Below are positions 1 to 64,000 of a stretch of DNA of 64,000 bases, one piece after another (the stretch's first letter is position 1; the number at the start of each line of letters is the position of its first letter). The stretch covers positions 628,501 through 692,500 of the forward strand of contig NZ_CP029353.1 of NCBI RefSeq assembly GCF_003130795.1. Reading direction: 5' to 3'. The notes under the pieces are model-generated. The model worked only from the letters and a program-made list of their open reading frames with translations, searched no databases and had not been told where the DNA came from. The DNA comes from Azospirillum thermophilum (lineage in GTDB: Bacteria; Pseudomonadota; Alphaproteobacteria; Azospirillales; Azospirillaceae). A program made the position numbers and the translations under genes.

Positions 1-385
1 GCAGGCGGACGGTGGCGGCAGTCCAGACAGTCTTCGGCGCCGCGCCCTGTCCCGGGTGCGGGGCGGTGGGGGAGGGCGGTCCCGAGGGCGGCGGGGACGC
101 CGGCGCCGGCGGGGTGGCAGCGGCGGTGGCAGCCGCAGCGGAGGGAGGCGACAGGGGCGGGGCGACGGTCGGCCATGGCTGGAACAGCACCTGCGGGTTG
201 GGGCCGCCGTCCGCCGCCGGCCTCGCCGGGGTCAGCCGGGGCAGCTCCACCCGGGGGGAGGGCAGGGGCGTCACCGTGTCGGGCTTCTGCGCCGCGGCGA
301 TCCCCGGCCAGATCAGCGCGGCGAGCAGGAGCGGCCGGAGGAGCGGTGCGGCGGGACGGCGGGGCGGGCGCGGCATCGCCGGCAT
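1..385 (-). CDS. secreted proline-rich protein, 3' end outside window
   Basis: Open frame running off the left edge of the window; 128 codons are visible. It begins MPAMPRPPRRPAAPLLRPLL and continues with a hydrophobic stretch ending in a likely signal-peptidase site (PGIAAAQ), so it is probably exported. The visible mature part is mostly Pro, Ala and Thr with no recognisable domain, which suggests an extended linker before a domain beyond the window. Its ATG overlaps the TGA of the upstream gene (ATGA), so the two are probably translationally coupled. The function is not recognised. Confidence 0.6.
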   Translation of the reverse strand, partial: MPAMPRPPRRPAAPLLRPLLLAALIWPGIAAAQKPDTVTPLPSPRVELPRLTPARPAADGGPNPQVLFQPWPTVAPPLSPPSAAAATAAATPPAPASPPPSGPPSPTAPHPGQGAAPKTVWTAATVRL

Positions 386-1563
386 CAGTCCAGCGTGACC
401 CGTGCGATCAGGGTCGGCAGGGTCTGGCAGCGCAGCAGCCCGTCGAGCGTCGCATGCTCGGTCAGCCGCAGCGCCAGGGTGCAGCCGTAGGAGTTGAGGA
501 TCAGCTCCGTCTGGGCGAGCGAGCCGATGGCGCCGGAGGGTCTGGCGATGCTGTAGCCGGGGGCGCCCATGCGGGCGGCGACCGCGCCGGTGATCGGGGT
601 GAAGGACTCGATCTCCACCGTCAGCGGCCCGAGATTCTGCACCACCTGATCGGAGCTGGGGTCCTCCTTCGTCGCGAAGAGCTGGATGGGGATCGAGCGG
701 CGGCGGGCCAGCCAGTCCTTCAGCGCCAGGTTGGCCAGCACCGGGTCGCGGCTGCGCACCGCCGCCTCGAAGGCGATCTGGCGCAGCGTGGCGTCGTTGC
801 CGCCCATCGCCGCCTCATAGGCGGCAATCCGCGCCGGCCGGTCGGCGCCGGTCAGCTTCGCCCGCAGATCGGTGATGCGGGCGGTCCGCGCCTCCACCGC
901 CCGGCGCTCCGCCTCCATGCGCTCCGCCTCGGCGCGGGCGGCGGCGGCGACCTGGGACAGCAGGGCGCCTTCGTGCGTCTGGCGCTCCTGCTCCTCGGCC
1001 ATGCGGCGGCGCGCGGTCTCCTCCCGCTCGTCCTGCAGGCGGCGGGCCTCGTCGCTGCCGGCGATCACGGTGAGGCCGGGCAGCGCGGAGGCCGGCTGTC
1101 CCAGCCCCTGCATCACCTCGGGGTTCTTCAGGTCGATGCGGGTTTCGACGCCGGTCTTGCCGCGCGTCACCGTGGCGACGGCATTCAGCGTCTTTTCCAG
1201 CGGCGGCGCCGCCACCGGCCGGATGAAGGTCAGCGGGCCGTCGCGCCCTTCGACCGTGAAGGTCGGCTCGCCCAGGCTCAGCCGGACGACGACCCGGGCG
1301 GTCGCGGTGCTGGTGGCGGAAGAGGAGGACGAAGAGGAGGCGGCGGGGCCGCCGCGGCCCGGCTGGGGGGTGACGGTCACCTCCTCGACCCTCCAGGGCG
1401 GCGGGACGAGGCGGGTCACCTCCGTCCGGATCCGCGCCTCGGGCAGGGCGGGATCGGCCGCATGGGCCGGCAGCGCCACTCCCGGCCCCGCCGCGCCGAG
1501 CGCCGCCGCCAGCAGCATCACGACCTTCCATCCCACAGGACGTGCCCCCGTTGGACGTCCCAT
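385..1563 (-). CDS. exported protein of unknown function with central coiled coil
   Basis: A 392-residue protein starting MGRPTGARPVGWKV. It has a signal peptide (VVMLLAAALGAAG, then ALPAHAAD), a serine run near residue 73, a charged helical stretch rich in Glu, Arg and Ala at about residues 175-240 that should form a coiled coil, and a C-terminal domain with no motif I know. The start at 1563 is preceded by GGGGGAG, better than the more upstream in-frame ATG, which would bury the signal peptide. It is followed by an overlapping exported Pro-rich protein, so the pair may act together in the envelope. No family was recognised. Confidence 0.6.
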   Translation of the reverse strand: MGRPTGARPVGWKVVMLLAAALGAAGPGVALPAHAADPALPEARIRTEVTRLVPPPWRVEEVTVTPQPGRGGPAASSSSSSSATSTATARVVVRLSLGEPTFTVEGRDGPLTFIRPVAAPPLEKTLNAVATVTRGKTGVETRIDLKNPEVMQGLGQPASALPGLTVIAGSDEARRLQDEREETARRRMAEEQERQTHEGALLSQVAAAARAEAERMEAERRAVEARTARITDLRAKLTGADRPARIAAYEAAMGGNDATLRQIAFEAAVRSRDPVLANLALKDWLARRRSIPIQLFATKEDPSSDQVVQNLGPLTVEIESFTPITGAVAARMGAPGYSIARPSGAIGSLAQTELILNSYGCTLALRLTEHATLDGLLRCQTLPTLIARVTLD

Positions 1564-1871
1564 CGCCGTCCACTCCCCCGTCAAGTCCGTCGATCTCGTC
1601 CGCGGCCGGCCTTCCGCCGGCGCCGGACCGCACTGGTATAGCGCAGGATTCAGGAAAGGAAGCCTGTTTTCCACCCCGCCGGCGTTTCATCGCGCCGAGG
1701 GCAAATCCCACCCCATCCCACGCGCTGCGTTGTATTTTGTGGCCGGCCATCGCGACCAGCGGTCGAAAACAGCTTGGACGGCACACGCCGCTTGCAATAT
1801 CCTCATACAAGTGGATGTATATCTGCCACGTCTGATAGCGGACTCTCAACGGGTGGAGATCAGGGACTCAG
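1564..1871. promoter_or_regulatory. divergent intergenic region with a candidate operator
   Basis: This 308-bp gap separates the minus-strand secreted gene from the plus-strand ribbon-helix-helix gene. It is locally AT-richer than its surroundings. Near 1791-1820 it carries TTGCAA followed 17 bases later by ATGTAT, a possible sigma-70-type promoter. Overlapping it is an inverted repeat, ATACA-N6-TGTAT (1805-1820). Ribbon-helix-helix proteins often autoregulate, so the repeat could be their operator. This is inference from position only. Confidence 0.3.
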
Positions 1872-2192
1872 ATGGCTCGCACAAGCGGAGGAAAGGAAGG
1901 GCCGCTCCTGGTCTGCAGGAATGTGAAGGTCAGCGGCCGGCGCACAAGCCTGCGCATGGAACCGTATATTTGGGAATCGCTGAAGGAAATCTGCGAACGG
2001 GAGGGGATGACCCTCAACGAGATTTGTACACAAATAGATCAGCGGAAGGGGGAGGCGAATCTGACCGCCTCCATCCGCGTCTTCATCGTCAGCTATTACC
2101 GCACGGCCATCGGTGTCCGCGGCTTTTCGGAAAACGGTCCCTCCTCCATCCTGCGCAAGGCGATGGACGATGCCGTTCCGCTCGACGACTGA
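1872..2192 (+). CDS. ribbon-helix-helix domain protein
   Basis: A 106-residue protein. Residues about 15-80 match the ribbon-helix-helix fold of the alphaproteobacterial RHH_4 type: a short basic strand (VSGRRTSLRMEP) followed by two helices (YIWESLKEICEREGM and LNEICTQIDQRKGEANLTAS). Such proteins bind DNA as dimers through the strand, usually as repressors; some relatives are misannotated as aryl-sulfate sulfotransferases. The next gene runs the opposite way, so it is a single-gene unit. The target is unknown; an inverted repeat just upstream is a candidate. Confidence 0.75.
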   Translation: MARTSGGKEGPLLVCRNVKVSGRRTSLRMEPYIWESLKEICEREGMTLNEICTQIDQRKGEANLTASIRVFIVSYYRTAIGVRGFSENGPSSILRKAMDDAVPLDD

Positions 2193-2234
2193 CTCAGGGA
2201 CGCCCGAACCGGGGACGCCCGAACCGGCGCCCGC

Positions 2235-3113
2235 CTACCAGCGCAGGCTGGGCAGGCTGTAGGTCGGGATATGGCCGGCGGCCTCCGCCACCTGCGCCAG
2301 CCGGACCGGATCGACCGCCTCGCCCCAGGCGGCCCCGCCCAGCTCCTCCTGGTGGATGCCGGCGGTGACCAGCGCCACGTCGAGCCCGGCGGCGTTCGCG
2401 CCGGCCACGTCGGTGCGGAAGCTGTCGCCCACCGCCAGGATGCGCCGCGGGTCGGCGATGCCCAGCAGGTCGCGGCAGCGGCCGTAGACCGGGGCGAAGG
2501 GCTTGCCGTGCTGGCGCACCTCGCCCCCCATCTCCTCGTAGCGGGCGGCCAGCGTGCCGGCGCAGATCACCATCTGCGGCCCGACCATCACCACCAGGTC
2601 GGGGTTGGCGCAGATCATCGGCAGCCCGGCCCGCAGGCAGGCGTCGAGCTGCGGCTGGTAGTCCTCCAGCGTCTCGCCGAACACGACGATGCCGGTGTTG
2701 ACGACGAAGTCGGCCTCCTCCGGCCGCTCCGCCAGCACGTAGCCGAGCCCGTCATAGACGTCGCGGTCGCGGTCCGGACCGATATGGTAGAGCCGGCGGC
2801 CCAGCGCGGCGTGCCAGGGATCGTCGCGCAGCCGCAGCGCGTCGTAGGTCGCCTCGCCCGACGTCATGACATGGTGGTAGCGTTCGCGTCCGATCCCCAT
2901 GCCCTGCAGCTTGGCGATGACGCCGCCGGTGCGGCGCGGCGCGTTGGACAGCAGGCAGATGGTCTTGCCGGCCGCCCGCAGTCGGTCGAGACAGTCGGGA
3001 ACGCCGGGGTAGGGCTGCTCCCCGTCGTGGATCACCCCCCACAGGTCGAGGATCACGCCGTCGTAGCGGTCGATGACGGTGGAGATGCCGGGAAGCTGCT
3101 GGATGTCGGCCAT
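2235..3113 (-). CDS. TIGR01459-type HAD-superfamily hydrolase
   Basis: A 292-residue protein of HAD subfamily IIA. Motif I is ILDLWGVIHDG (nucleophile Asp23), motif II LLSNAPR, the lysine motif is HGKPFAPVYG, and motif IV is VGDSFRTDVAGA. The usual second Asp of motif I is Trp25, as I recall for this hypothetical subfamily, so simple phosphatase activity is uncertain. The start MADIQQ at 3113 was chosen because upstream residues are low-complexity read-through. It lies 53 bp downstream of a glycosyltransferase on the same strand and may share its transcript. The substrate is unknown. Confidence 0.8.
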   Translation of the reverse strand: MADIQQLPGISTVIDRYDGVILDLWGVIHDGEQPYPGVPDCLDRLRAAGKTICLLSNAPRRTGGVIAKLQGMGIGRERYHHVMTSGEATYDALRLRDDPWHAALGRRLYHIGPDRDRDVYDGLGYVLAERPEEADFVVNTGIVVFGETLEDYQPQLDACLRAGLPMICANPDLVVMVGPQMVICAGTLAARYEEMGGEVRQHGKPFAPVYGRCRDLLGIADPRRILAVGDSFRTDVAGANAAGLDVALVTAGIHQEELGGAAWGEAVDPVRLAQVAEAAGHIPTYSLPSLRW

Positions 3114-3166
3114 GGTGTCCGGAGGCTTGGGGTCGCGAAAGGGGTGCGGGAGGGGATGATATGGGC

Positions 3167-4393
3167 TCAGCGCCGCCGCCCGGCCATCAGTTCGGCATAG
3201 ACGGCGAGCGTGTCGCCGCACATCCGCTGCCTGGTGTAGCGGTCGGCGACGAAGGCGCGGGCGCGGGCGCCGATGGCGTCGCGCTGCTCCGGGGTCAGGG
3301 ACAGCGCCTCGTCCAGCGCCTTGGCGAGCGCCTTGGCATCGGCCGGCGGCACCACCCAGGCGGTCTCGCCGGGGATGACGGTCTCCTGGTAGGCGCCGAT
3401 GGCCGAGACGATCACCGGCTTGCCCATCGCCTGCGCCTCCACGATGACTCGGCCGAAGGCCTCCGGCTCCTGCGAGGCGGAGACGACGACGTCCGACAGC
3501 AGGTAGGCGGCGGCCATGTCGCTGCAATGGTCGGTCATGCGCACCACCCCGTCGAGCCCGGCGCGGCGCACCCGCTCCACCAGCTCCTGCCGGTAGCCGC
3601 TGCGCCCCTGGTCGGAGCCGACCAGCAGGGCCAGCACGTCCTTGCGCCCCAGCTCGGCCAGCGCGTCGATCAGGACGGTCTGGCCTTTCCAGCGGGTCAG
3701 CCGGCCGGGCAGCAGGATCACCGCGCGGTCGTCGGGCAGCCGCCATTCCTTGGCCAGCGTCACCAGCCGGGCCGGGCTGACCTGCTCCGGCGAGAAGACG
3801 GCCGGGTCGATGCCGCGGTGGATGGTGCGGATGCGTGCCGGGTCGGTGTCGTAATTCTCCAGGATGTGGCGGCGCACGAAGTCGGAGATGGCGATCACCC
3901 GCTCGCCGCGCGCCATCACGGAGTTGTAGCGCCGCTTCAGCGCCCCGGAGATGTTGTAGGGCGCATGGAAGGTGGTCATGTAGGCTGCCCCGGTCTCCCG
4001 GCAGGCCAGCCAGGCGCTCCAGGCCGGCGCGCGGGAGCGGGCGTGGACGATGTCCACCCGGCTCTCGACGATGATCCGCGCCAGCTTCTTCGCGTTGCGC
4101 CGGATGGTCAGCGGGTTCTTCGAGGCGAGCGGCAGGGTGATGTGGCGGATGCCGGCGCGGTCCAGCTCGCGCACCATCGGCCCGCCCTGGGAGGCGACCA
4201 GCGGCAGTCCGCCGGCCTCCTGCAGCGCCAGCGCCATGTCGATGCAGCCGCGCTCCGCCCCGCCGGTCACCAGCTCCGGCACCACCTGCAGCACCGTCGG
4301 CGCCCGTCCGCCGGGCCAGCCGCCCCCGTCCTGCGGCAGGGCTGCCGGGTTGCGCGGGGCGTCGTCGGTGTTAAGGTGGCTGGAGAGTTCCAT
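3167..4393 (-). CDS. glycosyltransferase family 4 protein
   Basis: A 408-residue GT-B fold enzyme. The N-terminal Rossmann half has VVPELVTGGAERG (residues about 37-49), typical of GT4 enzymes. The C-terminal half has PGRLTRWKGQ and the EPEAFGRVIVEAQAMGKPVI segment containing the E-x7-E motif that binds the nucleotide sugar. There is no membrane segment. It probably transfers a sugar from an NDP-sugar during lipopolysaccharide or exopolysaccharide assembly on the inner membrane face; donor and acceptor cannot be read from sequence. The first 30 residues are Pro/Gly-rich and may not be part of the fold. Confidence 0.85.
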   Translation of the reverse strand: MELSSHLNTDDAPRNPAALPQDGGGWPGGRAPTVLQVVPELVTGGAERGCIDMALALQEAGGLPLVASQGGPMVRELDRAGIRHITLPLASKNPLTIRRNAKKLARIIVESRVDIVHARSRAPAWSAWLACRETGAAYMTTFHAPYNISGALKRRYNSVMARGERVIAISDFVRRHILENYDTDPARIRTIHRGIDPAVFSPEQVSPARLVTLAKEWRLPDDRAVILLPGRLTRWKGQTVLIDALAELGRKDVLALLVGSDQGRSGYRQELVERVRRAGLDGVVRMTDHCSDMAAAYLLSDVVVSASQEPEAFGRVIVEAQAMGKPVIVSAIGAYQETVIPGETAWVVPPADAKALAKALDEALSLTPEQRDAIGARARAFVADRYTRQRMCGDTLAVYAELMAGRRR

Positions 4394-4447
4394 GGGACCG
4401 GGTTTCCGTCAGGGCTGGTCCCGATCGTGACAGGGAAGCCAACCGCA

Positions 4448-5254
4448 ATGACCGGATCCGCTGCCGTTTCGGGCGGCGCGCACCATAGCCTACCGCGCGG
4501 CGCCGCCACCATAGCCTATCGTCACACCCCAGCCGCCCGCCCGGGGGATGGCCGGCCGGGGGTGATGTTCCTCAGCGGCTTCATGTCCGACATGACCGGC
4601 ACCAAGGCCGTGGCGCTGGAGGAGTGGGCGGTCGGCCAGGGGCTGGCCTATACCCGCTTCGACTACCAGGGCCACGGCGCGTCCAGCGGACGCTTCGCCG
4701 ACGGCACCATCGGGCTGTGGGCCGACGACGCGCTGGCGGTGCTGGACGCGGTGACCAGCGGGCCGCAGATCCTCGTGGGTTCCTCGATGGGCGGCTGGAT
4801 GATGCTGCTGACGGCGCTGCGCCGCCCGGAACGGGTGGCCGGGCTGCTCGGCATCGCCCCGGCGCCGGACTTCACCGACGACCTGATGTGGGACCTCTTC
4901 GACGAGGACATCCGCCGCGCCATCCGCGAGGAGGGCGTGTGGCTGCGCCCGTCGGAGTACGGGCCGGAGCCGCAGCCGATCACCCGCGCCCTGATCGAGG
5001 ACGGCCGCGACCACCTGCTGCTGCGCGGGCCGATCGGCGTGACGGTACCGGTTCGCGTCCTGCACGGCATGTGCGACCCGGACGTGCCGTGGCAGCGCAG
5101 CCTGACCCTGGCAGAGAGGCTGGCGACCGACGATGTCCGTCTGACCTTCGTGAAGGACGGCGACCACCGCCTGTCCCGCCCGCAGGACATCGCGCTGCTG
5201 TGCCGCACGGTCGCCGATCTGGTGGCCGAACTGGCGGGACGGACGGCTGCGTAA
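4448..5254 (+). CDS. alpha/beta hydrolase
   Basis: A 268-residue single-domain alpha/beta hydrolase. The nucleophile elbow is VGSSMGG (Ser113), the acid is Asp210 or Asp212 in GMCDPDVPW, and the histidine is His240 in DGDHRLSR. An oxyanion-type segment, LSGFMSDMTGTK, follows the first strand. The spacing resembles the ABHD10-like group of carboxylesterases and thioesterases, but the substrate is not evident. No signal peptide is visible, so it is probably cytoplasmic. It is transcribed divergently from the glycosyltransferase. Confidence 0.8.
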   Translation: MTGSAAVSGGAHHSLPRGAATIAYRHTPAARPGDGRPGVMFLSGFMSDMTGTKAVALEEWAVGQGLAYTRFDYQGHGASSGRFADGTIGLWADDALAVLDAVTSGPQILVGSSMGGWMMLLTALRRPERVAGLLGIAPAPDFTDDLMWDLFDEDIRRAIREEGVWLRPSEYGPEPQPITRALIEDGRDHLLLRGPIGVTVPVRVLHGMCDPDVPWQRSLTLAERLATDDVRLTFVKDGDHRLSRPQDIALLCRTVADLVAELAGRTAA

Positions 5255-5321
5255 AAATGCTGCGGAGGTGCAATCTGACGCTTGCATGACGAAGCCGACC
5301 CCATTATAAACCGGCCTCCAC

Positions 5322-5412
5322 GGAGGGGTGGCCGAGTGGTCGAAGGCGCACGCCTGGAAAGTGTGTATACCCCAAAAGGGTATCGAGGGTTCGAATCCCT
5401 CTCCCTCCGCCA
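5322..5412 (+). tRNA. tRNA-Ser(GGA)
   Basis: A class II tRNA of 91 bases with encoded CCA. The acceptor GGAGGGG pairs with TCCCTCC before discriminator G. The anticodon arm is CACGC-CTGGAAA-GTGTG, giving anticodon GGA. There is a long variable arm (TACCCC/GGGGTA-like) and a T arm GAGGG-TTCGAAT-CCCTC. It reads UCC and UCU. Confidence 0.97.
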
Positions 5413-5442
5413 TTGAGTTTTTCGGGGCTCCAACCCGACGAG

Positions 5443-5470
5443 AAGGCCCGGCGATTACGCCGGGCCTTTT
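5443..5470 (+). terminator. intrinsic terminator after tRNA-Ser
   Basis: A perfect 11-bp stem, AAGGCCCGGCG / CGCCGGGCCTT, with an ATTA loop, running into TTTT, 30 bases after the tRNA. Confidence 0.85.
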
Positions 5471-5610
5471 CGTTTGCCGGCGATACCGGGTGAGCCTGCG
5501 CGGCCATCTCCAGCTTTGCCGCCTGACGCGAAAACGTCATGAAACCGTCGGGCCGTTGTAGCAAAGCTCCGTCACACACAGCCCCCTAACGATAAGTTGG
5601 GGATGACCTA

Positions 5611-8133
5611 ATGCATAACTCCTTCGGGGGCGGGCGGCTGCGGGCGCTGCTGCTGTCCGCGACCGGCCTGCTCGCGCTGGCGGTTCAGGGGCCGATGGCC
5701 CAGGGGGCTGCCGCCCAGGTGGCCGACAGCGTGACGTTGGGCGGGGCGGCCTTCGTCAATCAGGGGCTGGTCGGCGTCGGGCGGATCGATTCCGCGGCGC
5801 GCGACAGGTTCGGGGAGACCTTCGGGTCGATGTCGGGGCTGACGTTCGATGCACGGTCCTGGCGCCGCACCGGCGACAGCTATTCCGGCATCATGTTCGC
5901 CCTGCCGGACCGCGGCTACAACGCCGCCGGGACGACCGACTACCGCCCGCGCCTCAATACGCTCGCCATCACGCTCACGCCCTATTACGGCTCGGCGGCG
6001 CCGCCGGCGGGGCGCGGCCAGCAATCCCAGCTCTCCTTGAGCCTGCTGGACACGACGCTGCTGACCGAGGCCAGCGGGGCGGTCACCACCGGCCTCGATC
6101 CGCAGCCGCGCACCGGGGTGCGCGCGGCGTCGGGCGGCTTCCCGGTGCTGCCGCAGGCCTTCAACGGCAAGATCAGCCTGGACACCGAGGCCGTCGTGCG
6201 CATGCCGGACGGCAGCTTCTACATCAGCGACGAATACGGCCCCTACATCTACCGCTTCTCGGCGTCCGGCCGGATGATGTCGGCGATCCAGCCGCCGGCG
6301 GCGCTGCTGCCCGTCCGCAACGGGACGCTGGACTTCTCGTCGAACAATCCCGGCCCCAACCAGCCGGCCCCGAGCCCGCTCGACCCGACCGCCGGGCGCC
6401 AGAACAACCAGGGGCTGGAAGGGCTGGCGCTGACGCCGGACCGCGGCAAGCTGGTCGCCCTGCTGCAGAGCGCCACCCGCCAGGACGGCGGAACCGGCGG
6501 CAGCAGCGCCACCCGGCGCAACACCCGGATGCTGGTCTATGACGTCGCCTCCAACCCCGACAACCCGCGGCTGATCGGTCACTATGTCGTGCCGCTGCCG
6601 ACCTACCAGAGCGGCGGCCGCACCCAGGTCGCGGCGCAGAGCGAGATGCTGGCGCTGAACGACAAGCAGTTCCTGGTGCTGTCGCGCGACAGCAACAACG
6701 GCCAGGGCCTGAGCGGGACCAACTCGCTCTACCGCAGCATCGACATCGTCGACATCTCCGGCGCCACCAACCTCGTCGGCACCGCCTACGAGGGGGCGAC
6801 GCCGGTGGCGCCGGGCGGGTCGCTGGTGGCGTCGGTCACCCCGGTCGCCTACACCAGCTTCCTCAACATCAACAACAACGGGCAGCTCGGCCGGTTCGGG
6901 CTGCACAATGGCGGGGCGCAGGACGCCAACCTGCTGTCGGAGAAGTGGGAGGCCATGGGCATCCTGCCGGCGCTCGACCCGGCGCGCCCCGACGACGTGT
7001 TCCTGTTCGTCGGGAACGACAACGACTTCCTGACCCGCAACGGCCATCAGGTCGGCGCGGCCTACGACGCCGGCGCCAAAGTCGACACGATGGTGCTGGT
7101 CTACCGGCTGACGCTGCCCACCTATGTCGATCCGCTGGCCATCGAGTCGCTGCGGGAAACCGCGCTGCCGCTCGCCCGCGGGCTCGGCAACGCCTCGCTG
7201 TCGATGTCCGAGGCGGCGACGCGCGCCGTCCGCAGCCATCTGGGCGCGCTCCAGCTCTTCGCCGGCCGCGACCAGGCGATGGGCGCCGCGTCCTCCGGCC
7301 CGGCCCTGACCGGCTGGGTCGCCGGCACCCTCGACTTCAACCGGATGAACGGCTCCGGCGCGTCGGGTGCGGGCGAAGGCGATGCCCGCACCGCGACGGT
7401 CGGCGCCGACCTGCGCCTCTCGGAGACCCTGACCGTCGGCCTCGCGGTCGGCGCCGGGCGCAACACCCTCTCCTTCAAGGAGATCGGCGGCGCCAAGCAG
7501 CGCTCCTGGTCGGTCAGCCCCTATGTCGCGGCGGCCTGGCAGGGCTTCTTCGGCTCGCTGTCGGGTACCTGGGCCTTCGACCGCTACGACCGGATCAGCC
7601 GCGAGACCGGCGCCTACGGCCTGACCGCCCGCGGCGACACCAACGGGCGGAGCTGGTCGGTCGGCGGCGAGGCCGGCTACGACCTGGGCGGCGGCGACTG
7701 GTCCTTCGGCCCGGTGGCGGGGGCGCGCTACACCCGCGCCACCGTCGACGGCTACACGGAGTCCGAGGCGATTCACCTGAACGGCGTCCTCCCCGACCAG
7801 ACGCGGAAGGGCTGGAGCTGGGATCTGGGCGCCCAGGTCGCCCACCGCTTCACGGCCGAGAGCCTGTCGATCATCCCGCAGGCCCGCGTCAGCTATGAAT
7901 GGAACCGCGTCCGCGGGGCCGAGACGCTGAGCGCCACCCTGGCGAACCGCAGCTTCAGCAGCCTCGGCACGGTCAGCCGCGGCTTCGACCGGCCGGACCG
8001 CGACGGCCTGCGGGTGGGGGCGGCGGTGACTCTGGCCTCCGGGCCGGTCTCCTGGCAGGTCGGCTATGACGGGAAGTTCGGACAGGACGTGAGGGACCAC
8101 AACGTCTTCACGTCCCTGGGCTACCGGTTCTGA
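5611..8133 (+). CDS. esterase-like (phytase-type) autotransporter
   Basis: An 840-residue protein with an N-terminal signal peptide (LLLSATGLLALAVQGPMAQGAAAQ). Residues about 45-520 resemble the 'esterase-like activity of phytase' propeller family: YSGIMFALPDRGYN, DGSFYISDEYGPYIYRFSASGRM, NNQGLEGLALTPDRGKL. The last 260 or so residues form an autotransporter beta-barrel: alternating strands ending in a terminal aromatic (SLGYRF), with GADLRLSETLTVGLAVG-type turns. I infer surface display or release of a phosphoesterase-like domain. The gene stands alone with a GC-rich hairpin after it. It could scavenge phosphate; no phosphate-regulon box was identified. Confidence 0.85.
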   Translation: MHNSFGGGRLRALLLSATGLLALAVQGPMAQGAAAQVADSVTLGGAAFVNQGLVGVGRIDSAARDRFGETFGSMSGLTFDARSWRRTGDSYSGIMFALPDRGYNAAGTTDYRPRLNTLAITLTPYYGSAAPPAGRGQQSQLSLSLLDTTLLTEASGAVTTGLDPQPRTGVRAASGGFPVLPQAFNGKISLDTEAVVRMPDGSFYISDEYGPYIYRFSASGRMMSAIQPPAALLPVRNGTLDFSSNNPGPNQPAPSPLDPTAGRQNNQGLEGLALTPDRGKLVALLQSATRQDGGTGGSSATRRNTRMLVYDVASNPDNPRLIGHYVVPLPTYQSGGRTQVAAQSEMLALNDKQFLVLSRDSNNGQGLSGTNSLYRSIDIVDISGATNLVGTAYEGATPVAPGGSLVASVTPVAYTSFLNINNNGQLGRFGLHNGGAQDANLLSEKWEAMGILPALDPARPDDVFLFVGNDNDFLTRNGHQVGAAYDAGAKVDTMVLVYRLTLPTYVDPLAIESLRETALPLARGLGNASLSMSEAATRAVRSHLGALQLFAGRDQAMGAASSGPALTGWVAGTLDFNRMNGSGASGAGEGDARTATVGADLRLSETLTVGLAVGAGRNTLSFKEIGGAKQRSWSVSPYVAAAWQGFFGSLSGTWAFDRYDRISRETGAYGLTARGDTNGRSWSVGGEAGYDLGGGDWSFGPVAGARYTRATVDGYTESEAIHLNGVLPDQTRKGWSWDLGAQVAHRFTAESLSIIPQARVSYEWNRVRGAETLSATLANRSFSSLGTVSRGFDRPDRDGLRVGAAVTLASGPVSWQVGYDGKFGQDVRDHNVFTSLGYRF

Positions 8134-8144
8134 GTCCGGCGGAG

Positions 8145-8172
8145 CGGGGCGGGCGGGCCATATGCCGCCCGT
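8145..8172 (+). terminator. GC-rich hairpin after autotransporter
   Basis: GGGCGGGCGG and CCGCCCGTCCC pair imperfectly around an AT-containing loop 10 bases after the stop codon. There is no T-run, so an intrinsic terminator role is uncertain. Confidence 0.3.
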
Positions 8173-8278
8173 CCCGCGCCCCGCGCCCCTTATCCATCAC
8201 TTGCCCATTGCGCCCGTGACGGTATGTTCGCGCGGGTGGCCGGCTGGGCCGGTGAAATCGGGATGAAGCGGGACGGAC

Positions 8279-9361
8279 ATGCTGAACGACGACGACGTCT
8301 TCGATGCGGCGGAGACGCGGCAGCCGACCATCGTTGCGGTCTACAACCAGAAGGGCGGCGTCGGCAAGACGACCACCGCCGTCAATCTGGCGATCAGCCT
8401 TGCCGCCCTCGGCAAGTCGGTGGTGCTGATCGACTTCGACCCGCAGAGCAGCGCGTCGGGCAACTTCCTCCTCAAGGAAAAGGCCAAGGTCGGCATCAAC
8501 GACCTGCTGAACCAGGAGGTCTTCGTCGAGGACGCCCTGACCCCAACCAGCTTTCCCGGCCTGTCGATGATCGTCGGCGCGCGCAAGCTCTATTCGCTGG
8601 AGCACGCGCTGGACGGGCGCGGCGGGTCGCAGCGCGGGCTGCGGCGGGCGCTGCGCTTCTCCGACAACGCGCCGGACTATGTGGTGATCGACTGCCCGCC
8701 GGCGCTGGGCCATCTCGCGGCCGGCGCGCTGGCCGCGTCGGACCGGCTGGTCGTCCCGGTCTTCCCCGGCCGCTATGCCCTGGACGGGCTGCGGCGCACC
8801 CTGTCGGTGGTCGAGCATATCCAGGGCGGCCTGAACCCGGGCCTGTCGGTGGCCGGCGTCCTGATGCTGTCGGTCGCCAACGACGAGGTCGGGCGCGAGA
8901 CGCTGAAGCAGCTCCGCGCCGACTACGGCGACCTGCTGTTCCGCACCGCCATCCCCTACGACATCGACGTGGTCAAGGCCACCTACCGGCGGATGCCCGC
9001 CATCATCTTCAGCCCCGACGGCCGGACCACCGGCCGCTTCCTGGCGCTGGCCTGGGAGATCGTGCACGGCCGCGACCGGTCGCCGACCGATGCCGACCTC
9101 GCCCAGGCGCAGGCGCGGGTCCGGGAATGGAACTCGGCCGTCGCCGCCGACTACAGCGGCTCCATGCGTCCGTCGCAGGGCGGGGGCGAGGCCGATGCAA
9201 CCGAAGAGCGTGGCGGCTCCGCGGCCATGGGCACCCGGCGGGAGCGCCGGTCGGGCGGGGCGCTGGTCGCCGGCCTGATCGGCCTGCTGGCCGGCTTGGT
9301 GATCGGCACCTTCGCCGGTCCGGCGCTGCTCGAGTCGGTGCGCGGGCTGCTCGGCGGCTGA
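8279..9361 (+). CDS. ParA/MinD-family ATPase with C-terminal membrane helix
   Basis: A 360-residue protein. Residues 15-275 are a ParA-type P-loop ATPase: deviant Walker A KGGVGKTT (25-32), Walker A' LIDFDPQSSAS, and Walker B VVIDCPPALGH. Residues about 285-325 are a polar linker. Residues 328-350 (ALVAGLIGLLAGLVIGTFAG) form a Gly-zipper-like membrane helix, unusual for ParA, which is normally soluble and uses DNA or an amphipathic helix. No parB or plasmid replication gene is near. It may position a membrane-bound cargo; which one is unknown. It ends 180 bp before the YcaO operon in the same direction. Confidence 0.8.
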   Translation: MLNDDDVFDAAETRQPTIVAVYNQKGGVGKTTTAVNLAISLAALGKSVVLIDFDPQSSASGNFLLKEKAKVGINDLLNQEVFVEDALTPTSFPGLSMIVGARKLYSLEHALDGRGGSQRGLRRALRFSDNAPDYVVIDCPPALGHLAAGALAASDRLVVPVFPGRYALDGLRRTLSVVEHIQGGLNPGLSVAGVLMLSVANDEVGRETLKQLRADYGDLLFRTAIPYDIDVVKATYRRMPAIIFSPDGRTTGRFLALAWEIVHGRDRSPTDADLAQAQARVREWNSAVAADYSGSMRPSQGGGEADATEERGGSAAMGTRRERRSGGALVAGLIGLLAGLVIGTFAGPALLESVRGLLGG

Positions 9362-9454
9362 CGGATCGGTCGGCGGCCCTGCAGCGTTCGGTTGCTGGTC
9401 AAGGCAATCGAGACTTGTCCAGTCGTTACATTCGCGTGTAGATCGCAAGGAAGC

Positions 9455-9541
9455 TCTGGCGCACATCCTACGATCTTATATACTCCCGCCGCCCGTTACA
9501 GGACCTTTGGGGAACAGCGGTAAACAGGGGGGATAGCCATC
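9455..9541 (+). promoter_or_regulatory. candidate promoter and RBS of the YcaO-TfuA operon
   Basis: The only AT-rich patch in the 180-bp gap is CTTATATACTC (about 9475-9485), a possible -10 element; no convincing -35 is visible. A strong Shine-Dalgarno AGGGGGG (9526-9532) lies 9 bases before the ATG at 9542. Confidence 0.35.
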
Positions 9542-10660
9542 ATGGTTGACAGCCGAGCACTGGATCTCATCAAGCGCCTCGCCACCGACGTCGAGTTCCG
9601 CACCCAGCTCAACAGCCTGGACGCCGCGGGCAAGCAGGCTCTGCTGCAGGCCAACGGTTTCGCGGGAGTGAGCGCGGAGGATGTCCGCGCCACCGCCGCC
9701 GACGCGCTGCGCAGCCTGAGCGGCGTGAAGGGCGCCGAGCAGGGCGTGATCGCCGAGTCGATCGCCAGCGCCGCTGCCGCCAGCACCCCGGCGACCGCCC
9801 TGCCGGCCTCGGCCACCCCGGCCACGGCCAACCCCGCCGCGGCGATGCCGGCCACCGCCCTGCCGGCGTCCGCCATGCCCGCCACGGCCAACCCCGCCAC
9901 GGCGACCCCGGCGACGGCGATGCCCGCCACCGCGACCCCTGCCACCGCGATGCCCGCCGCCGCCACTCCGGCGACGGCGATGCCGGCCTCGGCCACCCCC
10001 GCCGCGGCCACTCCTGCAACGGCGATGCCGGCCAGCGCAACTCCCGCCACCGCCATGCCGGCCTCGGCGACCCCCGCGACCGCCATGCCGGCCAGCGCCA
10101 CCCCGGCGACGGCGATGCCTGCGACGGCCACTCCGGCCACGGCTACTCCGGCGACGGCCTTCCCGGCCACCGGCTTCCCGGCTGCGGCCACCCCGGCCGC
10201 TGCGACTCCGGCGACCGCGATGCCGGCCACGGCCACCCCCGCCACGGCGATGCCGGCGGCCGCGACCCCGGCGACGGCCATGCCGGCCACGGCGATGCCG
10301 GCGGCAGCGACTCCGGCGACCGCCACCCCGGCTACGGCGATGCCCGCTGCCGCCACCCCGGCCACGGCGATGCCGGCGACCGCCTTCCCGGCGGCCTCGA
10401 CTCCGGCGACGGCCACTCCGGCGACCGCCTTCCCGGCCACCGGGTTCCCGGCTGCGGCCACCCCGGCCACGGCGATGCCGGCCGCCGCCACTCCGGCAAC
10501 GGCCATGCCTGCGACGGCCATGCCTGCGACGGCGATGCCGGCTGCGGCCACCCCGGCGACGGCGATGCCCGCCACGGCGATGCCCGCCGCGGCCACGCCG
10601 GCCATCGGCACGCCGGCCGCTCCGTCGGTGGACGAGGGCGACGGGACGGAAAATGCCTGA
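9542..10660 (+). CDS. Nif11-like leader with 56 pentapeptide repeats, putative RiPP precursor
   Basis: A 372-residue protein. Residues 1-50 (ALDLIKRLATDVEFRTQLNS, then KQALLQANGFAGVSAEDVRA) match the Nif11-like leader pattern found on many RiPP precursors. Residues 51-81 are an Ala-rich linker. Residues 82-361 are 56 contiguous pentapeptides of consensus [T/M]-P-A-[T/A/S]-A. The first position is Thr in 26, Met in 21, Phe in 5, Leu in 2 and Asn in 2. An acidic tail, SVDEGDGTENA, follows. There is no Cys anywhere. The gene starts the operon and overlaps the YcaO gene by 8 bp. I infer it is the substrate of the downstream enzymes. A structural low-complexity protein is the main alternative. Confidence 0.8.
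   Translation: MVDSRALDLIKRLATDVEFRTQLNSLDAAGKQALLQANGFAGVSAEDVRATAADALRSLSGVKGAEQGVIAESIASAAAASTPATALPASATPATANPAAAMPATALPASAMPATANPATATPATAMPATATPATAMPAAATPATAMPASATPAAATPATAMPASATPATAMPASATPATAMPASATPATAMPATATPATATPATAFPATGFPAAATPAAATPATAMPATATPATAMPAAATPATAMPATAMPAAATPATATPATAMPAAATPATAMPATAFPAASTPATATPATAFPATGFPAAATPATAMPAAATPATAMPATAMPATAMPAAATPATAMPATAMPAAATPAIGTPAAPSVDEGDGTENA
9785..10624 (+). repeat. 56 x 15-bp coding tandem repeat
   Basis: 840 bp of exact 15-bp periodicity with no indel out of phase. Copies differ mainly at third positions (GCC/GCG, ACC/ACG, CCG/CCC), so the protein sequence is better conserved than the DNA. An FPATG-FPAAA pair recurs at units 26-27 and 44-45, exactly 270 bp apart, suggesting an 18-unit block duplication. 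Confidence 0.95.
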
Positions 10661-11948
10661 TCCCGGGCGGCCGGAAGCGGCTGGTTCCGTCAGCGGCGCC
10701 GGGCCGGGCATCCGGCTCGGCGATCGCGTCCACCACGCCCGCAAGCGCTTTTTCCTCGGCACCCACCGGACAGCCACTCCGGAGGAGACGCTGGAGCGCA
10801 TCCGGCCGCACCTGCTGGCCTGCGGCATCACCCGGCTGGCCGACGTCACCGGGCTGGACCGCATCGGCATCCATACGGTGCTCGGCCACCGGCCCAACAG
10901 CCCGACCCTGTCCAACAGCGCCGGGAAGGGCTTCAGCCTCGCCGCGGCCACCGTCTCGGCGGCGATGGAGGGGATCGAGCTGTTCCATGCCGAGACGGTC
11001 GGCCTGCCGCCCGTCGAATGCGCCTGGAACGACCTGCCGGCCGACGGCCACATCCCGGTGGAGCGGCTGGCCGGCACCCGCCACGGCGCCTTCCGCACCG
11101 ACCTGGCCGAGCATTGGGTGTGGGGTTGGGACCTGATCGGCGGCCGTCCGGCCGCCGCCCCCTGGACCGCGGTCGCCATGCTCGGCCCGCCGGGCGGGCG
11201 CGGCCTGCGCAACCTGTTCGCCATGGGCACCAACGGGCTGGCCAGCGGCAACCACATCCTGGAGGCGGTGGCCGCCGCGCTGTACGAGGTGATCGAGCGC
11301 GACGCCGTCGCCTGCTGGCGCTATGCCGGCAACCGCCACGGCATCCTGACGCCGCGCGTGGCGCTGGAGACGGTGGACAGCCCGGCGGTCCAGGACCTCG
11401 TCCGCCGCTTCGCCGCCGCCGGAATCGTGCCGCTGCTCTACGACGTGACGGCGGACACCGGGGTGCCGACCTACATGGCCATCGTCTACGACAAGGACTT
11501 CCGCCATGGCGGCATGTATCGCGGCTACGGCACCCATCTGGAGCCGGCGGTCGCCATGTGCCGCGCCTTGACCGAGGCGGTGCAGTCGCGGCTGGTGCTG
11601 ATCGCCGGCTCGCGCGATGACCATTTCCGCCGCGACGTGCTGCGCAACCAGGGCGCCGACACGCCGGCCCAGGTGGCGGGGCTGGAGGCGGCGCCGGCCA
11701 CCGTCCACGGCCGGGCTCACCCCGACCGCTCCACCCCCACCTTCGAAGGCGACATCGCGGTGCTGCTGGGCTGCCTGCGCCGGGTGGGGATCGAGCAGGC
11801 CATCGCCTTCGACCTGACCAAGCCGGAGATGGGGATCCCCGTCGCGCGCGTGGTGGTGCCGGGGCTGGAGGGCTACAACTTCGACTTCTACACGCCGGGC
11901 GCCCGCCCGGTGGCGTTCGCCGAGGCGTTGCGGGCGGGGGCGGCCTGA
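10653..11948 (+). CDS. YcaO-domain ATP-dependent peptide backbone-modifying enzyme
   Basis: A 431-residue YcaO protein. ATP/Mg-binding motifs are present: SAAMEGIELFHAE (about 102-114), LYEVIERDAVACW (210-222) and CRALTEAVQSR (303-313). YcaO enzymes phosphorylate a peptide amide oxygen with ATP so that a nucleophile can replace it; a side chain gives azolines, sulfide gives thioamides. The C-terminus lacks the PxPxP tail of many azoline-forming enzymes, and no E1-like or Ocin-ThiF partner is present. Next to tfuA, a thioamidating role is the most likely. Start ATG overlaps the precursor stop; the stop overlaps the TfuA start (TGATG). Confidence 0.92.
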   Translation: MPDPGRPEAAGSVSGAGPGIRLGDRVHHARKRFFLGTHRTATPEETLERIRPHLLACGITRLADVTGLDRIGIHTVLGHRPNSPTLSNSAGKGFSLAAATVSAAMEGIELFHAETVGLPPVECAWNDLPADGHIPVERLAGTRHGAFRTDLAEHWVWGWDLIGGRPAAAPWTAVAMLGPPGGRGLRNLFAMGTNGLASGNHILEAVAAALYEVIERDAVACWRYAGNRHGILTPRVALETVDSPAVQDLVRRFAAAGIVPLLYDVTADTGVPTYMAIVYDKDFRHGGMYRGYGTHLEPAVAMCRALTEAVQSRLVLIAGSRDDHFRRDVLRNQGADTPAQVAGLEAAPATVHGRAHPDRSTPTFEGDIAVLLGCLRRVGIEQAIAFDLTKPEMGIPVARVVVPGLEGYNFDFYTPGARPVAFAEALRAGAA

Positions 11949-13393
11949 TGAAGATCGTCGTCTTTCTCGGGCCGACCATGCCGGTCGAGGACGCCCGCAC
12001 CCTGCTGCCCGACGCAGTCTATCTGCCTCCGGCGGGCCAGGCCGACGTGCTCAGCGCCATGACCATCCACCGGCCGGACGTCATCGCCCTGATCGACGGG
12101 GTGTTCGGCCAGTCGCTGGCGGTCTGGCACAAGGAACTGCTCTACGCCCTGCACTGCGGCGTCGCCGTCTTCGGCAGCTCCAGCATGGGAGCGCTGCGGG
12201 CGGTGGAGTGCGCGCATTTCGGCATGGTCGGCGTCGGCACGGTGGTCGGCTGGTACCAGGACGGCACGGTCACCGGCGACGACGAGGTGGCGCTGGCCCA
12301 TGCCGGGGCGGAGGACGGCTATTTCCCGCTGTCCGAGCCGCTGGTGAACCTGCGCGCCGGCCTTGCGGCGGCGCAGGAGGCCGGCGTCATCGACGGGGCG
12401 CTGCGCGACCGGGTGGTGGATGCCGCCAAGCGGCTGTTCTTCCCCGAGCGCACCCGCGACCGCATCTGGGCCGAGGCGGGGCTGAGCGCGGAGGAGGCCG
12501 GGCGGCTCGACGCCTTCCTGGCGACCGGCGCCGTCGACGTGAAGCGGCAGGATGCCGAGGCGCTGCTGCGCCATCTCGCCGGGCTGACGCCGGACCGGCT
12601 GCCGCCGCGCGTCCCCTTCGCCTTCAACCGCTCCCACTTCTTCGACGTGCTGTACGACCGCGACCGGCGGGTGGAGAAGGGCGGCCACACCGTGCCGCTG
12701 TCGGCCATCGCCAGCCACGCCGCCCTGCACCGGACCGACTTCGCCGAGATCAACGCCGCGGCGCTGGGCCGGCTGCTGGCGGTGCAACTCGCCGACGTGG
12801 TCGGGGTGGTGGCGGACGGGCAGGCGGTGGCGGAGGAGGTCCAGCGCTTCTGCGTCCGTCATGGCCTCGCCGATCCCGCGGCGCTGGCCGGCTGGTGCCG
12901 CCGCAACGACCTGACCGACGCCGAATTCGCCGAGCTGATGCGGGAGCTCGCGACCGAGCGGGCGATGCGCCGCTGGCTGATCGACCGCCGCTTCCTCGCC
13001 CGCACCACCAGGCCGGTGCTGAACGAGCTGCGCCTGCGCGGCCTCTATGAGACGGTCGCCGCCGATGCCGCCCTGGTGGAGCGGGTGTCGGAGCTGCAGT
13101 TCGCCGACGTCGCCCAGCAGCCGACGGAAAGCCTGGACCAGCTCGTGCTCGACCATCTCGCCTCCACCGACGCGCGGATGGACAGCCATTACGAGGGCTG
13201 GTCCTATGAGGCGGGATTCAAGGACCCGCTGGACCTGCGCATCGATCTGGTGAAGGCCCGGCAGGTGCGCGGGTTCCTGGCCGACCTCGCCCGCGAGGCG
13301 GAGGAGGCCGTGCGGCAGGCGGCGTCCGGCGGGGCGGATGCGCGGACCGGTTCCGAGGCCGGGCCGGAGACAGGTAAGGAGGACGTTGCATGA
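11948..13393 (+). CDS. TfuA-like protein, YcaO partner
   Basis: A 481-residue protein. The N-terminal 125 residues carry the TfuA signature: FLGPTMPVEDARTLLP, YLPPAGQADVLSA, IALIDGVFGQSLAVWHKE, FGSSSMGALRAVEC, and DGTVTGDDEVALAHA. The remaining 350 residues are a helical extension with no domain I recognise. TfuA proteins stimulate YcaO thioamidation, and biochemical work has shown TfuA releasing sulfur from thiocarboxylated ThiS. The first gene of this kind came from trifolitoxin clusters. Overlaps both neighbours, implying co-translation with the YcaO and sulfur-carrier genes. Confidence 0.92.
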   Translation: MKIVVFLGPTMPVEDARTLLPDAVYLPPAGQADVLSAMTIHRPDVIALIDGVFGQSLAVWHKELLYALHCGVAVFGSSSMGALRAVECAHFGMVGVGTVVGWYQDGTVTGDDEVALAHAGAEDGYFPLSEPLVNLRAGLAAAQEAGVIDGALRDRVVDAAKRLFFPERTRDRIWAEAGLSAEEAGRLDAFLATGAVDVKRQDAEALLRHLAGLTPDRLPPRVPFAFNRSHFFDVLYDRDRRVEKGGHTVPLSAIASHAALHRTDFAEINAAALGRLLAVQLADVVGVVADGQAVAEEVQRFCVRHGLADPAALAGWCRRNDLTDAEFAELMRELATERAMRRWLIDRRFLARTTRPVLNELRLRGLYETVAADAALVERVSELQFADVAQQPTESLDQLVLDHLASTDARMDSHYEGWSYEAGFKDPLDLRIDLVKARQVRGFLADLAREAEEAVRQAASGGADARTGSEAGPETGKEDVA

Positions 13394-13668
13394 GCGAGGT
13401 CACCGTTCGCATCCCGACGCCGCTGCGCGGCTTCATCGGCGGGCGCGACCGCGTGACGGTCGGCGGGACCACGGTGCGCGAGGCACTGGCCGCCCTGACC
13501 GATGGGCGGGAGACGTTGCGCGACCGGCTGTTCAACGCCGACGGCGAACTGCACCGCTTCGTGAACGTCTATCTCGGGCAGGAGGACGTGCGCCGGCTGG
13601 GCGGGCTGGACGCCGCGGTGCCGGCAGGGGCGACGCTGACCGTCCTGGTCGCGCTGGCCGGTGGCTGA
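13390..13668 (+). CDS. ThiS/MoaD-like ubiquitin-fold sulfur carrier
   Basis: A 92-residue protein with the beta-grasp pattern of MoaD/ThiS: VTVRIPTPLRGFIGG, VREALAALTDGRETLRDRLF, FVNVYLGQEDVRRLGGLDA, VPAGATLTVLVALAGG. It ends exactly in Gly-Gly, the site where such carriers become thiocarboxylates. Start ATG overlaps the TfuA stop (ATGA), and it is the last gene of the operon. Its likely role is delivering sulfide to the TfuA/YcaO pair. It differs clearly from the ThiS encoded at 50.6 kb. No adenylating E1 enzyme is encoded nearby. Confidence 0.88.
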   Translation: MSEVTVRIPTPLRGFIGGRDRVTVGGTTVREALAALTDGRETLRDRLFNADGELHRFVNVYLGQEDVRRLGGLDAAVPAGATLTVLVALAGG

Positions 13669-13698
13669 TGGCAAGCGGGTGACGAGAGTGCCGGCGCC

Positions 13699-14094
13699 TC
13701 AGGCGGCCTGCGAGCCGGACACGACGGTGTTCACCAGCTTCTTCAGCGCGGCGAAGTCGACCGGCTTGGTGACGAGGTCGGTGGCGCCGCCGGCCATGGC
13801 GCGGCGCTGGTTCTCGTCGTCGCCATAGGCGGTGACGATGACGACCGGGATGTTGGGCATCTCCATCCGCAGACGGCCGAGCAGCTCCAGCCCGCTCATC
13901 CCCGGCATGTTGATGTCGCTGAGGACGAGGACGGCCTCCGGCTGCAGCCCGGTATGGATGCGCTCCAGCGCCTCCTCGGCCGAACTGGCGAAGTGCAGCG
14001 CGACCTGCCCGTTGCGCAGCTCCGTGCGGAAGCGCTGACGGAACAGGTCTTCCATATCGGGTTCATCGTCTACGACCAGGATCCCGACGGTCAT
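13699..14094 (-). CDS. single-domain response regulator
   Basis: A 131-residue receiver domain with no output domain. Acidic pocket VVDDEPD, phosphoacceptor Asp60 in VLSDINMPGMSG, the T/S switch in VIVTAYGDDEN, and conserved Lys in VTKPVDF. Its ATG overlaps the TGA of the upstream histidine kinase gene (ATGA), so kinase and receiver are coupled and are probably cognate. It ends 30 bp from the convergent YcaO operon. It likely passes phosphate on or controls a protein by binding. Confidence 0.9.
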   Translation of the reverse strand: MTVGILVVDDEPDMEDLFRQRFRTELRNGQVALHFASSAEEALERIHTGLQPEAVLVLSDINMPGMSGLELLGRLRMEMPNIPVVIVTAYGDDENQRRAMAGGATDLVTKPVDFAALKKLVNTVVSGSQAA

Positions 14095-15269
14095 GGCTTG
14101 CGGCGCTCCCCTAGCGACACCGGCGGAACGACCCGTGGCAGCGTGATCGTGAACTCGGCGTATTCGTTCTCGACGCTGCTGACGTCGAATCGGCCCCTGT
14201 GTTGATGTACCACGATGTCGTAGCTGAGAGAAAGACCCAAACCGGTACCTTCACCCGTAGGTTTCGTGGTGAAGAAGGGCGTAAACAATTTATCAATCAC
14301 CGGTTTGGACATGCCGGCGCCGTTGTCGTGTACCTTGATCTGGACCTTGTCGTTACAGTCGATTGTGGTGATGGTCAGTTGCGGACGGTAGTCATTTTCA
14401 CCACCGTCCCGCTGACGCCGCCGGACCGAGTAGAAGGCGTTGGTGAACAGGTTGACCAGCACCCGCGACATGTCCTGCGGGACGAGGTCCAGCGTGCCGG
14501 CCGCCGGATCGTAATGCCGGTTGAAGGAGACGTTGAATTCGCGGTCCTGGGCGCGGGCGGCGTGATAGGCCAGCGCCAGGCTCTCCTCGATCAGGACGTT
14601 CAGCTCGGTGTTGCGCCATTCGCCGCTGCCGCCGCGGGAATGGGCCAGCATGCTCTTCACGATGCCGTCGGCCCGCCGGCCATGCTCGGCGATCTTGCGC
14701 AGGTTGCTGTGCAGGCTGCCCACCAGCTCGTCGAAATCGGCCTTCTGGTCGGGATCGAGCTGGGCGGACAGCGGGCTGATCAGCGCGCACAGCTCGTCCA
14801 GCAGCTCGCCCGACAGCTCGGCGAAGTTGTTGACGAAGTTCAGCGGGTTCTTCAGCTCGTGCGCGATGCCGGCGGTGAGCTGGCCGAGCGAGGCCATCTT
14901 CTCCTGCACGACGAGCTGCTGCTGCGCCTCGCGCAGCTCGCGGGCGGCGGCCTCGGCCCGCTCCTTGGCCTGGCGGAGCTCGTCCTCGATGCGGATGCGG
15001 TCGGTGATGTCGAGGTGGGTGACGACGAAGCCGCCGTCGGCGCGCGGCGCGGTGCGGATGTCGATCACCCGGCCGTTCGGAACGCGCCGCTCGGCGTTGA
15101 TGACCCCGCGCACCTCGAACCGCTTCATCAGCATGGCGATGGTGGCGTCGGGGTCGACGTCGCCGAAGTCGCCGCGCTCGTAGTTGTAGCGCAGCATGAC
15201 GTCCATCGGCGTGCCCGGCGGGAACAGGCCGGGGGGATAGTCGAACAGCCGCAGGAACTCGCTGTTCAT
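14091..15269 (-). CDS. histidine kinase, C-terminal part (frameshifted gene)
   Basis: A 392-residue frame. It starts in the middle of a PAS domain ([20 protein letters not shown]), followed by a second half-PAS ending in HLDITDR, a coiled coil, the H-box [15 protein letters not shown] (His137), and a HATPase domain with [18 protein letters not shown] and [15 protein letters not shown]. It has no membrane segment. The first PAS half is encoded by the preceding frame (15266-15790); one missing base near 15268 separates them. The ATG here overlaps that stop (ATGA), so reinitiation could still produce this part. It may be a real mutation or a sequencing error. Confidence 0.8.
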
Positions 15270-15790
15270 CCCTCCATGCACAGGTCGCCGGCCAGCATCA
15301 GCACGCCGTTCGGCATGGCGTCGATGGCCGCCTGCAGCAGCTGCCACTGTTCCGGCATCTCGGTGAAGCCGGCCGGCGGGCGAACCCGGGCCAGCATCTC
15401 CAGCACGGCGGGCTCGCCACCCCAGTCGATCGGCTCCAGCAGCTGGTCGAACCATTGCACCGACCGGTCGGCGCGCCGCCGCTTGGTCCGGCGCAGGTCG
15501 CTGCGGGTGACGCCGGCCAGACACTCGGCATAGGCGCTGCGCTCGGCCACCAGCGCGTCTTCCGGAACGAGGTCGAGCACGCTCGGCAGCACCAGCACGT
15601 CGTCCGGCGCCTGGTAGCCCAGCAGCCGGGCCAGCCCCTCGTTGCAATGAACGATGTGGTCGCCGCGGTGGATGATCAGGCCGGGCAGGTCGGCCAGCAC
15701 CTTGTCGCGGTAGCGGCGGGCGCTGGCGATGGTGCTTTCCACAGAGTCCGGGGCGCCGCCGGCGGTGACCGTCTCCATCTCGTCTTCCAT
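15266..15790 (-). CDS. histidine kinase, N-terminal PAS part (frameshifted gene)
   Basis: A 174-residue frame starting [12 protein letters not shown], 19 bp after the upstream kinase stop. Residues 25-140 form a PAS domain ([31 protein letters not shown]). It then enters a second PAS domain of the PAS_7 type ([20 protein letters not shown]) but stops after CMEG. The missing half of that PAS is in the overlapping next frame. Adding one base at about 15268 would join the two into one kinase of about 567 residues. Earlier in-frame ATG codons overlap the upstream gene and were not used. Confidence 0.75.
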
Positions 15791-15809
15791 CGCGCAGGAA
15801 TCCTGTCGA

Positions 15810-17432
15810 TCAAGGCGCGTCCAGCGGCAGCCGGAGCAGCAGGGTGGTGCCCTTGCCCGGCTCGCTTTCCGCATGGATTTCCCCGCTCAGCCTGCCGGTG
15901 ACGAGGTTGAAGGTGGCATAGAGCCCCAACCCCATGCTGCCCGACCCGCGGCGGGTGGTGGTGAAGGGTTCGAACAGGCGCGGCAGGATCTCCGCCGGGA
16001 TGCCGCGGCCGTTGTCGCAGACCCGCAGTTCCACCCGGTCGTCCGGCAGCGGCCGGGCCGACACCAGCACCCTGCCGCCCTGGCCGGGGGCGAAGGCGTG
16101 GTGGAAGGCGTTGTTCAGCAGGTTGATCAGGACCTCGGTCAGGGCGCCGGGATAGCTGTCGAGGATCAGCCCCTCGGCGCAGTCCAGCACCAGCTCGTGC
16201 CCGGCGGCGACCGGCTGCACCCGCACGGCCAGCACGATGTCCTGCAGATACTCCCTGAGGTCGAAGCGGCTGCGCGGGGTGGAGCTCTGCCCCTCCGTCA
16301 CCAGCTTCAGGCTCTGGATCAGGGCGGCGGCCCGCTCGATGCTGGTGACCAGCAGGGAGGAGACCTCCTGCGCCGTCCCGATATAGTCCTGGAAGTCGCT
16401 CTTGCGCAGCTGCCCGTCCTGGAAGCTGCCGACGACCCGTTCCGACGCGGTGGACAGGTGGGTGGCGGCGGTCAGGGCGATGCCCACGGGCGTGTTGATC
16501 TCGTGCGCCACGGCGGCGATGAGCTGGCCGATGACCGCCATCTTCTCCGCCCGCACCAGATCGGACTGCATGCGCTCCAGGTCGGCGAGCGCCTGTTCGG
16601 CGGCCTCCTTGGCGCGGCGCAGCGCCTCCGCCTGGACCTTGCGCTCGGTGATGTCGTAGAGCCAGACGATGGTCGCCGTCCGTCCCTCGTACACCGTCTG
16701 GTCGAAGGACAGGATGGTCCAGATCGTGCTGCCGTCGGCATGGACGAAGGTGAACTCCTCGTCCCGCACGGTCAGCCCGGCGCGCAGCCGGTCGAGCAGC
16801 CGGTCGCCGTCCTCGGCGCACTGGTGCAGGGCGGCGGTGCCGCGCCGCTGCAGCTCCGCCGTCGTCAGGCCCAGCAGGTCGGCGCAGCGCTGGTTGCAAT
16901 AGAGGATCTCGCCGTCCGGCGCGGCGATGGTGACGCCGACCGGGCTGGCGTCCAGCATGCGGCGCAGCCGGGCGGCCTGGGCGCGCGACGCCGCCTCCGC
17001 CGTGCGCGTCTCCTCCAGCGCCTCGCGCAGCCGGCGCTCGGCGGCGCAGACCGACAGCGTCTTGCGGATGGTCGCTTCCAGGTCGGCGAAGTCGATCGGC
17101 TTGGTGATGAAGTCGAAGGCGCCGCGGTTCATCGCCGCGCGCACGTTGCCGAGGTCGCCGTAGGCCGACACCATCACGGCGCGGACATCGGCATTCACCT
17201 TGGGCAGATGGTCGAGGAGCGTCAGCCCGTCCATGCCGGGCATGTTGATGTCGCTCAGCACCATGTCGATATCGGGGTTGGAGCGCAGGGTCGCCAGCGC
17301 CTCCTCCCCGTCATGGGCGAACAGGAATTCCAGCTCTCCGTTGCGGACGGCCCGGCGAAAGCGCTGGGTGATCAGCACTTCGACGTCGCGCTCGTCGTCA
17401 ACAACCAGGATACGTCCCATCCGCTCTTCCAA
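15810..17432 (-). CDS. hybrid sensor kinase (REC-PAS-HisKA-HATPase)
   Basis: A 540-residue soluble kinase. An N-terminal receiver (Asp61 in MVLSDINMPGMDG; Lys in ITKPIDF) is followed by a coiled coil and a PAS domain (about 155-265, LDASPVGVTIAAPDGEILYCN). Next come a HisKA H-box with His310 (AAVAHEINTPVG) and a HATPase domain (INLLNNAFHHAF, VCDNGRGIPAEIL, GSMGLGLYATFN). It lies upstream of the split kinase and the single receiver on one strand, a three-gene phosphorelay candidate. A MGRILVV start 12 bases downstream is equally possible. The signal is unknown. Confidence 0.9.
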   Translation of the reverse strand: MEERMGRILVVDDERDVEVLITQRFRRAVRNGELEFLFAHDGEEALATLRSNPDIDMVLSDINMPGMDGLTLLDHLPKVNADVRAVMVSAYGDLGNVRAAMNRGAFDFITKPIDFADLEATIRKTLSVCAAERRLREALEETRTAEAASRAQAARLRRMLDASPVGVTIAAPDGEILYCNQRCADLLGLTTAELQRRGTAALHQCAEDGDRLLDRLRAGLTVRDEEFTFVHADGSTIWTILSFDQTVYEGRTATIVWLYDITERKVQAEALRRAKEAAEQALADLERMQSDLVRAEKMAVIGQLIAAVAHEINTPVGIALTAATHLSTASERVVGSFQDGQLRKSDFQDYIGTAQEVSSLLVTSIERAAALIQSLKLVTEGQSSTPRSRFDLREYLQDIVLAVRVQPVAAGHELVLDCAEGLILDSYPGALTEVLINLLNNAFHHAFAPGQGGRVLVSARPLPDDRVELRVCDNGRGIPAEILPRLFEPFTTTRRGSGSMGLGLYATFNLVTGRLSGEIHAESEPGKGTTLLLRLPLDAP

Positions 17433-17548
17433 AGCCGTTCCGTCGGCCTATCCCGTTCGGCCCACCATAGGGGGTGAAAGACGGTACGGGAAGTAGTCCT
17501 TTGGAATTCTTTGCACCGTTGTGCCGGACCGTTGCCGAAAAACCCCCG

Positions 17549-20296
17549 TCAACCGTGTCCAAGGTCAGGTTGTGGTGCCGCGGGCACGGTGAACCAGAAG
17601 ACCGCGCCGCACCCCGGCCGGCTGTCCACCCCGATGCGCCCCCCGAGATGCTCGACGATTCGCTTGCATATGGCAAGGCCGAGCCCGGTGCCCTGCGGCT
17701 TGTCGGTCATGGTGTCGCCGACCTGGCGGAAGCGCTCGAAGATCGGGCCGTGATGCTCCGGCGCGATGCCGGGGCCGCTGTCGGCGACGGTGACGAGAAC
17801 CCGCCCGTCACCGGGCTTCGCCGCCAGCGTCACCCGGCCGCCGGGCGGCGTGAACTTGGCGGCGTTGGACAGCAGGTTGACCACGACCTGGATCAGCCGG
17901 TCGGGGTCGCCGGTGACCGGGGGAAGCCCGTCCGGCACCTCCACCGCCAGATCGATGCCGCGGTCGCGGAAGAGCTGGCCGGTGGCGGCCACCGCCTGGT
18001 CCAGGGCCGGCCCCAGCGCCATCGGGCCGATGTGCCAGTCGATCTCGCCGGCCTCGATCTTCGCCATGTCCAGCACCTGGTTGATCAGGCGGGTCAGCCG
18101 CTCGCTCTCGCTGATGATCAGGCCGAGGAATTCCTGCCGCTGCTCCCCCTCGATGTCCGGGTTGTCGTGCAGGATCTCGGCCAGCGCGCGGATGGAGGTC
18201 AGCGGGGTGCGCAGCTCGTGCGTCACGGTGGAGAGGAACTCGTCCTTCAGCCGGTCCAGCTCCTTCAGCCGGTCGTTGGCGGCGCGCAGCGCCTCGCTCG
18301 CCCGTTCCAGCTCCGCCGTCTTGTGTTCGAGCCGGCGGCTGTACTCGATGACGTGGCTGGTCTCGTCGAGCATGCGCAGCAGTTCCGGCGCGCTGACCGC
18401 GCCGCCGGGGACCGAGGAGGCGAGCGCCACCCGCGCCGAGGCCGACCCGATGGCCCCGGCCAGCATCCGCTCGGCCAGGCGGACCAGCTCCGGCCCGGCC
18501 GGCGCGTCCGGCGGATGGTCGGCGAAGGAGGCGGCGGCGCGCTGCGCGCCGAGGAAGCGGCCGACCACGCGGGTCAGGTCGGCGACGGTGGCGTCGCCCC
18601 GCCATTGCCGGCCGGCCGGCGGCGCCCCCGCCTCGCCATGGCCGCTCCCGTCATGGCCGCCCTCCTCATAGGTGCCGACGAAGGCGGCGGCCTGCACCCG
18701 CTCCCCCGGCGACGGGCGGTCGAGCAGCGAGACGCCGACATAGAGGCCGATGTTGGCGAGCGCGCTCCAGAACAGGGAGTGGGTCAGCGGGTCCATCCCC
18801 GCCAGCCCGAACAGGGCGTAGGGCCGCAGCGCCGCGATCCCCCACGGCCCCTGGTCGAGGAAGGCGGCGTCCAGCCAGCCGGAGCGCGCGAAGCTCGGCA
18901 GCAGCAGCGTCCAGGCCCAGGCGAGGATGCCGCCGCACAGCCCGGCCAGGGCGCCGCGCCGCGTGGCGCCGGTCCAGTAGATGCCGCCGATCAGGGCCGG
19001 GGCGAACTGCGCCACCGCCGCGAAGGAGATCAGGCCGATGGCGACCAGCGCATAGGCCGACCCCGCCACCCGGAAATAGACGTAGCCCAGCAGCAGGATC
19101 GCGACGATCGCCACCCGGCGGATGGCGAGCAGCAGCGGGGCGAGATCGGCCGCCCGCTCCAGCCGGCGACGCTGGACCCGCAACAGGATGGGCATGACGA
19201 GGTCGTTGCAGACCATGGTGGAGAGCGCGATGGCCTCCACCACGATCATGCCGGCCGCCGCCGACAGCCCGCCGAGGAAGGCGAGCAGGGCCAGCCCCTC
19301 GCTCCCCCCGGCCAGCGGCAGGGCGACGACGAACAGGTCGGGATCGACCGCCGGTCCGCCCGGCCCCGAAAAGCGCATCAGCCCGGCCACCGCCACCGGC
19401 AGCACGAACAGGTTGATCAGCAGCATGTAGAGCGGGAACAGCCAGAGCGCGCGGGTCAGGTGCCGCTCGTCGGTGTTCTCGATCACCATCACCTGGAACT
19501 GGCGGGGCAGGCACAGCACCGCCAGCGCCGCCAGCAGCATGGTGGTCGGCCAGGCCCCGTCGCCGAGCGCCGGCTCGCCGGTGAGGAGGCGGGCGATCTC
19601 CGGATGGCCGGCTGCCCGCGCGAACAGGTCGCCCATCCCGCCATGCAGGCCCCAGACGACGAAGCCGCCCACCGCCAGGAAGGCGACCAGCTTCACCACC
19701 GATTCGAAGGCGACCGCCGCCACCATGCCCGGATGATGCTCCGTCGCGTCGATGTGGCGGGTGCCGAACACGATGGCGAAGGCGGCCATCACCAGCGCCA
19801 CCGGGAAGGCGTCGTCGAGCCCCAGCGGCAGCCCGTGCCCGGTCGCGGCGTCGGCCCCGGTCAGGGCGTCGAAGCTGACGGCGACGGCCTTGAGCTGCAG
19901 CGCGATGTAGGGCGTGATCCCGACGACGGCGATCAGCGCCACCAGCCCGCCCAGCAGCGGACTGCGGCCGTAGCGGCTCGCCAGGAAATCGGCGATGGAG
20001 GTGATGCGCTGCACCTTGGCGATGCGCAGGATCTTGGCGAGCAGCAGCGGTCCCAGCAGCATCAGCAGGGTGGGGCCGAGATAGATCGGCAGGAAGCCGA
20101 TGCCCAGCGACGCCGCCCGCCCGACCGAGCCGTAGAAGGTCCAGGTCGTGCAGTAGACGCCGAGCGACAGGGCGTAGACGGTGGGCGAGGCGATGACGCT
20201 GCGCCCGGCGTCGGCCCGCCGGTCGGCCCACCAGGCGATGGCGAACAGCAGCAGCAGATAGCCGAAGGAGGCGAGGAGGACGGTCGCCCAGGCCAT
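17549..20296 (-). CDS. CbrA-like SLC5 transporter-histidine kinase
   Basis: A 915-residue protein. The first 530 residues contain about 13 hydrophobic segments of a sodium/solute symporter (SLC5) fold, starting MAWATVLLASFGYLLLLFA. A short helical linker and a cytoplasmic kinase follow: His693 in STVTHELRTPLTSIRAL, N box LLSNAAKFTPPGG, G1 VADSGPGI and G2 GTGLGLAICKRIV. This architecture is that of CbrA, which controls carbon and nitrogen source use. GTG at 20320 is an alternative start but overlaps the upstream gene; ATG at 20296 was preferred. It is last in a four-gene operon with a receiver and an exonuclease-sensor fusion. Confidence 0.9.
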   Translation of the reverse strand: MAWATVLLASFGYLLLLFAIAWWADRRADAGRSVIASPTVYALSLGVYCTTWTFYGSVGRAASLGIGFLPIYLGPTLLMLLGPLLLAKILRIAKVQRITSIADFLASRYGRSPLLGGLVALIAVVGITPYIALQLKAVAVSFDALTGADAATGHGLPLGLDDAFPVALVMAAFAIVFGTRHIDATEHHPGMVAAVAFESVVKLVAFLAVGGFVVWGLHGGMGDLFARAAGHPEIARLLTGEPALGDGAWPTTMLLAALAVLCLPRQFQVMVIENTDERHLTRALWLFPLYMLLINLFVLPVAVAGLMRFSGPGGPAVDPDLFVVALPLAGGSEGLALLAFLGGLSAAAGMIVVEAIALSTMVCNDLVMPILLRVQRRRLERAADLAPLLLAIRRVAIVAILLLGYVYFRVAGSAYALVAIGLISFAAVAQFAPALIGGIYWTGATRRGALAGLCGGILAWAWTLLLPSFARSGWLDAAFLDQGPWGIAALRPYALFGLAGMDPLTHSLFWSALANIGLYVGVSLLDRPSPGERVQAAAFVGTYEEGGHDGSGHGEAGAPPAGRQWRGDATVADLTRVVGRFLGAQRAAASFADHPPDAPAGPELVRLAERMLAGAIGSASARVALASSVPGGAVSAPELLRMLDETSHVIEYSRRLEHKTAELERASEALRAANDRLKELDRLKDEFLSTVTHELRTPLTSIRALAEILHDNPDIEGEQRQEFLGLIISESERLTRLINQVLDMAKIEAGEIDWHIGPMALGPALDQAVAATGQLFRDRGIDLAVEVPDGLPPVTGDPDRLIQVVVNLLSNAAKFTPPGGRVTLAAKPGDGRVLVTVADSGPGIAPEHHGPIFERFRQVGDTMTDKPQGTGLGLAICKRIVEHLGGRIGVDSRPGCGAVFWFTVPAAPQPDLGHG

Positions 20297-20301
20297 GCCC
20301 G

Positions 20302-20553
20302 TCACCGCCGCTCCAGCCACAACGCCGCCAGCGCGATCACCAGCGCCCAGGCGCCGAGGCTGTAGGCATGGAGCAGCGGCACCCCGAGGACCGTGCCGCC
20401 CTGGCCGAACAGCCGCAGGAAGGGCGGATTGAACAGCAGCAGGCCCAGCAGGACCAGCGCCACCAGCCGGTCGAGGCGCAGGGGCCGGCTCCGCCGCGGC
20501 GGCCCCGGCGGGGCGGGGTCGGCCGGGGGCGGGGCCGGGACCGGGGGAGGCAC
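20302..20553 (-). CDS. small two-helix membrane protein upstream of CbrA-like kinase
   Basis: An 83-residue protein starting with GTG (or TTG two codons earlier, which overlaps the exonuclease stop). A Pro-rich, basic N-terminus is followed by two hydrophobic helices (LVALVLLGLLLFNPPFL and AYSLGAWALVIALAAL) and a charged end, LERR. It sits 2 bp after the exonuclease gene and 5 bp before the CbrA-like kinase. By position and shape it resembles the small companion subunits (DUF4212 type) of SLC5 transporters, but the sequence match was not tested. Confidence 0.65.
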   Translation of the reverse strand: MPPPVPAPPPADPAPPGPPRRSRPLRLDRLVALVLLGLLLFNPPFLRLFGQGGTVLGVPLLHAYSLGAWALVIALAALWLERR

Positions 20554-20555
20554 CG

Positions 20556-22778
20556 TCAAAAGGCGCGCTCCCGCGCCGCCAGCTCGACCAGAATGTTGGC
20601 GGCGCGGATGGCGTCGTCCAGCGTGCGCACGTCGCGTTCGCGCAGCATCTCCACCATGCGCAGGAAGACCGCGGCGGTGACGAGGCTGTCGCCGAGCGCC
20701 GTGTGACGGTCGACCACCTCGATCCCCAGCCGCTCGGCGATGCCGTCCAGCGTATGGTCGCCGTCGTTGCCGAGCAGCATGCGCGACAGCAGCATGGTGT
20801 CCAGCACCGGCCCGTCGAAGGCGACGCCGCTCGCCCTCTCCTTCATCTTCAGGAACTTCAGGTCGAAGGCGGCGTTGTGCGCCACCATCACGGCGCCGGA
20901 GACGAAGGCGCGGAACTGCGGCAGCACCTTGTCGATGGTCGGCTTGTCGGCCACCATCGCGTCGGTGATGCCGTGGAAGGGGACGGATTCCGGCGGGATG
21001 GCGCGGCGCGGGTTGACCAGCGTGTTGAAAGTCTCGCCGGTCAGGATGCGCCCGCGCACCAGACGCACGGCGGCGATCTGGATGATCTCGTCGCCGCCGC
21101 TGGGCGACAGGCCGGTGGTTTCGGTGTCGAACACCACGTAATGCAGGGTCTCCAGCGGCGTGCGGCCGAGCTCGCTGGTCGCCAGCGGCTGGTGCAGAAG
21201 GTCGAAGTCGAAGAACTCCGGCCGCGCCCCGGCCGGGCGGGCGGCGATGTGCGCCGACGGCGGCGACTGGGCCGGGGGAAGCGGGATGCGCAGCCGGGCG
21301 CAGCCGTCGCGGTCCTTCAGCGGCTCGCTCCAGGCGGTCGAGCGGTGGTGCTGCAGCACGTCGCCCACCGTCAGCCCGCCCAGCGCGTCGGGCAGCGGCT
21401 CGGCCAGCCAGCCGTCCAGCGTGGCGCTCGGCACCGGCGCCCCCTGCCAGACGAGGTCGAGATAGACCCAGCGCTCCGACCCCTCGGCCGACAGGTCGAA
21501 GGCGGCCGCCCCGGTCAGGGCGTGGACCGAGCGGATCAGGTGGCCGAACAGCACCACCAGGCTGAAGCTGTCGCCATGCACCCATTGCGGCAGGCCTGTC
21601 AGGGTCACGGTCGCCGGCCCGTCCGCCCCGATGCGGTGGCGCACCAGGTTGATCAGATTGTTGGAGTGGATGTCGCTCATCGGCCAGGAGCCGGAGACGA
21701 GGTCGCGGTAGGCGCCCGACACCCGCTCCAGCCGGGCCGACAGCGTGTCGCAGGACTCCTGCATCGCCGCGTCGAAGGCGGCGCGCTCCTCCGCCGTCAG
21801 GTCCGGGTTGTCGGCCAGCGTCTCGACCGCCGCGCGCAGGTTGGCGATGGGGGCGCGGAACTCCTCCGTCGCCTCGCGCAGCAGGGCGTCGCGCTGGCCG
21901 AGCGCCGCCAGCTCGCGCGTCGCGTCGGTCAGGGTGATGACGTAGCCGGTGATGGCCGGCGGCTCCTCCGAGCCCGGTTCGGCGTCCTGCAGGATGGCGC
22001 TCATGCGGCCTTCCAGCAGGATGCGGCCGTCGGTGGTGGCGCCGACGAACTGCGCGGTGGTGCCGTGCTCGTGGTTGACGTGGCGGCCCTCGCGCACGCG
22101 CAGGGTCAGCCGCTCCAGCGTGTGCAGCACCGGCTCCGCCACCACGAAATGCAGCAGCGAGCGGCCGAGCCCGAGGTCGCCGGTCAGGTGCAGGATATCG
22201 AGCGCCGAGCGGTTGTAGAGCAGGATCTGGTGCTTCAGGTTGCAGACCAGCACCCCCTCGTGCAGGTCGCGCAGCACGGCGGCGAGGCGGCCCTTCTGCT
22301 CCTCCGCCCTGGCGGTGGAGTCGGCGACCGTGCGGGCGACGTCGCGGCGCATCGCCGCCAGCTTGTCCGACAGGTCGTTGACCGCGCGGGCCATCGGCAC
22401 GAGGTCGCCGTAGCGGGCGAGCGGCACCCGGCCGCCGACGCCGCCCCGGGCGTTGCCGTGGGCGATCAGCCCGGCCTCGCGGCTCAGCGTCTCGGCGGCG
22501 CGCAGCAGGAAGCGGTCGACCGCCAGCCACAGCCCCCACACCGCGGCGGCCGAGGCGCCGGTCATCACCACCGCGTAGGTCAGCAGCGGATTGCCGGCGG
22601 AGGATCGCGGCAGGACCACCGCGAGCGCGACCGCCAGCCCGACCAGCAGAAGGCCGACCCCGGCAAAGACCAGCGGGATGCGGCGGCGCGGCGGCGGGCC
22701 GGCGGCGGGCTGGTCGGTCCGCGTCCCCTCCGCCCCCGCGCCGTCCGTCAGGGGGCCCTCGGCGACCGGCAGCGTCAC
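20556..22778 (-). CDS. membrane sensor with degenerate kinase core fused to DnaQ-type 3'-5' exonuclease
   Basis: A 740-residue protein starting with GTG that overlaps the receiver stop (GTGA). Two membrane helices (about 32-55 and 65-90) precede a HAMP-like helix and a PAS domain (VLRDLHEGVLVCNLKHQILLYN). A HisKA-like region follows in which the phosphoacceptor His is replaced (TEEFRAPIANLRA), then a weak HATPase-like region. Residues 545-720 are a DEDDh exonuclease with all catalytic motifs: VVFDTETTGLS, MVAHNAAFDLKF and DRHTALGDS. Autophosphorylation looks lost, while nuclease residues look intact. DnaQ-like genes are known beside CbrA-like kinases; here the domain is fused to the sensor. 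Confidence 0.88.
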   Translation of the reverse strand: MTLPVAEGPLTDGAGAEGTRTDQPAAGPPPRRRIPLVFAGVGLLLVGLAVALAVVLPRSSAGNPLLTYAVVMTGASAAAVWGLWLAVDRFLLRAAETLSREAGLIAHGNARGGVGGRVPLARYGDLVPMARAVNDLSDKLAAMRRDVARTVADSTARAEEQKGRLAAVLRDLHEGVLVCNLKHQILLYNRSALDILHLTGDLGLGRSLLHFVVAEPVLHTLERLTLRVREGRHVNHEHGTTAQFVGATTDGRILLEGRMSAILQDAEPGSEEPPAITGYVITLTDATRELAALGQRDALLREATEEFRAPIANLRAAVETLADNPDLTAEERAAFDAAMQESCDTLSARLERVSGAYRDLVSGSWPMSDIHSNNLINLVRHRIGADGPATVTLTGLPQWVHGDSFSLVVLFGHLIRSVHALTGAAAFDLSAEGSERWVYLDLVWQGAPVPSATLDGWLAEPLPDALGGLTVGDVLQHHRSTAWSEPLKDRDGCARLRIPLPPAQSPPSAHIAARPAGARPEFFDFDLLHQPLATSELGRTPLETLHYVVFDTETTGLSPSGGDEIIQIAAVRLVRGRILTGETFNTLVNPRRAIPPESVPFHGITDAMVADKPTIDKVLPQFRAFVSGAVMVAHNAAFDLKFLKMKERASGVAFDGPVLDTMLLSRMLLGNDGDHTLDGIAERLGIEVVDRHTALGDSLVTAAVFLRMVEMLRERDVRTLDDAIRAANILVELAARERAF

Positions 22779-23173
22779 GGCGCCGCCCCCGCCACGCTGT
22801 CGGCGGCGATCCCCAGATGGCGGCGGACGGTGGCGACCAGATCGCGGGTGGAGAACGGCTTCGTGATGTAGTCGGTGGCGCCCAGCGCCATGCCCTTCTG
22901 CCGTTCCACGTCGCGGCTGCGCGCGGTCAGCATGATGATCGGCAGATCCCTGCAGGCCGGGTTGGCGCGCAGCGACTGGCAGACGTCGAAGCCGTCGCGC
23001 CTGGGCATCATGGCGTCCAGCAGGATCAGGTCGGGAACCCCCGCCTCGACCGAGGCGATGGCCTCCTCCCCGTTGCGCGCGACGCGCACCTCGAACCCGG
23101 CTTTCTGCAGCAGGACCTGGAGCGACAGGACGATGCTCGGCTCGTCGTCGGCGACCAGGATGGTCGGCTTCAT
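22775..23173 (-). CDS. single-domain response regulator
   Basis: A 132-residue receiver: acidic pocket VADDEPS, phosphoacceptor Asp53 in ILLDAMMPRRDG, switch Thr in IIMLTARS, Lys in ITKPFSTRDL. There is no DNA-binding domain. It is first in the operon with the exonuclease-sensor, the small membrane protein and the CbrA-like kinase, which is its likely phosphodonor. Overlaps the following gene by 4 bp. Confidence 0.9.
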   Translation of the reverse strand: MKPTILVADDEPSIVLSLQVLLQKAGFEVRVARNGEEAIASVEAGVPDLILLDAMMPRRDGFDVCQSLRANPACRDLPIIMLTARSRDVERQKGMALGATDYITKPFSTRDLVATVRRHLGIAADSVAGAAP

Positions 23174-23362
23174 CGCGGGGCTTCCTCCGGCTCGCCGGTT
23201 TGTTGCCGGCCTCTATTGTTGTGCGTACCCTTTGAAGCCCATGGTAACTGTAAGGAGATTGCGCAATCAAGGCGCTGCCGGTCCTGCCGCCCGAAATCGC
23301 GGAGGGCGGGAGCCGCGGAAACCCTTGCGGATACGCCGCCCCGGCGGCAACGACGACACAAT

Positions 23363-23432
23363 GCCGCACACCAGGGGCCGCACACCCGGGACCGCACAGC
23401 TTGGGGGCCGCAAGCCGGGAGCCGTATGCCGG
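23363..23432. repeat. degenerate tandem repeat, about five 14-bp copies
   Basis: Copies begin GCCGCACACCAGGG, GCCGCACACCCGGG, ACCGCACAGCTTGG, GCCGCAAGCCGGGA and GCCGTATGCCGG. It lies in the gap after the SPOR gene and before the receiver gene. The function is unknown. Confidence 0.5.
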
Positions 23433-23446
23433 CCCCCGCCGACCGG

Positions 23447-24529
23447 TCAGCGCGTGGTGCTGACGACGATCGAGTCCAGGCCCGTCTTGGCCTTCACCTC
23501 GCCGGCGGCCTGCTTGGCGGCGGACTGGTCGCCATAGCCGCCGACGCGCACCGCGCGCCAGGAGCGCTGGGCGCCGTCGGTCCAGCTCACCGCATAGGCC
23601 TGGAAGCCCTGCGCCTTCAGCTTGGTGACCAGCGCGTCGGCGTTGGCGGCCTGCTGGAAGGTGCCAAGCTGCACCGTGTAGCGGCCGGCCGGCACCGGGC
23701 CGGATGCAGCCGGCGGGGTCGGCGTGGTGGCCCGAGGGGCGGGTTGCGCCGTGCGCGGTTCGGTCGGGGCAGCGGGGCGGGCCGCAGCACGGGCGGCCTC
23801 CTTCGGCGGCGCCAGCATCGCCTGCAGTTCCGCCGTGTCCGGCTTCTGCGCCGCGGCGTGCGGGGGTTCGGCGGCTGGCGGCGGGGCCTCCGGCGCCTTG
23901 GGGACGGTGTGGGTGCCGGCGGACTGCGGCGCGGCGGCCCTGGGCTGGGCTGCGAGCGGCGGCAGGGACGGCGGTTCCGGAACCTTCAGCGCGGGGGCGG
24001 GGGCCGCCGGGGCCGCGCCGGCGGGCGGCGGTGCCGGAGCCTGGGCCGGCGGCTGGGCGCCGGCCGCGGGGGCGCGGGCGATCAGCGGTTCCGGCGAGCC
24101 GGGCTGGCGCACCGCGGCGGGCGGCGTTTGGGCCGCCGTTTGGGCCGCCGTTTGGGCCATCGTCTGCGGGGCGGCCGTGGTGGCCGGCATCTGGGTGGGC
24201 TGCTGCGCCGGCGGGGCCTGGGTCTGGGCCGCCTGCTGGGCGACCGGGACCGACGCCGTCTGGACGGGCCCCGGATCGTTCGCCGTGTTCAGCATGATGG
24301 CGACGGCGCCGACGCCCACCGCGGCGAACAGGGCGGCCGCGATCTTGCCGAGCGGCAGGCCGATGCCCTGTCTGTCGACGGTCTCCGCCTCCAGATCCTC
24401 GTCCTCCTCCGCGTGCAGGTCCTCGTTGAGGGCACGCAGGAGCTGGGCGATATCCTCGCTCTCCGGGCCGCTGCCGGGACCACCGGCCCCGGGGCCCGCG
24501 CCGTCCGGCTTGGCGCCGGCGGCTCTCAT
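23447..24529 (-). CDS. SPOR domain protein
   Basis: A 360-residue bitopic membrane protein. A short acidic cytoplasmic part is followed by one membrane helix (about 70-90, LPLGKIAAALFAAVGVGAVAIML), then a long Pro/Ala/Gln-rich periplasmic linker that includes AAQT repeats. A C-terminal SPOR domain (last 75 residues, GRYTVQLGTFQQAANADALVT to the end) completes it. SPOR domains bind glycan strands lacking stem peptides at division sites. ATG at 24529 is preceded by AAGGA; an earlier TTG at 24556 is possible. Lies downstream of tatA, 196 bp away. Confidence 0.88.
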   Translation of the reverse strand: MRAAGAKPDGAGPGAGGPGSGPESEDIAQLLRALNEDLHAEEDEDLEAETVDRQGIGLPLGKIAAALFAAVGVGAVAIMLNTANDPGPVQTASVPVAQQAAQTQAPPAQQPTQMPATTAAPQTMAQTAAQTAAQTPPAAVRQPGSPEPLIARAPAAGAQPPAQAPAPPPAGAAPAAPAPALKVPEPPSLPPLAAQPRAAAPQSAGTHTVPKAPEAPPPAAEPPHAAAQKPDTAELQAMLAPPKEAARAAARPAAPTEPRTAQPAPRATTPTPPAASGPVPAGRYTVQLGTFQQAANADALVTKLKAQGFQAYAVSWTDGAQRSWRAVRVGGYGDQSAAKQAAGEVKAKTGLDSIVVSTTR

Positions 24530-24725
24530 CTCGTCCTTGAAGGTCACGGCGGACAACGCACCCGATCAGACCACGGGGATCCCTGCGCGCCGCCATGGCG
24601 GCGGCGCCGGATTACCCCTTCTTTCTATCGTATTTTTCCGGCCGTTCAACCGTCGATCCGTCGCCGCGGGCCGGCAGAGGCCGGGCAGCGGGGCGGGCGG
24701 GGCGGCCGGAGGGACGGCTCCGGGC

Positions 24726-25052
24726 TCAGCCCTGGGCCGTCCGGTTCTGGTCGGCCTGGACCGTCTGCGGCTGCACCGGCTGGGGAGCCGCCGGGGTGGC
24801 GGTCGCCGCCGGAGCGGCCGGCGCAGCCGCGGGAGCGGCCGGCGGCACGGCGGCCTGCTGTGCCGTCTGGTTCTGCACGGTCGGCGCCGGAGCGGCGGTG
24901 GAGTCGCCTTCGTCCTCGTCCTTCATGCCGGCCTTGAAGGCCTTGATGCCCTTGGCGAGGTCGCCCATCACGTTCGGCAGCTTGCCCGCGCCGAACAGGA
25001 GCAGGACGATCACGAGAACGACGAGCCAGTGCCAGATGCTGAAGCTGCCCAT
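24726..25052 (-). CDS. tatA: Sec-independent translocase protein TatA
   Basis: A 108-residue protein with the full TatA pattern: an N-terminal membrane helix ([21 protein letters not shown]) with the FG hinge, an amphipathic helix ([17 protein letters not shown]), an acidic DEDEGD patch, and a long Ala/Pro/Gln-rich tail. It forms the transport pore of the twin-arginine pathway. tatB and tatC are not adjacent. ATG at 25052 directly precedes the helix; the upstream in-frame extension is unlikely. Confidence 0.93.
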
Positions 25053-25182
25053 GGTCAGCGGTATCCCTGCAATCATGCCGGTGCGCCCGGCGTTCGCTCC
25101 TATGTGAGGGCATGGGCCGCCCGGAGCAAGACAAATCCGGAGCAGGCCGAAAGCGCCGGGCAATCGCCGCCGCCGCCGCCCG

Positions 25183-25758
25183 TCACGGGGTGGAGGAGGT
25201 CCCGGCCGACTCCTCCGCGATCTGATGCCGCAGGATCAGCGGCGCCTGCAGCGCGCTGAACAGCAGCGTCAGCGGCATGATGCCGAACACCTTGAAGTTC
25301 ACCCAGGCGTCGGTGCTCAGGCTGCGCCACACGATCTCGTTCAGCACGGCCAGCACCAGGAAGAACCAGGCCCAGCGGATGCCCAGCGTGCGCCATCCCT
25401 CGTCGCTGAGGGTCAGCACGGTGCCGAGCAGCCGCTTCAGCACGTTGCGCCCCGTCAGGTGGGCGACGAACAGCACGGTGGCGAACAGCAGGTTGACCAG
25501 CGTCGGCTTCAGCTTGATGAACAGGTCGTCCTGCAGCCACAGCGTCAGGCCGCCGAACAGCAGCACGAAGCCGGCGCCGACCACCGGCATGATCGGGACC
25601 TTGCGCTCCATGTGCCAGGAGACCAGCACGGCGATCGCCGTGGCCACCATGAAGACGGCGGTGCCGGTCATGATCCCGGCCCGGGAATTGGCGATGAAGA
25701 AGGCCGCGAGCGGGCCGGCCTCGATCAGCAGTCGCGCATACTGGTTCATGGGCTTCAC
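25183..25758 (-). CDS. yciB: inner membrane septation protein (YciB/IspZ family)
   Basis: A 191-residue protein with five to six hydrophobic segments. It has the family start [25 protein letters not shown] and the typical [13 protein letters not shown] and [19 protein letters not shown] segments. Length fits the family. YciB/IspZ helps maintain envelope integrity and septation; its biochemical role is unsettled. Lies upstream of tatA on the same strand, 130 bp away. A start at the second Met (25749) is also possible. Confidence 0.9.
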
Positions 25759-25780
25759 ATAGCCCGAACCGCCCGCCGGT

Positions 25781-25797
25781 TAAAGGGGCAAAGCCCC
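25781..25797 (-). terminator. short hairpin after lpxR-like gene
   Basis: On the minus strand GGGGC-TTT-GCCCC is followed by TTTA, about 40 bases after the lipid A deacylase stop. The stem is only 5 bp. Confidence 0.35.
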
Positions 25798-25838
25798 GGC
25801 CGATCGGAGTAGCCGGGGAAAGCCGCCGTCAGAAGCCG

Positions 25839-26912
25839 TCAGAACTGGACGGACAGGCGCAGCGACCCGTAGTTGGTCAGCGATTTCTGCCCCTCGAACT
25901 CCGGGGTCTGGATGGTCTGCGCGTAGGTCAGGCCATAGCGGCCGTAGCGCAGCGCCACACCCGCCTGGACGGCGCCGACGAGGGTCCGCTTCTCCACCGA
26001 GCGGCCCGGCTTGTCGCTGTTGCCGTCGAGGAAGATGTTGCGCCCGACCGCGCGGCCCTCGGCGCTGGTGTAGACGTACCAGGAGAAACCGCGGGTACCG
26101 CTCTGCCGGCCGTCGCTGTCCTGGTAGGGGATGCTGCTGGTCGGCCGCATCACCAGCGCCCCGACCGGCGCCGGCATGTTGCCGCCCAGCCGCAGCGTCG
26201 CCCCCGCCGCCCCCATGGTCAGCACGTTGCCGACGCTGCCCGCCACATGGGGGCTGAGGTCCCATTCGAGCGGCCCCAGCGTGTTCGGCCGCTCGCCGCG
26301 CCAGACATGCTCGTAGCCGAGGACGACCCCCGGCTCGTCGCGGAGCTGGTAGCGCCAGCCCTCCGGGTAGGTCGCGCCCCGGACGACCTTGTGGACGGCC
26401 TTCTGCGTCTGTTCGGCCAGCGAGGCCGGCCCGACCATGCCGAGGTCGAGGTCGATGCGGTCGACCGCCCGCGGCGCCTCGTTCAGGATCGACAGCCGGC
26501 CGTAGAGCCAGCCGGCATAGGGCCGGTCGGTCGGGTCGGGGTTGCGGGCGCGCAGGTTGCTCGGCGTGTAGATGTTCTGCCCGAAGGCGAAGCCGTAGCG
26601 CCGCACGCCGTCCGGCTCGATCCACGGCACGAGGTCGGCCAGCCAGTCGATGCTGCCGTAGGTCGGCCGGTCGCCGGAGAAGTAGTAGAACTGGAAGCCG
26701 TTGGTGTAATAGCGGTCGGTGTTGCCGCCGAACAGGTCGTTGTCGATCCAGAAGCCGATCGAGGGGCCGGCCCGCTCCGCGCCGTCCGGTGCGGCGGCCG
26801 GCCCCGCATCCCGGCCCGCGGGATCCTGCGCTCCGCCAGCACCGGCGCCAAGCCCGGCGGACAGCCCCGCAGCCAGCGCGACCGCGACGCGGCCCCCTGC
26901 AATCCCCCTCAT
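25839..26912 (-). CDS. LpxR-like outer membrane lipid A deacylase (DUF2219)
   Basis: A 357-residue protein with a signal peptide (VALAAGLSAGLGAGAGGAQ). The LpxR family motif is clear: SIGFWIDNDLFGGNTDRYYTNGFQFYY, then FAFGQNIYTPSN and DRPYAGWLYG. Alternating strands end in a terminal Phe (LRLSVQF), as in a 12-stranded outer membrane barrel. LpxR removes the 3'-acyloxyacyl group of lipid A with calcium. ATG at 26912 has CAGGA upstream. Lies 92 bp after the AMP nucleosidase gene. Confidence 0.88.
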   Translation of the reverse strand: MRGIAGGRVAVALAAGLSAGLGAGAGGAQDPAGRDAGPAAAPDGAERAGPSIGFWIDNDLFGGNTDRYYTNGFQFYYFSGDRPTYGSIDWLADLVPWIEPDGVRRYGFAFGQNIYTPSNLRARNPDPTDRPYAGWLYGRLSILNEAPRAVDRIDLDLGMVGPASLAEQTQKAVHKVVRGATYPEGWRYQLRDEPGVVLGYEHVWRGERPNTLGPLEWDLSPHVAGSVGNVLTMGAAGATLRLGGNMPAPVGALVMRPTSSIPYQDSDGRQSGTRGFSWYVYTSAEGRAVGRNIFLDGNSDKPGRSVEKRTLVGAVQAGVALRYGRYGLTYAQTIQTPEFEGQKSLTNYGSLRLSVQF

Positions 26913-26922
26913 CTCGTCCTGC

Positions 26923-26948
26923 TCCCCAGTCGCATCGCTGCCTGGGGA
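26923..26948 (-). other. leader hairpin before lpxR-like gene
   Basis: TCCCCAG and CTGGGGA form a perfect 7-bp stem around 12 bases, ending 11 bases before the ATG. It could be a terminator for the upstream gene or a translational leader structure; no T-run is seen. Confidence 0.3.
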
Positions 26949-27004
26949 ACACGCGCACCGGGCCGGTGGTTGCCGGCCGGACCGGGGGAATGGAGGGGTA
27001 GCGC

Positions 27005-28519
27005 CTACTGGAACGCCACCTCGGCGAAGCTGCGCAGCTTGCGGGAATGCAGGGTCTCCATCCCGTGCTCGCGCAGCAGCTCCATGGCCAGCACGCCGAT
27101 CTTCAGGTGCTGGTCCACCCGCTCGCGGTAGAAGCGGTCGGCCATGCCCGGCAGCTTGAGCTGGCCGTGCATCGGCTTGTCGGAGACGCAGAGCAGCGTG
27201 CCGTAGGGAACGCGGAAGCGGAAGCCGTTGGCCGCGATGGTGGCGCTTTCCATGTCCAGCGCGATGGCGCGGCTCTGGCTGAAGCGCATCAGCGGCTCGC
27301 GGTGGTCGCGCAGCTCCCAGTTGCGGTTGTCGATGGTGGCGACGGTGCCGGTGCGCATGATGCTCTTCAGCGCATAGCCGGACAGGCCGGTCACCCGCTC
27401 CACCGCCGTCTCCAGCGCGCGCTGCACCTCGGCCAGCGCCGGGACGGGCACCCAGGTCGGCAGGTCGGCGTCCAGCACATGGTCGTCGCGGACATAGCCG
27501 TGGGCCAGCACATAGTCGCCCAGCCGCTGCGTGCTGCGCAGCCCGGCGCAGTGGCCCAGCATCACCCAGGCGTGCGGGCGCAGCACCGCGATGTGGTCGG
27601 TGATCGTCTTGGCGTTGGACGGGCCGACGCCGATGTTGACCAGCGTGATGCCGTTGCCGTCCGGCCGGGTCAGGTGATAGGCCGGCATCTGCGGCATGCG
27701 GGCCGGCCGCGCCAGATCGTCCGTCACCGTTGCGTCGGGGTCGAGGTTGCGGTTGTGCAGGACGATGCCGCCCGGCTCGACGAAGCGGTCGTACTGGCGG
27801 CGCACGGCGGCGAGGTCCGGATCGGCCGCCGGCTCCATGATCTCGCGGGCCAGCCGGATGAACTCGTCCACATAGAACTGGTAGTTGGTGAACAGGACGA
27901 AGTTCTGGAAATCCTCCGGCGCCGTCGCGGTGTAGTGGCGCAGCCGGTGCAGCGAGAAATCGACGCGCGGCCCGGTGAAGAGCGCCAGCGGCTTCACGAG
28001 GTCGAGCGACTCCTCGTAGGTGCCGTTGACGATGGTGTCGTCCATCCGGGCGAGGTCGGGCAGGTCGAACAGGTCGGGCAGCCGGGCCACCCGCTCCGGC
28101 GACAGGTCGCCCTCGACATACATGCCCTCGGGGAAGGCGAAATGGATGGGGATCGCCTCGTCGCTGACGCCGACCTCCAGCGGCACGCCGTGGTTGCGCA
28201 GGAGAAGGGTGAGCTGCTCCAGGAAATAGCGCTCGAACAGGTCGGGGCGGGTCACCGTGGTGGCGTAGGTCCCCGGCCCCTCGACGAAGCCGTAGGACAG
28301 GCGCGTGTCCACCGTCGCGGCCGAACTGGTGGTCAGCCGGACGTAGGGGTAATGGGCATGGACGCGGCCGTCGAGATCCTCGCCGCGGGTGAAGGCGGAG
28401 AAGCGGTGGCGCAGGAAGGCGGTGTTGCGCTCGTAGAGGGCGCGCACGCAGGCCAGGGCCTCGCGCGCATCGGTGAAGGACCCGGCCGGGCCGGGCGGGA
28501 TCGGGAAGTCCTTGGTCAT
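27005..28519 (-). CDS. amn: AMP nucleosidase
   Basis: A 504-residue protein. The N-terminal half is the Amn-specific domain (YPYVRLTTSSAATVDTRLSYG, LTLLLRNHGVPLEVG). The C-terminal half is a nucleoside phosphorylase-like domain: LVNIGVGPSNAKT, VMLGHCAGLR, LDADLPTWVPVPALAEVQ, IALDMESATIAANGFRF and LLCVSDKPMHGQLK. It hydrolyses AMP to adenine and ribose 5-phosphate in the cytoplasm. Length matches the family. ATG at 28519 gives the usual N-terminus. A lipoprotein gene is divergent upstream. Confidence 0.95.
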   Translation of the reverse strand: MTKDFPIPPGPAGSFTDAREALACVRALYERNTAFLRHRFSAFTRGEDLDGRVHAHYPYVRLTTSSAATVDTRLSYGFVEGPGTYATTVTRPDLFERYFLEQLTLLLRNHGVPLEVGVSDEAIPIHFAFPEGMYVEGDLSPERVARLPDLFDLPDLARMDDTIVNGTYEESLDLVKPLALFTGPRVDFSLHRLRHYTATAPEDFQNFVLFTNYQFYVDEFIRLAREIMEPAADPDLAAVRRQYDRFVEPGGIVLHNRNLDPDATVTDDLARPARMPQMPAYHLTRPDGNGITLVNIGVGPSNAKTITDHIAVLRPHAWVMLGHCAGLRSTQRLGDYVLAHGYVRDDHVLDADLPTWVPVPALAEVQRALETAVERVTGLSGYALKSIMRTGTVATIDNRNWELRDHREPLMRFSQSRAIALDMESATIAANGFRFRVPYGTLLCVSDKPMHGQLKLPGMADRFYRERVDQHLKIGVLAMELLREHGMETLHSRKLRSFAEVAFQ

Positions 28520-28652
28520 GCCCCAACAGATGGCACGCAAAGGGCCGGCTGGAAAGAGCCTCTTCCAGACGATGCGGATCCGGAGGGGGAGGAAGGGGGC
28601 GCCGTCGCGGGGGACGGTTGCCCGCGCCCTCTCCATGGGCCATCTCTATGGA

Positions 28653-29261
28653 ATGAGCGAACCTCTCCCCTTGCCGGCGGTTCTCGCCGCGGCCCTGTCG
28701 GCGTCGCTGCTGGCGGCCTGCGCCGCCGATATCCGCGACGACTGGCCGGGCCGCGCCCAGACGCCGGGGCAGGTCGCGCCCAACCGGACGGCGCCCGGCC
28801 CGGTGGCCTCCCGCCCGATCACGACGCAGACCTACGTGCCGGGCACCGTCTCCGGCGGAGGACGGCTGTGGAGCGAGCAGGTCCAGGCGGAGAGCCGCGC
28901 CGGAACCGGGGGCGGCATCGGCGTGCAGCCGGCGCCGCGTCCGGAGACGACGCGCCGGCCGGCCGGCGCGCAGGACCGGGCGCAGGATGCTCCGCAGGGA
29001 CCGCAGCCGCAGGGACCGCCGGCCAGGCGGCGCGGCAGTTCCTCGCCGCCGCCGGAGCGGACGGTGCTGCCGCCGCAGCCCGTGCCGCTGCCGGCCCCGC
29101 CCTCCACCCAGGACGCCACCGACGCCTTCAAGCGCGACCTGATCCGGCCGGAGATCGACCGGATGCGCACCGACGACGCCATGGGCAAGCTCGATCCGCT
29201 GGGGCAGCGCGACCTGATGCGGCGGGAGAACGACCTGCGCCAGTGGGGCGGCAACCGCTGA
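28653..29261 (+). CDS. proline-rich lipoprotein of unknown function
   Basis: A 202-residue protein with a lipoprotein signal peptide: MSEPLPLPAVLAAALSASLL, lipobox LLAAC. The middle is a Pro/Arg/Gln-rich disordered stretch with two PQGP-type repeats and a PPP run. The last 60 residues (DAFKRDLIRPEIDRMRTDDAMG, then DLMRRENDLRQWGGNR) are charged and helical. No domain recognised. An ATG 18 bases upstream is an alternative start. Confidence 0.65.
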   Translation: MSEPLPLPAVLAAALSASLLAACAADIRDDWPGRAQTPGQVAPNRTAPGPVASRPITTQTYVPGTVSGGGRLWSEQVQAESRAGTGGGIGVQPAPRPETTRRPAGAQDRAQDAPQGPQPQGPPARRRGSSSPPPERTVLPPQPVPLPAPPSTQDATDAFKRDLIRPEIDRMRTDDAMGKLDPLGQRDLMRRENDLRQWGGNR

Positions 29262-29378
29262 GGCCGCCGCAGGGCCGCTGCCCGCCTTCCATGCCGTTGC
29301 GCCTGCCGCGTCGCACTTGACCTTGCGGCCCCGCTGCCGCCATACCGGCCGCCGGACGGGCAGGGGAGGCCGGCGGCG

Positions 29379-29873
29379 ATGATGACCTTGACGGGGGCGT
29401 TCGGGACCGGACTGACGGAACCGGTGTGGGTGCTGCAGCACCTCGCGGGGTTCCTCGCCATCGGCATGTGGGCGGGCCAGACGGGCGGCACGGCCGTCTG
29501 GCAGGTGCCGGTCGCGGCGGTGACCGCGGCGCTCGCCGCCGGGCTGGCGGCGCAGACCGGGATCAAACTGCCCTATGCCGCGCAGGGGCTCGCCGTCTCG
29601 CTGCTGGTGATCGGCGGGCTGGTGGCGGTCGGGGTGCGGGCGCCGGTCGTGCTGGCGGTGCTGGCGGCGGCGGTCGCCGCGGTGTTCCACGGCTATCCGC
29701 ACCAGGGATCGGCCCTGTTCTGGGCCGGCTGCGCCGGTGGCTTCCTGCTGGTCGCCTGCGGCGGGCTGGGGCTGAGCGCGGTGCTGGGACAGGCGGTTTC
29801 GGCCCGCGCGGTGCAGTTGTGTGGCGGCGCGGTCGCGGTGGCCGGGCTTCTCGACCTCATGAACGTCATTTAA
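29379..29873 (+). CDS. HupE/UreJ family membrane protein
   Basis: A 164-residue membrane protein of about six hydrophobic segments. It resembles HupE/UreJ in WVLQHLAGFLAIGMWAGQTGG near the start, FHGYPHQGSALFWAG in the middle, and a final helix with Asp (VAVAGLLDLMNVI). Family members are linked to nickel or cobalt uptake for urease and hydrogenase. No urease or hydrogenase genes are nearby, so the metal role is uncertain. Confidence 0.75.
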   Translation: MMTLTGAFGTGLTEPVWVLQHLAGFLAIGMWAGQTGGTAVWQVPVAAVTAALAAGLAAQTGIKLPYAAQGLAVSLLVIGGLVAVGVRAPVVLAVLAAAVAAVFHGYPHQGSALFWAGCAGGFLLVACGGLGLSAVLGQAVSARAVQLCGGAVAVAGLLDLMNVI

Positions 29874-29931
29874 CCGTTCACGCCTTGAAAAGCCGGGGTT
29901 GCACGGAGATCTTCAGGAGGCGACACCCCCT

Positions 29932-31197
29932 TTGACCCTGCGGGAACGGGATAAGCCGGTGCCACGCGCGAACGCCAATGCCCGTCCGACCACCGGCGCC
30001 GAGTCCACCGGCTCCCGCCGCGCCTTCCTGCTCGGCGCCGGAGCGGCCGGCCTCGCGGCGATGCTGCCGCATCCCGGCCGGGCGCAGACTCCCCTCCCCG
30101 ACATCCGTTACTTCCGCATCGGCACCGGCACCACCTCGGGCACCTATTTTCCGATCGGCGGGCTGATCGCCAACGCCATCTCCAACCCGCCCGGCTCGCG
30201 CCCCTGCGAGAAGGGGGGAAGCTGCGGCATCCCCGGCCTGATCGTCGTCGCGCAGGCGACCACCGGCTCCGTGGAGAACATCGAGCTTTTGCGCAGCGGT
30301 GCCGTGGAGGCCGGGCTGGCCCAGGCCGACGTCGCCTGGTGGGCCTATTCCGGCACAGGCAGCTTCAAGGGCAAGCCGCCCTTCGAGGCGCTGCGCTCGC
30401 TCGGCATGCTCTATGCGGAGGCGATCCAGCTCGTCGTCCGGGCGGACAGCGGCATCCATTCCACGAAGGATCTGGCCGGCAAGGCGATCTCGCTGGGCGA
30501 GGAGGGATCCGGAACGCTGGTGGAGGCGCGGCTGCTGCTCGACGCCTTCGGGGTGAAGGAGGCGGGGCTGAAGCCGGCCTATCTGAAGCCGGGCACCGCC
30601 GCCGACCGCATGGCGAAGGGGGAACTGGACGGCTTCTTCATGGTCGGGGGCTATCCGGTCTCCGCCGTCAGCGACGTCGCCGCCCGCGTGCCGATCCGCC
30701 TGATCCCGATCGAGGGGGACATCGCCCGGACGCTGCGCCAGCGCCAGCGCTTCTACATGGAAAGCGTGATCCCGGCCGAAGCCTATCCCGGCACCGCCGC
30801 CACCCCGACCCTGGCGCTGGGGGCGGAACTGCTGGTGCGCGCCGACCGCCCGGAGGAGCTGATCTACGGCATCGTCAAGGCGCTGTGGCACGAGAACACC
30901 CGCCGCCTCCTGGCGGAAGGGCACCCGCGGGGGAAGAGCTTCGACCCCGCCAAGGCGGTGGCGGGCGTGTCCGTCCCGCTCCACCCCGGCGCCGAGCGCT
31001 ACTATGGCGAGGCCGGGCTGATCGGCAACGCGGCGAACGAGCCGGCGGGGGCTACGCTTCCCGACAAGCCGGCACCCGCCGCATCCCCGGAACCGCCGTC
31101 CGTGCCCCCGCCATCCCCTGTTCCGCCAACCACCACCCCGCCGGCCACCACCCCGCCGGCCACCATCCCGCTGCCGTCCGTCAAGCCGCAGCCCTGA
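29932..31197 (+). CDS. TAXI-family TRAP transporter solute-binding protein
   Basis: A 421-residue exported protein. The signal region SRRAFLLGAGAAGLAAML looks like a twin-arginine signal. The body is the TAXI fold (FRIGTGTTSGTYFPIGGLIANAIS, GLIVVAQATTGSVENIELL, GLAQADVAWWAYSGTG) with a cysteine pair in CEKGGSC. The tail is a Pro/Thr-rich run of about 35 residues with PPATTPPATI repeats. TTG at 29932 was chosen because AGGAGG lies 11 bases upstream; GTG at 29959 is possible. No TRAP membrane subunit is adjacent, so its partner is elsewhere. Confidence 0.85.
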   Translation: MTLRERDKPVPRANANARPTTGAESTGSRRAFLLGAGAAGLAAMLPHPGRAQTPLPDIRYFRIGTGTTSGTYFPIGGLIANAISNPPGSRPCEKGGSCGIPGLIVVAQATTGSVENIELLRSGAVEAGLAQADVAWWAYSGTGSFKGKPPFEALRSLGMLYAEAIQLVVRADSGIHSTKDLAGKAISLGEEGSGTLVEARLLLDAFGVKEAGLKPAYLKPGTAADRMAKGELDGFFMVGGYPVSAVSDVAARVPIRLIPIEGDIARTLRQRQRFYMESVIPAEAYPGTAATPTLALGAELLVRADRPEELIYGIVKALWHENTRRLLAEGHPRGKSFDPAKAVAGVSVPLHPGAERYYGEAGLIGNAANEPAGATLPDKPAPAASPEPPSVPPPSPVPPTTTPPATTPPATIPLPSVKPQP

Positions 31198-31224
31198 GCG
31201 GTGGCGGTCCGTCCGGGTCCGGGG

Positions 31225-31491
31225 TCAGTTCCGGCCGCTCTCCGGCCGGGTGAGGCCCTTGCCATAGCCGGAGACCCGCGCCTCGGTGCCCTTGGCCTTG
31301 TTGTCGGCGGTCCCGGCGTCGGCCTCGCGCTGGTGCGCGGCATGGCTGCCGGTCCCGGCGGGGGACTGGTTGCCGCGGAAGGGGTTCTGCCGGCCGGACT
31401 TGTCGGACACGGCATCGTCCCGGCCCTGTTCCGCGCCGCCCTGGCCGGTTCCGATGTCCGGGCTGTCGATGTTGCGCTTGTTGTCGCTCAT
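31225..31491 (-). CDS. small hydrophilic protein of unknown function
   Basis: An 88-residue, highly polar protein (MSDNKRNIDSPDIGTGQGG) rich in Gly, Asp, Arg, Asn and Gln, probably disordered. A strong AGGAGG precedes the ATG at 31491, which supports translation. Located between the convergent TAXI gene and the GST gene. No family recognised. Confidence 0.6.
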   Translation of the reverse strand: MSDNKRNIDSPDIGTGQGGAEQGRDDAVSDKSGRQNPFRGNQSPAGTGSHAAHQREADAGTADNKAKGTEARVSGYGKGLTRPESGRN

Positions 31492-31594
31492 GGATCGCCT
31501 CCTGTCGCGGACCCCGGCCGGCAAGGCGGCCGGGGCGCTGGAGCCATCCTCAACAGGGTCGCGGGCCCGCGGGTTCCTGCCGCGCAGGCCGGGA

Positions 31595-32239
31595 TCAGGG
31601 GGCGATCACCCACTCCTCGGCCTTGGCGGCGGCGATCCAGTCGCGCATCGCCGGCAGGGCGAGCACGGTGTCCATATAGGCCCGCACCGTCTCGTCCACC
31701 GTCACGTCGTAGGTCGTGAAGCGGGTCACCACCGGGGCGAACATCGCGTCGGCGATGGTGAAGCGGCCGAACAGGAAGGGACCGTTCTGGCCGAAGCGCC
31801 GGCGCGTCTCCGTCCACAGGGCGATGACGCGGGCGATGTCGGCCTCGCTTTCCGGGGTGCGGCCCTCGCCGGGATGGTCGGCCTTCAGGTCCATCGGCAT
31901 GTTGCCGCGCAACCCGGCGAAGCCGGCATGCATCTCCGCCGATACGGAGCGGGCGACGGCACGGGCATGGGCGTCGTCCGGCCACAGCCCGGCGGCGGGG
32001 TCGAGTTCCGCCACATATTCGCAGATCGCCAGCGAATCCCAGATGGTCCGGTTGCCGTGCAGCAGGCAGGGAACCTTGCCGGAGGGGGAATGGGCGAGGA
32101 CGCGCTCCTTCGTGTCCGGCTGGCGCAGCGGGACCAGGATTTCGCGGAAGGGCAGGCCGGCCTGCTTCAGGGCCAGCCAGGGGCGCAGCGACCAGGAGGA
32201 ATAGGCCTTGTTCCCGATCACCAGGGTCAGGTCCGACAT
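31595..32239 (-). CDS. glutathione S-transferase family protein
   Basis: A 214-residue GST. A thioredoxin-like N-terminal domain (LVIGNKAYSSWSLRPWLALKQAG, then SGKVPCLLHGNRTIWDSLAICEYV, whose Pro and Ser are glutathione-binding positions) is followed by a helical C-terminal domain with FTIADAMFAPVVTRF. The first-helix Ser in SSWSLRP is the candidate catalytic residue. Substrate unknown. Confidence 0.9.
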   Translation of the reverse strand: MSDLTLVIGNKAYSSWSLRPWLALKQAGLPFREILVPLRQPDTKERVLAHSPSGKVPCLLHGNRTIWDSLAICEYVAELDPAAGLWPDDAHARAVARSVSAEMHAGFAGLRGNMPMDLKADHPGEGRTPESEADIARVIALWTETRRRFGQNGPFLFGRFTIADAMFAPVVTRFTTYDVTVDETVRAYMDTVLALPAMRDWIAAAKAEEWVIAP

Positions 32240-32412
32240 CGCACTCTCCTGTTCATGCCGCCGAGTTCATGTCGTCGAGCGGGCATGCCATCAAAAGGGA
32301 GGGGCGAGCATGACCGCCGCAGCCTCCGCGCGCAAGCTGGAAGGGCAGCCATTCGCGCAGGCCCGCCCTGCGGGGCGCCGCTGCCCCCTTCCCACCGCGC
32401 GTCCGGCGCGCC

Positions 32413-33852
32413 ATGCTCTTGCTTCATCATCCCTGTGGTTTCGATGAAGGAACATCCGCCTTGCTCGCCACCCTGCTTGATGCCGACCAGCCCGATGCCG
32501 GCGCGCCGGAGAGCCTGCCGATCACCCCGCTGACCAAGGGGGAGCTGTCCGGCTGGCTCGACGCCCAGCCCGCCGCCACCGCGGCCTGGGTCAGGGCGCT
32601 GAACTTCACGGCCGAGCCCGGCTCGCTGGCCTATCTGCCGGGCGAGGGCGGGGCCATCGCCCGGGTACTCGCCGGCGTGCCGGCGGTGGACGACCTCTGG
32701 GCCTTCGCCGGCCTGCCCGCCGCCCTGCCGCCCGGACGCTACCGCATCGACGCCGACCTCGACGAGCGCGCCGCCGGCCGCGCCGCGCTGGCCTGGGCGC
32801 TCGGCAGCTACCGCTTCGGCCGCTACAAGTCGTCCGACAAGGGCTTCGCGTCGCTGGTCTGGCCGGCCAGGGCGGACCGGGCGGCGGTGGAGCGCACCGC
32901 CATCTCCACCTACATGGTCCGCGACCTCGTCAACACGCCGGCCTCCGATCTCGGCCCGGCGGAGCTGGCCGACGCCGCCCAGGCGCTGGCCGACGAGTTC
33001 GGGGCGGACTGCGAGGTGATCGTCGGCGACGAACTGCTCGACCGCAACTATCCGGCCGTCCATGCCGTCGGCCGCGCCAGCCCGCGGGCGCCGCGGCTGA
33101 TCGACCTGCGCTGGGGCAAGCCGGAGCATCCCAAGCTCACCATCGTCGGCAAGGGCGTCTGCTTCGACACCGGCGGGCTGGACCTCAAGCCGTCCTCGGC
33201 GATGCTGATGATGAAGAAGGACATGGGTGGCGCCGCCCACGCCCTGGCGCTCGGCCGCATGGTGATGGCGGCGGGGCTGGCGGTGCGGCTGCGCGTGCTG
33301 GTGCCGGCGGTGGAGAATGTCGTGTCGGGCAACGCCTTCAAGCCGCTCGACGTGCTGAAGACCCGCAAGGGGCTGACGGTGGAGGTCGGCAACACCGACG
33401 CCGAGGGCCGGCTGATCCTGTGCGACGCGCTGGCCGAGGCGGATTCGGAGAAGCCGGACCTGCTGATCGACTTCGCCACCCTGACCGGCGCCGCCCGCGT
33501 GGCGCTGGGGCCGGAGCTGCCGGCGCTGTTCAGCAACGACGACCGGCTGGCCGACGATCTGCTGGCCGCCGGCACGGCGGAGGAGGACCCGCTGTGGCGC
33601 CTGCCGCTGTGGGCCTCCTACCGCAAGGGGCTGGACAGCAAGGTGGCCGACCTGAACAACGTCGCCACCCACTCCTTCGCCGGGGCGATCATCGCCGGGC
33701 TGTTCCTGCAGGAGTTCGTGTCGAAGGAGACGCCCTGGGCGCATTTCGACACCTTCGCCTGGAACAACGCCGCCCGCCCCGGCCGGCCGGAGGGGGGGGA
33801 GGCGCTGGGCCTGCGGGCGGCCTACGGCGCGATCGCCAGGCGTTTCGGCTGA
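32413..33852 (+). CDS. leucyl aminopeptidase (M17 family)
   Basis: A 479-residue M17 metallopeptidase. A variable N-terminal domain precedes the catalytic domain: VGKGVCFDTGGLDLKPSSAM with metal and active-site Lys/Asp, MKKDMGGAAHALA, and the signature NTDAEGRLILCDAL. It removes N-terminal residues from peptides using two metal ions. The ATG at 32413 lacks a clear ribosome site; TTG at 32461, with GAAGGA 11 bases upstream, could be the true start and would trim 16 residues. Divergent from the GST gene. Confidence 0.93.
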   Translation: MLLLHHPCGFDEGTSALLATLLDADQPDAGAPESLPITPLTKGELSGWLDAQPAATAAWVRALNFTAEPGSLAYLPGEGGAIARVLAGVPAVDDLWAFAGLPAALPPGRYRIDADLDERAAGRAALAWALGSYRFGRYKSSDKGFASLVWPARADRAAVERTAISTYMVRDLVNTPASDLGPAELADAAQALADEFGADCEVIVGDELLDRNYPAVHAVGRASPRAPRLIDLRWGKPEHPKLTIVGKGVCFDTGGLDLKPSSAMLMMKKDMGGAAHALALGRMVMAAGLAVRLRVLVPAVENVVSGNAFKPLDVLKTRKGLTVEVGNTDAEGRLILCDALAEADSEKPDLLIDFATLTGAARVALGPELPALFSNDDRLADDLLAAGTAEEDPLWRLPLWASYRKGLDSKVADLNNVATHSFAGAIIAGLFLQEFVSKETPWAHFDTFAWNNAARPGRPEGGEALGLRAAYGAIARRFG

Positions 33853-34006
33853 TCCTGCGCCTGCGCGGGGCCGGGGGAGGGGCGGGCGGGCCTTGTCACT
33901 CCTTTGGCTCCGTCAGGGGGATGGAACGGGGAATCGGAAAGGGTTACAACATCCGGCGGAGTGAATTCCGGCCGGTGGCCGGACGCGTGGTGGTGGAGAC
34001 GGACAG

Positions 34007-35029
34007 ATGGCGCTGAAGGTTCGCGAGGATTATCGCACCCTCACCGGGCCCGAGAAGGCTGCGATCCTGATGCTGGCGCTGGGCGAGGAGCATTCGGCCA
34101 AGCTCTTCTCCATGATGGACGACGAGGAGATCAAGGAGCTGTCGCAGGTGATGGCGAACCTCGGCACGGTCTCCGCCAACATCATAGAGCGCCTGTTCGT
34201 CGAGTTCGCCGAGCAGATGTCGGCCACCGGCTCGCTCGTCGGCTCCTTCGACAGCACCGAGCGGCTTCTGCTGAAGACCCTGCCCAAGGACAAGGTCGAC
34301 CAGATCATGGAGGAAATCCGTGGTCCGGCCGGCCGGACGATGTGGGACAAGCTGGCCAACGTCAACGAATCGGTCCTGTCCAACTATCTGAAGAACGAGT
34401 ATCCGCAGACCGTCGCGGTGGTGCTCTCCAAGATCCGGCCCGAGCATGCCGGCCGCGTGCTGACCCAGCTGCCGGAGAGCTTCGCCATGGAGGTCATCAT
34501 GCGCATGCTGCGCATGGAGGCCGTGCAGAAGGAGGTTCTGGACGACGTGGAGCGCACGCTGCGCACCGAGTTCATGACCAACCTCGCCCGCACCAGCCGC
34601 CGCGACAGCCACGAGATGCTGGCGGAGATCTTCAACGGCCTGGACCGCACGACCGAGCACCGCTTCATGGCCGCGCTGGAGGAGCGCAACCGCGACAGCG
34701 CCGAGCGCATCAAGTCGCTGATGTTCACCTTCGAGGACCTGTCGAAGCTCGACCCTTCGGGCGTCCAGACCCTGCTGCGCAGCGTCGACAAGCAGAAGCT
34801 GGCGACCGCGCTGAAGGGCGCGTCGGAGACCCTGAAGGACCTGTTCTTCTCCAACATGTCCGAGCGCGCCGCCAAGATCCTGCGCGAGGACATGGCCGCC
34901 ATGGGTCCGGTCCGCGTGCGCGAGGTGGACGAATCCCAGATGTACATGGTCCAGCTCGCCAAGGACCTCGCCGCCCGCGGCGAGATCGTCATCGCCGAGG
35001 GCGGCGGCGAGAACGAGCTGATCTACTGA
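34007..35029 (+). CDS. fliG: flagellar motor switch protein FliG
   Basis: A 340-residue protein with all three FliG domains. The N-terminal part is [22 protein letters not shown]; the middle domain has [22 protein letters not shown] with the EHPQ-like motif; the C-terminal torque domain has the charged helix [15 protein letters not shown] and [17 protein letters not shown]. It forms the rotor switch with FliM and FliN and meets the stator. No other flagellar gene is in the window, so this copy is isolated. Confidence 0.97.
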
Positions 35030-35069
35030 GCGGGGGCGGGCGGCGACTGTCATTGCATCGCCCCCGCTC
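35028..35069 (+). terminator. GC-rich hairpin at end of fliG
   Basis: GAGCGGGGGCG and CGCCCCCGCTC form a perfect 11-bp stem with a 20-base loop, starting inside the stop codon. There is no T-run. Confidence 0.4.
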
Positions 35070-35204
35070 CCGACCGTCCGCCACCCCATAGATCTGCGAC
35101 ATTATCGATCCGGTCGCGAAACGCTTGCCTGTAGCGGTCGGGTTAAGCCACACTCGTGCCGCGTGTCCGGAGGCGGGGTCCGGACGCGGATTGCGGGGGG
35201 TAAC

Positions 35205-35666
35205 ATGGCGCGGAACCTCAAGGCGCTGGGGCTGTGGCGCACCGCTCTCGTGGCCAGCGTCCGGCGCGATGGGCCGGATCTGTCGGCCCGGCAGATGGCG
35301 ATCATGCTGCAGGTCTATCTGACCGATCCGCCGCACACCGTGCGCGGGCTGGCGGCTTTGCTGAACATTTCCAAGCCCGCGGTCACCCGCGCACTCGACC
35401 GGCTGTCGATGCTGGGCTTCGTGAAGCGCAAGCGCGACAGCGAGGACAAGCGCAACGTGCTGGTCCAGCGCACCGTCAAGGGCAGCGTCTTCCTCTCCGA
35501 CTTCGCGGAATTGGTCATCGCCGCCGGTGCCGTGGCTCCCGAGGACATGGCGGTCGTCCGGGCGGAAGAGGAACTGGCCGCCGCCGCCAAGGCGCGGTTG
35601 CAGACGGAACTGCAGGTCGCCCGGCCCGAGGACCTGCCGGTGCCGGCGGCGGAACCGGCGCTGTGA
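35205..35666 (+). CDS. MarR-family transcriptional regulator
   Basis: A 153-residue winged-helix protein: SARQMAIMLQVYLTDPPHTVRGLAALLNISKPAVTRALDRLSMLGFVKRKRDSEDKRNVLVQRT contains the helix-turn-helix and the wing with DxRxx-type DKRN. It dimerises and binds palindromes, usually as a repressor. GGGGGG lies 4 bases before the ATG. The C-terminal 45 residues are variable. The next gene is convergent and no target is evident. Confidence 0.9.
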   Translation: MARNLKALGLWRTALVASVRRDGPDLSARQMAIMLQVYLTDPPHTVRGLAALLNISKPAVTRALDRLSMLGFVKRKRDSEDKRNVLVQRTVKGSVFLSDFAELVIAAGAVAPEDMAVVRAEEELAAAAKARLQTELQVARPEDLPVPAAEPAL

Positions 35667-35697
35667 TCCCGCCCGCCAGCCTGACCACCCGCTCCGC

Positions 35698-36624
35698 TCA
35701 ATAGCCGCGCGAGCGGTCCACCAGGCTCGGCAGCGGCTGTCCCGTGCGCAAGGCGCGGATGGCCGCCGCCACATGGTCGGCGCAGCGCGACGGGTGGGTG
35801 ACCGCCGCGACGTGCGGCGTGACGTGGATCCGCGGGTTGCGCCAGAAGGGATGGCCGGCCGGCAGCGGCTCCTCGACGAAGACGTCCAGGCTGGCGCCGC
35901 CGAGATGGCCGCTCTCCACCGCCGCCGCCAGATCCTCCTCCACCAGATGGCCGCCGCGTCCGGCGTTGATCACCACCGCTCCCTTGGGCAGGGCGGCGAA
36001 CAGCCGGCGGTTCAGGATGCCGCGGGTCTCCAGGGTCAGCGGCAGCAGGCAGACCAGCAGGTCGCTCCGTCCCAGCATCGCCGTCAGCCCGTCCGCGCCG
36101 GAGAAGCCGTCGACCCCCTCGACGCTCTTGGGGGTGCGGCTCCAGCCCATCACGCGATAGTCCATGCTGCGCAGCGTCCGGGCGCAGGCCTGCCCGAGCT
36201 CGCCGAGCCCGAGGATGCCGACTCCGACCTCCGGCGCCGGGCGGTGGCCGAGCGGCCGCCATTGCCCCGCAGCCTGCTGGTCGCGGTAGGCGTCGAGCTG
36301 GCGGTGCCAGCGCAGCACCTGAAGCGTGACATAGCCGGCCATGTCGGCGGTCAGCCCGTCCGACACCATGCGGACCAGCGGCAGCTCCGGCAGGGTCGGG
36401 TCCTCCAGCAGCGATTCGACGCCCGCACCCAGCGACAGGATCAGCCCGAGGTTCGGCAGGCCGGCGAGCAGCCCGGCCGGCGGCTTCCACACCAGCGCCA
36501 TGCGGATGTCGGCGGGATCGCCCATCTCGGGCCAGACCCGCACCTCCAGGTCCGGCAGCCGGCGGGCGAGTTCCTCCACCCACTGGGAGGCGTTGTCGGA
36601 GGTGGAGCAGAAGAGAAGCGCCAT
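35698..36624 (-). CDS. ghrA: glyoxylate/hydroxypyruvate reductase A
   Basis: A 308-residue D-2-hydroxyacid dehydrogenase of the GhrA type. A short catalytic N-domain (MALLFCSTSDNASQWVEEL) precedes a Rossmann NAD(P) domain (VGILGLGELGQACARTL). Catalytic Arg lies in VINAGRGGHLVEEDL, Glu in DVFVEEPLP, and His in TPHVAAVTHP. It reduces glyoxylate and hydroxypyruvate in the cytoplasm. Divergent from the pseudouridine synthase gene with an 87-bp gap. Confidence 0.9.
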   Translation of the reverse strand: MALLFCSTSDNASQWVEELARRLPDLEVRVWPEMGDPADIRMALVWKPPAGLLAGLPNLGLILSLGAGVESLLEDPTLPELPLVRMVSDGLTADMAGYVTLQVLRWHRQLDAYRDQQAAGQWRPLGHRPAPEVGVGILGLGELGQACARTLRSMDYRVMGWSRTPKSVEGVDGFSGADGLTAMLGRSDLLVCLLPLTLETRGILNRRLFAALPKGAVVINAGRGGHLVEEDLAAAVESGHLGGASLDVFVEEPLPAGHPFWRNPRIHVTPHVAAVTHPSRCADHVAAAIRALRTGQPLPSLVDRSRGY

Positions 36625-36711
36625 GGGAGGTTCCCTGCTATGGTTCGGCATGGTCGACCACCATAGCGGAGTCCGCGCCCGGACCGGAACCCGCCCAGCC
36701 ATGGACCCGCC

Positions 36712-37272
36712 TTGCCGCGCCTGATCCTGCTCAACAAGCCCTACGGCGTGCTGCCGCAATTCACCGACGACCAGGGCCGCCCAACGCTGGCCGACCATGT
36801 GCCGGTGAAGGGCGTCTATGCCGCCGGCCGCCTCGACCGTGACAGCGAGGGGCTGCTGGCGCTGAGCGACGACGGCGCGCTGATCGCCCGCATCGCCTCG
36901 CCGAGGCACAAGCTGCCGAAGACCTACTGGGTCCAGGTGGAGGGCATCCCGACGGACGAGGCGCTGGCGGCCCTGTGCCGCGGCGTCGTGCTGAAGGACG
37001 GCCCGACCCTGCCGGCCGAGGCCCGGCGGATGGAGGAGCCGCCCGGCCTCTGGCCGCGCGACCCGCCGGTGCGCTTCCGCGCCGCCATTCCCACGAGCTG
37101 GATCGCGCTGACCCTGCGCGAGGGGCGCAACCGCCAGGTCCGCCGCATGACCGCCGCGGTCGGCTTTCCCACGCTGCGCCTGATCCGCTGGTCGATCGGC
37201 GACTGGACGCTCGACGGGCTGGCGCCGGGGCAGTGGCGGGAGGTGACGCCGCCCGATCGGAAAAGGCGTTAA
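36712..37272 (+). CDS. rluE: 23S rRNA pseudouridine synthase (RluE-like)
   Basis: A 186-residue protein of the RsuA/RluB/E/F family without an S4 domain. It starts with TTG ([16 protein letters not shown]); the catalytic Asp is in [15 protein letters not shown], followed by KTYWVQVEG and the C-terminal [25 protein letters not shown]. RluE in E. coli modifies U2457 of 23S rRNA; size and motifs fit best with that member. It ends 8 bp before the convergent yejF stop. Confidence 0.88.
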
Positions 37273-37279
37273 CCCCGCC

Positions 37280-38965
<1,686 letters not shown>

Positions 38966-38984
38966 GCTCTTGCGGCGGGCCGGC

Positions 38985-40073
38985 TCATTCGGCGGCCGCC
39001 TTGCGCGCGGCGGCGGCGGCCGGCTCGCCCGGCATGGCGCTCCCCATGGCGCCGATGGTCTTGCGGGGGTCGAAGGCGTCGCGCACCGCCTCGCCGATGA
39101 AGATCAGCAGGCTCAGCATGACCGCCAGCACCAGGAAGGCGGTGATGCCCAGCCACGGCGCCTGCAGGTTCGACTTGCCCTGGGCCAGCAGCTCTCCCAG
39201 CGAGGGGGAGCCGGGCGGCAGGCCGAAGCCCAGGAAGTCCAGCGCCGTCAGCGTGGTGATCGAGCCGTTGAGGATGAAGGGCATGAAGGTCAGCGTCGCC
39301 ACCATCGCGTTGGGCAGCACATGGCGCACCATGATGGTCGCGTCGTTCGCGCCCAGCGCGCGGGCCGCCCGCACATAGTCGAAGTTGCGTGCCCGCAGGA
39401 ACTCCGCCCGCACCACATGGACCAGCGCGGTCCAGGAGAACAGCAGCAGCAGCCCCAGCAGCCACCAGAAGTTCGGCGTCACCACGCTCGCCAGGATGAT
39501 CAGCAGGAACAGGGTGGGCAGGCCCTGCCAGATCTCGATGAAGCGCTGGAACAGCAGGTCGGTCAGCCCGCCGAAATAGCCCTGTACCGCCCCGGCCATG
39601 ACCCCGACGGCCGAGGAGAACAGCGTCAGCGTCAGGCCGAACAGGACCGAGATGCGGAAGCCGTAGATCAGCCGCGCCAGCACGTCGCGCCCCTGGTCGT
39701 CGGTGCCGAGCCAGTTGTCGGCCGACGGCGGGGCGGGGGCGGGAACCGGCAGGTTGTAGTTGATGGTGCGGTAGCTGTAGGGGATCGGCGGCCAGACCGC
39801 CCAGCCCTTCGCGTCGATCAGTTGCCGCACATAGGGATCGCGGTAGTCGGCCTCGGTCTCGAACTCGCCGCCGAAGGTCGTTTCCGGATAGCTCTGGAAG
39901 ACCGGCCAGTAATAGCGGTCGTCATAGCGGATCACCAGCGGACGGTCGTTGGCGATGAACTCGGCGAACAGGGTGACGCCGAAGATCAGCAGGAAGATCC
40001 AGAAGGACCAGAAGCCCCGCCGGTTCGCCCGGAAACTCGCCAGACGCCGCCGCGTGATGGGGGACAGGGCCAT
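38985..40073 (-). CDS. yejE: peptide ABC transporter permease YejE
   Basis: A 362-residue inner membrane permease. An N-terminal helix (GFWSFWIFLLIFGVTLFAEF) and a large periplasmic loop (YYWPVFQSYPETTFGGEFETE) typical of YejE precede the BPD transport domain with LGTDDQGRDVLARLIYGFR and the EAA loop ARALGANDATIMVRHVLPNA. It pairs with YejB. Its ATG overlaps the YejB stop by one base, and yejF follows 19 bp later. Confidence 0.95.
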   Translation of the reverse strand: MALSPITRRRLASFRANRRGFWSFWIFLLIFGVTLFAEFIANDRPLVIRYDDRYYWPVFQSYPETTFGGEFETEADYRDPYVRQLIDAKGWAVWPPIPYSYRTINYNLPVPAPAPPSADNWLGTDDQGRDVLARLIYGFRISVLFGLTLTLFSSAVGVMAGAVQGYFGGLTDLLFQRFIEIWQGLPTLFLLIILASVVTPNFWWLLGLLLLFSWTALVHVVRAEFLRARNFDYVRAARALGANDATIMVRHVLPNAMVATLTFMPFILNGSITTLTALDFLGFGLPPGSPSLGELLAQGKSNLQAPWLGITAFLVLAVMLSLLIFIGEAVRDAFDPRKTIGAMGSAMPGEPAAAAARKAAAE

Positions 40074-41182
40074 CAGACCCTCCGCGCTTCGAAATCGATG
40101 CGCGGGTCGACCAGCACATAGGTGACGTCGCCCACCAGGTTCATGATCAGGCCCAGCAGCGTGAAGAAGTAGAGCGTGCCGAACATCACCGGATAGTCGC
40201 GGTTGATCGCCGCCTCGAAGCCCAGCAGCCCCAGCCCGTCCAGCGAGAAGATCACCTCGATCAGCAGGGCGCCGGTGAACAGGATGCCGATGAAGGCGCC
40301 GGGGAAGCCGGCCACCACGATCAGCATGGCGTTGCGGAAGACGTGGCCGTAGAGCACGCGCCGCTCGCCCAGGCCCTTGGCGCGGGCCGTGATGACGTAC
40401 TGCTTGTTGATCTCCTCCAGGAAGGAGTTCTTGGTCAGCATCGTCAGCCCGGCGAAGCCGCCGATCACCATGGAGATCACCGGCAGCGCCATGTGCCACA
40501 GATAGTCCAGCGCCTGCTTCCACCAGGGAAGCTGCCCCCAGTTGTCGGAGACGAGGCCGCGCAGCGGGAACCAGTCGAGATAGCGCCCGCCGGCGAACAG
40601 CACGATCAGCAGCACCGCGAACAGGAAGCTGGGGATGGCGTAGCCGACGATGACGATCCCGGAGGTCCAGACGTCGAAGGGCTGGCCGTCGCGCACCGCC
40701 TTGGCGATGCCCAGCGGGATCGACACCAGATAGACGATCAGCGTCGTCCACAGGCCGAGCGAGATCGAGACCGGCATCTTCTCCAGCACGAGATCCACCA
40801 CCCGGCGGTCGCGGAAGTAGCTCGTCCCGAAATCGAAGACGATGTAGTTGCCCATCATGTGCAGGAAGCGCTCGTGCAGCGGCTTGTCGAAGCCGAACTC
40901 GCGCTCGAGCTGCCTGATGAAGGCGGGGTCGAGGCCCTGGGCACCGCGATAGCGGCTGGTCTCGCCCCCCTGGCTCTGCGCCTGCTGCTGGGCAGCGCCG
41001 GCGTCGCCGCCGGCGGTGCCGCCGATGCGGGCGGTCGCCTCGACCGCGGTGCCCTGGACCCGGGCGATCATCTGCTCGATCGGACCGCCGGGGGCGATCT
41101 GCACGATCAGGAAATTGATGACCATGATCCCGAACAGCGTCGGGATGATCAGCAGCAGGCGGCGGATGATGTAGGCCAGCAT
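40073..41182 (-). CDS. yejB: peptide ABC transporter permease YejB
   Basis: A 369-residue permease starting [20 protein letters not shown]. The periplasmic loop carries a Gln/Gly/Ala-rich insert, then [33 protein letters not shown], the Yej-type region. The EAA loop is [23 protein letters not shown], and the C-terminal helices are hydrophobic. It forms the membrane channel with YejE. Located 49 bp after the first yejA gene. Confidence 0.95.
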
Positions 41183-41231
41183 CGCGGGCGCTCGGACCTC
41201 CCGGTTTCAGTCGATTGGAACGGCGACGCGG

Positions 41232-43085
41232 TCAGGGTGCCGTGCGGCGGGGCGTCGATGCAAGCCGCGCGTCCTTGGCCGGATCGATCCACCAGCTCTC
41301 GGGGAAGCCCAGGCCGTATTTCGGCGCAACCGCCGGATGGCCGAATCGGTTCCAGTAGGCGACGCGGTAGACGCTGTCGTGCCAGTGCGGGATGACGTAC
41401 CAGTTCCACAGCAGCACGCGGTCCAGCGCGCGGGTGGTGGCGATCAGCGTCTCGCGGTCATGGGCCTGGATCAGCTTCTCGACCAGCTCGTCCACCACCG
41501 GGTCCTTGATGCCGATGGCGTTCTGGCTGCCCGGCAGGTCGGCCCGCTTGGAGTTCCAGAAGTCGCGCTGCTCGTTGCCGGGCGACAACGACTGCGGGAA
41601 CCGGCTGATGATCATGTCGTAATCGAACTGATCCGTGCGGTTCTGGTACTGCGCGCTGTCCACCACGCGGATCGACGCCTCGATGCCGGCGCGCTCCAGG
41701 TTGCGGACGAAGGGCTGGACGATCCGCTCCATGTCCGCCTGGACCAGCAGGATCTCGAATCGCATGGGCTGGCTGGTCCGGGCGTCCACCAGCTTGTTGT
41801 TCTTCAGCTCCCAGCCGGCCTCCTTGAACAGGCCGAGCGCCGTGCGCAGGTTCTGCCGGATGTTGCCCGACCCGTCGGTGCTCGGCGGCTCATAGGGCTT
41901 GGTGAAGACCTCCTCGGGGATGCGTCCGCGGTAGGGCTCCAGGATCTTCAGTTCGGCCGGGCCGGGCAGGCCGGTGGAGGCCAGCTCGGTGTTGGCGAAA
42001 TAGCTCTTGGTCCGCTTGTAGAGGCCGTAGGACAGGTTGGTCCGCGTCCATTCGTAGTCGAACAGATAGTTGATCGCCTCGCGCACCTTGCGGTCCTGGA
42101 AGATCGGGCGGCGGATGTTGAAGACGAAGGCCTGCATGCCCTGCGGGTCCTGGTGGGGCAGCTCCTCCTTCACGATGTGCCCCTCGCGCACCGCCGGGAC
42201 GTCGTAGCCGGTCACCCAGTTCTTCGAGGAATTCTCCAGCCGGAAGTCATAGGCGCCGGCCTTGAAGGCCTCGAACGCCACCTCCAGGTCACGGTAATAG
42301 TCGAAGCGCAGCCGGTCGAAGTTGTAGCGGCCGCGGTTGATCGGCAGATCCTTGGCCCACCAGTCCTTGACCCGCTCATAGGTGATGGAGCGGCCGGGCT
42401 GTACGTTCACCACCTTGTAGGGGCCGCTGCCGACCAGCGGCTGCAGCGTGGTCGAGCCGAAGTCGCGCGCCTCGAACACATGCCTGGGCAGTACCGGAAG
42501 CTGGCCCATGATCACCGGCAGCTCGGCGTTGTCGGTGCTGCGGAAGCTGAAGCGGACGGTGCGGTCGCCCGTCTTCTCCGCCTTCGTTACGTCAGCGTAA
42601 TAGGTCCGGTAGATCGGGTGGCCCTTCTCGCGCAGCGTCTCGAAGCTCCAGATCACGTCTTCGGGGGTGATCGGCTTGCCGTCGTTGAAGCGCGCCTGCG
42701 GGCGCAGCGTGAAGGCGACCCAGCTCCGGTCGTCGGCGACGGTGATGCTCTCGGCCACCAGGCCGTACTCGGTGACCGGCTCGTCGCCGGTGGCGCTCGT
42801 CAGCGTCTGGAAGACGAGGCCGGAGCCTGCTGCCGCCTGGCCGCGCAGGATGAAGGGGTTCAGGTTGTCGAAGGAGCCGAACGCCATCATCCGCACCTCG
42901 CCGCCCTTCGGCGCGTCGGGGTTGGCGTAGTCCAGATGCGTGAAGTCGGGGCCGTATTTCGGCGTTCCGTTCAGCGACAGCGCGTGCGAGGTCGTCTCCG
43001 CCGCGGCCGACCCGGCCTGCAGGGCCATGCCGGACAGGCCGAACCCGATCAGGGCCGCGAAAATCATCTTGCCTGCGCGTGTCAC
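41232..43085 (-). CDS. yejA: peptide ABC transporter substrate-binding protein (YejA paralogue 1)
   Basis: A 617-residue periplasmic binding protein (SBP_bac_5). GTG at 43085 is supported by AAGGGGAG 8 bases upstream and gives a clean signal peptide (IFAALIGFGLSGMALQAGSA). The body shows NPDAPKGGEVRMMAFGSFDNLNPFIL and FNDGKPITPEDVIWSFETL. It delivers peptides to YejB/E. It differs substantially from the next paralogue, sharing blocks such as DGSGN and RALDRVLLW. Confidence 0.93.
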   Translation of the reverse strand: MTRAGKMIFAALIGFGLSGMALQAGSAAAETTSHALSLNGTPKYGPDFTHLDYANPDAPKGGEVRMMAFGSFDNLNPFILRGQAAAGSGLVFQTLTSATGDEPVTEYGLVAESITVADDRSWVAFTLRPQARFNDGKPITPEDVIWSFETLREKGHPIYRTYYADVTKAEKTGDRTVRFSFRSTDNAELPVIMGQLPVLPRHVFEARDFGSTTLQPLVGSGPYKVVNVQPGRSITYERVKDWWAKDLPINRGRYNFDRLRFDYYRDLEVAFEAFKAGAYDFRLENSSKNWVTGYDVPAVREGHIVKEELPHQDPQGMQAFVFNIRRPIFQDRKVREAINYLFDYEWTRTNLSYGLYKRTKSYFANTELASTGLPGPAELKILEPYRGRIPEEVFTKPYEPPSTDGSGNIRQNLRTALGLFKEAGWELKNNKLVDARTSQPMRFEILLVQADMERIVQPFVRNLERAGIEASIRVVDSAQYQNRTDQFDYDMIISRFPQSLSPGNEQRDFWNSKRADLPGSQNAIGIKDPVVDELVEKLIQAHDRETLIATTRALDRVLLWNWYVIPHWHDSVYRVAYWNRFGHPAVAPKYGLGFPESWWIDPAKDARLASTPRRTAP

Positions 43086-43175
43086 GGTGGCCGCTCCCCT
43101 TCCGGTCTTGGTTCTGTCCGAAGTAGCCGCGCTTTCGGGCGACATCAAGGCCACTCCGCGCGAAACCTCACCTGC

Positions 43176-44990
43176 TCACTTCCCCCTGGCGACCCACCAG
43201 TTGACGGGGAAGCCCGTGTTGCGGAAGTCCAGGTCGTATTTCGGCGCCTTCTCCGGGAAGGCCAGGGTCGTTTTGTAGGCGATCCAGTTGTCCGGATTGT
43301 ACCATTGCGGGATCATGTAGAAGCCCCACAGCAGCACGCGGTCGAGCGCGCGGGTCGCCGCCTGCACCGAGTCCAGATCGCGGGCGGCCAGCGCCGTCTC
43401 GATCAGCGCATCCGCCGCCGGCTCCCTGATGCCGGCATAGTTGGCGGACCCCTTGGTGTCGGCGGCGGCGGAGCCGAAATAGCTGCGCAGCTCCGTCCCC
43501 GGCGGGGTGAAGAAGTTGAAGTTGGCGATCACCACGTCGAAGTCGAACTCGTCGGTGCGCGCCTGATACTGGGCGGTGTCGACGATGCGGAAGCTGGCGT
43601 CGATCCCGACCCTGCGCAACGCCTCGACATAGGGCTGTACGACGCGGCCCAGCGCCCCGCTGCCGTCGAGGAATTCGATACTCATCACCTCGCCGGTCCG
43701 GCTGTTGGTCAGCTTGCCGTTGCGCGTCTCCCAGCCCGCCTCCTTGAACAGGCGCATGGCCTCGCGCAGCTGGGTCCGGTTGTTGCCGCTGCCGTCGGTC
43801 TTCGGCGGCTCGAACGCCTCGGTGAAGACGCGCTCCGGGAGCCTGCCGCGATAGGGATCCAGCAGGGCCAGCTCGGCCGGCGTCGGCAGCCCCCTGGCCC
43901 CGAAGTCGGAGTTGGGGAAGTTCGACTTGGTCCGCTCGTACTGGCCGTACAGGATGGTCTTCTGGATCCATTCGAAGTCGAACAGCAGGCCCAGCGCTTC
44001 GCGGACCCTGGCGTCGGAGAACTTGGCGCGCCGCGTGTTCAGGCGGAATCCCTGGGCGCCCAGCGGCAGCTCGCTGCGCACCTCCAGCTTGGCGACGCGT
44101 CCCTCCTTCACTGCGGGGAAGTCGTAGGCGGTGGTCCAGCGCTGGGCGCGGTTTTCCGTGCGGAAGTCATAGGCGCCGGCCTTGAACGCCTCGAACATCA
44201 CGTCGTCGTCACGGTAATAGTCGACCTTTACGACGTCGAAATTATAGAGCCCCCGGTTGGTCGGCAGGCCGCGGCCCCAATAGTCGGGCACCCGCTCGTA
44301 GGTGATGGAGCGGCCGGCATCGACCGCCCTGACCCGGTAGGGACCGCTGCCGAGCGGCGGCTCCAGCGTCGTCTTGGAGATGTCGCGGCCGTTGGCCGTC
44401 CACCAGTGCCTGGGCTGCGGCGAGATGGAGGTCGCGAAGTCGATGATCGGCTTGATCTCGTCGCGGCTCTTCAGCGTGATCCTCACCCGGCGGTCGTCCA
44501 GCGCCTCCACCCTGGTGACGCGGTCGAGGAAGGATTTCAGGAAGGGGGCGCCGTACGCCTGGATCGAGTCCCACGCGTACACCACGTCGCCCGCCGTCAC
44601 CGGGACGCCGTCGTGCCAGCGCGCCTCCTTGCGCAGGGTGAAGACGGCCCAGCTCTTGTCACCGGCCAGCTCCACGCTCTCCACCAGCACGCCATAGGCG
44701 GCGTCCAGTTCCCAGCCGGAGCCGGTCATCAGCGGATCGGCGATCAGCCCCAGCGTACGCGGGCGTACGCCGCGCAGGATCAGGCCGTTCAGGCTGTCGA
44801 AGCTGCCGGCCGCGGCCAGCGTCAGCGTTCCGCCCTTCGGGGCGTCCGGATTCGCGTGCGGCAGGTGGGTGAAGCCGGGCTTGAACAGTGGCTCGCCGAA
44901 CTGTTTCAGGGCCGGAACGGTCATGCCGTCGGCAAGGGCCGGCGTGGCGAGGGCGAGGAGCGTGGCGGCGAGGGCAAGGGCACGGCGCAT
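43176..44990 (-). CDS. peptide ABC transporter substrate-binding protein (YejA paralogue 2)
   Basis: A 604-residue binding protein with signal peptide MRRALALAATLLALATPALA. It has NPDAPKGGTLTLAAAGSFDSLNGLIL, WHDGVPVTAGDVVYAWDSI, and PLGSGPYRVRAVDAGRSITYERVPDYW. First gene of the yej operon, 90 bp before its paralogue. Two binding proteins feeding one importer would widen the substrate range. The 307-bp upstream gap should hold the operon promoter. Confidence 0.92.
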   Translation of the reverse strand: MRRALALAATLLALATPALADGMTVPALKQFGEPLFKPGFTHLPHANPDAPKGGTLTLAAAGSFDSLNGLILRGVRPRTLGLIADPLMTGSGWELDAAYGVLVESVELAGDKSWAVFTLRKEARWHDGVPVTAGDVVYAWDSIQAYGAPFLKSFLDRVTRVEALDDRRVRITLKSRDEIKPIIDFATSISPQPRHWWTANGRDISKTTLEPPLGSGPYRVRAVDAGRSITYERVPDYWGRGLPTNRGLYNFDVVKVDYYRDDDVMFEAFKAGAYDFRTENRAQRWTTAYDFPAVKEGRVAKLEVRSELPLGAQGFRLNTRRAKFSDARVREALGLLFDFEWIQKTILYGQYERTKSNFPNSDFGARGLPTPAELALLDPYRGRLPERVFTEAFEPPKTDGSGNNRTQLREAMRLFKEAGWETRNGKLTNSRTGEVMSIEFLDGSGALGRVVQPYVEALRRVGIDASFRIVDTAQYQARTDEFDFDVVIANFNFFTPPGTELRSYFGSAAADTKGSANYAGIREPAADALIETALAARDLDSVQAATRALDRVLLWGFYMIPQWYNPDNWIAYKTTLAFPEKAPKYDLDFRNTGFPVNWWVARGK

Positions 44991-45297
44991 CGTCTGTCCG
45001 ATCGGGCAGGGGCGGGTCTCCGATAGATTGCCACGATGCGGCCCAGGTCAAGGATTTAGCGCCGCTCCCGTCTTGCCGAGGCCGGTCCGCCGGACCATCT
45101 GCCGAAAAGAGTGGTCCGAAAGAGCGGGACAACCGGCTGGGCAGGAGATAGAGTTTCCCTATACGGTATGTACCTGACGCGAAAAATGCATCGGGACCAG
45201 CCGGCCGGTCCGGGTCCAACCGGACCAGACCCAACCGGATCCGGCAAGGACATCCGGCAAGGACCTGGGGAAACGACCTTGAGGGGAGGAAACACGT
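44991..45297. promoter_or_regulatory. divergent intergenic region between yej operon and fadD
   Basis: This 307-bp gap should hold the promoters of both units. It includes an AT-richer patch around 45148-45190 (GTTTCCCTATACGGTATG), a direct repeat of the 13-mer ATCCGGCAAGGAC (two copies at 45239-45264), and GGTCCAACCGGACC-type short inverted repeats at 45205-45240. GGGGAGG precedes the fadD start. No coding region is supported. Confidence 0.35.
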
Positions 45298-47022
45298 ATG
45301 GCTGAAGCGGCCCGCCTGCAGCAGGACTATCCCTGGCTCAGTTCTTATCCGTCCAAGGTCGCCTGGGACATGACGATCCCGGCGGCATCGATGACCAGCC
45401 TGCTCGACCAGGCCGTCGCCACCTATCCCGACCGCACTTGCGTCAGCTTCCTCGGCAAGCGCAGCAGCTACCGCGAGATCGGGCAGCTCGTCGACCGTGC
45501 GGCCAAGGGCTTCCAGGCGCTGGGGGTCGGCAAGGGGGTGCGGGTCGGGCTGTTCCTGCCCAACACGCCCTATTACGTCATCTGCTTCTTCGCCATCCTG
45601 AAGGCCGGCGGCACGGTGGTGAACTTCAACCCGCTCTATGCCGAGCGGGAGCTCGCCCACCAGATCGAGGACAGCGGCGTCTCCATGATGGTGACGCTGG
45701 ACCTCAAGCTGCTGCACGACAAGATGTTGCGCATGCTGGACGAGACGCGGCTGCAACGGCTGGTCATCGCCCGCATGGCCGACATCCTGCCCTTCCCGAA
45801 GAACTGGCTGTTCCCGATCGCCAAACGGGGCGAGGTGGCGCGCATCCCGGCCGACGACCGCCATGTGCCCTTCTCCCGGCTGATCGCCAACGACGGCCGG
45901 CCGGCCGCCGTCCCGGTCAACCCGCGCGAGGACATCGCGGTGCTGCAATACACCGGCGGCACCACCGGCGTGCCCAAGGGCGCGATGCTGACCCACGCCA
46001 ACCTCTACGCCAACACCGAGCAGTGCGCCGCCTGGTATGGCGCCCGCGAGGCGAAGCCGGGCGAGCAGGGGCCCGAGAAGGTGCTGGGCGTGCTGCCGCT
46101 GTTCCACGTCTTCGCCATGACGACGGTGATGAACTTCGGCCTCCGCATGGGGGCGGAGCTGGTGCTGCTGCCGCGCTTCGAGCTGGATCAGGTGATGGAG
46201 ACGCTGGCGAAGGAACGCATCACCCTGTTCCCCGCCGTGCCGACCATCTACACCGCCATCAACCACCACAAGCGGCTCGACCAGTACGACCTGTCCTCCA
46301 TCCGCTTCTGCATGTCGGGCGGCGCCCCGCTGCCGGTCGAGGTGAAGGAGGCGTTCGAACGGACCACCGGCTGCACGCTGGTCGAAGGCTATGGTTTGTC
46401 GGAAAGCTCGCCGGTCGCCACCTGCAATCCGCCGGGCGCGATGAACCGCAAGGGCTCCATCGGCCTGCCGCTGCCCGGCACGGTGATCGAGATCGTCAGC
46501 CTGGAGGAGCCGCGCCGCGTCCTGCCCATCGGCGAGAAGGGCGAGGTCTGCATCCGCGGGCCGCAGGTGATGAAGGGCTACTGGAACCGTCCGGACGAGA
46601 CGGCGCAGACCCTGGTGGACGGCCGCCTGCACACCGGCGACGTCGGCATCATGGATGAGGACGGCTACACCACCATCGTCGACCGCATCAAGGACATGAT
46701 CCTGTGCAGCGGCTTCAACGTCTATCCGCGCAACGTCGAGGAGGCGATCTACCTGCACCCCGCCGTCGCCGAATGCGTGGTGGCCGGCATCCCCGACGAG
46801 TATCGCGGCCAGACGGTCAAGGCCTATGTCCGGCTCGACGACGGGAAGAGCCTGACCGCCGAGGAACTGATCGATTTCCTCAAGGACAAGCTGTCCCCCA
46901 TCGAGATGCCCAAGATCGTGGAGTTCCGTGGCGAACTGCCCAAGACGATGATCGGCAAGCTGTCCCGCAAGGCCCTGCTGGACGAGGAGGCCGCCAGGCG
47001 CCAGGCCGGAGGGGCGGCGTGA
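45298..47022 (+). CDS. fadD: long-chain fatty acid-CoA ligase
   Basis: A 574-residue ANL-superfamily enzyme. The AMP-binding P-loop is YTGGTTGVPKGAML; further motifs are GYGLSESSPV, LHTGDVGIMDEDGYTTIVDRIKDMI, and the C-terminal catalytic Lys in LPKTMIGKLSRKAL. It activates fatty acids to acyl-CoA through an acyl-AMP intermediate, at the inner membrane. Length fits FadD. GGGGAGG sits about 9 bases before the ATG. The stop overlaps the next gene start (GTGA). Confidence 0.93.
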   Translation: MAEAARLQQDYPWLSSYPSKVAWDMTIPAASMTSLLDQAVATYPDRTCVSFLGKRSSYREIGQLVDRAAKGFQALGVGKGVRVGLFLPNTPYYVICFFAILKAGGTVVNFNPLYAERELAHQIEDSGVSMMVTLDLKLLHDKMLRMLDETRLQRLVIARMADILPFPKNWLFPIAKRGEVARIPADDRHVPFSRLIANDGRPAAVPVNPREDIAVLQYTGGTTGVPKGAMLTHANLYANTEQCAAWYGAREAKPGEQGPEKVLGVLPLFHVFAMTTVMNFGLRMGAELVLLPRFELDQVMETLAKERITLFPAVPTIYTAINHHKRLDQYDLSSIRFCMSGGAPLPVEVKEAFERTTGCTLVEGYGLSESSPVATCNPPGAMNRKGSIGLPLPGTVIEIVSLEEPRRVLPIGEKGEVCIRGPQVMKGYWNRPDETAQTLVDGRLHTGDVGIMDEDGYTTIVDRIKDMILCSGFNVYPRNVEEAIYLHPAVAECVVAGIPDEYRGQTVKAYVRLDDGKSLTAEELIDFLKDKLSPIEMPKIVEFRGELPKTMIGKLSRKALLDEEAARRQAGGAA

Positions 47023-47300
47023 GCCAAGAGCCGCGCAGGACGTCCGAAATGGACGCCCCCGAAACCGCGGTCCCCGAAACCACAGCGGATCGGTCCGGCC
47101 GCCGGCGGCTGAGGGGTTTCCTCAACCATCTGATCGCCTATTTTGCCGTCATGGTGGTGATCGTGCCGGTCAACGCCATGACGACGCCGAACGATCCCTG
47201 GTTCCTCTATCCGCTGATCGGCTGGGGGGCGCCGCTCGCCATCCATGCGGCCTTCGCCATGGGCCTGTTCGGCGGCAAGGGGGCCGGCCGGATAGGGTGA
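47019..47300 (+). CDS. 2TM-domain protein
   Basis: A 93-residue protein starting GTG, overlapping the fadD stop with GGAGGGG just upstream; ATG at 47049 is an alternative. After a polar N-terminus there are two membrane helices (FLNHLIAYFAVMVVIVPVNA and LYPLIGWGAPLAIHAAFAMGLFG), the 2TM-domain pattern with LxNHLxxYxxV. Function unknown. Translational coupling with fadD suggests linked expression. Confidence 0.75.
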   Translation: MSQEPRRTSEMDAPETAVPETTADRSGRRRLRGFLNHLIAYFAVMVVIVPVNAMTTPNDPWFLYPLIGWGAPLAIHAAFAMGLFGGKGAGRIG

Positions 47301-47307
47301 GGGCGGG

Positions 47308-47598
47308 ATGGAGACGGACGGGCGCAAGGCGGTGCGGGCGATGATCCTCGGCCGCGTGCAGGGGGTGTGGTACCGCGGCTGGACGGTGCAGACGGCGACC
47401 GCCTTCGGGCTGAGCGGCTGGGTGCGCAACCGGGCCGACGGCACGGTGGAGGCGCTGTTCGCCGGTCCGGCCGGAACGGTGGACCGCATGCTGGCCGCCT
47501 GCCGCCGCGGCCCGCCCGCCGCGGTCGTCACCGACATCGTGGTGGAGCCGGCCCCCGACCCTGGCGATCGCCCCTTCGAACAGCGCGCGACCGTGTGA
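47308..47598 (+). CDS. acyP: acylphosphatase
   Basis: A 96-residue acylphosphatase. The active-site loop is GRVQGVWYRGWT (catalytic Arg in YRG), and the catalytic Asn is in LSGWVRNRADGTVEALFAG. It hydrolyses acyl phosphates. It starts 7 bp after the 2TM gene and probably shares the fadD transcript. Confidence 0.92.
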   Translation: METDGRKAVRAMILGRVQGVWYRGWTVQTATAFGLSGWVRNRADGTVEALFAGPAGTVDRMLAACRRGPPAAVVTDIVVEPAPDPGDRPFEQRATV

Positions 47599-47701
47599 GC
47601 AGGCGGCGTGACGGCCGCTCCGGCGGGCGGAATTAGGACTCCGTTAGCCATGCCGGCCTAGGCTGGCTCTCTCTGGCGGAGTCCGGCGTGGGGAGGGGGC
47701 G

Positions 47702-48697
47702 GTGATCGGCAATGATCTCGCATCGATGAAGAACATGCTGGCCGGCGTCTTCACCAAGGCCGCCGAGGCGAAGGAGAAGGCCGCCGGCAAAACCGACAAG
47801 GCGGATGCGGCCAGGCCCGGGTCCGATGCGAGGCGCGCCGCCAATGCAACGCCAATGGACCCCGCCGATCCCGCCGTCCTGCTGAGTTCCAACCTCCAGG
47901 ACCTCAGCGGCCGGCTGCGCGGCATGGCCGAGGGGGCGAGCGGCCGGGCGCAGGACGGGATCGCCCGGGCCGGCGATGCGCTCGACCAGATGCAGGGCAT
48001 GCTGGAATACAACGACGCCTTCGCCGACCAGCTCGACCAGGTGATGGAGGCGATGGGCCGCGACCTCGGCCGCATGCTCTCGGCCCTCGGCCTCGGCGAG
48101 GAGGAGGCAGGGGAGGCGGTCAAGGGCTTCGCCGGCCGCTTCGGCGAGGACGAGCGCCGCACGGCCACCCACCTCGCAAACGCCTCCGCCGGCGGGACGA
48201 GTGCGCTGGCCGCGGGAAGCGAGCTGCATCACGAGCGCACGGCGGTCGCCGTCGAGCTGCGCAACGTCGAGCTGACGCTGGAGCAGGGCGGCAAGACGCT
48301 GACGGTCAGCCTCGACCGTTCCAGCCTGTCGATGGAGCGGACCGCCGAGACCGCCTTCACCTCCACGGACGGCCGCTCCACCGTCGCGGGGGCGGAGCGC
48401 AGCGCCACGTCGCTGCGGGCGGAAAGCCAGGGGCTGACCATCCGGGCCGACGGCTTCAGCGCCGACGAGCTGGACGCCATCACCAGGACCCTGCAGACCG
48501 CCATGTCGGCGCCGCCGCAGGGGCTGGAGGGCGGAGCCGTGCTGACCCCGAAGAACGCCCCGCGGGAGGGAGAGCCGCTGCATCTCTCCCTCGACCTCAA
48601 GGCCCTGCTGACCACCGCCTTCGGCGACAAGGGCGCCAAGGCCGCGGAGTCGATGGGCAAGGACATCCGCAAGCAGGGCTTCGACGTCAGGATCTGA
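47702..48697 (+). CDS. protein of unknown function
   Basis: A 331-residue, soluble-looking protein starting with GTG (MIGNDLASMKNMLAGVF). Ala/Lys-rich beginning, a helical middle (DGIARAGDALDQMQGMLEYNDAFADQLDQVMEAMG broken by loops), then a strand-rich region (VAVELRNVELTLEQGGKTL) and a C-terminal helical end. No signal peptide or membrane helix. Not recognised. A strong hairpin follows. Confidence 0.65.
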   Translation: MIGNDLASMKNMLAGVFTKAAEAKEKAAGKTDKADAARPGSDARRAANATPMDPADPAVLLSSNLQDLSGRLRGMAEGASGRAQDGIARAGDALDQMQGMLEYNDAFADQLDQVMEAMGRDLGRMLSALGLGEEEAGEAVKGFAGRFGEDERRTATHLANASAGGTSALAAGSELHHERTAVAVELRNVELTLEQGGKTLTVSLDRSSLSMERTAETAFTSTDGRSTVAGAERSATSLRAESQGLTIRADGFSADELDAITRTLQTAMSAPPQGLEGGAVLTPKNAPREGEPLHLSLDLKALLTTAFGDKGAKAAESMGKDIRKQGFDVRI

Positions 48698-48720
48698 GGG
48701 ATCGGGGACGCCGGCGGCGG

Positions 48721-48765
48721 CCCCCGCCGTCACGGCCGGACATCCTCCGGCCGCGACGGCGGGGG
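48721..48765. terminator. bidirectional hairpin between convergent genes
   Basis: CCCCCGCCGTC and GACGGCGGGGG flank CGGCCGGA/TCCGGCCG, giving a stem of about 19 bp with one small bulge. It lies between two convergent genes and has no T-run. Confidence 0.5.
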
Positions 48766-48774
48766 TGCCGGGCC

Positions 48775-49239
48775 TCACATCGTGGTCGCGCTGCAATAGG
48801 CCCAATCGTCGCCCTGCAGGCCGAAGAAGGCGACGGTCGGCTTGCCGCTGCTGCGGTCGATCACCGCGCGGAAGCGGCTGCCGGTGCAGGAGCCCTGGGC
48901 CTGCTTCTGGAACGGCACCTTGACGTGCTTCGACTTCAGGCAGCTCTCCGACAGCTTCGGCGGGGTGGCCGGGCCATCCACCTTCTTGCCGTTGAGGACC
49001 AGGTAATAGTTGGTCGCCTGGCCGCCGCGCACGTCGGCCTTCACCTCGATCTTGCCGAAGCGGGACTTGTAGAGGCCGGCATCCTGCTCGCCGTCCGGGG
49101 CGCCGGGTGGGATGGTGCGGAAGGAGACCGCGGCGCAGGCCGGCGGCTCCTTCTTCTGGGCATGGGCCGGAGCGGCGAAGGCGACGCCGAAAGCGGCCGC
49201 GGCCAGCAGGGCTGCGGCGGTGGTGCGGTTGCGCGTCAT
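48775..49239 (-). CDS. exported protein of unknown function
   Basis: A 154-residue protein with a signal peptide (MTRNRTTAAALLAAAAFGVA, then FAAPAHAQ). The mature part has four cysteines (PPACAAV, ESCLKSK, GSCTGSR and WAYCSATTM) that could form two disulfides in the periplasm, and a beta-rich pattern. No domain recognised. Confidence 0.65.
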   Translation of the reverse strand: MTRNRTTAAALLAAAAFGVAFAAPAHAQKKEPPACAAVSFRTIPPGAPDGEQDAGLYKSRFGKIEVKADVRGGQATNYYLVLNGKKVDGPATPPKLSESCLKSKHVKVPFQKQAQGSCTGSRFRAVIDRSSGKPTVAFFGLQGDDWAYCSATTM

Positions 49240-49283
49240 CGAACGAGAACTCCCCACGGAAGTGATGGACGTCCCGCGGCCCT

Positions 49284-49727
49284 TCAGGCCTTGGGCATCT
49301 GACAGAACACGGTCTGCTGCATCAGGGCGCAGAGCTTCTCCTCGCCCTTCTCCAGCATCGACACCTCGACCGTGGTGATGACCAGGGTGCGGCCGGGCTT
49401 CACGACGCGGGCACGGGCGATCATCACCTCGCCCTTGGCGGGGGACAGCAGGTTGACCTTGAACTCCACCGCCAGCACCTCGCTGCCGGCCGGCATCAGG
49501 CTGTAGGCGGCATAGCCGCCGGCATTGTCGGCCAGGGTGGAGACCATGCCGGCGTGGAAATAGCCGTGCTGCTGCGTCAGCTCCTCGCGGAAGGGCAGGC
49601 GCATCTCGCAGAAACCGGGCTCCACCGCGGCCAGTTCGATGCCAAGCGTGCGGACGATCGGCTGGCGCTCGAAACTGGCGAGGCAGCGGGCCTTCCAGTC
49701 GGGGTCGCGGGGGTCGAAGGTCGCCAA
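49284..49727 (-). CDS. PaaI-type hotdog thioesterase
   Basis: A 147-residue hotdog-fold protein. The diagnostic segment is LTQQHGYFHAGMVSTLADNAGGYAAYSLM, with the HGG-like active-site stretch, followed by VLAVEFKVNLLSPAKG and the strands RARVVKPGRTLVITTVEV. It likely hydrolyses acyl-CoA thioesters in the cytoplasm. Confidence 0.9.
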   Translation of the reverse strand: MATFDPRDPDWKARCLASFERQPIVRTLGIELAAVEPGFCEMRLPFREELTQQHGYFHAGMVSTLADNAGGYAAYSLMPAGSEVLAVEFKVNLLSPAKGEVMIARARVVKPGRTLVITTVEVSMLEKGEEKLCALMQQTVFCQMPKA

Positions 49728-49776
49728 GGCTGCTCGCTCCTGCCTGTCGGTCGGGGAGGGCCAGAGTGCGTCAGCC

Positions 49777-50586
<810 letters not shown>

Positions 50587-50802
50587 TCAGCCGCCCTGCA
50601 GGGGGCGGACGATCTCGATGCGGTCGCCGGGGGCGAGCGGGGTTTCGGCCCAGCGGCGGGCGGGGACGACGGCGCCGTTCAGGGCGACCGCGACCCCGCG
50701 CGTCCCGGCGGCGATGCCGCGGGCGGCCAGCAGGGCGGCGACGGTGGGGGTGTCGGGCGGCAGGGCCTCGTCCCGGCCGTTGATGTGCAGCGTGGCGGTC
50801 AT
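50587..50802 (-). CDS. thiS: sulfur carrier protein ThiS
   Basis: A 71-residue beta-grasp protein: TATLHINGRDEALPP, VAALLAARGI, GVAVALNGAVVPARRW, PLAPGDRIEIVRPLQGG. The C-terminal Gly-Gly receives sulfur as a thiocarboxylate. Its ATG overlaps the thiO stop (ATGA). No thiF or thiI is next to it. Clearly distinct from the ThiS/MoaD-like protein at 13.4 kb. Confidence 0.95.
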   Translation of the reverse strand: MTATLHINGRDEALPPDTPTVAALLAARGIAAGTRGVAVALNGAVVPARRWAETPLAPGDRIEIVRPLQGG

Positions 50803-51998
50803 GCCGGCAGCTCCGTTCCCTGGGCGTGCTCCCCGGTGGAACGCTCCGCCGTGAAGCGGTCGATGGCGAAGGGGCGGATCAGCGGGTCGGTCTCGCCGGT
50901 CAGCACCAGCCGGGCGACGGCGTCGGCGGTCACCGGGGTCAGCAGGATGCCGTTGCGGTGGTGGCCGGTCGCCAGCACGAGCCCGTCCACCGCGCAGGCG
51001 CCGAGGATCGGCGCGTCGTCCCGGCTGCCGGGGCGGAAACCGGCCCAGCTCTCCTCGATCGGCAGTTCGGCGATGCCGGGCAGGGCGCGGTAGGCGCCTT
51101 CCAGCAGCGCATATTGGCCGCCGGCCGTCAGCCGGTCGTCGAAGCCGCGCTCCTCCGTCGTGGCGCCGATCAGCAGCCGGCCGTCCAGCCGCGGGATCAG
51201 GTAGGTGCCGGGCGTCCAGACGACATGGCTCAGCAGCGCAAAGCGCGGGTCCATCCGCAGGCAGAGCATCTGCCCCTTCACCGGCCGCACCGGCGGGCGG
51301 GCGGCGGGGGGCAGCCCCTCGATGCGGCCGGACCAGGCGCCGGCCGCCAGCACCACCCGGTCGGCCGCGACCAGCCGGTCGCCGATCCGCAGGCCCACCG
51401 CGCGCCCCTTCTCCACGGCGACGGCGGAGACCTCGACGGACTCGTGCACGATGGCGCCGGCCGCCAGCACGGCGCGCTGCAGCGCCGCGGCGAGCTTGCG
51501 GTTGTCCACCTGATGGTCCTCGCGGCAGTAGAGCGCGCCGGAGACGCCGGGCTGCAGATAGGGCTCGCGCCGCCGCACCTCGGCCCCCTCCAGCCACTCC
51601 ACCGGCAGGCCGAGCCCGCTCTGGAAGCGGTGGAGCACCCGCAGCTTCGCCAGATCGTCGATGGTCGTCGCGATGACCATCGTGCCCTCGCCGCGCAGGT
51701 CGACGGACAGGCCGGACGCCTCCTCCAGCTCCGCCGCGAAGGAGGGCCACAGCGCCTGGCTGGCGCGGGTGAGGGGAAGGAGCGGCTGTTCGCCCGGCTC
51801 GGTCTCCACGCAGGCGGCGAGCATGCCGCCGGCCGCGTGGGTGGCGCCGCGGCCGGCGGGGCCGCGGTCGAAGACCTCGACCCGGCAGCCGGCGGCGGCC
51901 AGCCTCCAGGCGATGGATAGGCCGATGGTGCCGGCGCCGATGACGGCGACGGAGGGACGGGAAACGGATTGAGGACGTAAAGACGGCGCGTCGATCAT
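50799..51998 (-). CDS. thiO: glycine oxidase ThiO
   Basis: A 399-residue FAD-dependent oxidase. FAD-binding GxGxxG is VAVIGAGTIGLSIAWRLAAAG; THAAGGMLA and the C-terminal GHHRNGILLTPVTA are typical of ThiO. It oxidises glycine to the imine used by ThiG in aerobic thiazole synthesis. It starts 7 bases after the TPP riboswitch and heads the thiOSG unit. Confidence 0.94.
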   Translation of the reverse strand: MIDAPSLRPQSVSRPSVAVIGAGTIGLSIAWRLAAAGCRVEVFDRGPAGRGATHAAGGMLAACVETEPGEQPLLPLTRASQALWPSFAAELEEASGLSVDLRGEGTMVIATTIDDLAKLRVLHRFQSGLGLPVEWLEGAEVRRREPYLQPGVSGALYCREDHQVDNRKLAAALQRAVLAAGAIVHESVEVSAVAVEKGRAVGLRIGDRLVAADRVVLAAGAWSGRIEGLPPAARPPVRPVKGQMLCLRMDPRFALLSHVVWTPGTYLIPRLDGRLLIGATTEERGFDDRLTAGGQYALLEGAYRALPGIAELPIEESWAGFRPGSRDDAPILGACAVDGLVLATGHHRNGILLTPVTADAVARLVLTGETDPLIRPFAIDRFTAERSTGEHAQGTELPA

Positions 51999-52004
51999 GC
52001 GTCG

Positions 52005-52090
52005 GCTCCCTTCGCTGGCATTATCCAGACAGGTTCGATGGGTATGATCTCAGCCGCACGGGACTCAATCCCCGCGCAGCACCCCAAGCC
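52005..52090 (-). ncRNA. TPP riboswitch (THI element)
   Basis: On the minus strand the conserved elements are in order: GGGGTGC, GGCTGAGAT, ACCC, GAACCTG, CTGGATAATGCCAG and CGAAGGGAG. The 3' P1 strand GAAGGGAG is also the likely Shine-Dalgarno of thiO, 8 bases before its ATG. TPP binding should therefore block translation initiation. Confidence 0.96.
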
Positions 52091-52169
52091 AATGCACGCA
52101 CTGTCGCGGGACGGCGCCCGCGATGCAAGCGGAAAGTGCGCCTGCACTCCCTAAAGTAGAATGCTCCCC

Positions 52170-53654
52170 CTACAGCAGGAAGGCGGAGGCCAGCCCCAGG
52201 AAGGCGAAGAACCCGATGACGTCGGTGACGGTGGTGAGGAACACCGCGCTCGCCACCGCCGGATCGACGTTCAGCGCCTTCAGCCCCAGCGGGATCAGGG
52301 CGCCGGACAGCCCGGCGATCACCAGGTTGATGACCATCGCCCCGGCGATCACCAGCCCGATGGTCGGGCCGTACCAGAACCAGGCGATCAGCCCGACCAT
52401 CACGGCGAAGACCAGCCCGTTGATCAGCCCGACCAGCGCCTCCTTCCCCACCACGCGCGGCGCATTGGCCGAGGACAGCTCGTGCGTCGCCAGGGCGCGC
52501 ACCACGACGGTCAGGGTCTGGGTCCCGGCGTTGCCGCCCATCGAGGCGACGATCGGCATCAGCACCGCCAGCGCCACGATCTGGGCGATGGTGCCCTCGA
52601 ACAGCGAGATGACGCCCGAGGCGACGAAGGCGGTGGCGAGGTTGACGGTCAGCCAGCCGACGCGCGACCGGGCGATGGCGCCGATGCCGCTGAACACGCC
52701 GGTGTCGCCCGCCCCGCCCAGCTTGCGGATGTCGTCCTCCGCCTCCTCGTCGATGATGTGGACGACGTCGTCGACGGTGATGACGCCGATCAGCCGCCCG
52801 CCGGCATTCACCACCGGGGCGGAGACCAGGGCGTATTGGCGGAAGAGGTTCGCCACCTCCTCCTGGTCCGTGGTGGCGGGGATGACGTGCAGGTCCTGCG
52901 TCGCCAGCGCATCGATGCGGGTGGAGCGGTGCTGGCGCAGCAGCCGCGACAGCGGCACCGCCCCGACCACCCGGTAGAGCGGATCGACCACGAAGATGTC
53001 GTAGAAATCCTCCGGCAGCTCGTCCGCCGCGGCGCGCAGATAGGCCACCGTCTTGCCGACCGTCCAGAACTCCGGCACCGCGACCAGCGCGCGCTGCATC
53101 AGGCGGCCGGCGGTGTACTCCTCGTAGGCCAGATTCTCCTGCACCAGCGCGCGGTCGGCGGCCGGCAGGTTGTCCAGGATGCTCTGGCGGGTCTCCTCGT
53201 CGAGATCCTCGATCAGGTCGACGGCGTCGTCGGTGTCGAGTTCCGCGACCGCGGCGGCGAGCTCCTTGGGCTCGAACCGCTCGACCACCGATTCGCGCAG
53301 ATCGGGGTTCAGGTAGGACAGCACCTCGCCGTCGAAGCCCGGGCGCAGGATCTCGATCAGCGCCTCGCGCTCGTCGGGGCCGATCTGCTCGATCAGGTCG
53401 GCGACGTCGGCGGCGTGCAGCCCGTCCAGCGCGATGCGCACCGCGTCGGCCCCGCCGGCGCGCAGATGCTCGACGACCTCCTGCACGAAGTCGGGCTCGA
53501 CGCCGTAGGGCCGCTCCTCCTCGCCGTCCTCGCGGGGCGGCGGGGCACGCTCCGCCCGCCGGCGCGCGTCATCGTCCGGATCGATCTCCGGCGGGAGCAC
53601 CGGCGCCCCGTCGGGTCGGGCACCGCTGATCTGGGGTCGGTGTGCATGGGACAC
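52170..53654 (-). CDS. mgtE: magnesium transporter MgtE
   Basis: A 494-residue protein. The N-terminal MgtE domain (HAADVADLIEQIGPDEREALIEIL) is followed by two CBS domains (PEFWTVGKTVAYLRAA to GGRLIGVITVDDVVHIIDEEAEDD), then five membrane helices with ASMGGNAGTQTLTVVVRAL. It is a magnesium-gated channel in the inner membrane. The start is doubtful: GTG at 53654 is in frame but has the SD directly against it, while ATG at 53646 with ideal spacing is out of frame. Confidence 0.93.
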   Translation of the reverse strand: MSHAHRPQISGARPDGAPVLPPEIDPDDDARRRAERAPPPREDGEEERPYGVEPDFVQEVVEHLRAGGADAVRIALDGLHAADVADLIEQIGPDEREALIEILRPGFDGEVLSYLNPDLRESVVERFEPKELAAAVAELDTDDAVDLIEDLDEETRQSILDNLPAADRALVQENLAYEEYTAGRLMQRALVAVPEFWTVGKTVAYLRAAADELPEDFYDIFVVDPLYRVVGAVPLSRLLRQHRSTRIDALATQDLHVIPATTDQEEVANLFRQYALVSAPVVNAGGRLIGVITVDDVVHIIDEEAEDDIRKLGGAGDTGVFSGIGAIARSRVGWLTVNLATAFVASGVISLFEGTIAQIVALAVLMPIVASMGGNAGTQTLTVVVRALATHELSSANAPRVVGKEALVGLINGLVFAVMVGLIAWFWYGPTIGLVIAGAMVINLVIAGLSGALIPLGLKALNVDPAVASAVFLTTVTDVIGFFAFLGLASAFLL

Positions 53655-53952
53655 CCTCCCTTCACGATGAGCAACGGGGGACGCATGGCAACGGTCCAAC
53701 AACAGGACGGTCGGCCAGGACGAACCGGCGTTTGCAGGTTGGGGAACGATACCCCGGCCGAAAGGGACGGGGCTCGCCCCCCGAGATATAGGCGGATCGC
53801 CGCCAAGTCCAGCGCTGCGGGCGGCGGAGGCGGCCTCCCCGTGCCGGGCCCCGCATTTGTCCCCGACCGGCGGCCGGGGGCGGGCCTTGCGCCGGGCGCG
53901 CGCTTCATGGTCCATGGTCGGCAGACGCCAAAGCGCCCGGACGGATCGGTCG

Positions 53953-54255
53953 ATGGAGTATGCGCTCGCCAAGGTCCAGGGGGAGGACGGGATCATCCTG
54001 TCCGGCCGCTTCACCTATGACGACGGCGGGCGCTTCCATGCCCTGCTGGCGGATTGGGACTTCGCGGCGCGGCCGGTCCTGCCGCTCGACCTGCGCTACC
54101 TGACCTTCATCGATTCGGCGGCCATCGGGATGCTGTTCATCCTGGCCGGGCGCTGCCGCGAGGCCGGCGGCCATGTCGCCGTCGCCAACGCCCAGCCGCA
54201 GGTCCTGCGGACCCTGCGCCATGCGGCGCTGGACACCTGGTTCGAATTCCGCTGA
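53953..54255 (+). CDS. STAS-domain protein
   Basis: A 100-residue STAS (anti-sigma antagonist-like) protein: LAKVQGEDGIILSGRFTYDD, LPLDLRYLTFIDSAAIGMLFILAGRCREAGGHVAVANA. The Asp-Ser-Ala in FIDSAAIG contains the position phosphorylated in SpoIIAA-type proteins. No anti-sigma kinase is adjacent. Partner unknown. Confidence 0.85.
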   Translation: MEYALAKVQGEDGIILSGRFTYDDGGRFHALLADWDFAARPVLPLDLRYLTFIDSAAIGMLFILAGRCREAGGHVAVANAQPQVLRTLRHAALDTWFEFR

Positions 54256-54309
54256 GGACGGCCGTGCTGACGGCGGCCGTCGCGGCTGCCCGAGCCCGGA
54301 AAAGCGAAA

Positions 54310-54331
54310 CGGGCCTTGCGGCCCGTCTTTC
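54310..54331. terminator. bidirectional terminator between STAS gene and tRNA-Leu
   Basis: A 7-bp stem, ACGGGCC-TTGC-GGCCCGT. On the plus strand CTTT follows; on the minus strand TTTCGCTTTT follows, better suited to ending the tRNA-Leu transcript. Confidence 0.75.
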
Positions 54332-54374
54332 ATCGCCTGACTTGTTGCCTGTCACTCCGCCCCGGGAGGGAGAG

Positions 54375-54459
54375 TGGTGCGGTCGAGAAGACTCGAACTT
54401 CCACGGGTTGCCCCACAGCGACCTCAACGCTGCGCGTCTACCAATTCCGCCACGACCGC
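54375..54459 (-). tRNA. tRNA-Leu(GAG)
   Basis: An 85-base class II tRNA with encoded CCA. Acceptor GCGGTCG; anticodon arm CAGCG-TTGAGGT-CGCTG with anticodon GAG; variable arm GGGG/CCCG-like; T loop TTCGAGT. Reads CUC and CUU. Confidence 0.96.
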
Positions 54460-54591
54460 ACGAGGCTGGTAGACCCGATGTCGCTCACCGCGTTCATCGG
54501 GTGGAGCGGGGAAATAGCAGATCCCCAGGGGGCGATCAAGCGATACAATCGCCTCTGCGAAAAAAAACGACACGAGCCCCCAGAACCCCCG

Positions 54592-55329
54592 ATGAGCTTC
54601 CTTCCCGACACCGCCGCCATCCCCACCGCCGTTCCGGCCGCCATCTCCACCGCCGCCCCCGGCGACGTCCAGTGGCTGATTTCCGACGAGCCCGTCGCGT
54701 ACCCCGACGCGATGGCCTTCATGGAGGCGCGGGTGGAGGAGATCCGCGCCGGCACGGCGCCCGAACTGGTCTGGCTGCTGGAGCATCCGCCGCTCTACAC
54801 CGCCGGCACCAGCGCCCGCGACGAGGATCTGCTGCAGCCCGACCGCTTCCCCGTCTACCGGACCGGCCGTGGCGGCCAGTTCACCTATCACGGGCCGGGC
54901 CAGCGCGTGGCCTACGTCATGCTGGACCTGAAGAAGCGCGGCGCCGACCTTCGCGCCTATGTCCGCGACCTGGAGGAGTGGATCATCCGCACGCTCGCCA
55001 GCTTCAACATCAAGGGCGAGCGGCGCGAGGGCCGCGTCGGCATCTGGGTGGACAAGGGACCCTATGGCGGGCTGAAGGGGCAGGAGGACAAGATCGCCGC
55101 CATCGGCGTCCGGGTCCGCCGCTGGGTCAGCTTCCACGGCATCGCGCTGAACGTCGAGCCCGACCTGTCGCATTTCGGCGGCATCGTGCCCTGCGGCATC
55201 TCCGAGCATGGCGTGACCTCCATCGTGGCGCTCGGCCACCCGGTGATGATGGAGGACGTCGATTCGGCGCTGATCGCCGCCTGGGGCGAGGTGTTCGGCG
55301 ATCCGGCCGCGAAGGCGGGGGAGGGCTAA
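54592..55329 (+). CDS. lipB: lipoyl(octanoyl) transferase LipB
   Basis: A 245-residue LipB. Motifs: [23 protein letters not shown], catalytic Lys167 in [12 protein letters not shown], and catalytic Cys201 in [14 protein letters not shown]. It transfers octanoate from acyl carrier protein to lipoate-dependent enzymes. The first 25 residues are Ala/Pro-rich and extra. The stop overlaps the convergent gene by 4 bp. Confidence 0.95.
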
Positions 55330-55859
55330 TACCGGCCCGGCGGCGTCCCGCCGGGCTTCGCGCCGGCGCCCGCGGCCGTCTCCGGCTGGGCGTCGTTCAG
55401 CACCCGGGCATCCTCGTTGGTGATGGACAGCACGGTGCAGCTCGTCGCGTCGCCGTCGCGGAACAGGTAGATCAGCTTGCGGTCGGCCTTCTTCTGCGGA
55501 TCGTGCAGGTTCAGCCCGTGGCCGAAGGCGACCCCCAGCACCTCGCCCTTGAAATAGGCGCGGAAGCGCAGCGGCATCAGCTCGCGGAACCGCCGGGCGG
55601 CGCAGTCGCGGCTGAGATCCTTCTCGAACCTGCCGGCCCGGCGCCAGTCCTGGGTGGAGCGGATCGTCACCCATTGCGGCGGCAGCGCGAAGGAGGTGAT
55701 GGGCGGCGCCAGCGGCAGGTCCCGGCCCGGCGGCACCGGCGCCATGTGGTCCGGCGCCGTCCGTTCCAGCGGGCCCTTCGCCGCGGCCGGCGCGCCGGCC
55801 AGGAGGGCGAGCAGCGCCGCCGCGAGGGCGGCCGGAAGGCCGGAGCGCCGCATCGTCAT
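55326..55859 (-). CDS. exported protein of unknown function
   Basis: A 177-residue protein with a signal peptide ([27 protein letters not shown]). The mature part has [42 protein letters not shown] and a pair of cysteines (DCAARR, TSCTVLS) that could be bridged. The C-terminus is Gly/Ala/Pro-rich. Starts at 55862 (GTG) or 55853 are possible. Not recognised. Confidence 0.65.
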
Positions 55860-55957
55860 CACCAGCCCGCCTCCGCTGCGACCATTGTCCCGCCCCGCTT
55901 CCCGCCGCCCTCCGATCCCTACGCGCGACAGCTTGAGAAAAGGTTGAAGCCGCGGCC

Positions 55958-58048
55958 TCAGAGCCGCAGGCCGCGCACCTGGTCGGTCAGGGTCCTGCGC
56001 GCCGCCTCGACCTCGCCGCGGGCGGCGGTCAGGCTGCGGGAGAGGCCGTCCAGCCGGGTCTCGATCTCGCCCATCTTGGCCAGCGTGCGCTTCTGCAGGT
56101 CGCTGCCGTTGGGCAGGGCGCCGAGATTCTCGCGCAGCCGCTCCTGCTCCTTCACCTGTTCGGCCTGCTCGCGCTCCAGACCGGCGACGCGCCGCTCCTT
56201 CTCCGCCAGGGTGGCGCGCAGGGCGCCGACCCTGCCCAGCGCCTCGCGCACCGGGGCGGGGAGCTGCGGCGCGGCGGCCAGCGCCACGATGCGGTCGGGG
56301 TCGAGATCGGTCAGCACCATCCGCTCCTGCCGCGGGCGCTCGGTCACCACGGCCAGCGCGACGGTCTTGCCCGCCGGGACGGCGACCGGCAGGCGCCAGG
56401 CGCCGGGCGTGGCCTCCACCGTACCCCCGGCCGCCGGCCTGGGCTCCACCAGATCCCAGCCGCCGCGCCGCGGATGCTCGATCACCACGCTGCGGTCCTC
56501 GCGGGCGCCGGCCAGCGTGTAGGTGGTGGTCTGCCGCTCGGTCACGGTGAGCTGCAGAACCCCGTCGGCCAGCGTGGCGCGCGACAGCGTCTCGTCCGGC
56601 CGCTCCGCCCGGTCGATGGTCAGGTCCTGGTCCACCGCGAAGGACAGCATCCGCTTCTCGCCGGCCGGCAGGGTCGCCATGCGGGCGTCGCCGACGAAGG
56701 CGGCGCCGGCCGCGGTCTGGTCGAACAGCGTCAGCACCCCGGGGGGAAGCGCGCCGCCGGTATCGTTGTCGAGCCGGACGGCGGCCAGCGGATGGCGCGG
56801 CTGGACCGACGGCTGGTAGAGCGCGATCCGCTCGGCCGGCAACGCCTTGGCGGCGATCGGCATCATCAGCGTGCCGCCGTTCGCCACGCTGACCGGCTGG
56901 GGATAGCGGAACAGCACCTGTGCCGTCGCCGCCGTGCTCTCGGCGGCCAGCGGGACGGCCGGCGGCGGGGCGGCGTAGCCCTGGGCGGGGGCGCCCATCG
57001 CCTTGGGCGCCGGAGCCATCGTCGGGGCGGGCATGCCGGGGGCGGGCGGGGCGGCCTCCGCCATGCGGGCGCGCGACTGGTCGGCGGTGCCGACCTCCAC
57101 GCCGCCCTCGTCCGGGCGCGGCAGCACGCGGCCCAGCACCTCGACCGGCACCTCCGGCCGGTTGACGAAATAGGCGGTGTAGAGCGCCTGGCGCAGCGTC
57201 ACCGGATTGCCCGACACCACCGTCAGGTCCACGTCGCGCCAGTCCTCGCCGCTCAGATTCTCCAGCACCGCCCAGCCCTGCAGGGCGCCCTGGCCGGTGC
57301 CGGCCTTCGGCAGGGTCAGGCGGTAGGTCGCCTTCCACAGCGGGGCCGCGACGACATAGCCGACGCGCACCGTGCGCTCGCCGCTGCCGGTGACGCGGAC
57401 GGTCAGCCGCCGCCGCTCCTTGCGGGTGCCCTCGGCCATCGCCGCCAGCGCACGGTCGAGCTGGGCCTGCAACGCCGGGTCGGTGAAGCGCAGCCCGTCG
57501 GCATCCTCCAGCACGAGCTGGCGCAGCCCGTCGCCGGTCATCAGGCTGACCCGGTGGCGCGGCACCGTGCCGCCGCCGTCGGGGAGCTGCACCGTCTCCT
57601 CGGTCACTGACAGCAGCCGGCCCGACAGCGCCCGCGCGCCGCCCACCGTCACCTCCGCCCCGCGCAGGGCGTTGAGCAGCGCCGTGGGCGAGCCGAGATC
57701 GTCCGGCGACACCGGCAGCTCGCGGAAGGCGGTCTCCAGCGGCTCCGGCCCCGGCAGCCCGATGGTTCCGACCCCGCCGGTCTCGTCATAGACGACGATG
57801 CTCTTCAGCACGTCGTCCACCTGGTCGCGCCGCACCTCCAGCGCGAGGTCCGAGTCGCCGCTGACCCGCGCCTCCAGCTCGAAATAGCCGACGCCGCCGG
57901 TCGACAGCAGCACCCGCTTCAGCGCGAGCCGGCCGGCGGCGGTGCCTTCGGCGGTGCCTTCGGCGGCTCCGGCGGCGGCTCCGGCGGCGGCATGCGCGGT
58001 CAGCGCCAGCAGACTGGCGGCGGTGACGAGCAAGGCGGTGCGGATCAT
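55958..58048 (-). CDS. DUF4139 domain-containing exported protein
   Basis: A 696-residue protein. A signal peptide (IRTALLVTAASLLALTAHA) is followed by a short Gly/Ala/Glu repeat (AAGAAEGTAEGTA). The body contains DUF4139-type segments: GVGYFELEARVSGDSDLALEV, VGYVVAAPLWKATYRLTL, GWAVLENLSGEDWRDVDLTVVSGNPVT. A Pro/Ala-rich insert lies at about 330-380, and a coiled coil (AEKERRVAGLEREQAEQVKE) near the end. Role unknown; periplasmic. ATG at 58048 has GGGGGAAAG upstream. Confidence 0.8.
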   Translation of the reverse strand: MIRTALLVTAASLLALTAHAAAGAAAGAAEGTAEGTAAGRLALKRVLLSTGGVGYFELEARVSGDSDLALEVRRDQVDDVLKSIVVYDETGGVGTIGLPGPEPLETAFRELPVSPDDLGSPTALLNALRGAEVTVGGARALSGRLLSVTEETVQLPDGGGTVPRHRVSLMTGDGLRQLVLEDADGLRFTDPALQAQLDRALAAMAEGTRKERRRLTVRVTGSGERTVRVGYVVAAPLWKATYRLTLPKAGTGQGALQGWAVLENLSGEDWRDVDLTVVSGNPVTLRQALYTAYFVNRPEVPVEVLGRVLPRPDEGGVEVGTADQSRARMAEAAPPAPGMPAPTMAPAPKAMGAPAQGYAAPPPAVPLAAESTAATAQVLFRYPQPVSVANGGTLMMPIAAKALPAERIALYQPSVQPRHPLAAVRLDNDTGGALPPGVLTLFDQTAAGAAFVGDARMATLPAGEKRMLSFAVDQDLTIDRAERPDETLSRATLADGVLQLTVTERQTTTYTLAGAREDRSVVIEHPRRGGWDLVEPRPAAGGTVEATPGAWRLPVAVPAGKTVALAVVTERPRQERMVLTDLDPDRIVALAAAPQLPAPVREALGRVGALRATLAEKERRVAGLEREQAEQVKEQERLRENLGALPNGSDLQKRTLAKMGEIETRLDGLSRSLTAARGEVEAARRTLTDQVRGLRL

Positions 58049-58215
58049 CGGCAATCTTTCCCCCTGGGGTTGCTGCGAACCATGAGCATGGCCGCAGTCC
58101 TACCCTCTGAATAGGGAAAGATGATGGCACCGCCGTGCAACCTTTGCGACATGGCGGTCTTGCGGTGCTGCGGCCCGACGATGCGGCGGCGTCGCGGCGG
58201 ATGGGCGGGCGGGCG

Positions 58216-58455
58216 TCAGTCGGCCGCCGGATGCTCTCCCAGCCAGCGGCCCATCATCTCCTGCCACAGGCCGGTCCGCCGGGCGGGCAGCGGGATCACC
58301 GTCGCCGGTTCCGGCCGGCCGGCCGGCCGGTGGGCGGCGCAGCGCGCGGCCAGCGGAACCGTCGGCCGCTCCGTTCCCTGCCGGCGCACCGCCTCGCCCG
58401 GCCGGGGGGACCGGTCGGCCGTGACGCTGCGGCAGGCGGGGCAGATGGGCGGCAC
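58216..58455 (-). CDS. possible small protein with a CxxC motif
   Basis: A 79-residue frame (MPPICPACRSVTADRSPRPG) 16 bp after the next gene's stop. It has one CPAC pair and a further Cys, and is Arg/Pro-rich otherwise. Coding status is uncertain, because open frames are common in this GC-rich DNA; position in line with the preceding small gene is the main support. Confidence 0.35.
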   Translation of the reverse strand: MPPICPACRSVTADRSPRPGEAVRRQGTERPTVPLAARCAAHRPAGRPEPATVIPLPARRTGLWQEMMGRWLGEHPAAD

Positions 58456-58471
58456 GGCGGCGTCTCGTCCG

Positions 58472-58654
58472 TCAGTGCCCGCCGATGGAGCGGGCGGAGT
58501 CGAGATGGCGGCGGGCCTCGCCCAGCAGCATGCGGTGCTGGGCGAACTGCTCGCGCAGCGGAACCTGGTGGTGGTACAGCCGGACCTCGCTCAGCAGACG
58601 ATCGGCCCGGTCGAGAAGCGCGAGGCGCTCAAGGCACTGGTCAATCTTCGACAT
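58472..58654 (-). CDS. small helical protein of unknown function
   Basis: A 60-residue protein (MSKIDQCLERLALLDRADRL to RRHLDSARSIGGH), predicted mostly helical with amphipathic heptads. GGGGGAG precedes the ATG at 58654, which supports translation. Sits between the DUF4139 gene and the insertion sequence. Not recognised. Confidence 0.6.
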   Translation of the reverse strand: MSKIDQCLERLALLDRADRLLSEVRLYHHQVPLREQFAQHRMLLGEARRHLDSARSIGGH

Positions 58655-58796
58655 GATCTTCGGTCTCCCCCAATTCCGACGCTCGAAGTAAAGACGGGGG
58701 ATGTGTCGCCAGCATGTCAGTTTCCGGGTTTTTTGGTTTCGGTGCGGGTACCGCACATTTCAGCCGGATCAAGCGATAGACCCTAAACCGGTGGCA

Positions 58797-58814
58797 GGTT
58801 ACCGCCCTGTAACC
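58797..58814. promoter_or_regulatory. candidate operator palindrome next to IS insertion point
   Basis: GGTTAC-N6-GTAACC, a perfect inverted repeat. The right half is inside the duplicated 10-bp target. Before insertion it would have lain just upstream of the response regulator promoter. Confidence 0.4.
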
Positions 58815-58817
58815 GAT
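58808..58817. repeat. 10-bp target site duplication, left copy
   Basis: TGTAACCGAT, identical to the copy at 60150-60159 on the other side of the insertion sequence. Confidence 0.93.
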
Positions 58818-60149
58818 CAGGGCTCCGAATCCAGGTTAACGGATTTTGGCGGCAAGGATGGCGTCGAGGTAATCGGTGTCCCATCCCGCCAGCTTTCGTC
58901 GGAGCTTGATGCTTGTCGCTTTGGGTTTGGCCGGTTTTTTGGTGGCGCGCCGCAGTCCCGAGCGCGGCCGGGCGGGTTCCTCGGCCTTGCGGACGAGATT
59001 GATGGCGAAATGGCGGACGACGGCCATGTTCTGAGCGCCATGTCCCTTGCGCAAGCGGGACTGGTCGTCGGTGAAGACGACGTCGAGAACCCAATGCAGC
59101 CGGTTCTCGATGCCCCAATGCCCCCGAATGGCCTCAGCCGCTGCCTGGGCGCTCAGCGTGGCGGAAGAAACGTAGTAGCGGGTGTCGAAGCGGCAGCGGT
59201 CCTTCAACTCGGCTTTGCTGCCAACCCGAATGATCGAGGCGACGGCGGGCAGACGCACCTCGCCGGGGAAGCGGCGCTCGCCGGTCAGCCAATCGACCTC
59301 GCGGGCGACCGTGACCGTGCGCTGCTCGATCCGGCCATGGCCCTTGTCGATGTCGGTGGCGTGCTCGAGGGCCACGTCCGGGGCCTCGGCGAAGTAAGTT
59401 TCGATCTCATCGCGCAGGGTCGGCTGGTTGGCCTTGACCGCCAGCAGGTAGTCGGCCCCGGCGTCGCGGATGGCTTGGGCGATGGTGGCGTTGCAGGCGA
59501 TGGCGTCGATGGTCACGATCGCTCCCGTGAGGCCGCCGTCGGCCGCTAGGCGCTCCAGAAGAACGGGAATGGCCGCGAGTTCGCCAGCCTTGTCTTCGAC
59601 GGCTTCCTGCCCGAGCACCAGACGGCTGGTGGTGGCGAAGGCCGACACCAAGTGGAGAGGGGCTTGAGCGCGGCTGCGGTCATGGCTGCGCCGCGAGGTC
59701 TTGCCGTCGATGGCGACAAGCTCGGGGCGGTCGGGCCAAGCCTCGCGCACCCAGGCTGTGAAGCAGTCCTGGAACAGGCACGGGTTGATCCGGTTCATGA
59801 ACACGGTCAGCCAGCGTCCGCTCGGCACCCCGTGATGGTAGGGCTGAAACCGCCGCAGAAAATCGAGCCGGGCTTCGCCCCACGCTGCGATCGCCTCATA
59901 ATCCTCACAATCGGCGATCGTCCCACAGACCGCCAGAAGCAGAATCTCCGGCAAGGGATAGGCCACCCGCCACGGATCGCGCGGATCGTCGATCAGCGAA
60001 AAATGATCCAGCAGCGCCTTCAGACGCGATTTCTGACCAAATTCGGCTGCGATGGAACTCATGGCACGGCACCCCCGATCCGGTTCGGCCCCACCGAATC
60101 AGAAACCGTGCCGTTCGTAAACCAGCGTTAACCCGACTTCGGAGCCCTG
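58818..60149 (-). mobile_element. ISAs1-family insertion sequence, complete
   Basis: A 1332-bp element bounded by imperfect inverted repeats of 24 bp. Each end starts CAGGGCTCCGAA and finishes GGTTAACG; they differ at 3 of 24 positions. It holds one intact transposase gene and is flanked by identical 10-bp direct repeats, as expected for ISAs1 elements. Sharp ends and the full frame suggest a recent insertion. Confidence 0.95.
58836..60062 (-). CDS. ISAs1-family transposase
   Basis: A 408-residue DDE transposase. N-terminal ISAs1 domain (FSLIDDPRDPWRVAYPLPEILLLAVCGTIADCEDYEAI); catalytic Asp residues in LVAIDGKTSRRS and VTIDAIACN; and the GHWGIENRLHWVLDVVFTDD segment that supplies the Glu. 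The length is normal and no frameshift is seen, so it is likely active. Confidence 0.96.
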   Translation of the reverse strand: MSSIAAEFGQKSRLKALLDHFSLIDDPRDPWRVAYPLPEILLLAVCGTIADCEDYEAIAAWGEARLDFLRRFQPYHHGVPSGRWLTVFMNRINPCLFQDCFTAWVREAWPDRPELVAIDGKTSRRSHDRSRAQAPLHLVSAFATTSRLVLGQEAVEDKAGELAAIPVLLERLAADGGLTGAIVTIDAIACNATIAQAIRDAGADYLLAVKANQPTLRDEIETYFAEAPDVALEHATDIDKGHGRIEQRTVTVAREVDWLTGERRFPGEVRLPAVASIIRVGSKAELKDRCRFDTRYYVSSATLSAQAAAEAIRGHWGIENRLHWVLDVVFTDDQSRLRKGHGAQNMAVVRHFAINLVRKAEEPARPRSGLRRATKKPAKPKATSIKLRRKLAGWDTDYLDAILAAKIR

Positions 60150-60159
60150 TGTAACCGAT
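60150..60159. repeat. 10-bp target site duplication, right copy
   Basis: TGTAACCGAT, identical to the left copy. Its last T is also the first base of a candidate -35 element. Confidence 0.93.
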
Positions 60160-60187
60160 TGCACATAGCGTAAGCGTGGGTTAAGAA
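60159..60187 (+). promoter_or_regulatory. candidate promoter of response regulator gene
   Basis: TTGCAC, 17 bases, then TAAGAA, starting immediately beside the IS right end. GGGGGGAGG lies 8 bases before the ATG at 60209. The element match is modest. Confidence 0.35.
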
Positions 60188-60208
60188 GGATGGGGGGAGG
60201 TAACGGGC

Positions 60209-60922
60209 ATGCATATTCTTGCGATCGACGACGATGAGCCGGTGCGCGATCTGCTGGAATCCTACCTGACGGCGGAGGGGTATCGTGTCACGACCGCTCC
60301 CGATACCGCGTCGGCGAAGGAGGCCCTGACGGGCGATCCGGTCGATCTCGTCGTGTGCGATCTGCGGCTGCCTGACGGCGACGGTCTGGGACTGGTCCGT
60401 CATATCCGCTCCGAAACACAGATCCCGGTGATCATCCTGTCCTCGAAGGACCAGGACGTCGACCGTATCGTCGGGCTGGAGCTGGGTGCCGACGACTACC
60501 TCACCAAGCCCTTCAACCCGCGCGAGCTGCTGGCCCGCATCAAGGCCGTGCTGCGCCGCGTGTCGGGCGACGGCCGCCCGCCGCGCAGCGCCGACGACCT
60601 GCGCGCCGTCGTGCAGTTCGCCAATTGGGAACTCGACCTCACCGCCCAGCGGCTGCGCGCCCAGGACGGCCGCGAGGTGGAGCTGACCAAGGCGGAGTTC
60701 GGGCTGCTCGCCGCCTTCGTGAAGCGGCCGCAGCGCGTGCTGACGCGCGACCAGCTTCTCGACCTGACGCGTGCCGACGGGTCGGAGGTGTTCGACCGCT
60801 CCATCGACGTGCTGATCCTGCGCCTGCGCCGCAAGATCGAGTCGAACCCCAAGGAACCGCGCCTGATCAAGACCGAACGCGGCGCCGGCTACGTCTTCGA
60901 CACCAAGGTGCGCGCCATCTGA
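60209..60922 (+). CDS. OmpR-family response regulator
   Basis: A 237-residue protein. Receiver: ILAIDDDEP, phosphoacceptor Asp51 in LVVCDLRLPDGDG, VIILSSKDQD, and Lys in YLTKPFNPREL. A winged-helix DNA-binding domain follows: ELTKAEFGLLAAFVKRPQRVLTRDQLLDL, SIDVLILRLRRKIE and ERGAGYVF. A transcription factor; no partner kinase is adjacent. An insertion sequence ends 59 bp upstream and may alter its expression. Confidence 0.94.
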   Translation: MHILAIDDDEPVRDLLESYLTAEGYRVTTAPDTASAKEALTGDPVDLVVCDLRLPDGDGLGLVRHIRSETQIPVIILSSKDQDVDRIVGLELGADDYLTKPFNPRELLARIKAVLRRVSGDGRPPRSADDLRAVVQFANWELDLTAQRLRAQDGREVELTKAEFGLLAAFVKRPQRVLTRDQLLDLTRADGSEVFDRSIDVLILRLRRKIESNPKEPRLIKTERGAGYVFDTKVRAI

Positions 60923-61038
60923 ACCCGGTCTGCAACCAGGATGCCCGCCGGGCATTCGCGCCGGGGCTGCGGAACTGGACGCCGGCCCCGGGGGCAGGCT
61001 AGCCTTTCCGGAACCAGAACACCGGGAGGACAGCGCCG

Positions 61039-61641
61039 ATGGCCGAACCGATCGATTTCTATTTCGACTTCGCCTCGCCCTACGGCTATTTCGCCAGCCT
61101 GCGGATCGACGATCTGGCTGCGTCGCATGGCCGCACCGTGCGCTGGCACCCGATCCTGCTGGGGGCGATCTTCAAGGTGACCGGCATGAAGCCGAACCTG
61201 CAGCAGCCCCTGCGCGGCGAATACCTGACCCACGACGTCGGCCGCATCGCCCGGCTGACCGGCGCGCCCTTCACCTTTCCCGACTCCGCACCGGTCAACG
61301 GCGTCGCCGCCTCGCGCGCCGTCTACTGGCTGACCGACGCCCATCCGGAGCAGGCGAAGCTCCTCGCCCGCCGGCTCTACCACGCCCATTTCGCCGAGGG
61401 GCGCGACATCGGCCCGGCGGAGACGGTGGCGGAGATCGCCGCCACGCTGGGGCACGACCGCGCCGCGGTGCTGGCCGCCCTCCAGGATCCGGAGGTCAAG
61501 GACCGGCTGCGGGCGGAAACCGACGGGGCGGTCGGGAAGGGCGTCTTCGGCTCCCCCTTCTTCATCGTGGATGAAGAGCCCTTCTGGGGCTGGGACCGGA
61601 TGGAGATGCTGGACCGCTGGCTGGCCACCGGCGGCTGGTGA
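61039..61641 (+). CDS. 2-hydroxychromene-2-carboxylate isomerase family protein
   Basis: A 200-residue DsbA-fold protein of the HCCA isomerase/GST-kappa group: IDFYFDFASPYGYFASLRI with the Ser/Pro glutathione site, WHPILLGAIFKVTG, and GVFGSPFFIVDEEPFWGWDRMEML. It lacks the CxxC of DsbA. The family isomerises chromene carboxylates in naphthalene breakdown, but many members have other, glutathione-linked roles; no aromatic catabolism genes are near. Confidence 0.9.
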   Translation: MAEPIDFYFDFASPYGYFASLRIDDLAASHGRTVRWHPILLGAIFKVTGMKPNLQQPLRGEYLTHDVGRIARLTGAPFTFPDSAPVNGVAASRAVYWLTDAHPEQAKLLARRLYHAHFAEGRDIGPAETVAEIAATLGHDRAAVLAALQDPEVKDRLRAETDGAVGKGVFGSPFFIVDEEPFWGWDRMEMLDRWLATGGW

Positions 61642-61730
61642 GCGGGGAGAGGTGAGGAGCCCCTAAAATCCCTGCCTGTCCGCATCGCGGGCCGGTATAA
61701 GGGGCTATATCTTTCGCGCAAGCCGGACCC

Positions 61731-62714
61731 ATGGACCAGACCGTTCCCGATCGCCGCCCGAAGGTCGCCGCGCCGGGCCACAGCCCGCGCAACCTGTCGA
61801 ACCGTTCCTGGCTCAGCGGCATGGTGCTCACCGCCCTGCTGCAGGGACTGATCGCGCTGTCGATCCGCTCGGTCTCCAGCGACCTGACCTTCGTGCTGCT
61901 CGGGTCGGTCGGCCTGGTGGTCGGGGCCTTCCACTACCTGTTCCCCGGCAGCCAGTTCTTCACGCTGGCGCTGGCGAACTCGATCGGCGTCTACGCCTGC
62001 GTCTTCGTCTTCTTCCTGGAAAGCAACTTCCACAGCATTCCGTCGGCGCTGCAGGGCATCGCCTTCGTCCTGCCGCTCGCCGGCTTCCTCGGCGGGGCAT
62101 GGTGGCGGGCCGCGGCGATCCGCAGCATCGTCATGTCGCGGCGGCTGCGCGACGGCGGGCATTTCGACCGGGTCATGCTGTGGATGGCACCGGTCTGGGG
62201 AATCGGCGCCCTGACCTTCCTGGTTCCCGGCCACGACTTCACGACCGAGGGGCTGAGCGCCCTGTTCCTGCTGTCGATGACGGCCATCGCACTGATCGTC
62301 ACCTTCGTCGCCCGCGACATCGCCATCTTCCTGCTCGACGCCGGCATCCTGTTCGAGGGCTTCTTCCAGCAGGCGGCGCGGCTGGTGCTGCCGGCCTTCG
62401 CCTTCCTGACCTTCTATTCGCTCTGCATCATCCTGTTCGGCGCGCTCTACACCATCATGGACCGCTTCATGGTGGAGCCGAACTTCGTCATCGACGGCGT
62501 CCGGCGCGACCTGACCTTCCCGGAGGGCCTTTACTTCTCCCTCGTCACCTTCGCCACGGTGGGGTACGGCGACATCCATCCGGTGACCGGCCCGGTGCGG
62601 CTGATCTGCGGCATCGAGATCATCATGGGCGTGCTGCTGCTGCTCTTCGGCTTCAGCGCCATCATCGGCCACGCCAAGCCGGGCGACCGCCGCGACCACA
62701 ACGACCCGCTGTAG
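61731..62714 (+). CDS. potassium-channel-like membrane protein
   Basis: A 327-residue protein with about seven hydrophobic segments. The last pair surrounds the pore loop YFSLVTFATVGYGDIHPVTG, containing the K+ selectivity filter TVGYGD, followed by helix LICGIEIIMGVLLLLFGFSAIIG. The N-terminal five helices do not show the Arg-rich S4 of voltage-gated channels. No RCK domain follows. Gating is unknown. Confidence 0.85.
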   Translation: MDQTVPDRRPKVAAPGHSPRNLSNRSWLSGMVLTALLQGLIALSIRSVSSDLTFVLLGSVGLVVGAFHYLFPGSQFFTLALANSIGVYACVFVFFLESNFHSIPSALQGIAFVLPLAGFLGGAWWRAAAIRSIVMSRRLRDGGHFDRVMLWMAPVWGIGALTFLVPGHDFTTEGLSALFLLSMTAIALIVTFVARDIAIFLLDAGILFEGFFQQAARLVLPAFAFLTFYSLCIILFGALYTIMDRFMVEPNFVIDGVRRDLTFPEGLYFSLVTFATVGYGDIHPVTGPVRLICGIEIIMGVLLLLFGFSAIIGHAKPGDRRDHNDPL

Positions 62715-62742
62715 CGGTCCCGCCCGGCGCCCCTCGCGGTCC

Positions 62743-63636
62743 CTACGCGGCGAGCGCCGGCATCGCCTGGGCCTCCTCCAGCAGCCAGGCGCGGAAGGCG
62801 GCGATCGACGGCCGGTCCTTCGCCGCCTCCGGACAGACGAACCAATAGCTGCCGGAGGATGCCTCGATCTCCGGGAAGGGGACGGCCAGCCGGCCGGCCG
62901 CGATGTCCCCGGTCGCCAGCACCCGGTCCGCCACCGTGGCCCCCAGGCCGGAGGCGGCGGCCTGCAGCGCCGGGTCCATCGCATCGAACACCGCGCCGCG
63001 GTCCAGCGCCTCGAACTCCGGCAGGCGGGCCTCCGTCAGCCAGCGCCGCCAGTCCTGCCCGCCGGAACAGCCGTGCAGCAGCGGGATGTGGGCGAGATCG
63101 GCGGGCTCGCGCAGCCGCTCGGCCAGTGCCGGCGGGCAGACCACCGTCAGCCGCTCCGGCTGGATCTCCACGGCATAGCCGCGCGGCGGCTCCGGGCAGA
63201 AGGCGATGGCGGCGTCGAACTCCTGCGGGTCCAGCTCATGCCCGCCGCGCCAGGCGACGGTGACCCGCACCTGGACGTCGGGATGCTGCGCCTGGAACCG
63301 GCTCAGCCGCGGCATCAGCCAGCGGATGCCGTAGGAATAGGCGACGCGGATGCGCAGGTCGCGGCCGCGGGTCTTCAGCCGGGCGGTGGTCTCGGCCATG
63401 CGGTCGAAGGATTCGGTCAGGACCGGCAGCAGCGCCCGCCCTTCCTCGGTCAGTTCCACCCGCCGCGTCAGCCGGCGGAACAGCGGCATGCCCAGCCAGT
63501 CCTCCAGCCCCTGGACATGGCGGCTGATCGCGCCCTGGGTGACGCACAGCTCGTCCGCCGCTTTCGAGAAACTCATGCATCGGGCCGCCGCCTCGAAGGC
63601 ACGCAGGGCATGCAGGGGCGGAAGGCTGCGACGCAT
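62743..63636 (-). CDS. LysR-family regulator, GcvA-like
   Basis: A 297-residue LysR protein. The DNA-binding domain is PPLHALRAFEAAARCMSFSKAADELCVTQGAISRHVQGLEDWLG. The co-inducer domain resembles GcvA (LRIRVAYSYGIRWLMPRLSRF). Divergent from the DUF1127 gene; a perfect 15-bp palindrome with T-N11-A geometry lies 18 bp upstream of its start, suggesting autoregulation. Confidence 0.92.
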   Translation of the reverse strand: MRRSLPPLHALRAFEAAARCMSFSKAADELCVTQGAISRHVQGLEDWLGMPLFRRLTRRVELTEEGRALLPVLTESFDRMAETTARLKTRGRDLRIRVAYSYGIRWLMPRLSRFQAQHPDVQVRVTVAWRGGHELDPQEFDAAIAFCPEPPRGYAVEIQPERLTVVCPPALAERLREPADLAHIPLLHGCSGGQDWRRWLTEARLPEFEALDRGAVFDAMDPALQAAASGLGATVADRVLATGDIAAGRLAVPFPEIEASSGSYWFVCPEAAKDRPSIAAFRAWLLEEAQAMPALAA

Positions 63637-63653
63637 GGGGAAACTCCTGTAGC

Positions 63654-63668
63654 ATGACTGAGAGTCAT
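63654..63668. promoter_or_regulatory. LysR-type operator candidate
   Basis: ATGACT-GAG-AGTCAT, a perfect palindrome with T-N11-A spacing, in the 119-bp gap between the divergent LysR and DUF1127 genes. Confidence 0.5.
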
Positions 63669-63755
63669 CGACTTTATGAGAAGCATTGGTTTGTCGGCAA
63701 GCCCGGACCTTGCCACCCTGCGGCTTGGCGAAGACACGCAGGGCAGGAGGCGGCC

Positions 63756-63968
63756 ATGGACGGCATGAGCGGGATGCAGCGACGGACTCACCTGCGGGAT
63801 GGCCGCTTGCCGCTGCTGGTCCGTCTGATGCGGATGCCGCGCCTGTGGGCGGAGCGGCGCGCCTACCGCAACCGCCTCGCCACCATGGACCCGCATCTGT
63901 GGGCCGACATCGGCCTGGACGAGCGGACCGTGCGGGAGGAGCTGGGCAAGCCCTTCTGGCGGCCCTGA
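63756..63968 (+). CDS. DUF1127 domain protein
   Basis: A 70-residue protein whose C-terminal part has the DUF1127 pattern RLATMDPHLWADIGLDERTVREELGKPFWRP. The N-terminus is basic. AGGAGG lies 8 bases before the ATG. Small DUF1127 proteins in alphaproteobacteria influence RNA and phosphate or carbon metabolism. The divergent LysR gene may control it. Confidence 0.88.
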   Translation: MDGMSGMQRRTHLRDGRLPLLVRLMRMPRLWAERRAYRNRLATMDPHLWADIGLDERTVREELGKPFWRP

Positions 63969-64000
63969 CCTCCCGCCCGCTCTTGCTGCGAGGAGGCCCG

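What the first reader, a model, noticed from the sequence alone, without database searches (positions are those of the whole stretch)
9542..13668. Four-gene YcaO-TfuA-ThiS operon with a pentapeptide-repeat precursor: a likely new thioamidated RiPP class
Seen: four genes joined by 8-, 1- and 4-bp overlaps encode a Nif11-like leader with 56 X-P-A-x-A repeats, a YcaO, a TfuA, and a ThiS/MoaD-like protein ending in Gly-Gly. Known: YcaO-TfuA pairs install backbone thioamides, and TfuA can take sulfur from thiocarboxylated ThiS. Inference: the operon contains substrate, enzyme, activator and sulfur carrier, and might thioamidate a long, Cys-free repetitive core of about 280 residues. Repeated cores are known in some thioamide RiPPs, but I know of none this long with an alternating Thr/Met-Pro-Ala pattern. 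No protease or exporter is adjacent, so the product could stay as a polymer.
Basis: partly seen in the sequence, partly recalled or inferred. Interest (0 to 1): 0.95.

Follow-up and report, generated by a model that had tools for sequence, protein, structure and literature searches.

The report
Repeat-protein operon predicted to receive sulfur
A group of soil bacteria carries a small operon that appears to swap oxygen for sulfur in the backbone of a long, highly repetitive protein whose leader is conserved but whose repeat is rewritten almost completely between species, which points to a fast-diversifying family of sulfur-modified peptides.

Summary
Four overlapping genes encode a 372-aa precursor (Nif11-like leader, 56 x-P-A units), a YcaO, a TfuA and a ThiS-like carrier ending in Gly-Gly. 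Relatives with the same leader are Azospirillum. Of 37 genus genomes searched for both parts, close YcaO and leader occur in the same 19 and in none of the other 18. Leaders are 54-70% identical to the window's, but cores are replaced by other repeats (best lags 9 to 44 residues) that stay rich in small residues and nearly uncharged. Seventeen of 18 relatives' loci add a rhodanese-ThiF gene that could charge ThiS with sulfur; the window lacks it. The operon and adjacent kinase form an island of raised divergence. I conclude: a thioamidated-RiPP-type system with long multi-copy cores. Thioamide chemistry is inferred, not shown; polymer versus cut peptides is undecided. Thiovarsolins (repeat cores) and Nif11-TfuA clusters are published precedents, so this is a new variant, not a new class. 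A second leader type with repeat cores lies next to YcaO-TfuA elsewhere in the class.

The parts
9542..10660 (+). Precursor P1: Nif11-like leader (about residues 1-78) + about 282-aa core of 56 x-P-A units + short acidic tail
   Evidence: ORF; leader alignment with 30 invariant columns in 13 genomes; Nif11/NHLP models commonest hits in the family; repeat and codon statistics
9542..9775 (+). Leader segment ending in the conserved ESIAxAA block; predicted helical
   Evidence: model of 89 residues, five helices, mean pLDDT 69.5, low after residue 60
9776..10621 (+). Repetitive core (T/M/F/L/N)-P-A-(T/A/S)-A
10653..11948 (+). YcaO, best NCBIfam match the McrA-glycine thioamidation YcaO (below its cut-off)
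   Evidence: PF02624 E 5.9e-73; TIGR03266 E 4.5e-63, 213.5 of 365 bits; PDB MJ1094 6pe3 E 4.1e-29
11948..13393 (+). TfuA: N-terminal TfuA part (residues 3-209) + about 270-aa conserved C-terminal extension of unknown fold
   Evidence: PF07812; NF033432 E 4.5e-59, 199.4 of 235.2 bits; PDB 6xp8 E 2.1e-35 over 3-209; extension matched by 28 proteins at E <= 0.001 among 7996 scored candidates
13390..13668 (+). ThiS/CysO-like sulfur carrier ending in Gly-Gly
   Evidence: PF02597; PDB 4n6e_B E 1.1e-16 and 3dwg_C E 4.6e-16
13699..14094 (-). Single-domain response regulator, convergent with the operon; conserved neighbour
   Evidence: PF00072; match in 17 of 18 relatives' loci, not in L032
14091..15874 (-). 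PAS histidine kinase linked to the operon across the genus; in the window its N-terminal PAS part (ORF 15266-15874) and its kinase part (ORF 14091-15647) lie in different frames, i.e. a frameshift in this assembly

Best explanation
It is a thioamidated-RiPP-type operon. The Nif11-like leader of a long precursor recruits the YcaO-TfuA pair. ThiS, thiocarboxylated on its C-terminal glycine (by the rhodanese-ThiF enzyme next door in most relatives, presumably by a housekeeping MoeB here), delivers sulfide through TfuA, and YcaO uses ATP to exchange O for S at backbone amides that recur once or more per repeat. The array is then most likely cut by general proteases into many copies of a short thioamidated peptide, as for thiovarsolin. 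Species-to-species replacement of the repeat, and divergence of the operon with its neighbouring kinase, suggest a role in signalling or competition. Shown by sequence: gene content, order, linkage, leader conservation, core replacement, coding constraint. Inferred: sulfur chemistry, sites, cleavage, biological role.
For: Domain content. YcaO and TfuA match the McrA thioamidation models and solved MJ1094/TfuA sequences best. ThiS ends in GG and matches CysO-type carriers; rhodanese-ThiF follows ThiS in 17 of 18 relatives' loci. Leader and YcaO occur in the same 19 of 37 genus genomes. Leader conserved while cores are different repeats, 71-91% A/G/S/T/P with 0-4 charged residues in 12 cores measured. 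Enzyme clades largely follow core type. The A. soli core has a 55-residue stretch without Ser/Thr/Cys, which azoline chemistry could not modify. A repetitive ORF directly upstream of YcaO recurs in 4 of 52 other YcaO-TfuA loci (two of the four were fetched because they are relatives of the first; 2 of 50 without them), against 0 repetitive among 1643 ORFs more than 4.5 kb away in the same loci. Precedents: thiovarsolin repeat precursor (PMC6511847, passages); ThiS-type carrier plus TfuA hydrolase as sulfide supply (PMC13063428, passages).
Against: No mass data. No shared sequence motif across cores marks a modification site. No GG cleavage motif, protease or exporter found beside it. The window lacks the rhodanese-ThiF and the second precursor. 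Presence in the genus needs only two changes on a GlyS tree of 31 of the 45 genus genomes, so co-occurrence is mostly one linkage inherited together, not many independent events. Core type does not follow the enzyme tree perfectly: x-P-A-x-A occurs both in the window, whose enzymes pair with those of A. soli (IFAGQPA core), and in G026/G034 elsewhere in the tree. The excess of third-position differences between repeats is strong in the window but nearly absent in G003 (28/25/31) and weak in A. soli (135/130/171). The second precursor is not repetitive in G010 and only irregularly so in G003. 48 of the 52 other YcaO-TfuA loci have no repetitive ORF directly upstream. A protein search with the leader found nothing at E <= 0.001.
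Confidence: 0.72

Rival explanations
1. The modified protein is not cut: it stays as a thioamidated polymer (structural, protective or metal-binding), with repeats serving as material rather than as peptide copies.
For: No protease or exporter among the window neighbours scanned; cores are long (83-417 aa over 12 measured), nearly uncharged and low-complexity; best repeat lags range from 9 to 44 residues, with a 5-residue unit in the window, odd for one conserved processing step.
Against: The thiovarsolin cluster also lacks a specific protease (PMC6511847, passages). A polymer gives no clear reason for replacing the repeat between close species. The A. soli and 44-mer cores share no residue pattern with x-P-A-x-A that would give one material property.
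Confidence: 0.25
2. YcaO makes azolines or azoles at Ser/Thr in the repeats instead of thioamides.
For: Most cores contain Ser/Thr (9-32% S/T/C over 12 cores); the YcaO also matches the SagD-type cyclodehydratase model, below its cut-off.
Against: TfuA and ThiS have no known role in azoline formation (recalled); no E1-like/Ocin-ThiF partner among the window neighbours scanned; the YcaO alignment ends without a PxPxP-like tail (motif recalled); the A. soli core has a 55-residue run with no Ser/Thr/Cys.
Confidence: 0.07
3. YcaO-TfuA-ThiS modifies some conserved cellular protein, as for McrA or ribosomal uL16, and the repeat gene beside it is unrelated.
For: The enzymes are well conserved (mean column identity 79%), resembling protein-modifying YcaOs; YcaO-TfuA in archaea act on McrA (PMC5589413, search listing).
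Against: In 37 genomes the leader is found only with this YcaO; precursor and YcaO overlap by 8 bases in the window and in A. soli; enzyme clades largely follow core type; 14 of 24 leader-bearing genomes have a second gene of the same leader family.
Confidence: 0.06
4. The repeat ORF is a compositional artefact of a GC-rich genome, with the true gene on the other strand or none.
For: A 371-aa antisense ORF exists over the same stretch; high GC makes long spurious ORFs common; codon-position evidence is weak in two of 12 arrays.
Against: Leader conserved in 13 genomes; in the window third codon positions differ more than four times as often as first or second positions between repeats in the sense frame; a conserved downstream operon is read in the same direction.
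Confidence: 0.01

Closest known systems
Thiovarsolin (var) clusters, Streptomyces varsoviensis (PMC6511847, passages)
   Same: YcaO-TfuA pair; leader followed by repeats that each hold a core; no specific protease in the cluster
   Different: Actinobacterial; APR/GPR core and extra tailoring genes; the window has a Nif11-like leader, 56 units, an in-operon ThiS, and no further tailoring gene found beside it
Nif11-like precursors in TfuA clusters (PMC8120280, section 12: Desulforegula, Anabaena, Rhizobium, Simkania, Ruegeria)
   Same: Nif11-type leader beside TfuA; a MoeB gene is listed in the legend of the figure that includes one
   Different: Those have a GG cleavage motif and were found with RiPPER at standard settings (default length limit 120 aa); here no GG motif is conserved, complete precursors are 174-505 aa and tandem-repetitive, and Azospirillum is not named in the main text
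McrA-glycine thioamidation YcaO-TfuA of methanogens
   Same: Best NCBIfam matches for both enzymes
   Different: Substrate is an enzyme subunit, not a leader-core precursor; the matched solved TfuA is 217 aa, here 481 aa; scores lie below the equivalog cut-offs
CysO-MoeZ sulfur delivery in secondary metabolism (Amycolatopsis; recalled, with PDB 4n6e_B as the sequence match)
   Same: Small GG-ended carrier with a rhodanese-ThiF activator as a sulfur source
   Different: There it supplies a thiosugar (recalled); here it is inferred to feed YcaO through TfuA; the activator is missing from the window
Prochlorosins and other Nif11-leader lanthipeptides (recalled)
   Same: Conserved Nif11-type leader with hypervariable cores
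   Different: Many small precursors with single cores and a lanthionine synthetase; here one or two precursors, mostly long and repetitive, and a YcaO

Membership tests
Thioamidated RiPPs (YcaO-TfuA) | Adjacent YcaO and TfuA genes | tested here: met
   also in 18 of 18 relatives' loci
Thioamidated RiPPs (YcaO-TfuA) | Linked precursor with a conserved leader and a variable core | tested here: met
Thioamidated RiPPs (YcaO-TfuA) | Backbone thioamide in the product | not testable with these tools
   needs mass spectrometry or NMR
Thioamidated RiPPs (YcaO-TfuA) | Sulfur supply by a thiocarboxylated carrier | tested here: inconclusive
   GG-ended ThiS in the operon; activator in 17 of 18 relatives' loci but not in the window; the reaction was not tested
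Nif11/NHLP leader peptides | Match to Nif11 or leader_Nif11 above the curated cut-off | tested here: not met
   Window 12.6 of 23.8 bits (Pfam) and 16.1 of 32.3 bits (NCBIfam); these models are the commonest matches in the family, but bit scores of other members were not shown. Filed as Nif11-like only
Nif11/NHLP leader peptides | GG-type cleavage site | tested here: not met
   None conserved in A1 or A6; the boundary block of P1 is ESIAxAA
Thiovarsolin family | Repeat core with APR motif | tested here: not met
   No APR in the window core nor in the 7 other cores tested
Azoline RiPPs (LAPs, cyanobactins) | E1-like/Ocin-ThiF partner with an RRE | tested here: not met
   None among the window neighbours scanned; the ThiF of relatives is a rhodanese-ThiF protein
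McrA thioamidation enzymes | Score above the equivalog cut-off | tested here: not met
   TIGR03266 213.5 of 365; NF033432 199.4 of 235.2

The most novel reading that the evidence does not exclude
The operon is a diversifying 'password' locus. Multi-copy thioamidated peptides, whose repeat is rewritten between species and which move by exchange of operon alleles, are read by the adjacent PAS kinase and response regulator, which diverge with the operon. That would be a Gram-negative, thioamide-based analogue of Gram-positive pheromone-receptor polymorphism. Long repeat-core precursors may be a recurrent strategy of alphaproteobacterial YcaO-TfuA systems, reached with at least two different leader types.
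Probability: 0.15. Interest if true: 0.92.

Novelty: new variant of a known kind. Interest (0 to 1): 0.75.

Why it matters
If right, one small operon could put tens of thioamides on a single ribosomal chain (thiostreptamide S4 has four), with its own sulfur carrier. The leader stays and the core is rewritten, so the enzymes must accept very different repeats; that makes them attractive for installing thioamides in designed polymers and lets one ask what YcaO-TfuA really recognise. Complete precursors of 174-505 aa exceed the 120-aa default of RiPPER, so such families can be missed by standard mining. The divergence island shared with a kinase makes a role in signalling or competition among Azospirillum directly testable.

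Tried and rejected
Leader search of the protein database found 2081 word-sharing candidates but none at E <= 0.001, although the same leaders are plain in genomes; I draw no conclusion from it. Alignment A2 is void: loci of '-' matches are not reoriented and several rows were on the wrong strand; replaced by A3. I thought the TfuA C-terminal extension might be a SurA-like peptide-binding domain; Pfam and PDB gave nothing usable and the AlphaFold model is poor (pLDDT 57.6), so no fold search was run on either model. A Cys- or Met-based metal-binding core was dropped as a general reading: Cys occurs in 2 of 12 cores measured, and 8 of 12 have four or fewer Met. Counting co-occurrence as many independent events was rejected after the GlyS tree (31 of 45 genus genomes, 14 left out). 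Exchange of the operon between G003 and G010 is suggested by identities, but the GlyS test does not reject the pair as a clade (p 0.094); for G000 and G001 it does (p 0.0055). Sigma-70 and terminator scans and Rfam gave nothing of use. A full-length precursor alignment (A8) was made and not used.
Full report
OBSERVATION. The four genes are present as described: 9542-10660, 10653-11948, 11948-13393 and 13390-13668 on the + strand with overlaps of 8, 1 and 4 bases. Pfam gives YcaO, TfuA and ThiS; NCBIfam puts YcaO and TfuA closest to the McrA-glycine thioamidation pair, below the equivalog cut-offs. Closest solved sequences are MJ1094 for YcaO (E 4.1e-29), a 217-aa TfuA for residues 3-209 of TfuA (E 2.1e-35) and CysO/ThiS-type carriers for the 92-aa protein. 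The precursor holds 56 x-P-A units, 51 of them exactly x-P-A-x-A; by my cut the core is 282 aa, 89% A/G/S/T/P, with no charge and no Cys. Between repeats at the best lag, codon positions 1/2/3 differ 35/32/152 times, so the protein, not the DNA, is what is conserved. Across 12 arrays this excess varies: it is weak in A. soli (135/130/171) and nearly absent in G003 (28/25/31).

HOST AND DISTRIBUTION. A leader profile (A1, 13 rows) scanned against genome contigs returned 13 loci, all Azospirillum. Among 37 genus genomes searched for both parts (the window's own included), close YcaO orthologues (68-77% identity, window aside) and leaders occur in the same 19, and in none of the other 18. Over 100 genomes the leader is in 24, all among the 45 of the genus; 0 of 15 from other genera of the family and 0 of 40 from other families of the class. 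Five of the 24 were not searched for YcaO. In 13 of the 19 the leader gene is directly upstream of YcaO (window plus 12). In five the contig ends 414-714 bases upstream of the YcaO match, and the leader lies at another contig's end. In the sixth (G006) leader and YcaO lie about 0.93 Mb apart in one scaffold, but each half of the array runs into unread bases, so I take this for a scaffolding artefact. Four drafts stop inside the array (L076, L079, L083, L085).

CORE REPLACEMENT. Leaders share 30 invariant columns and 54-70% identity to the window, but the cores are different repeats: x-P-A-(T/A/S)-A (window, A. doebereinerae, A. agricola); IFAGQPAAG (A. soli); a 25-mer rich in SAVAAPASAF (several strains); AGFAAAGAPSPAASAAGT-type 18/29-mers (A. 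oryzae) and related AGMAGHAAAGAPAPAF (A. lipoferum Sp59b, G015); a 44-mer (G003, G010); AIWSGAPAAASPAAG (G029; only the 3' end seen); GTIAAGQIAG (A. cavernae, where the frame breaks). Over 12 cores measured A/G/S/T/P is 71-91% and charged residues number 0-4. The A. soli core has a 55-residue run with no Ser, Thr or Cys, which argues against azolines as the general product.

LEADER TYPE. Alone, the window leader matches Nif11 weakly (E 0.18 Pfam; 0.0099 NCBIfam; both below cut-off). Over 19 leaders of both precursor types the commonest matches are Nif11 (14 of 19, best E 1.1e-4), leader_Nif11 (17 of 19, best 1.8e-4) and NHLP-related RiPP peptide (19 of 19, best 0.0042). An AlphaFold model is helical with moderate confidence (pLDDT 69.5). 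No GG site is conserved; the P1 leader ends in ESIAxAA.

EXTRA PARTS IN RELATIVES. A 385-aa rhodanese-ThiF protein follows ThiS on the same strand in 17 of 18 relatives' loci (16 by ORF call, L048 by tblastn; domains of two members). A. soli and the window lack it; the window genome has a separate MoeB-like gene with 52% identity over the ThiF part. This completes a plausible sulfur relay. A second gene of the same leader family is matched in 14 of 24 leader-bearing genomes, not in the window's; in 13 it is on the same contig within about 2 kb of the first, in G061 on another contig. I read nine of them: seven have clear repeats (e.g. SASAIETADGRALAP, FSAPAMASAG, AFGQPASSA), G003 is only irregularly repetitive and G010 is a short protein without repeats; one search shows two more with repeats (L076, L079).

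EVOLUTION. On a GlyS tree of 31 genus genomes (14 of 45 left out) the operon needs two changes, so presence is mainly clade-wise: a clade of 11 bearers, G000 as its sister (100/98), and A. soli (G001) with the non-bearers (89/67). The YcaO+TfuA tree joins G000 and G001 with 100/100 support, while GlyS rejects them as a pair (p 0.0055): transfer is likely. The operon lies on the same fetched stretch as glyQ-glyS in 11 relatives; in the window genome and A. soli glyS is far away. Between G010 and G014 GlyS and GlyQ are 98% identical, but leader 68%, YcaO 75%, TfuA 76%, ThiS 82%, rhodanese-ThiF 85%, regulator 83%, kinase 72%, then the next two kinases 88% and 83%; GlyS does not formally reject G003+G010 as a clade (p 0.094). 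Enzyme clades largely follow core type, except that x-P-A-x-A appears in two places. The kinase is found at E <= 1e-100 in exactly the 15 operon-bearing of 28 genus genomes tested (confounded with clade); between G010 and G014, and between G013 and G014, its N-terminal third diverges most. In the window the kinase is split between two frames; 17 of 17 relatives read have both halves in one frame.

WIDER CONTEXT. The TfuA C-terminal extension (residues 215-460) has 28 homologues at E <= 0.001 among the 7996 candidates scored; 23 are 62-92% identical, six are named Azospirillum, and one at 42% is labelled Longimicrobiaceae. Of 52 other YcaO-TfuA loci (12 of the genus's second YcaO type, 40 elsewhere in the phylum) four have a repetitive ORF directly upstream of YcaO: L143, L170 and L171 (AGRYYVTPG-type) and L195 (DDSQRHAANFIGTTP). 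L170 and L171 were fetched as relatives of L143, so 2 of 50 is the fairer count; of 1643 ORFs more than 4.5 kb away in the same loci none is repetitive by the same score. By eye these four share a different leader, RxPDGxLYxV-like, again with replaced cores. Three more loci (L139, L145, L172) have longer proteins with C-terminal repeats 1.3-1.9 kb downstream of the TfuA match.

LITERATURE. Thiovarsolins: repeat precursor, thioamide between Pro and Arg, no specific protease (PMC6511847, passages). Nif11-like precursors in TfuA clusters of five genera, with a GG motif (PMC8120280, passages and section 12). ThiS-type carrier plus TfuA hydrolase as sulfide supply (PMC13063428, passages). Thioamidation as the proposed first step in thiostreptamide S4 by YcaO- and TfuA-like proteins (PMC8153245, passages). 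Searches for YcaO+Azospirillum (4 papers, listing only), Azospirillum+thioamitide (2, listing only), TfuA+repeat+precursor+Alphaproteobacteria (1, listing only), thioamid+tandem repeat+RiPP+YcaO (0) and repetitive+core peptide+thioamide+leader peptide (3 listed, two of them the papers above) showed no report of this family; the library holds open-licence papers only and supplementary files were not seen. RiPPER's 120-aa default would tend to pass over these precursors.

CONCLUSION. A real, conserved, leader-core operon with a sulfur-transfer set and long, rewritten repeat cores. Thioamidation is the best inference (about 0.72); whether the array is cut or kept is open. It is a new variant of a known kind.

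Noticed in passing
window 14091-15874 (-): The PAS histidine kinase is split between two frames near 15266 in the window, while 17 of 17 relatives read have both halves in one frame; either a pseudogene or an assembly error. The genome's second YcaO (G000:C1:624648-625807) also falls in two frames, which favours sequencing errors.
   Followed up: partly
L143 11303-12340; L170 4445-4945; L171 4997-5413; L195 8931-9356: A different leader type (RxPDGxLYxV-like, by eye) with tandem-repeat cores directly upstream of YcaO-TfuA in other genomes of the class.
   Followed up: partly
L139 12380-12982; L145 11692-12594; L172 5107-5640: Longer proteins with C-terminal repeats (DLVGRS, RAVMAS, VSGAR) 1.3-1.9 kb downstream of the TfuA match; L139 and L172 look alike by eye; Pfam finds only a sub-threshold pentapeptide-repeat match in L172.
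   Followed up: partly
window 12587-13390 (TfuA residues 214-481): Conserved C-terminal extension of TfuA without a usable Pfam or PDB match; a candidate precursor-binding domain.
   Followed up: partly
L077 10001-11305 (A. cavernae): The precursor repeat changes frame within the array, giving an Arg-rich tail; sequencing error or decay. Its second precursor has intact AFGQPASSA repeats resembling the A. soli core.
   Followed up: partly
L032 4002-5138 (-) (A. doebereinerae): An MFS transporter (PF07690 E 9e-14) follows the rhodanese-ThiF gene here, where other relatives have the response regulator and kinase.
   Followed up: partly
A6 leaders: Eight of 19 leaders also weakly match the IniB N-terminal model (best E 0.0015), a mycobacterial protein that, as I recall, has a Gly/Ala-rich repetitive tail.
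   Followed up: no
L049-L060: All 37 genus genomes have a second YcaO type, about 39-45% identical to the window's, beside a TfuA gene in the 12 loci fetched; none of those 12 has a repetitive ORF directly upstream.
   Followed up: partly
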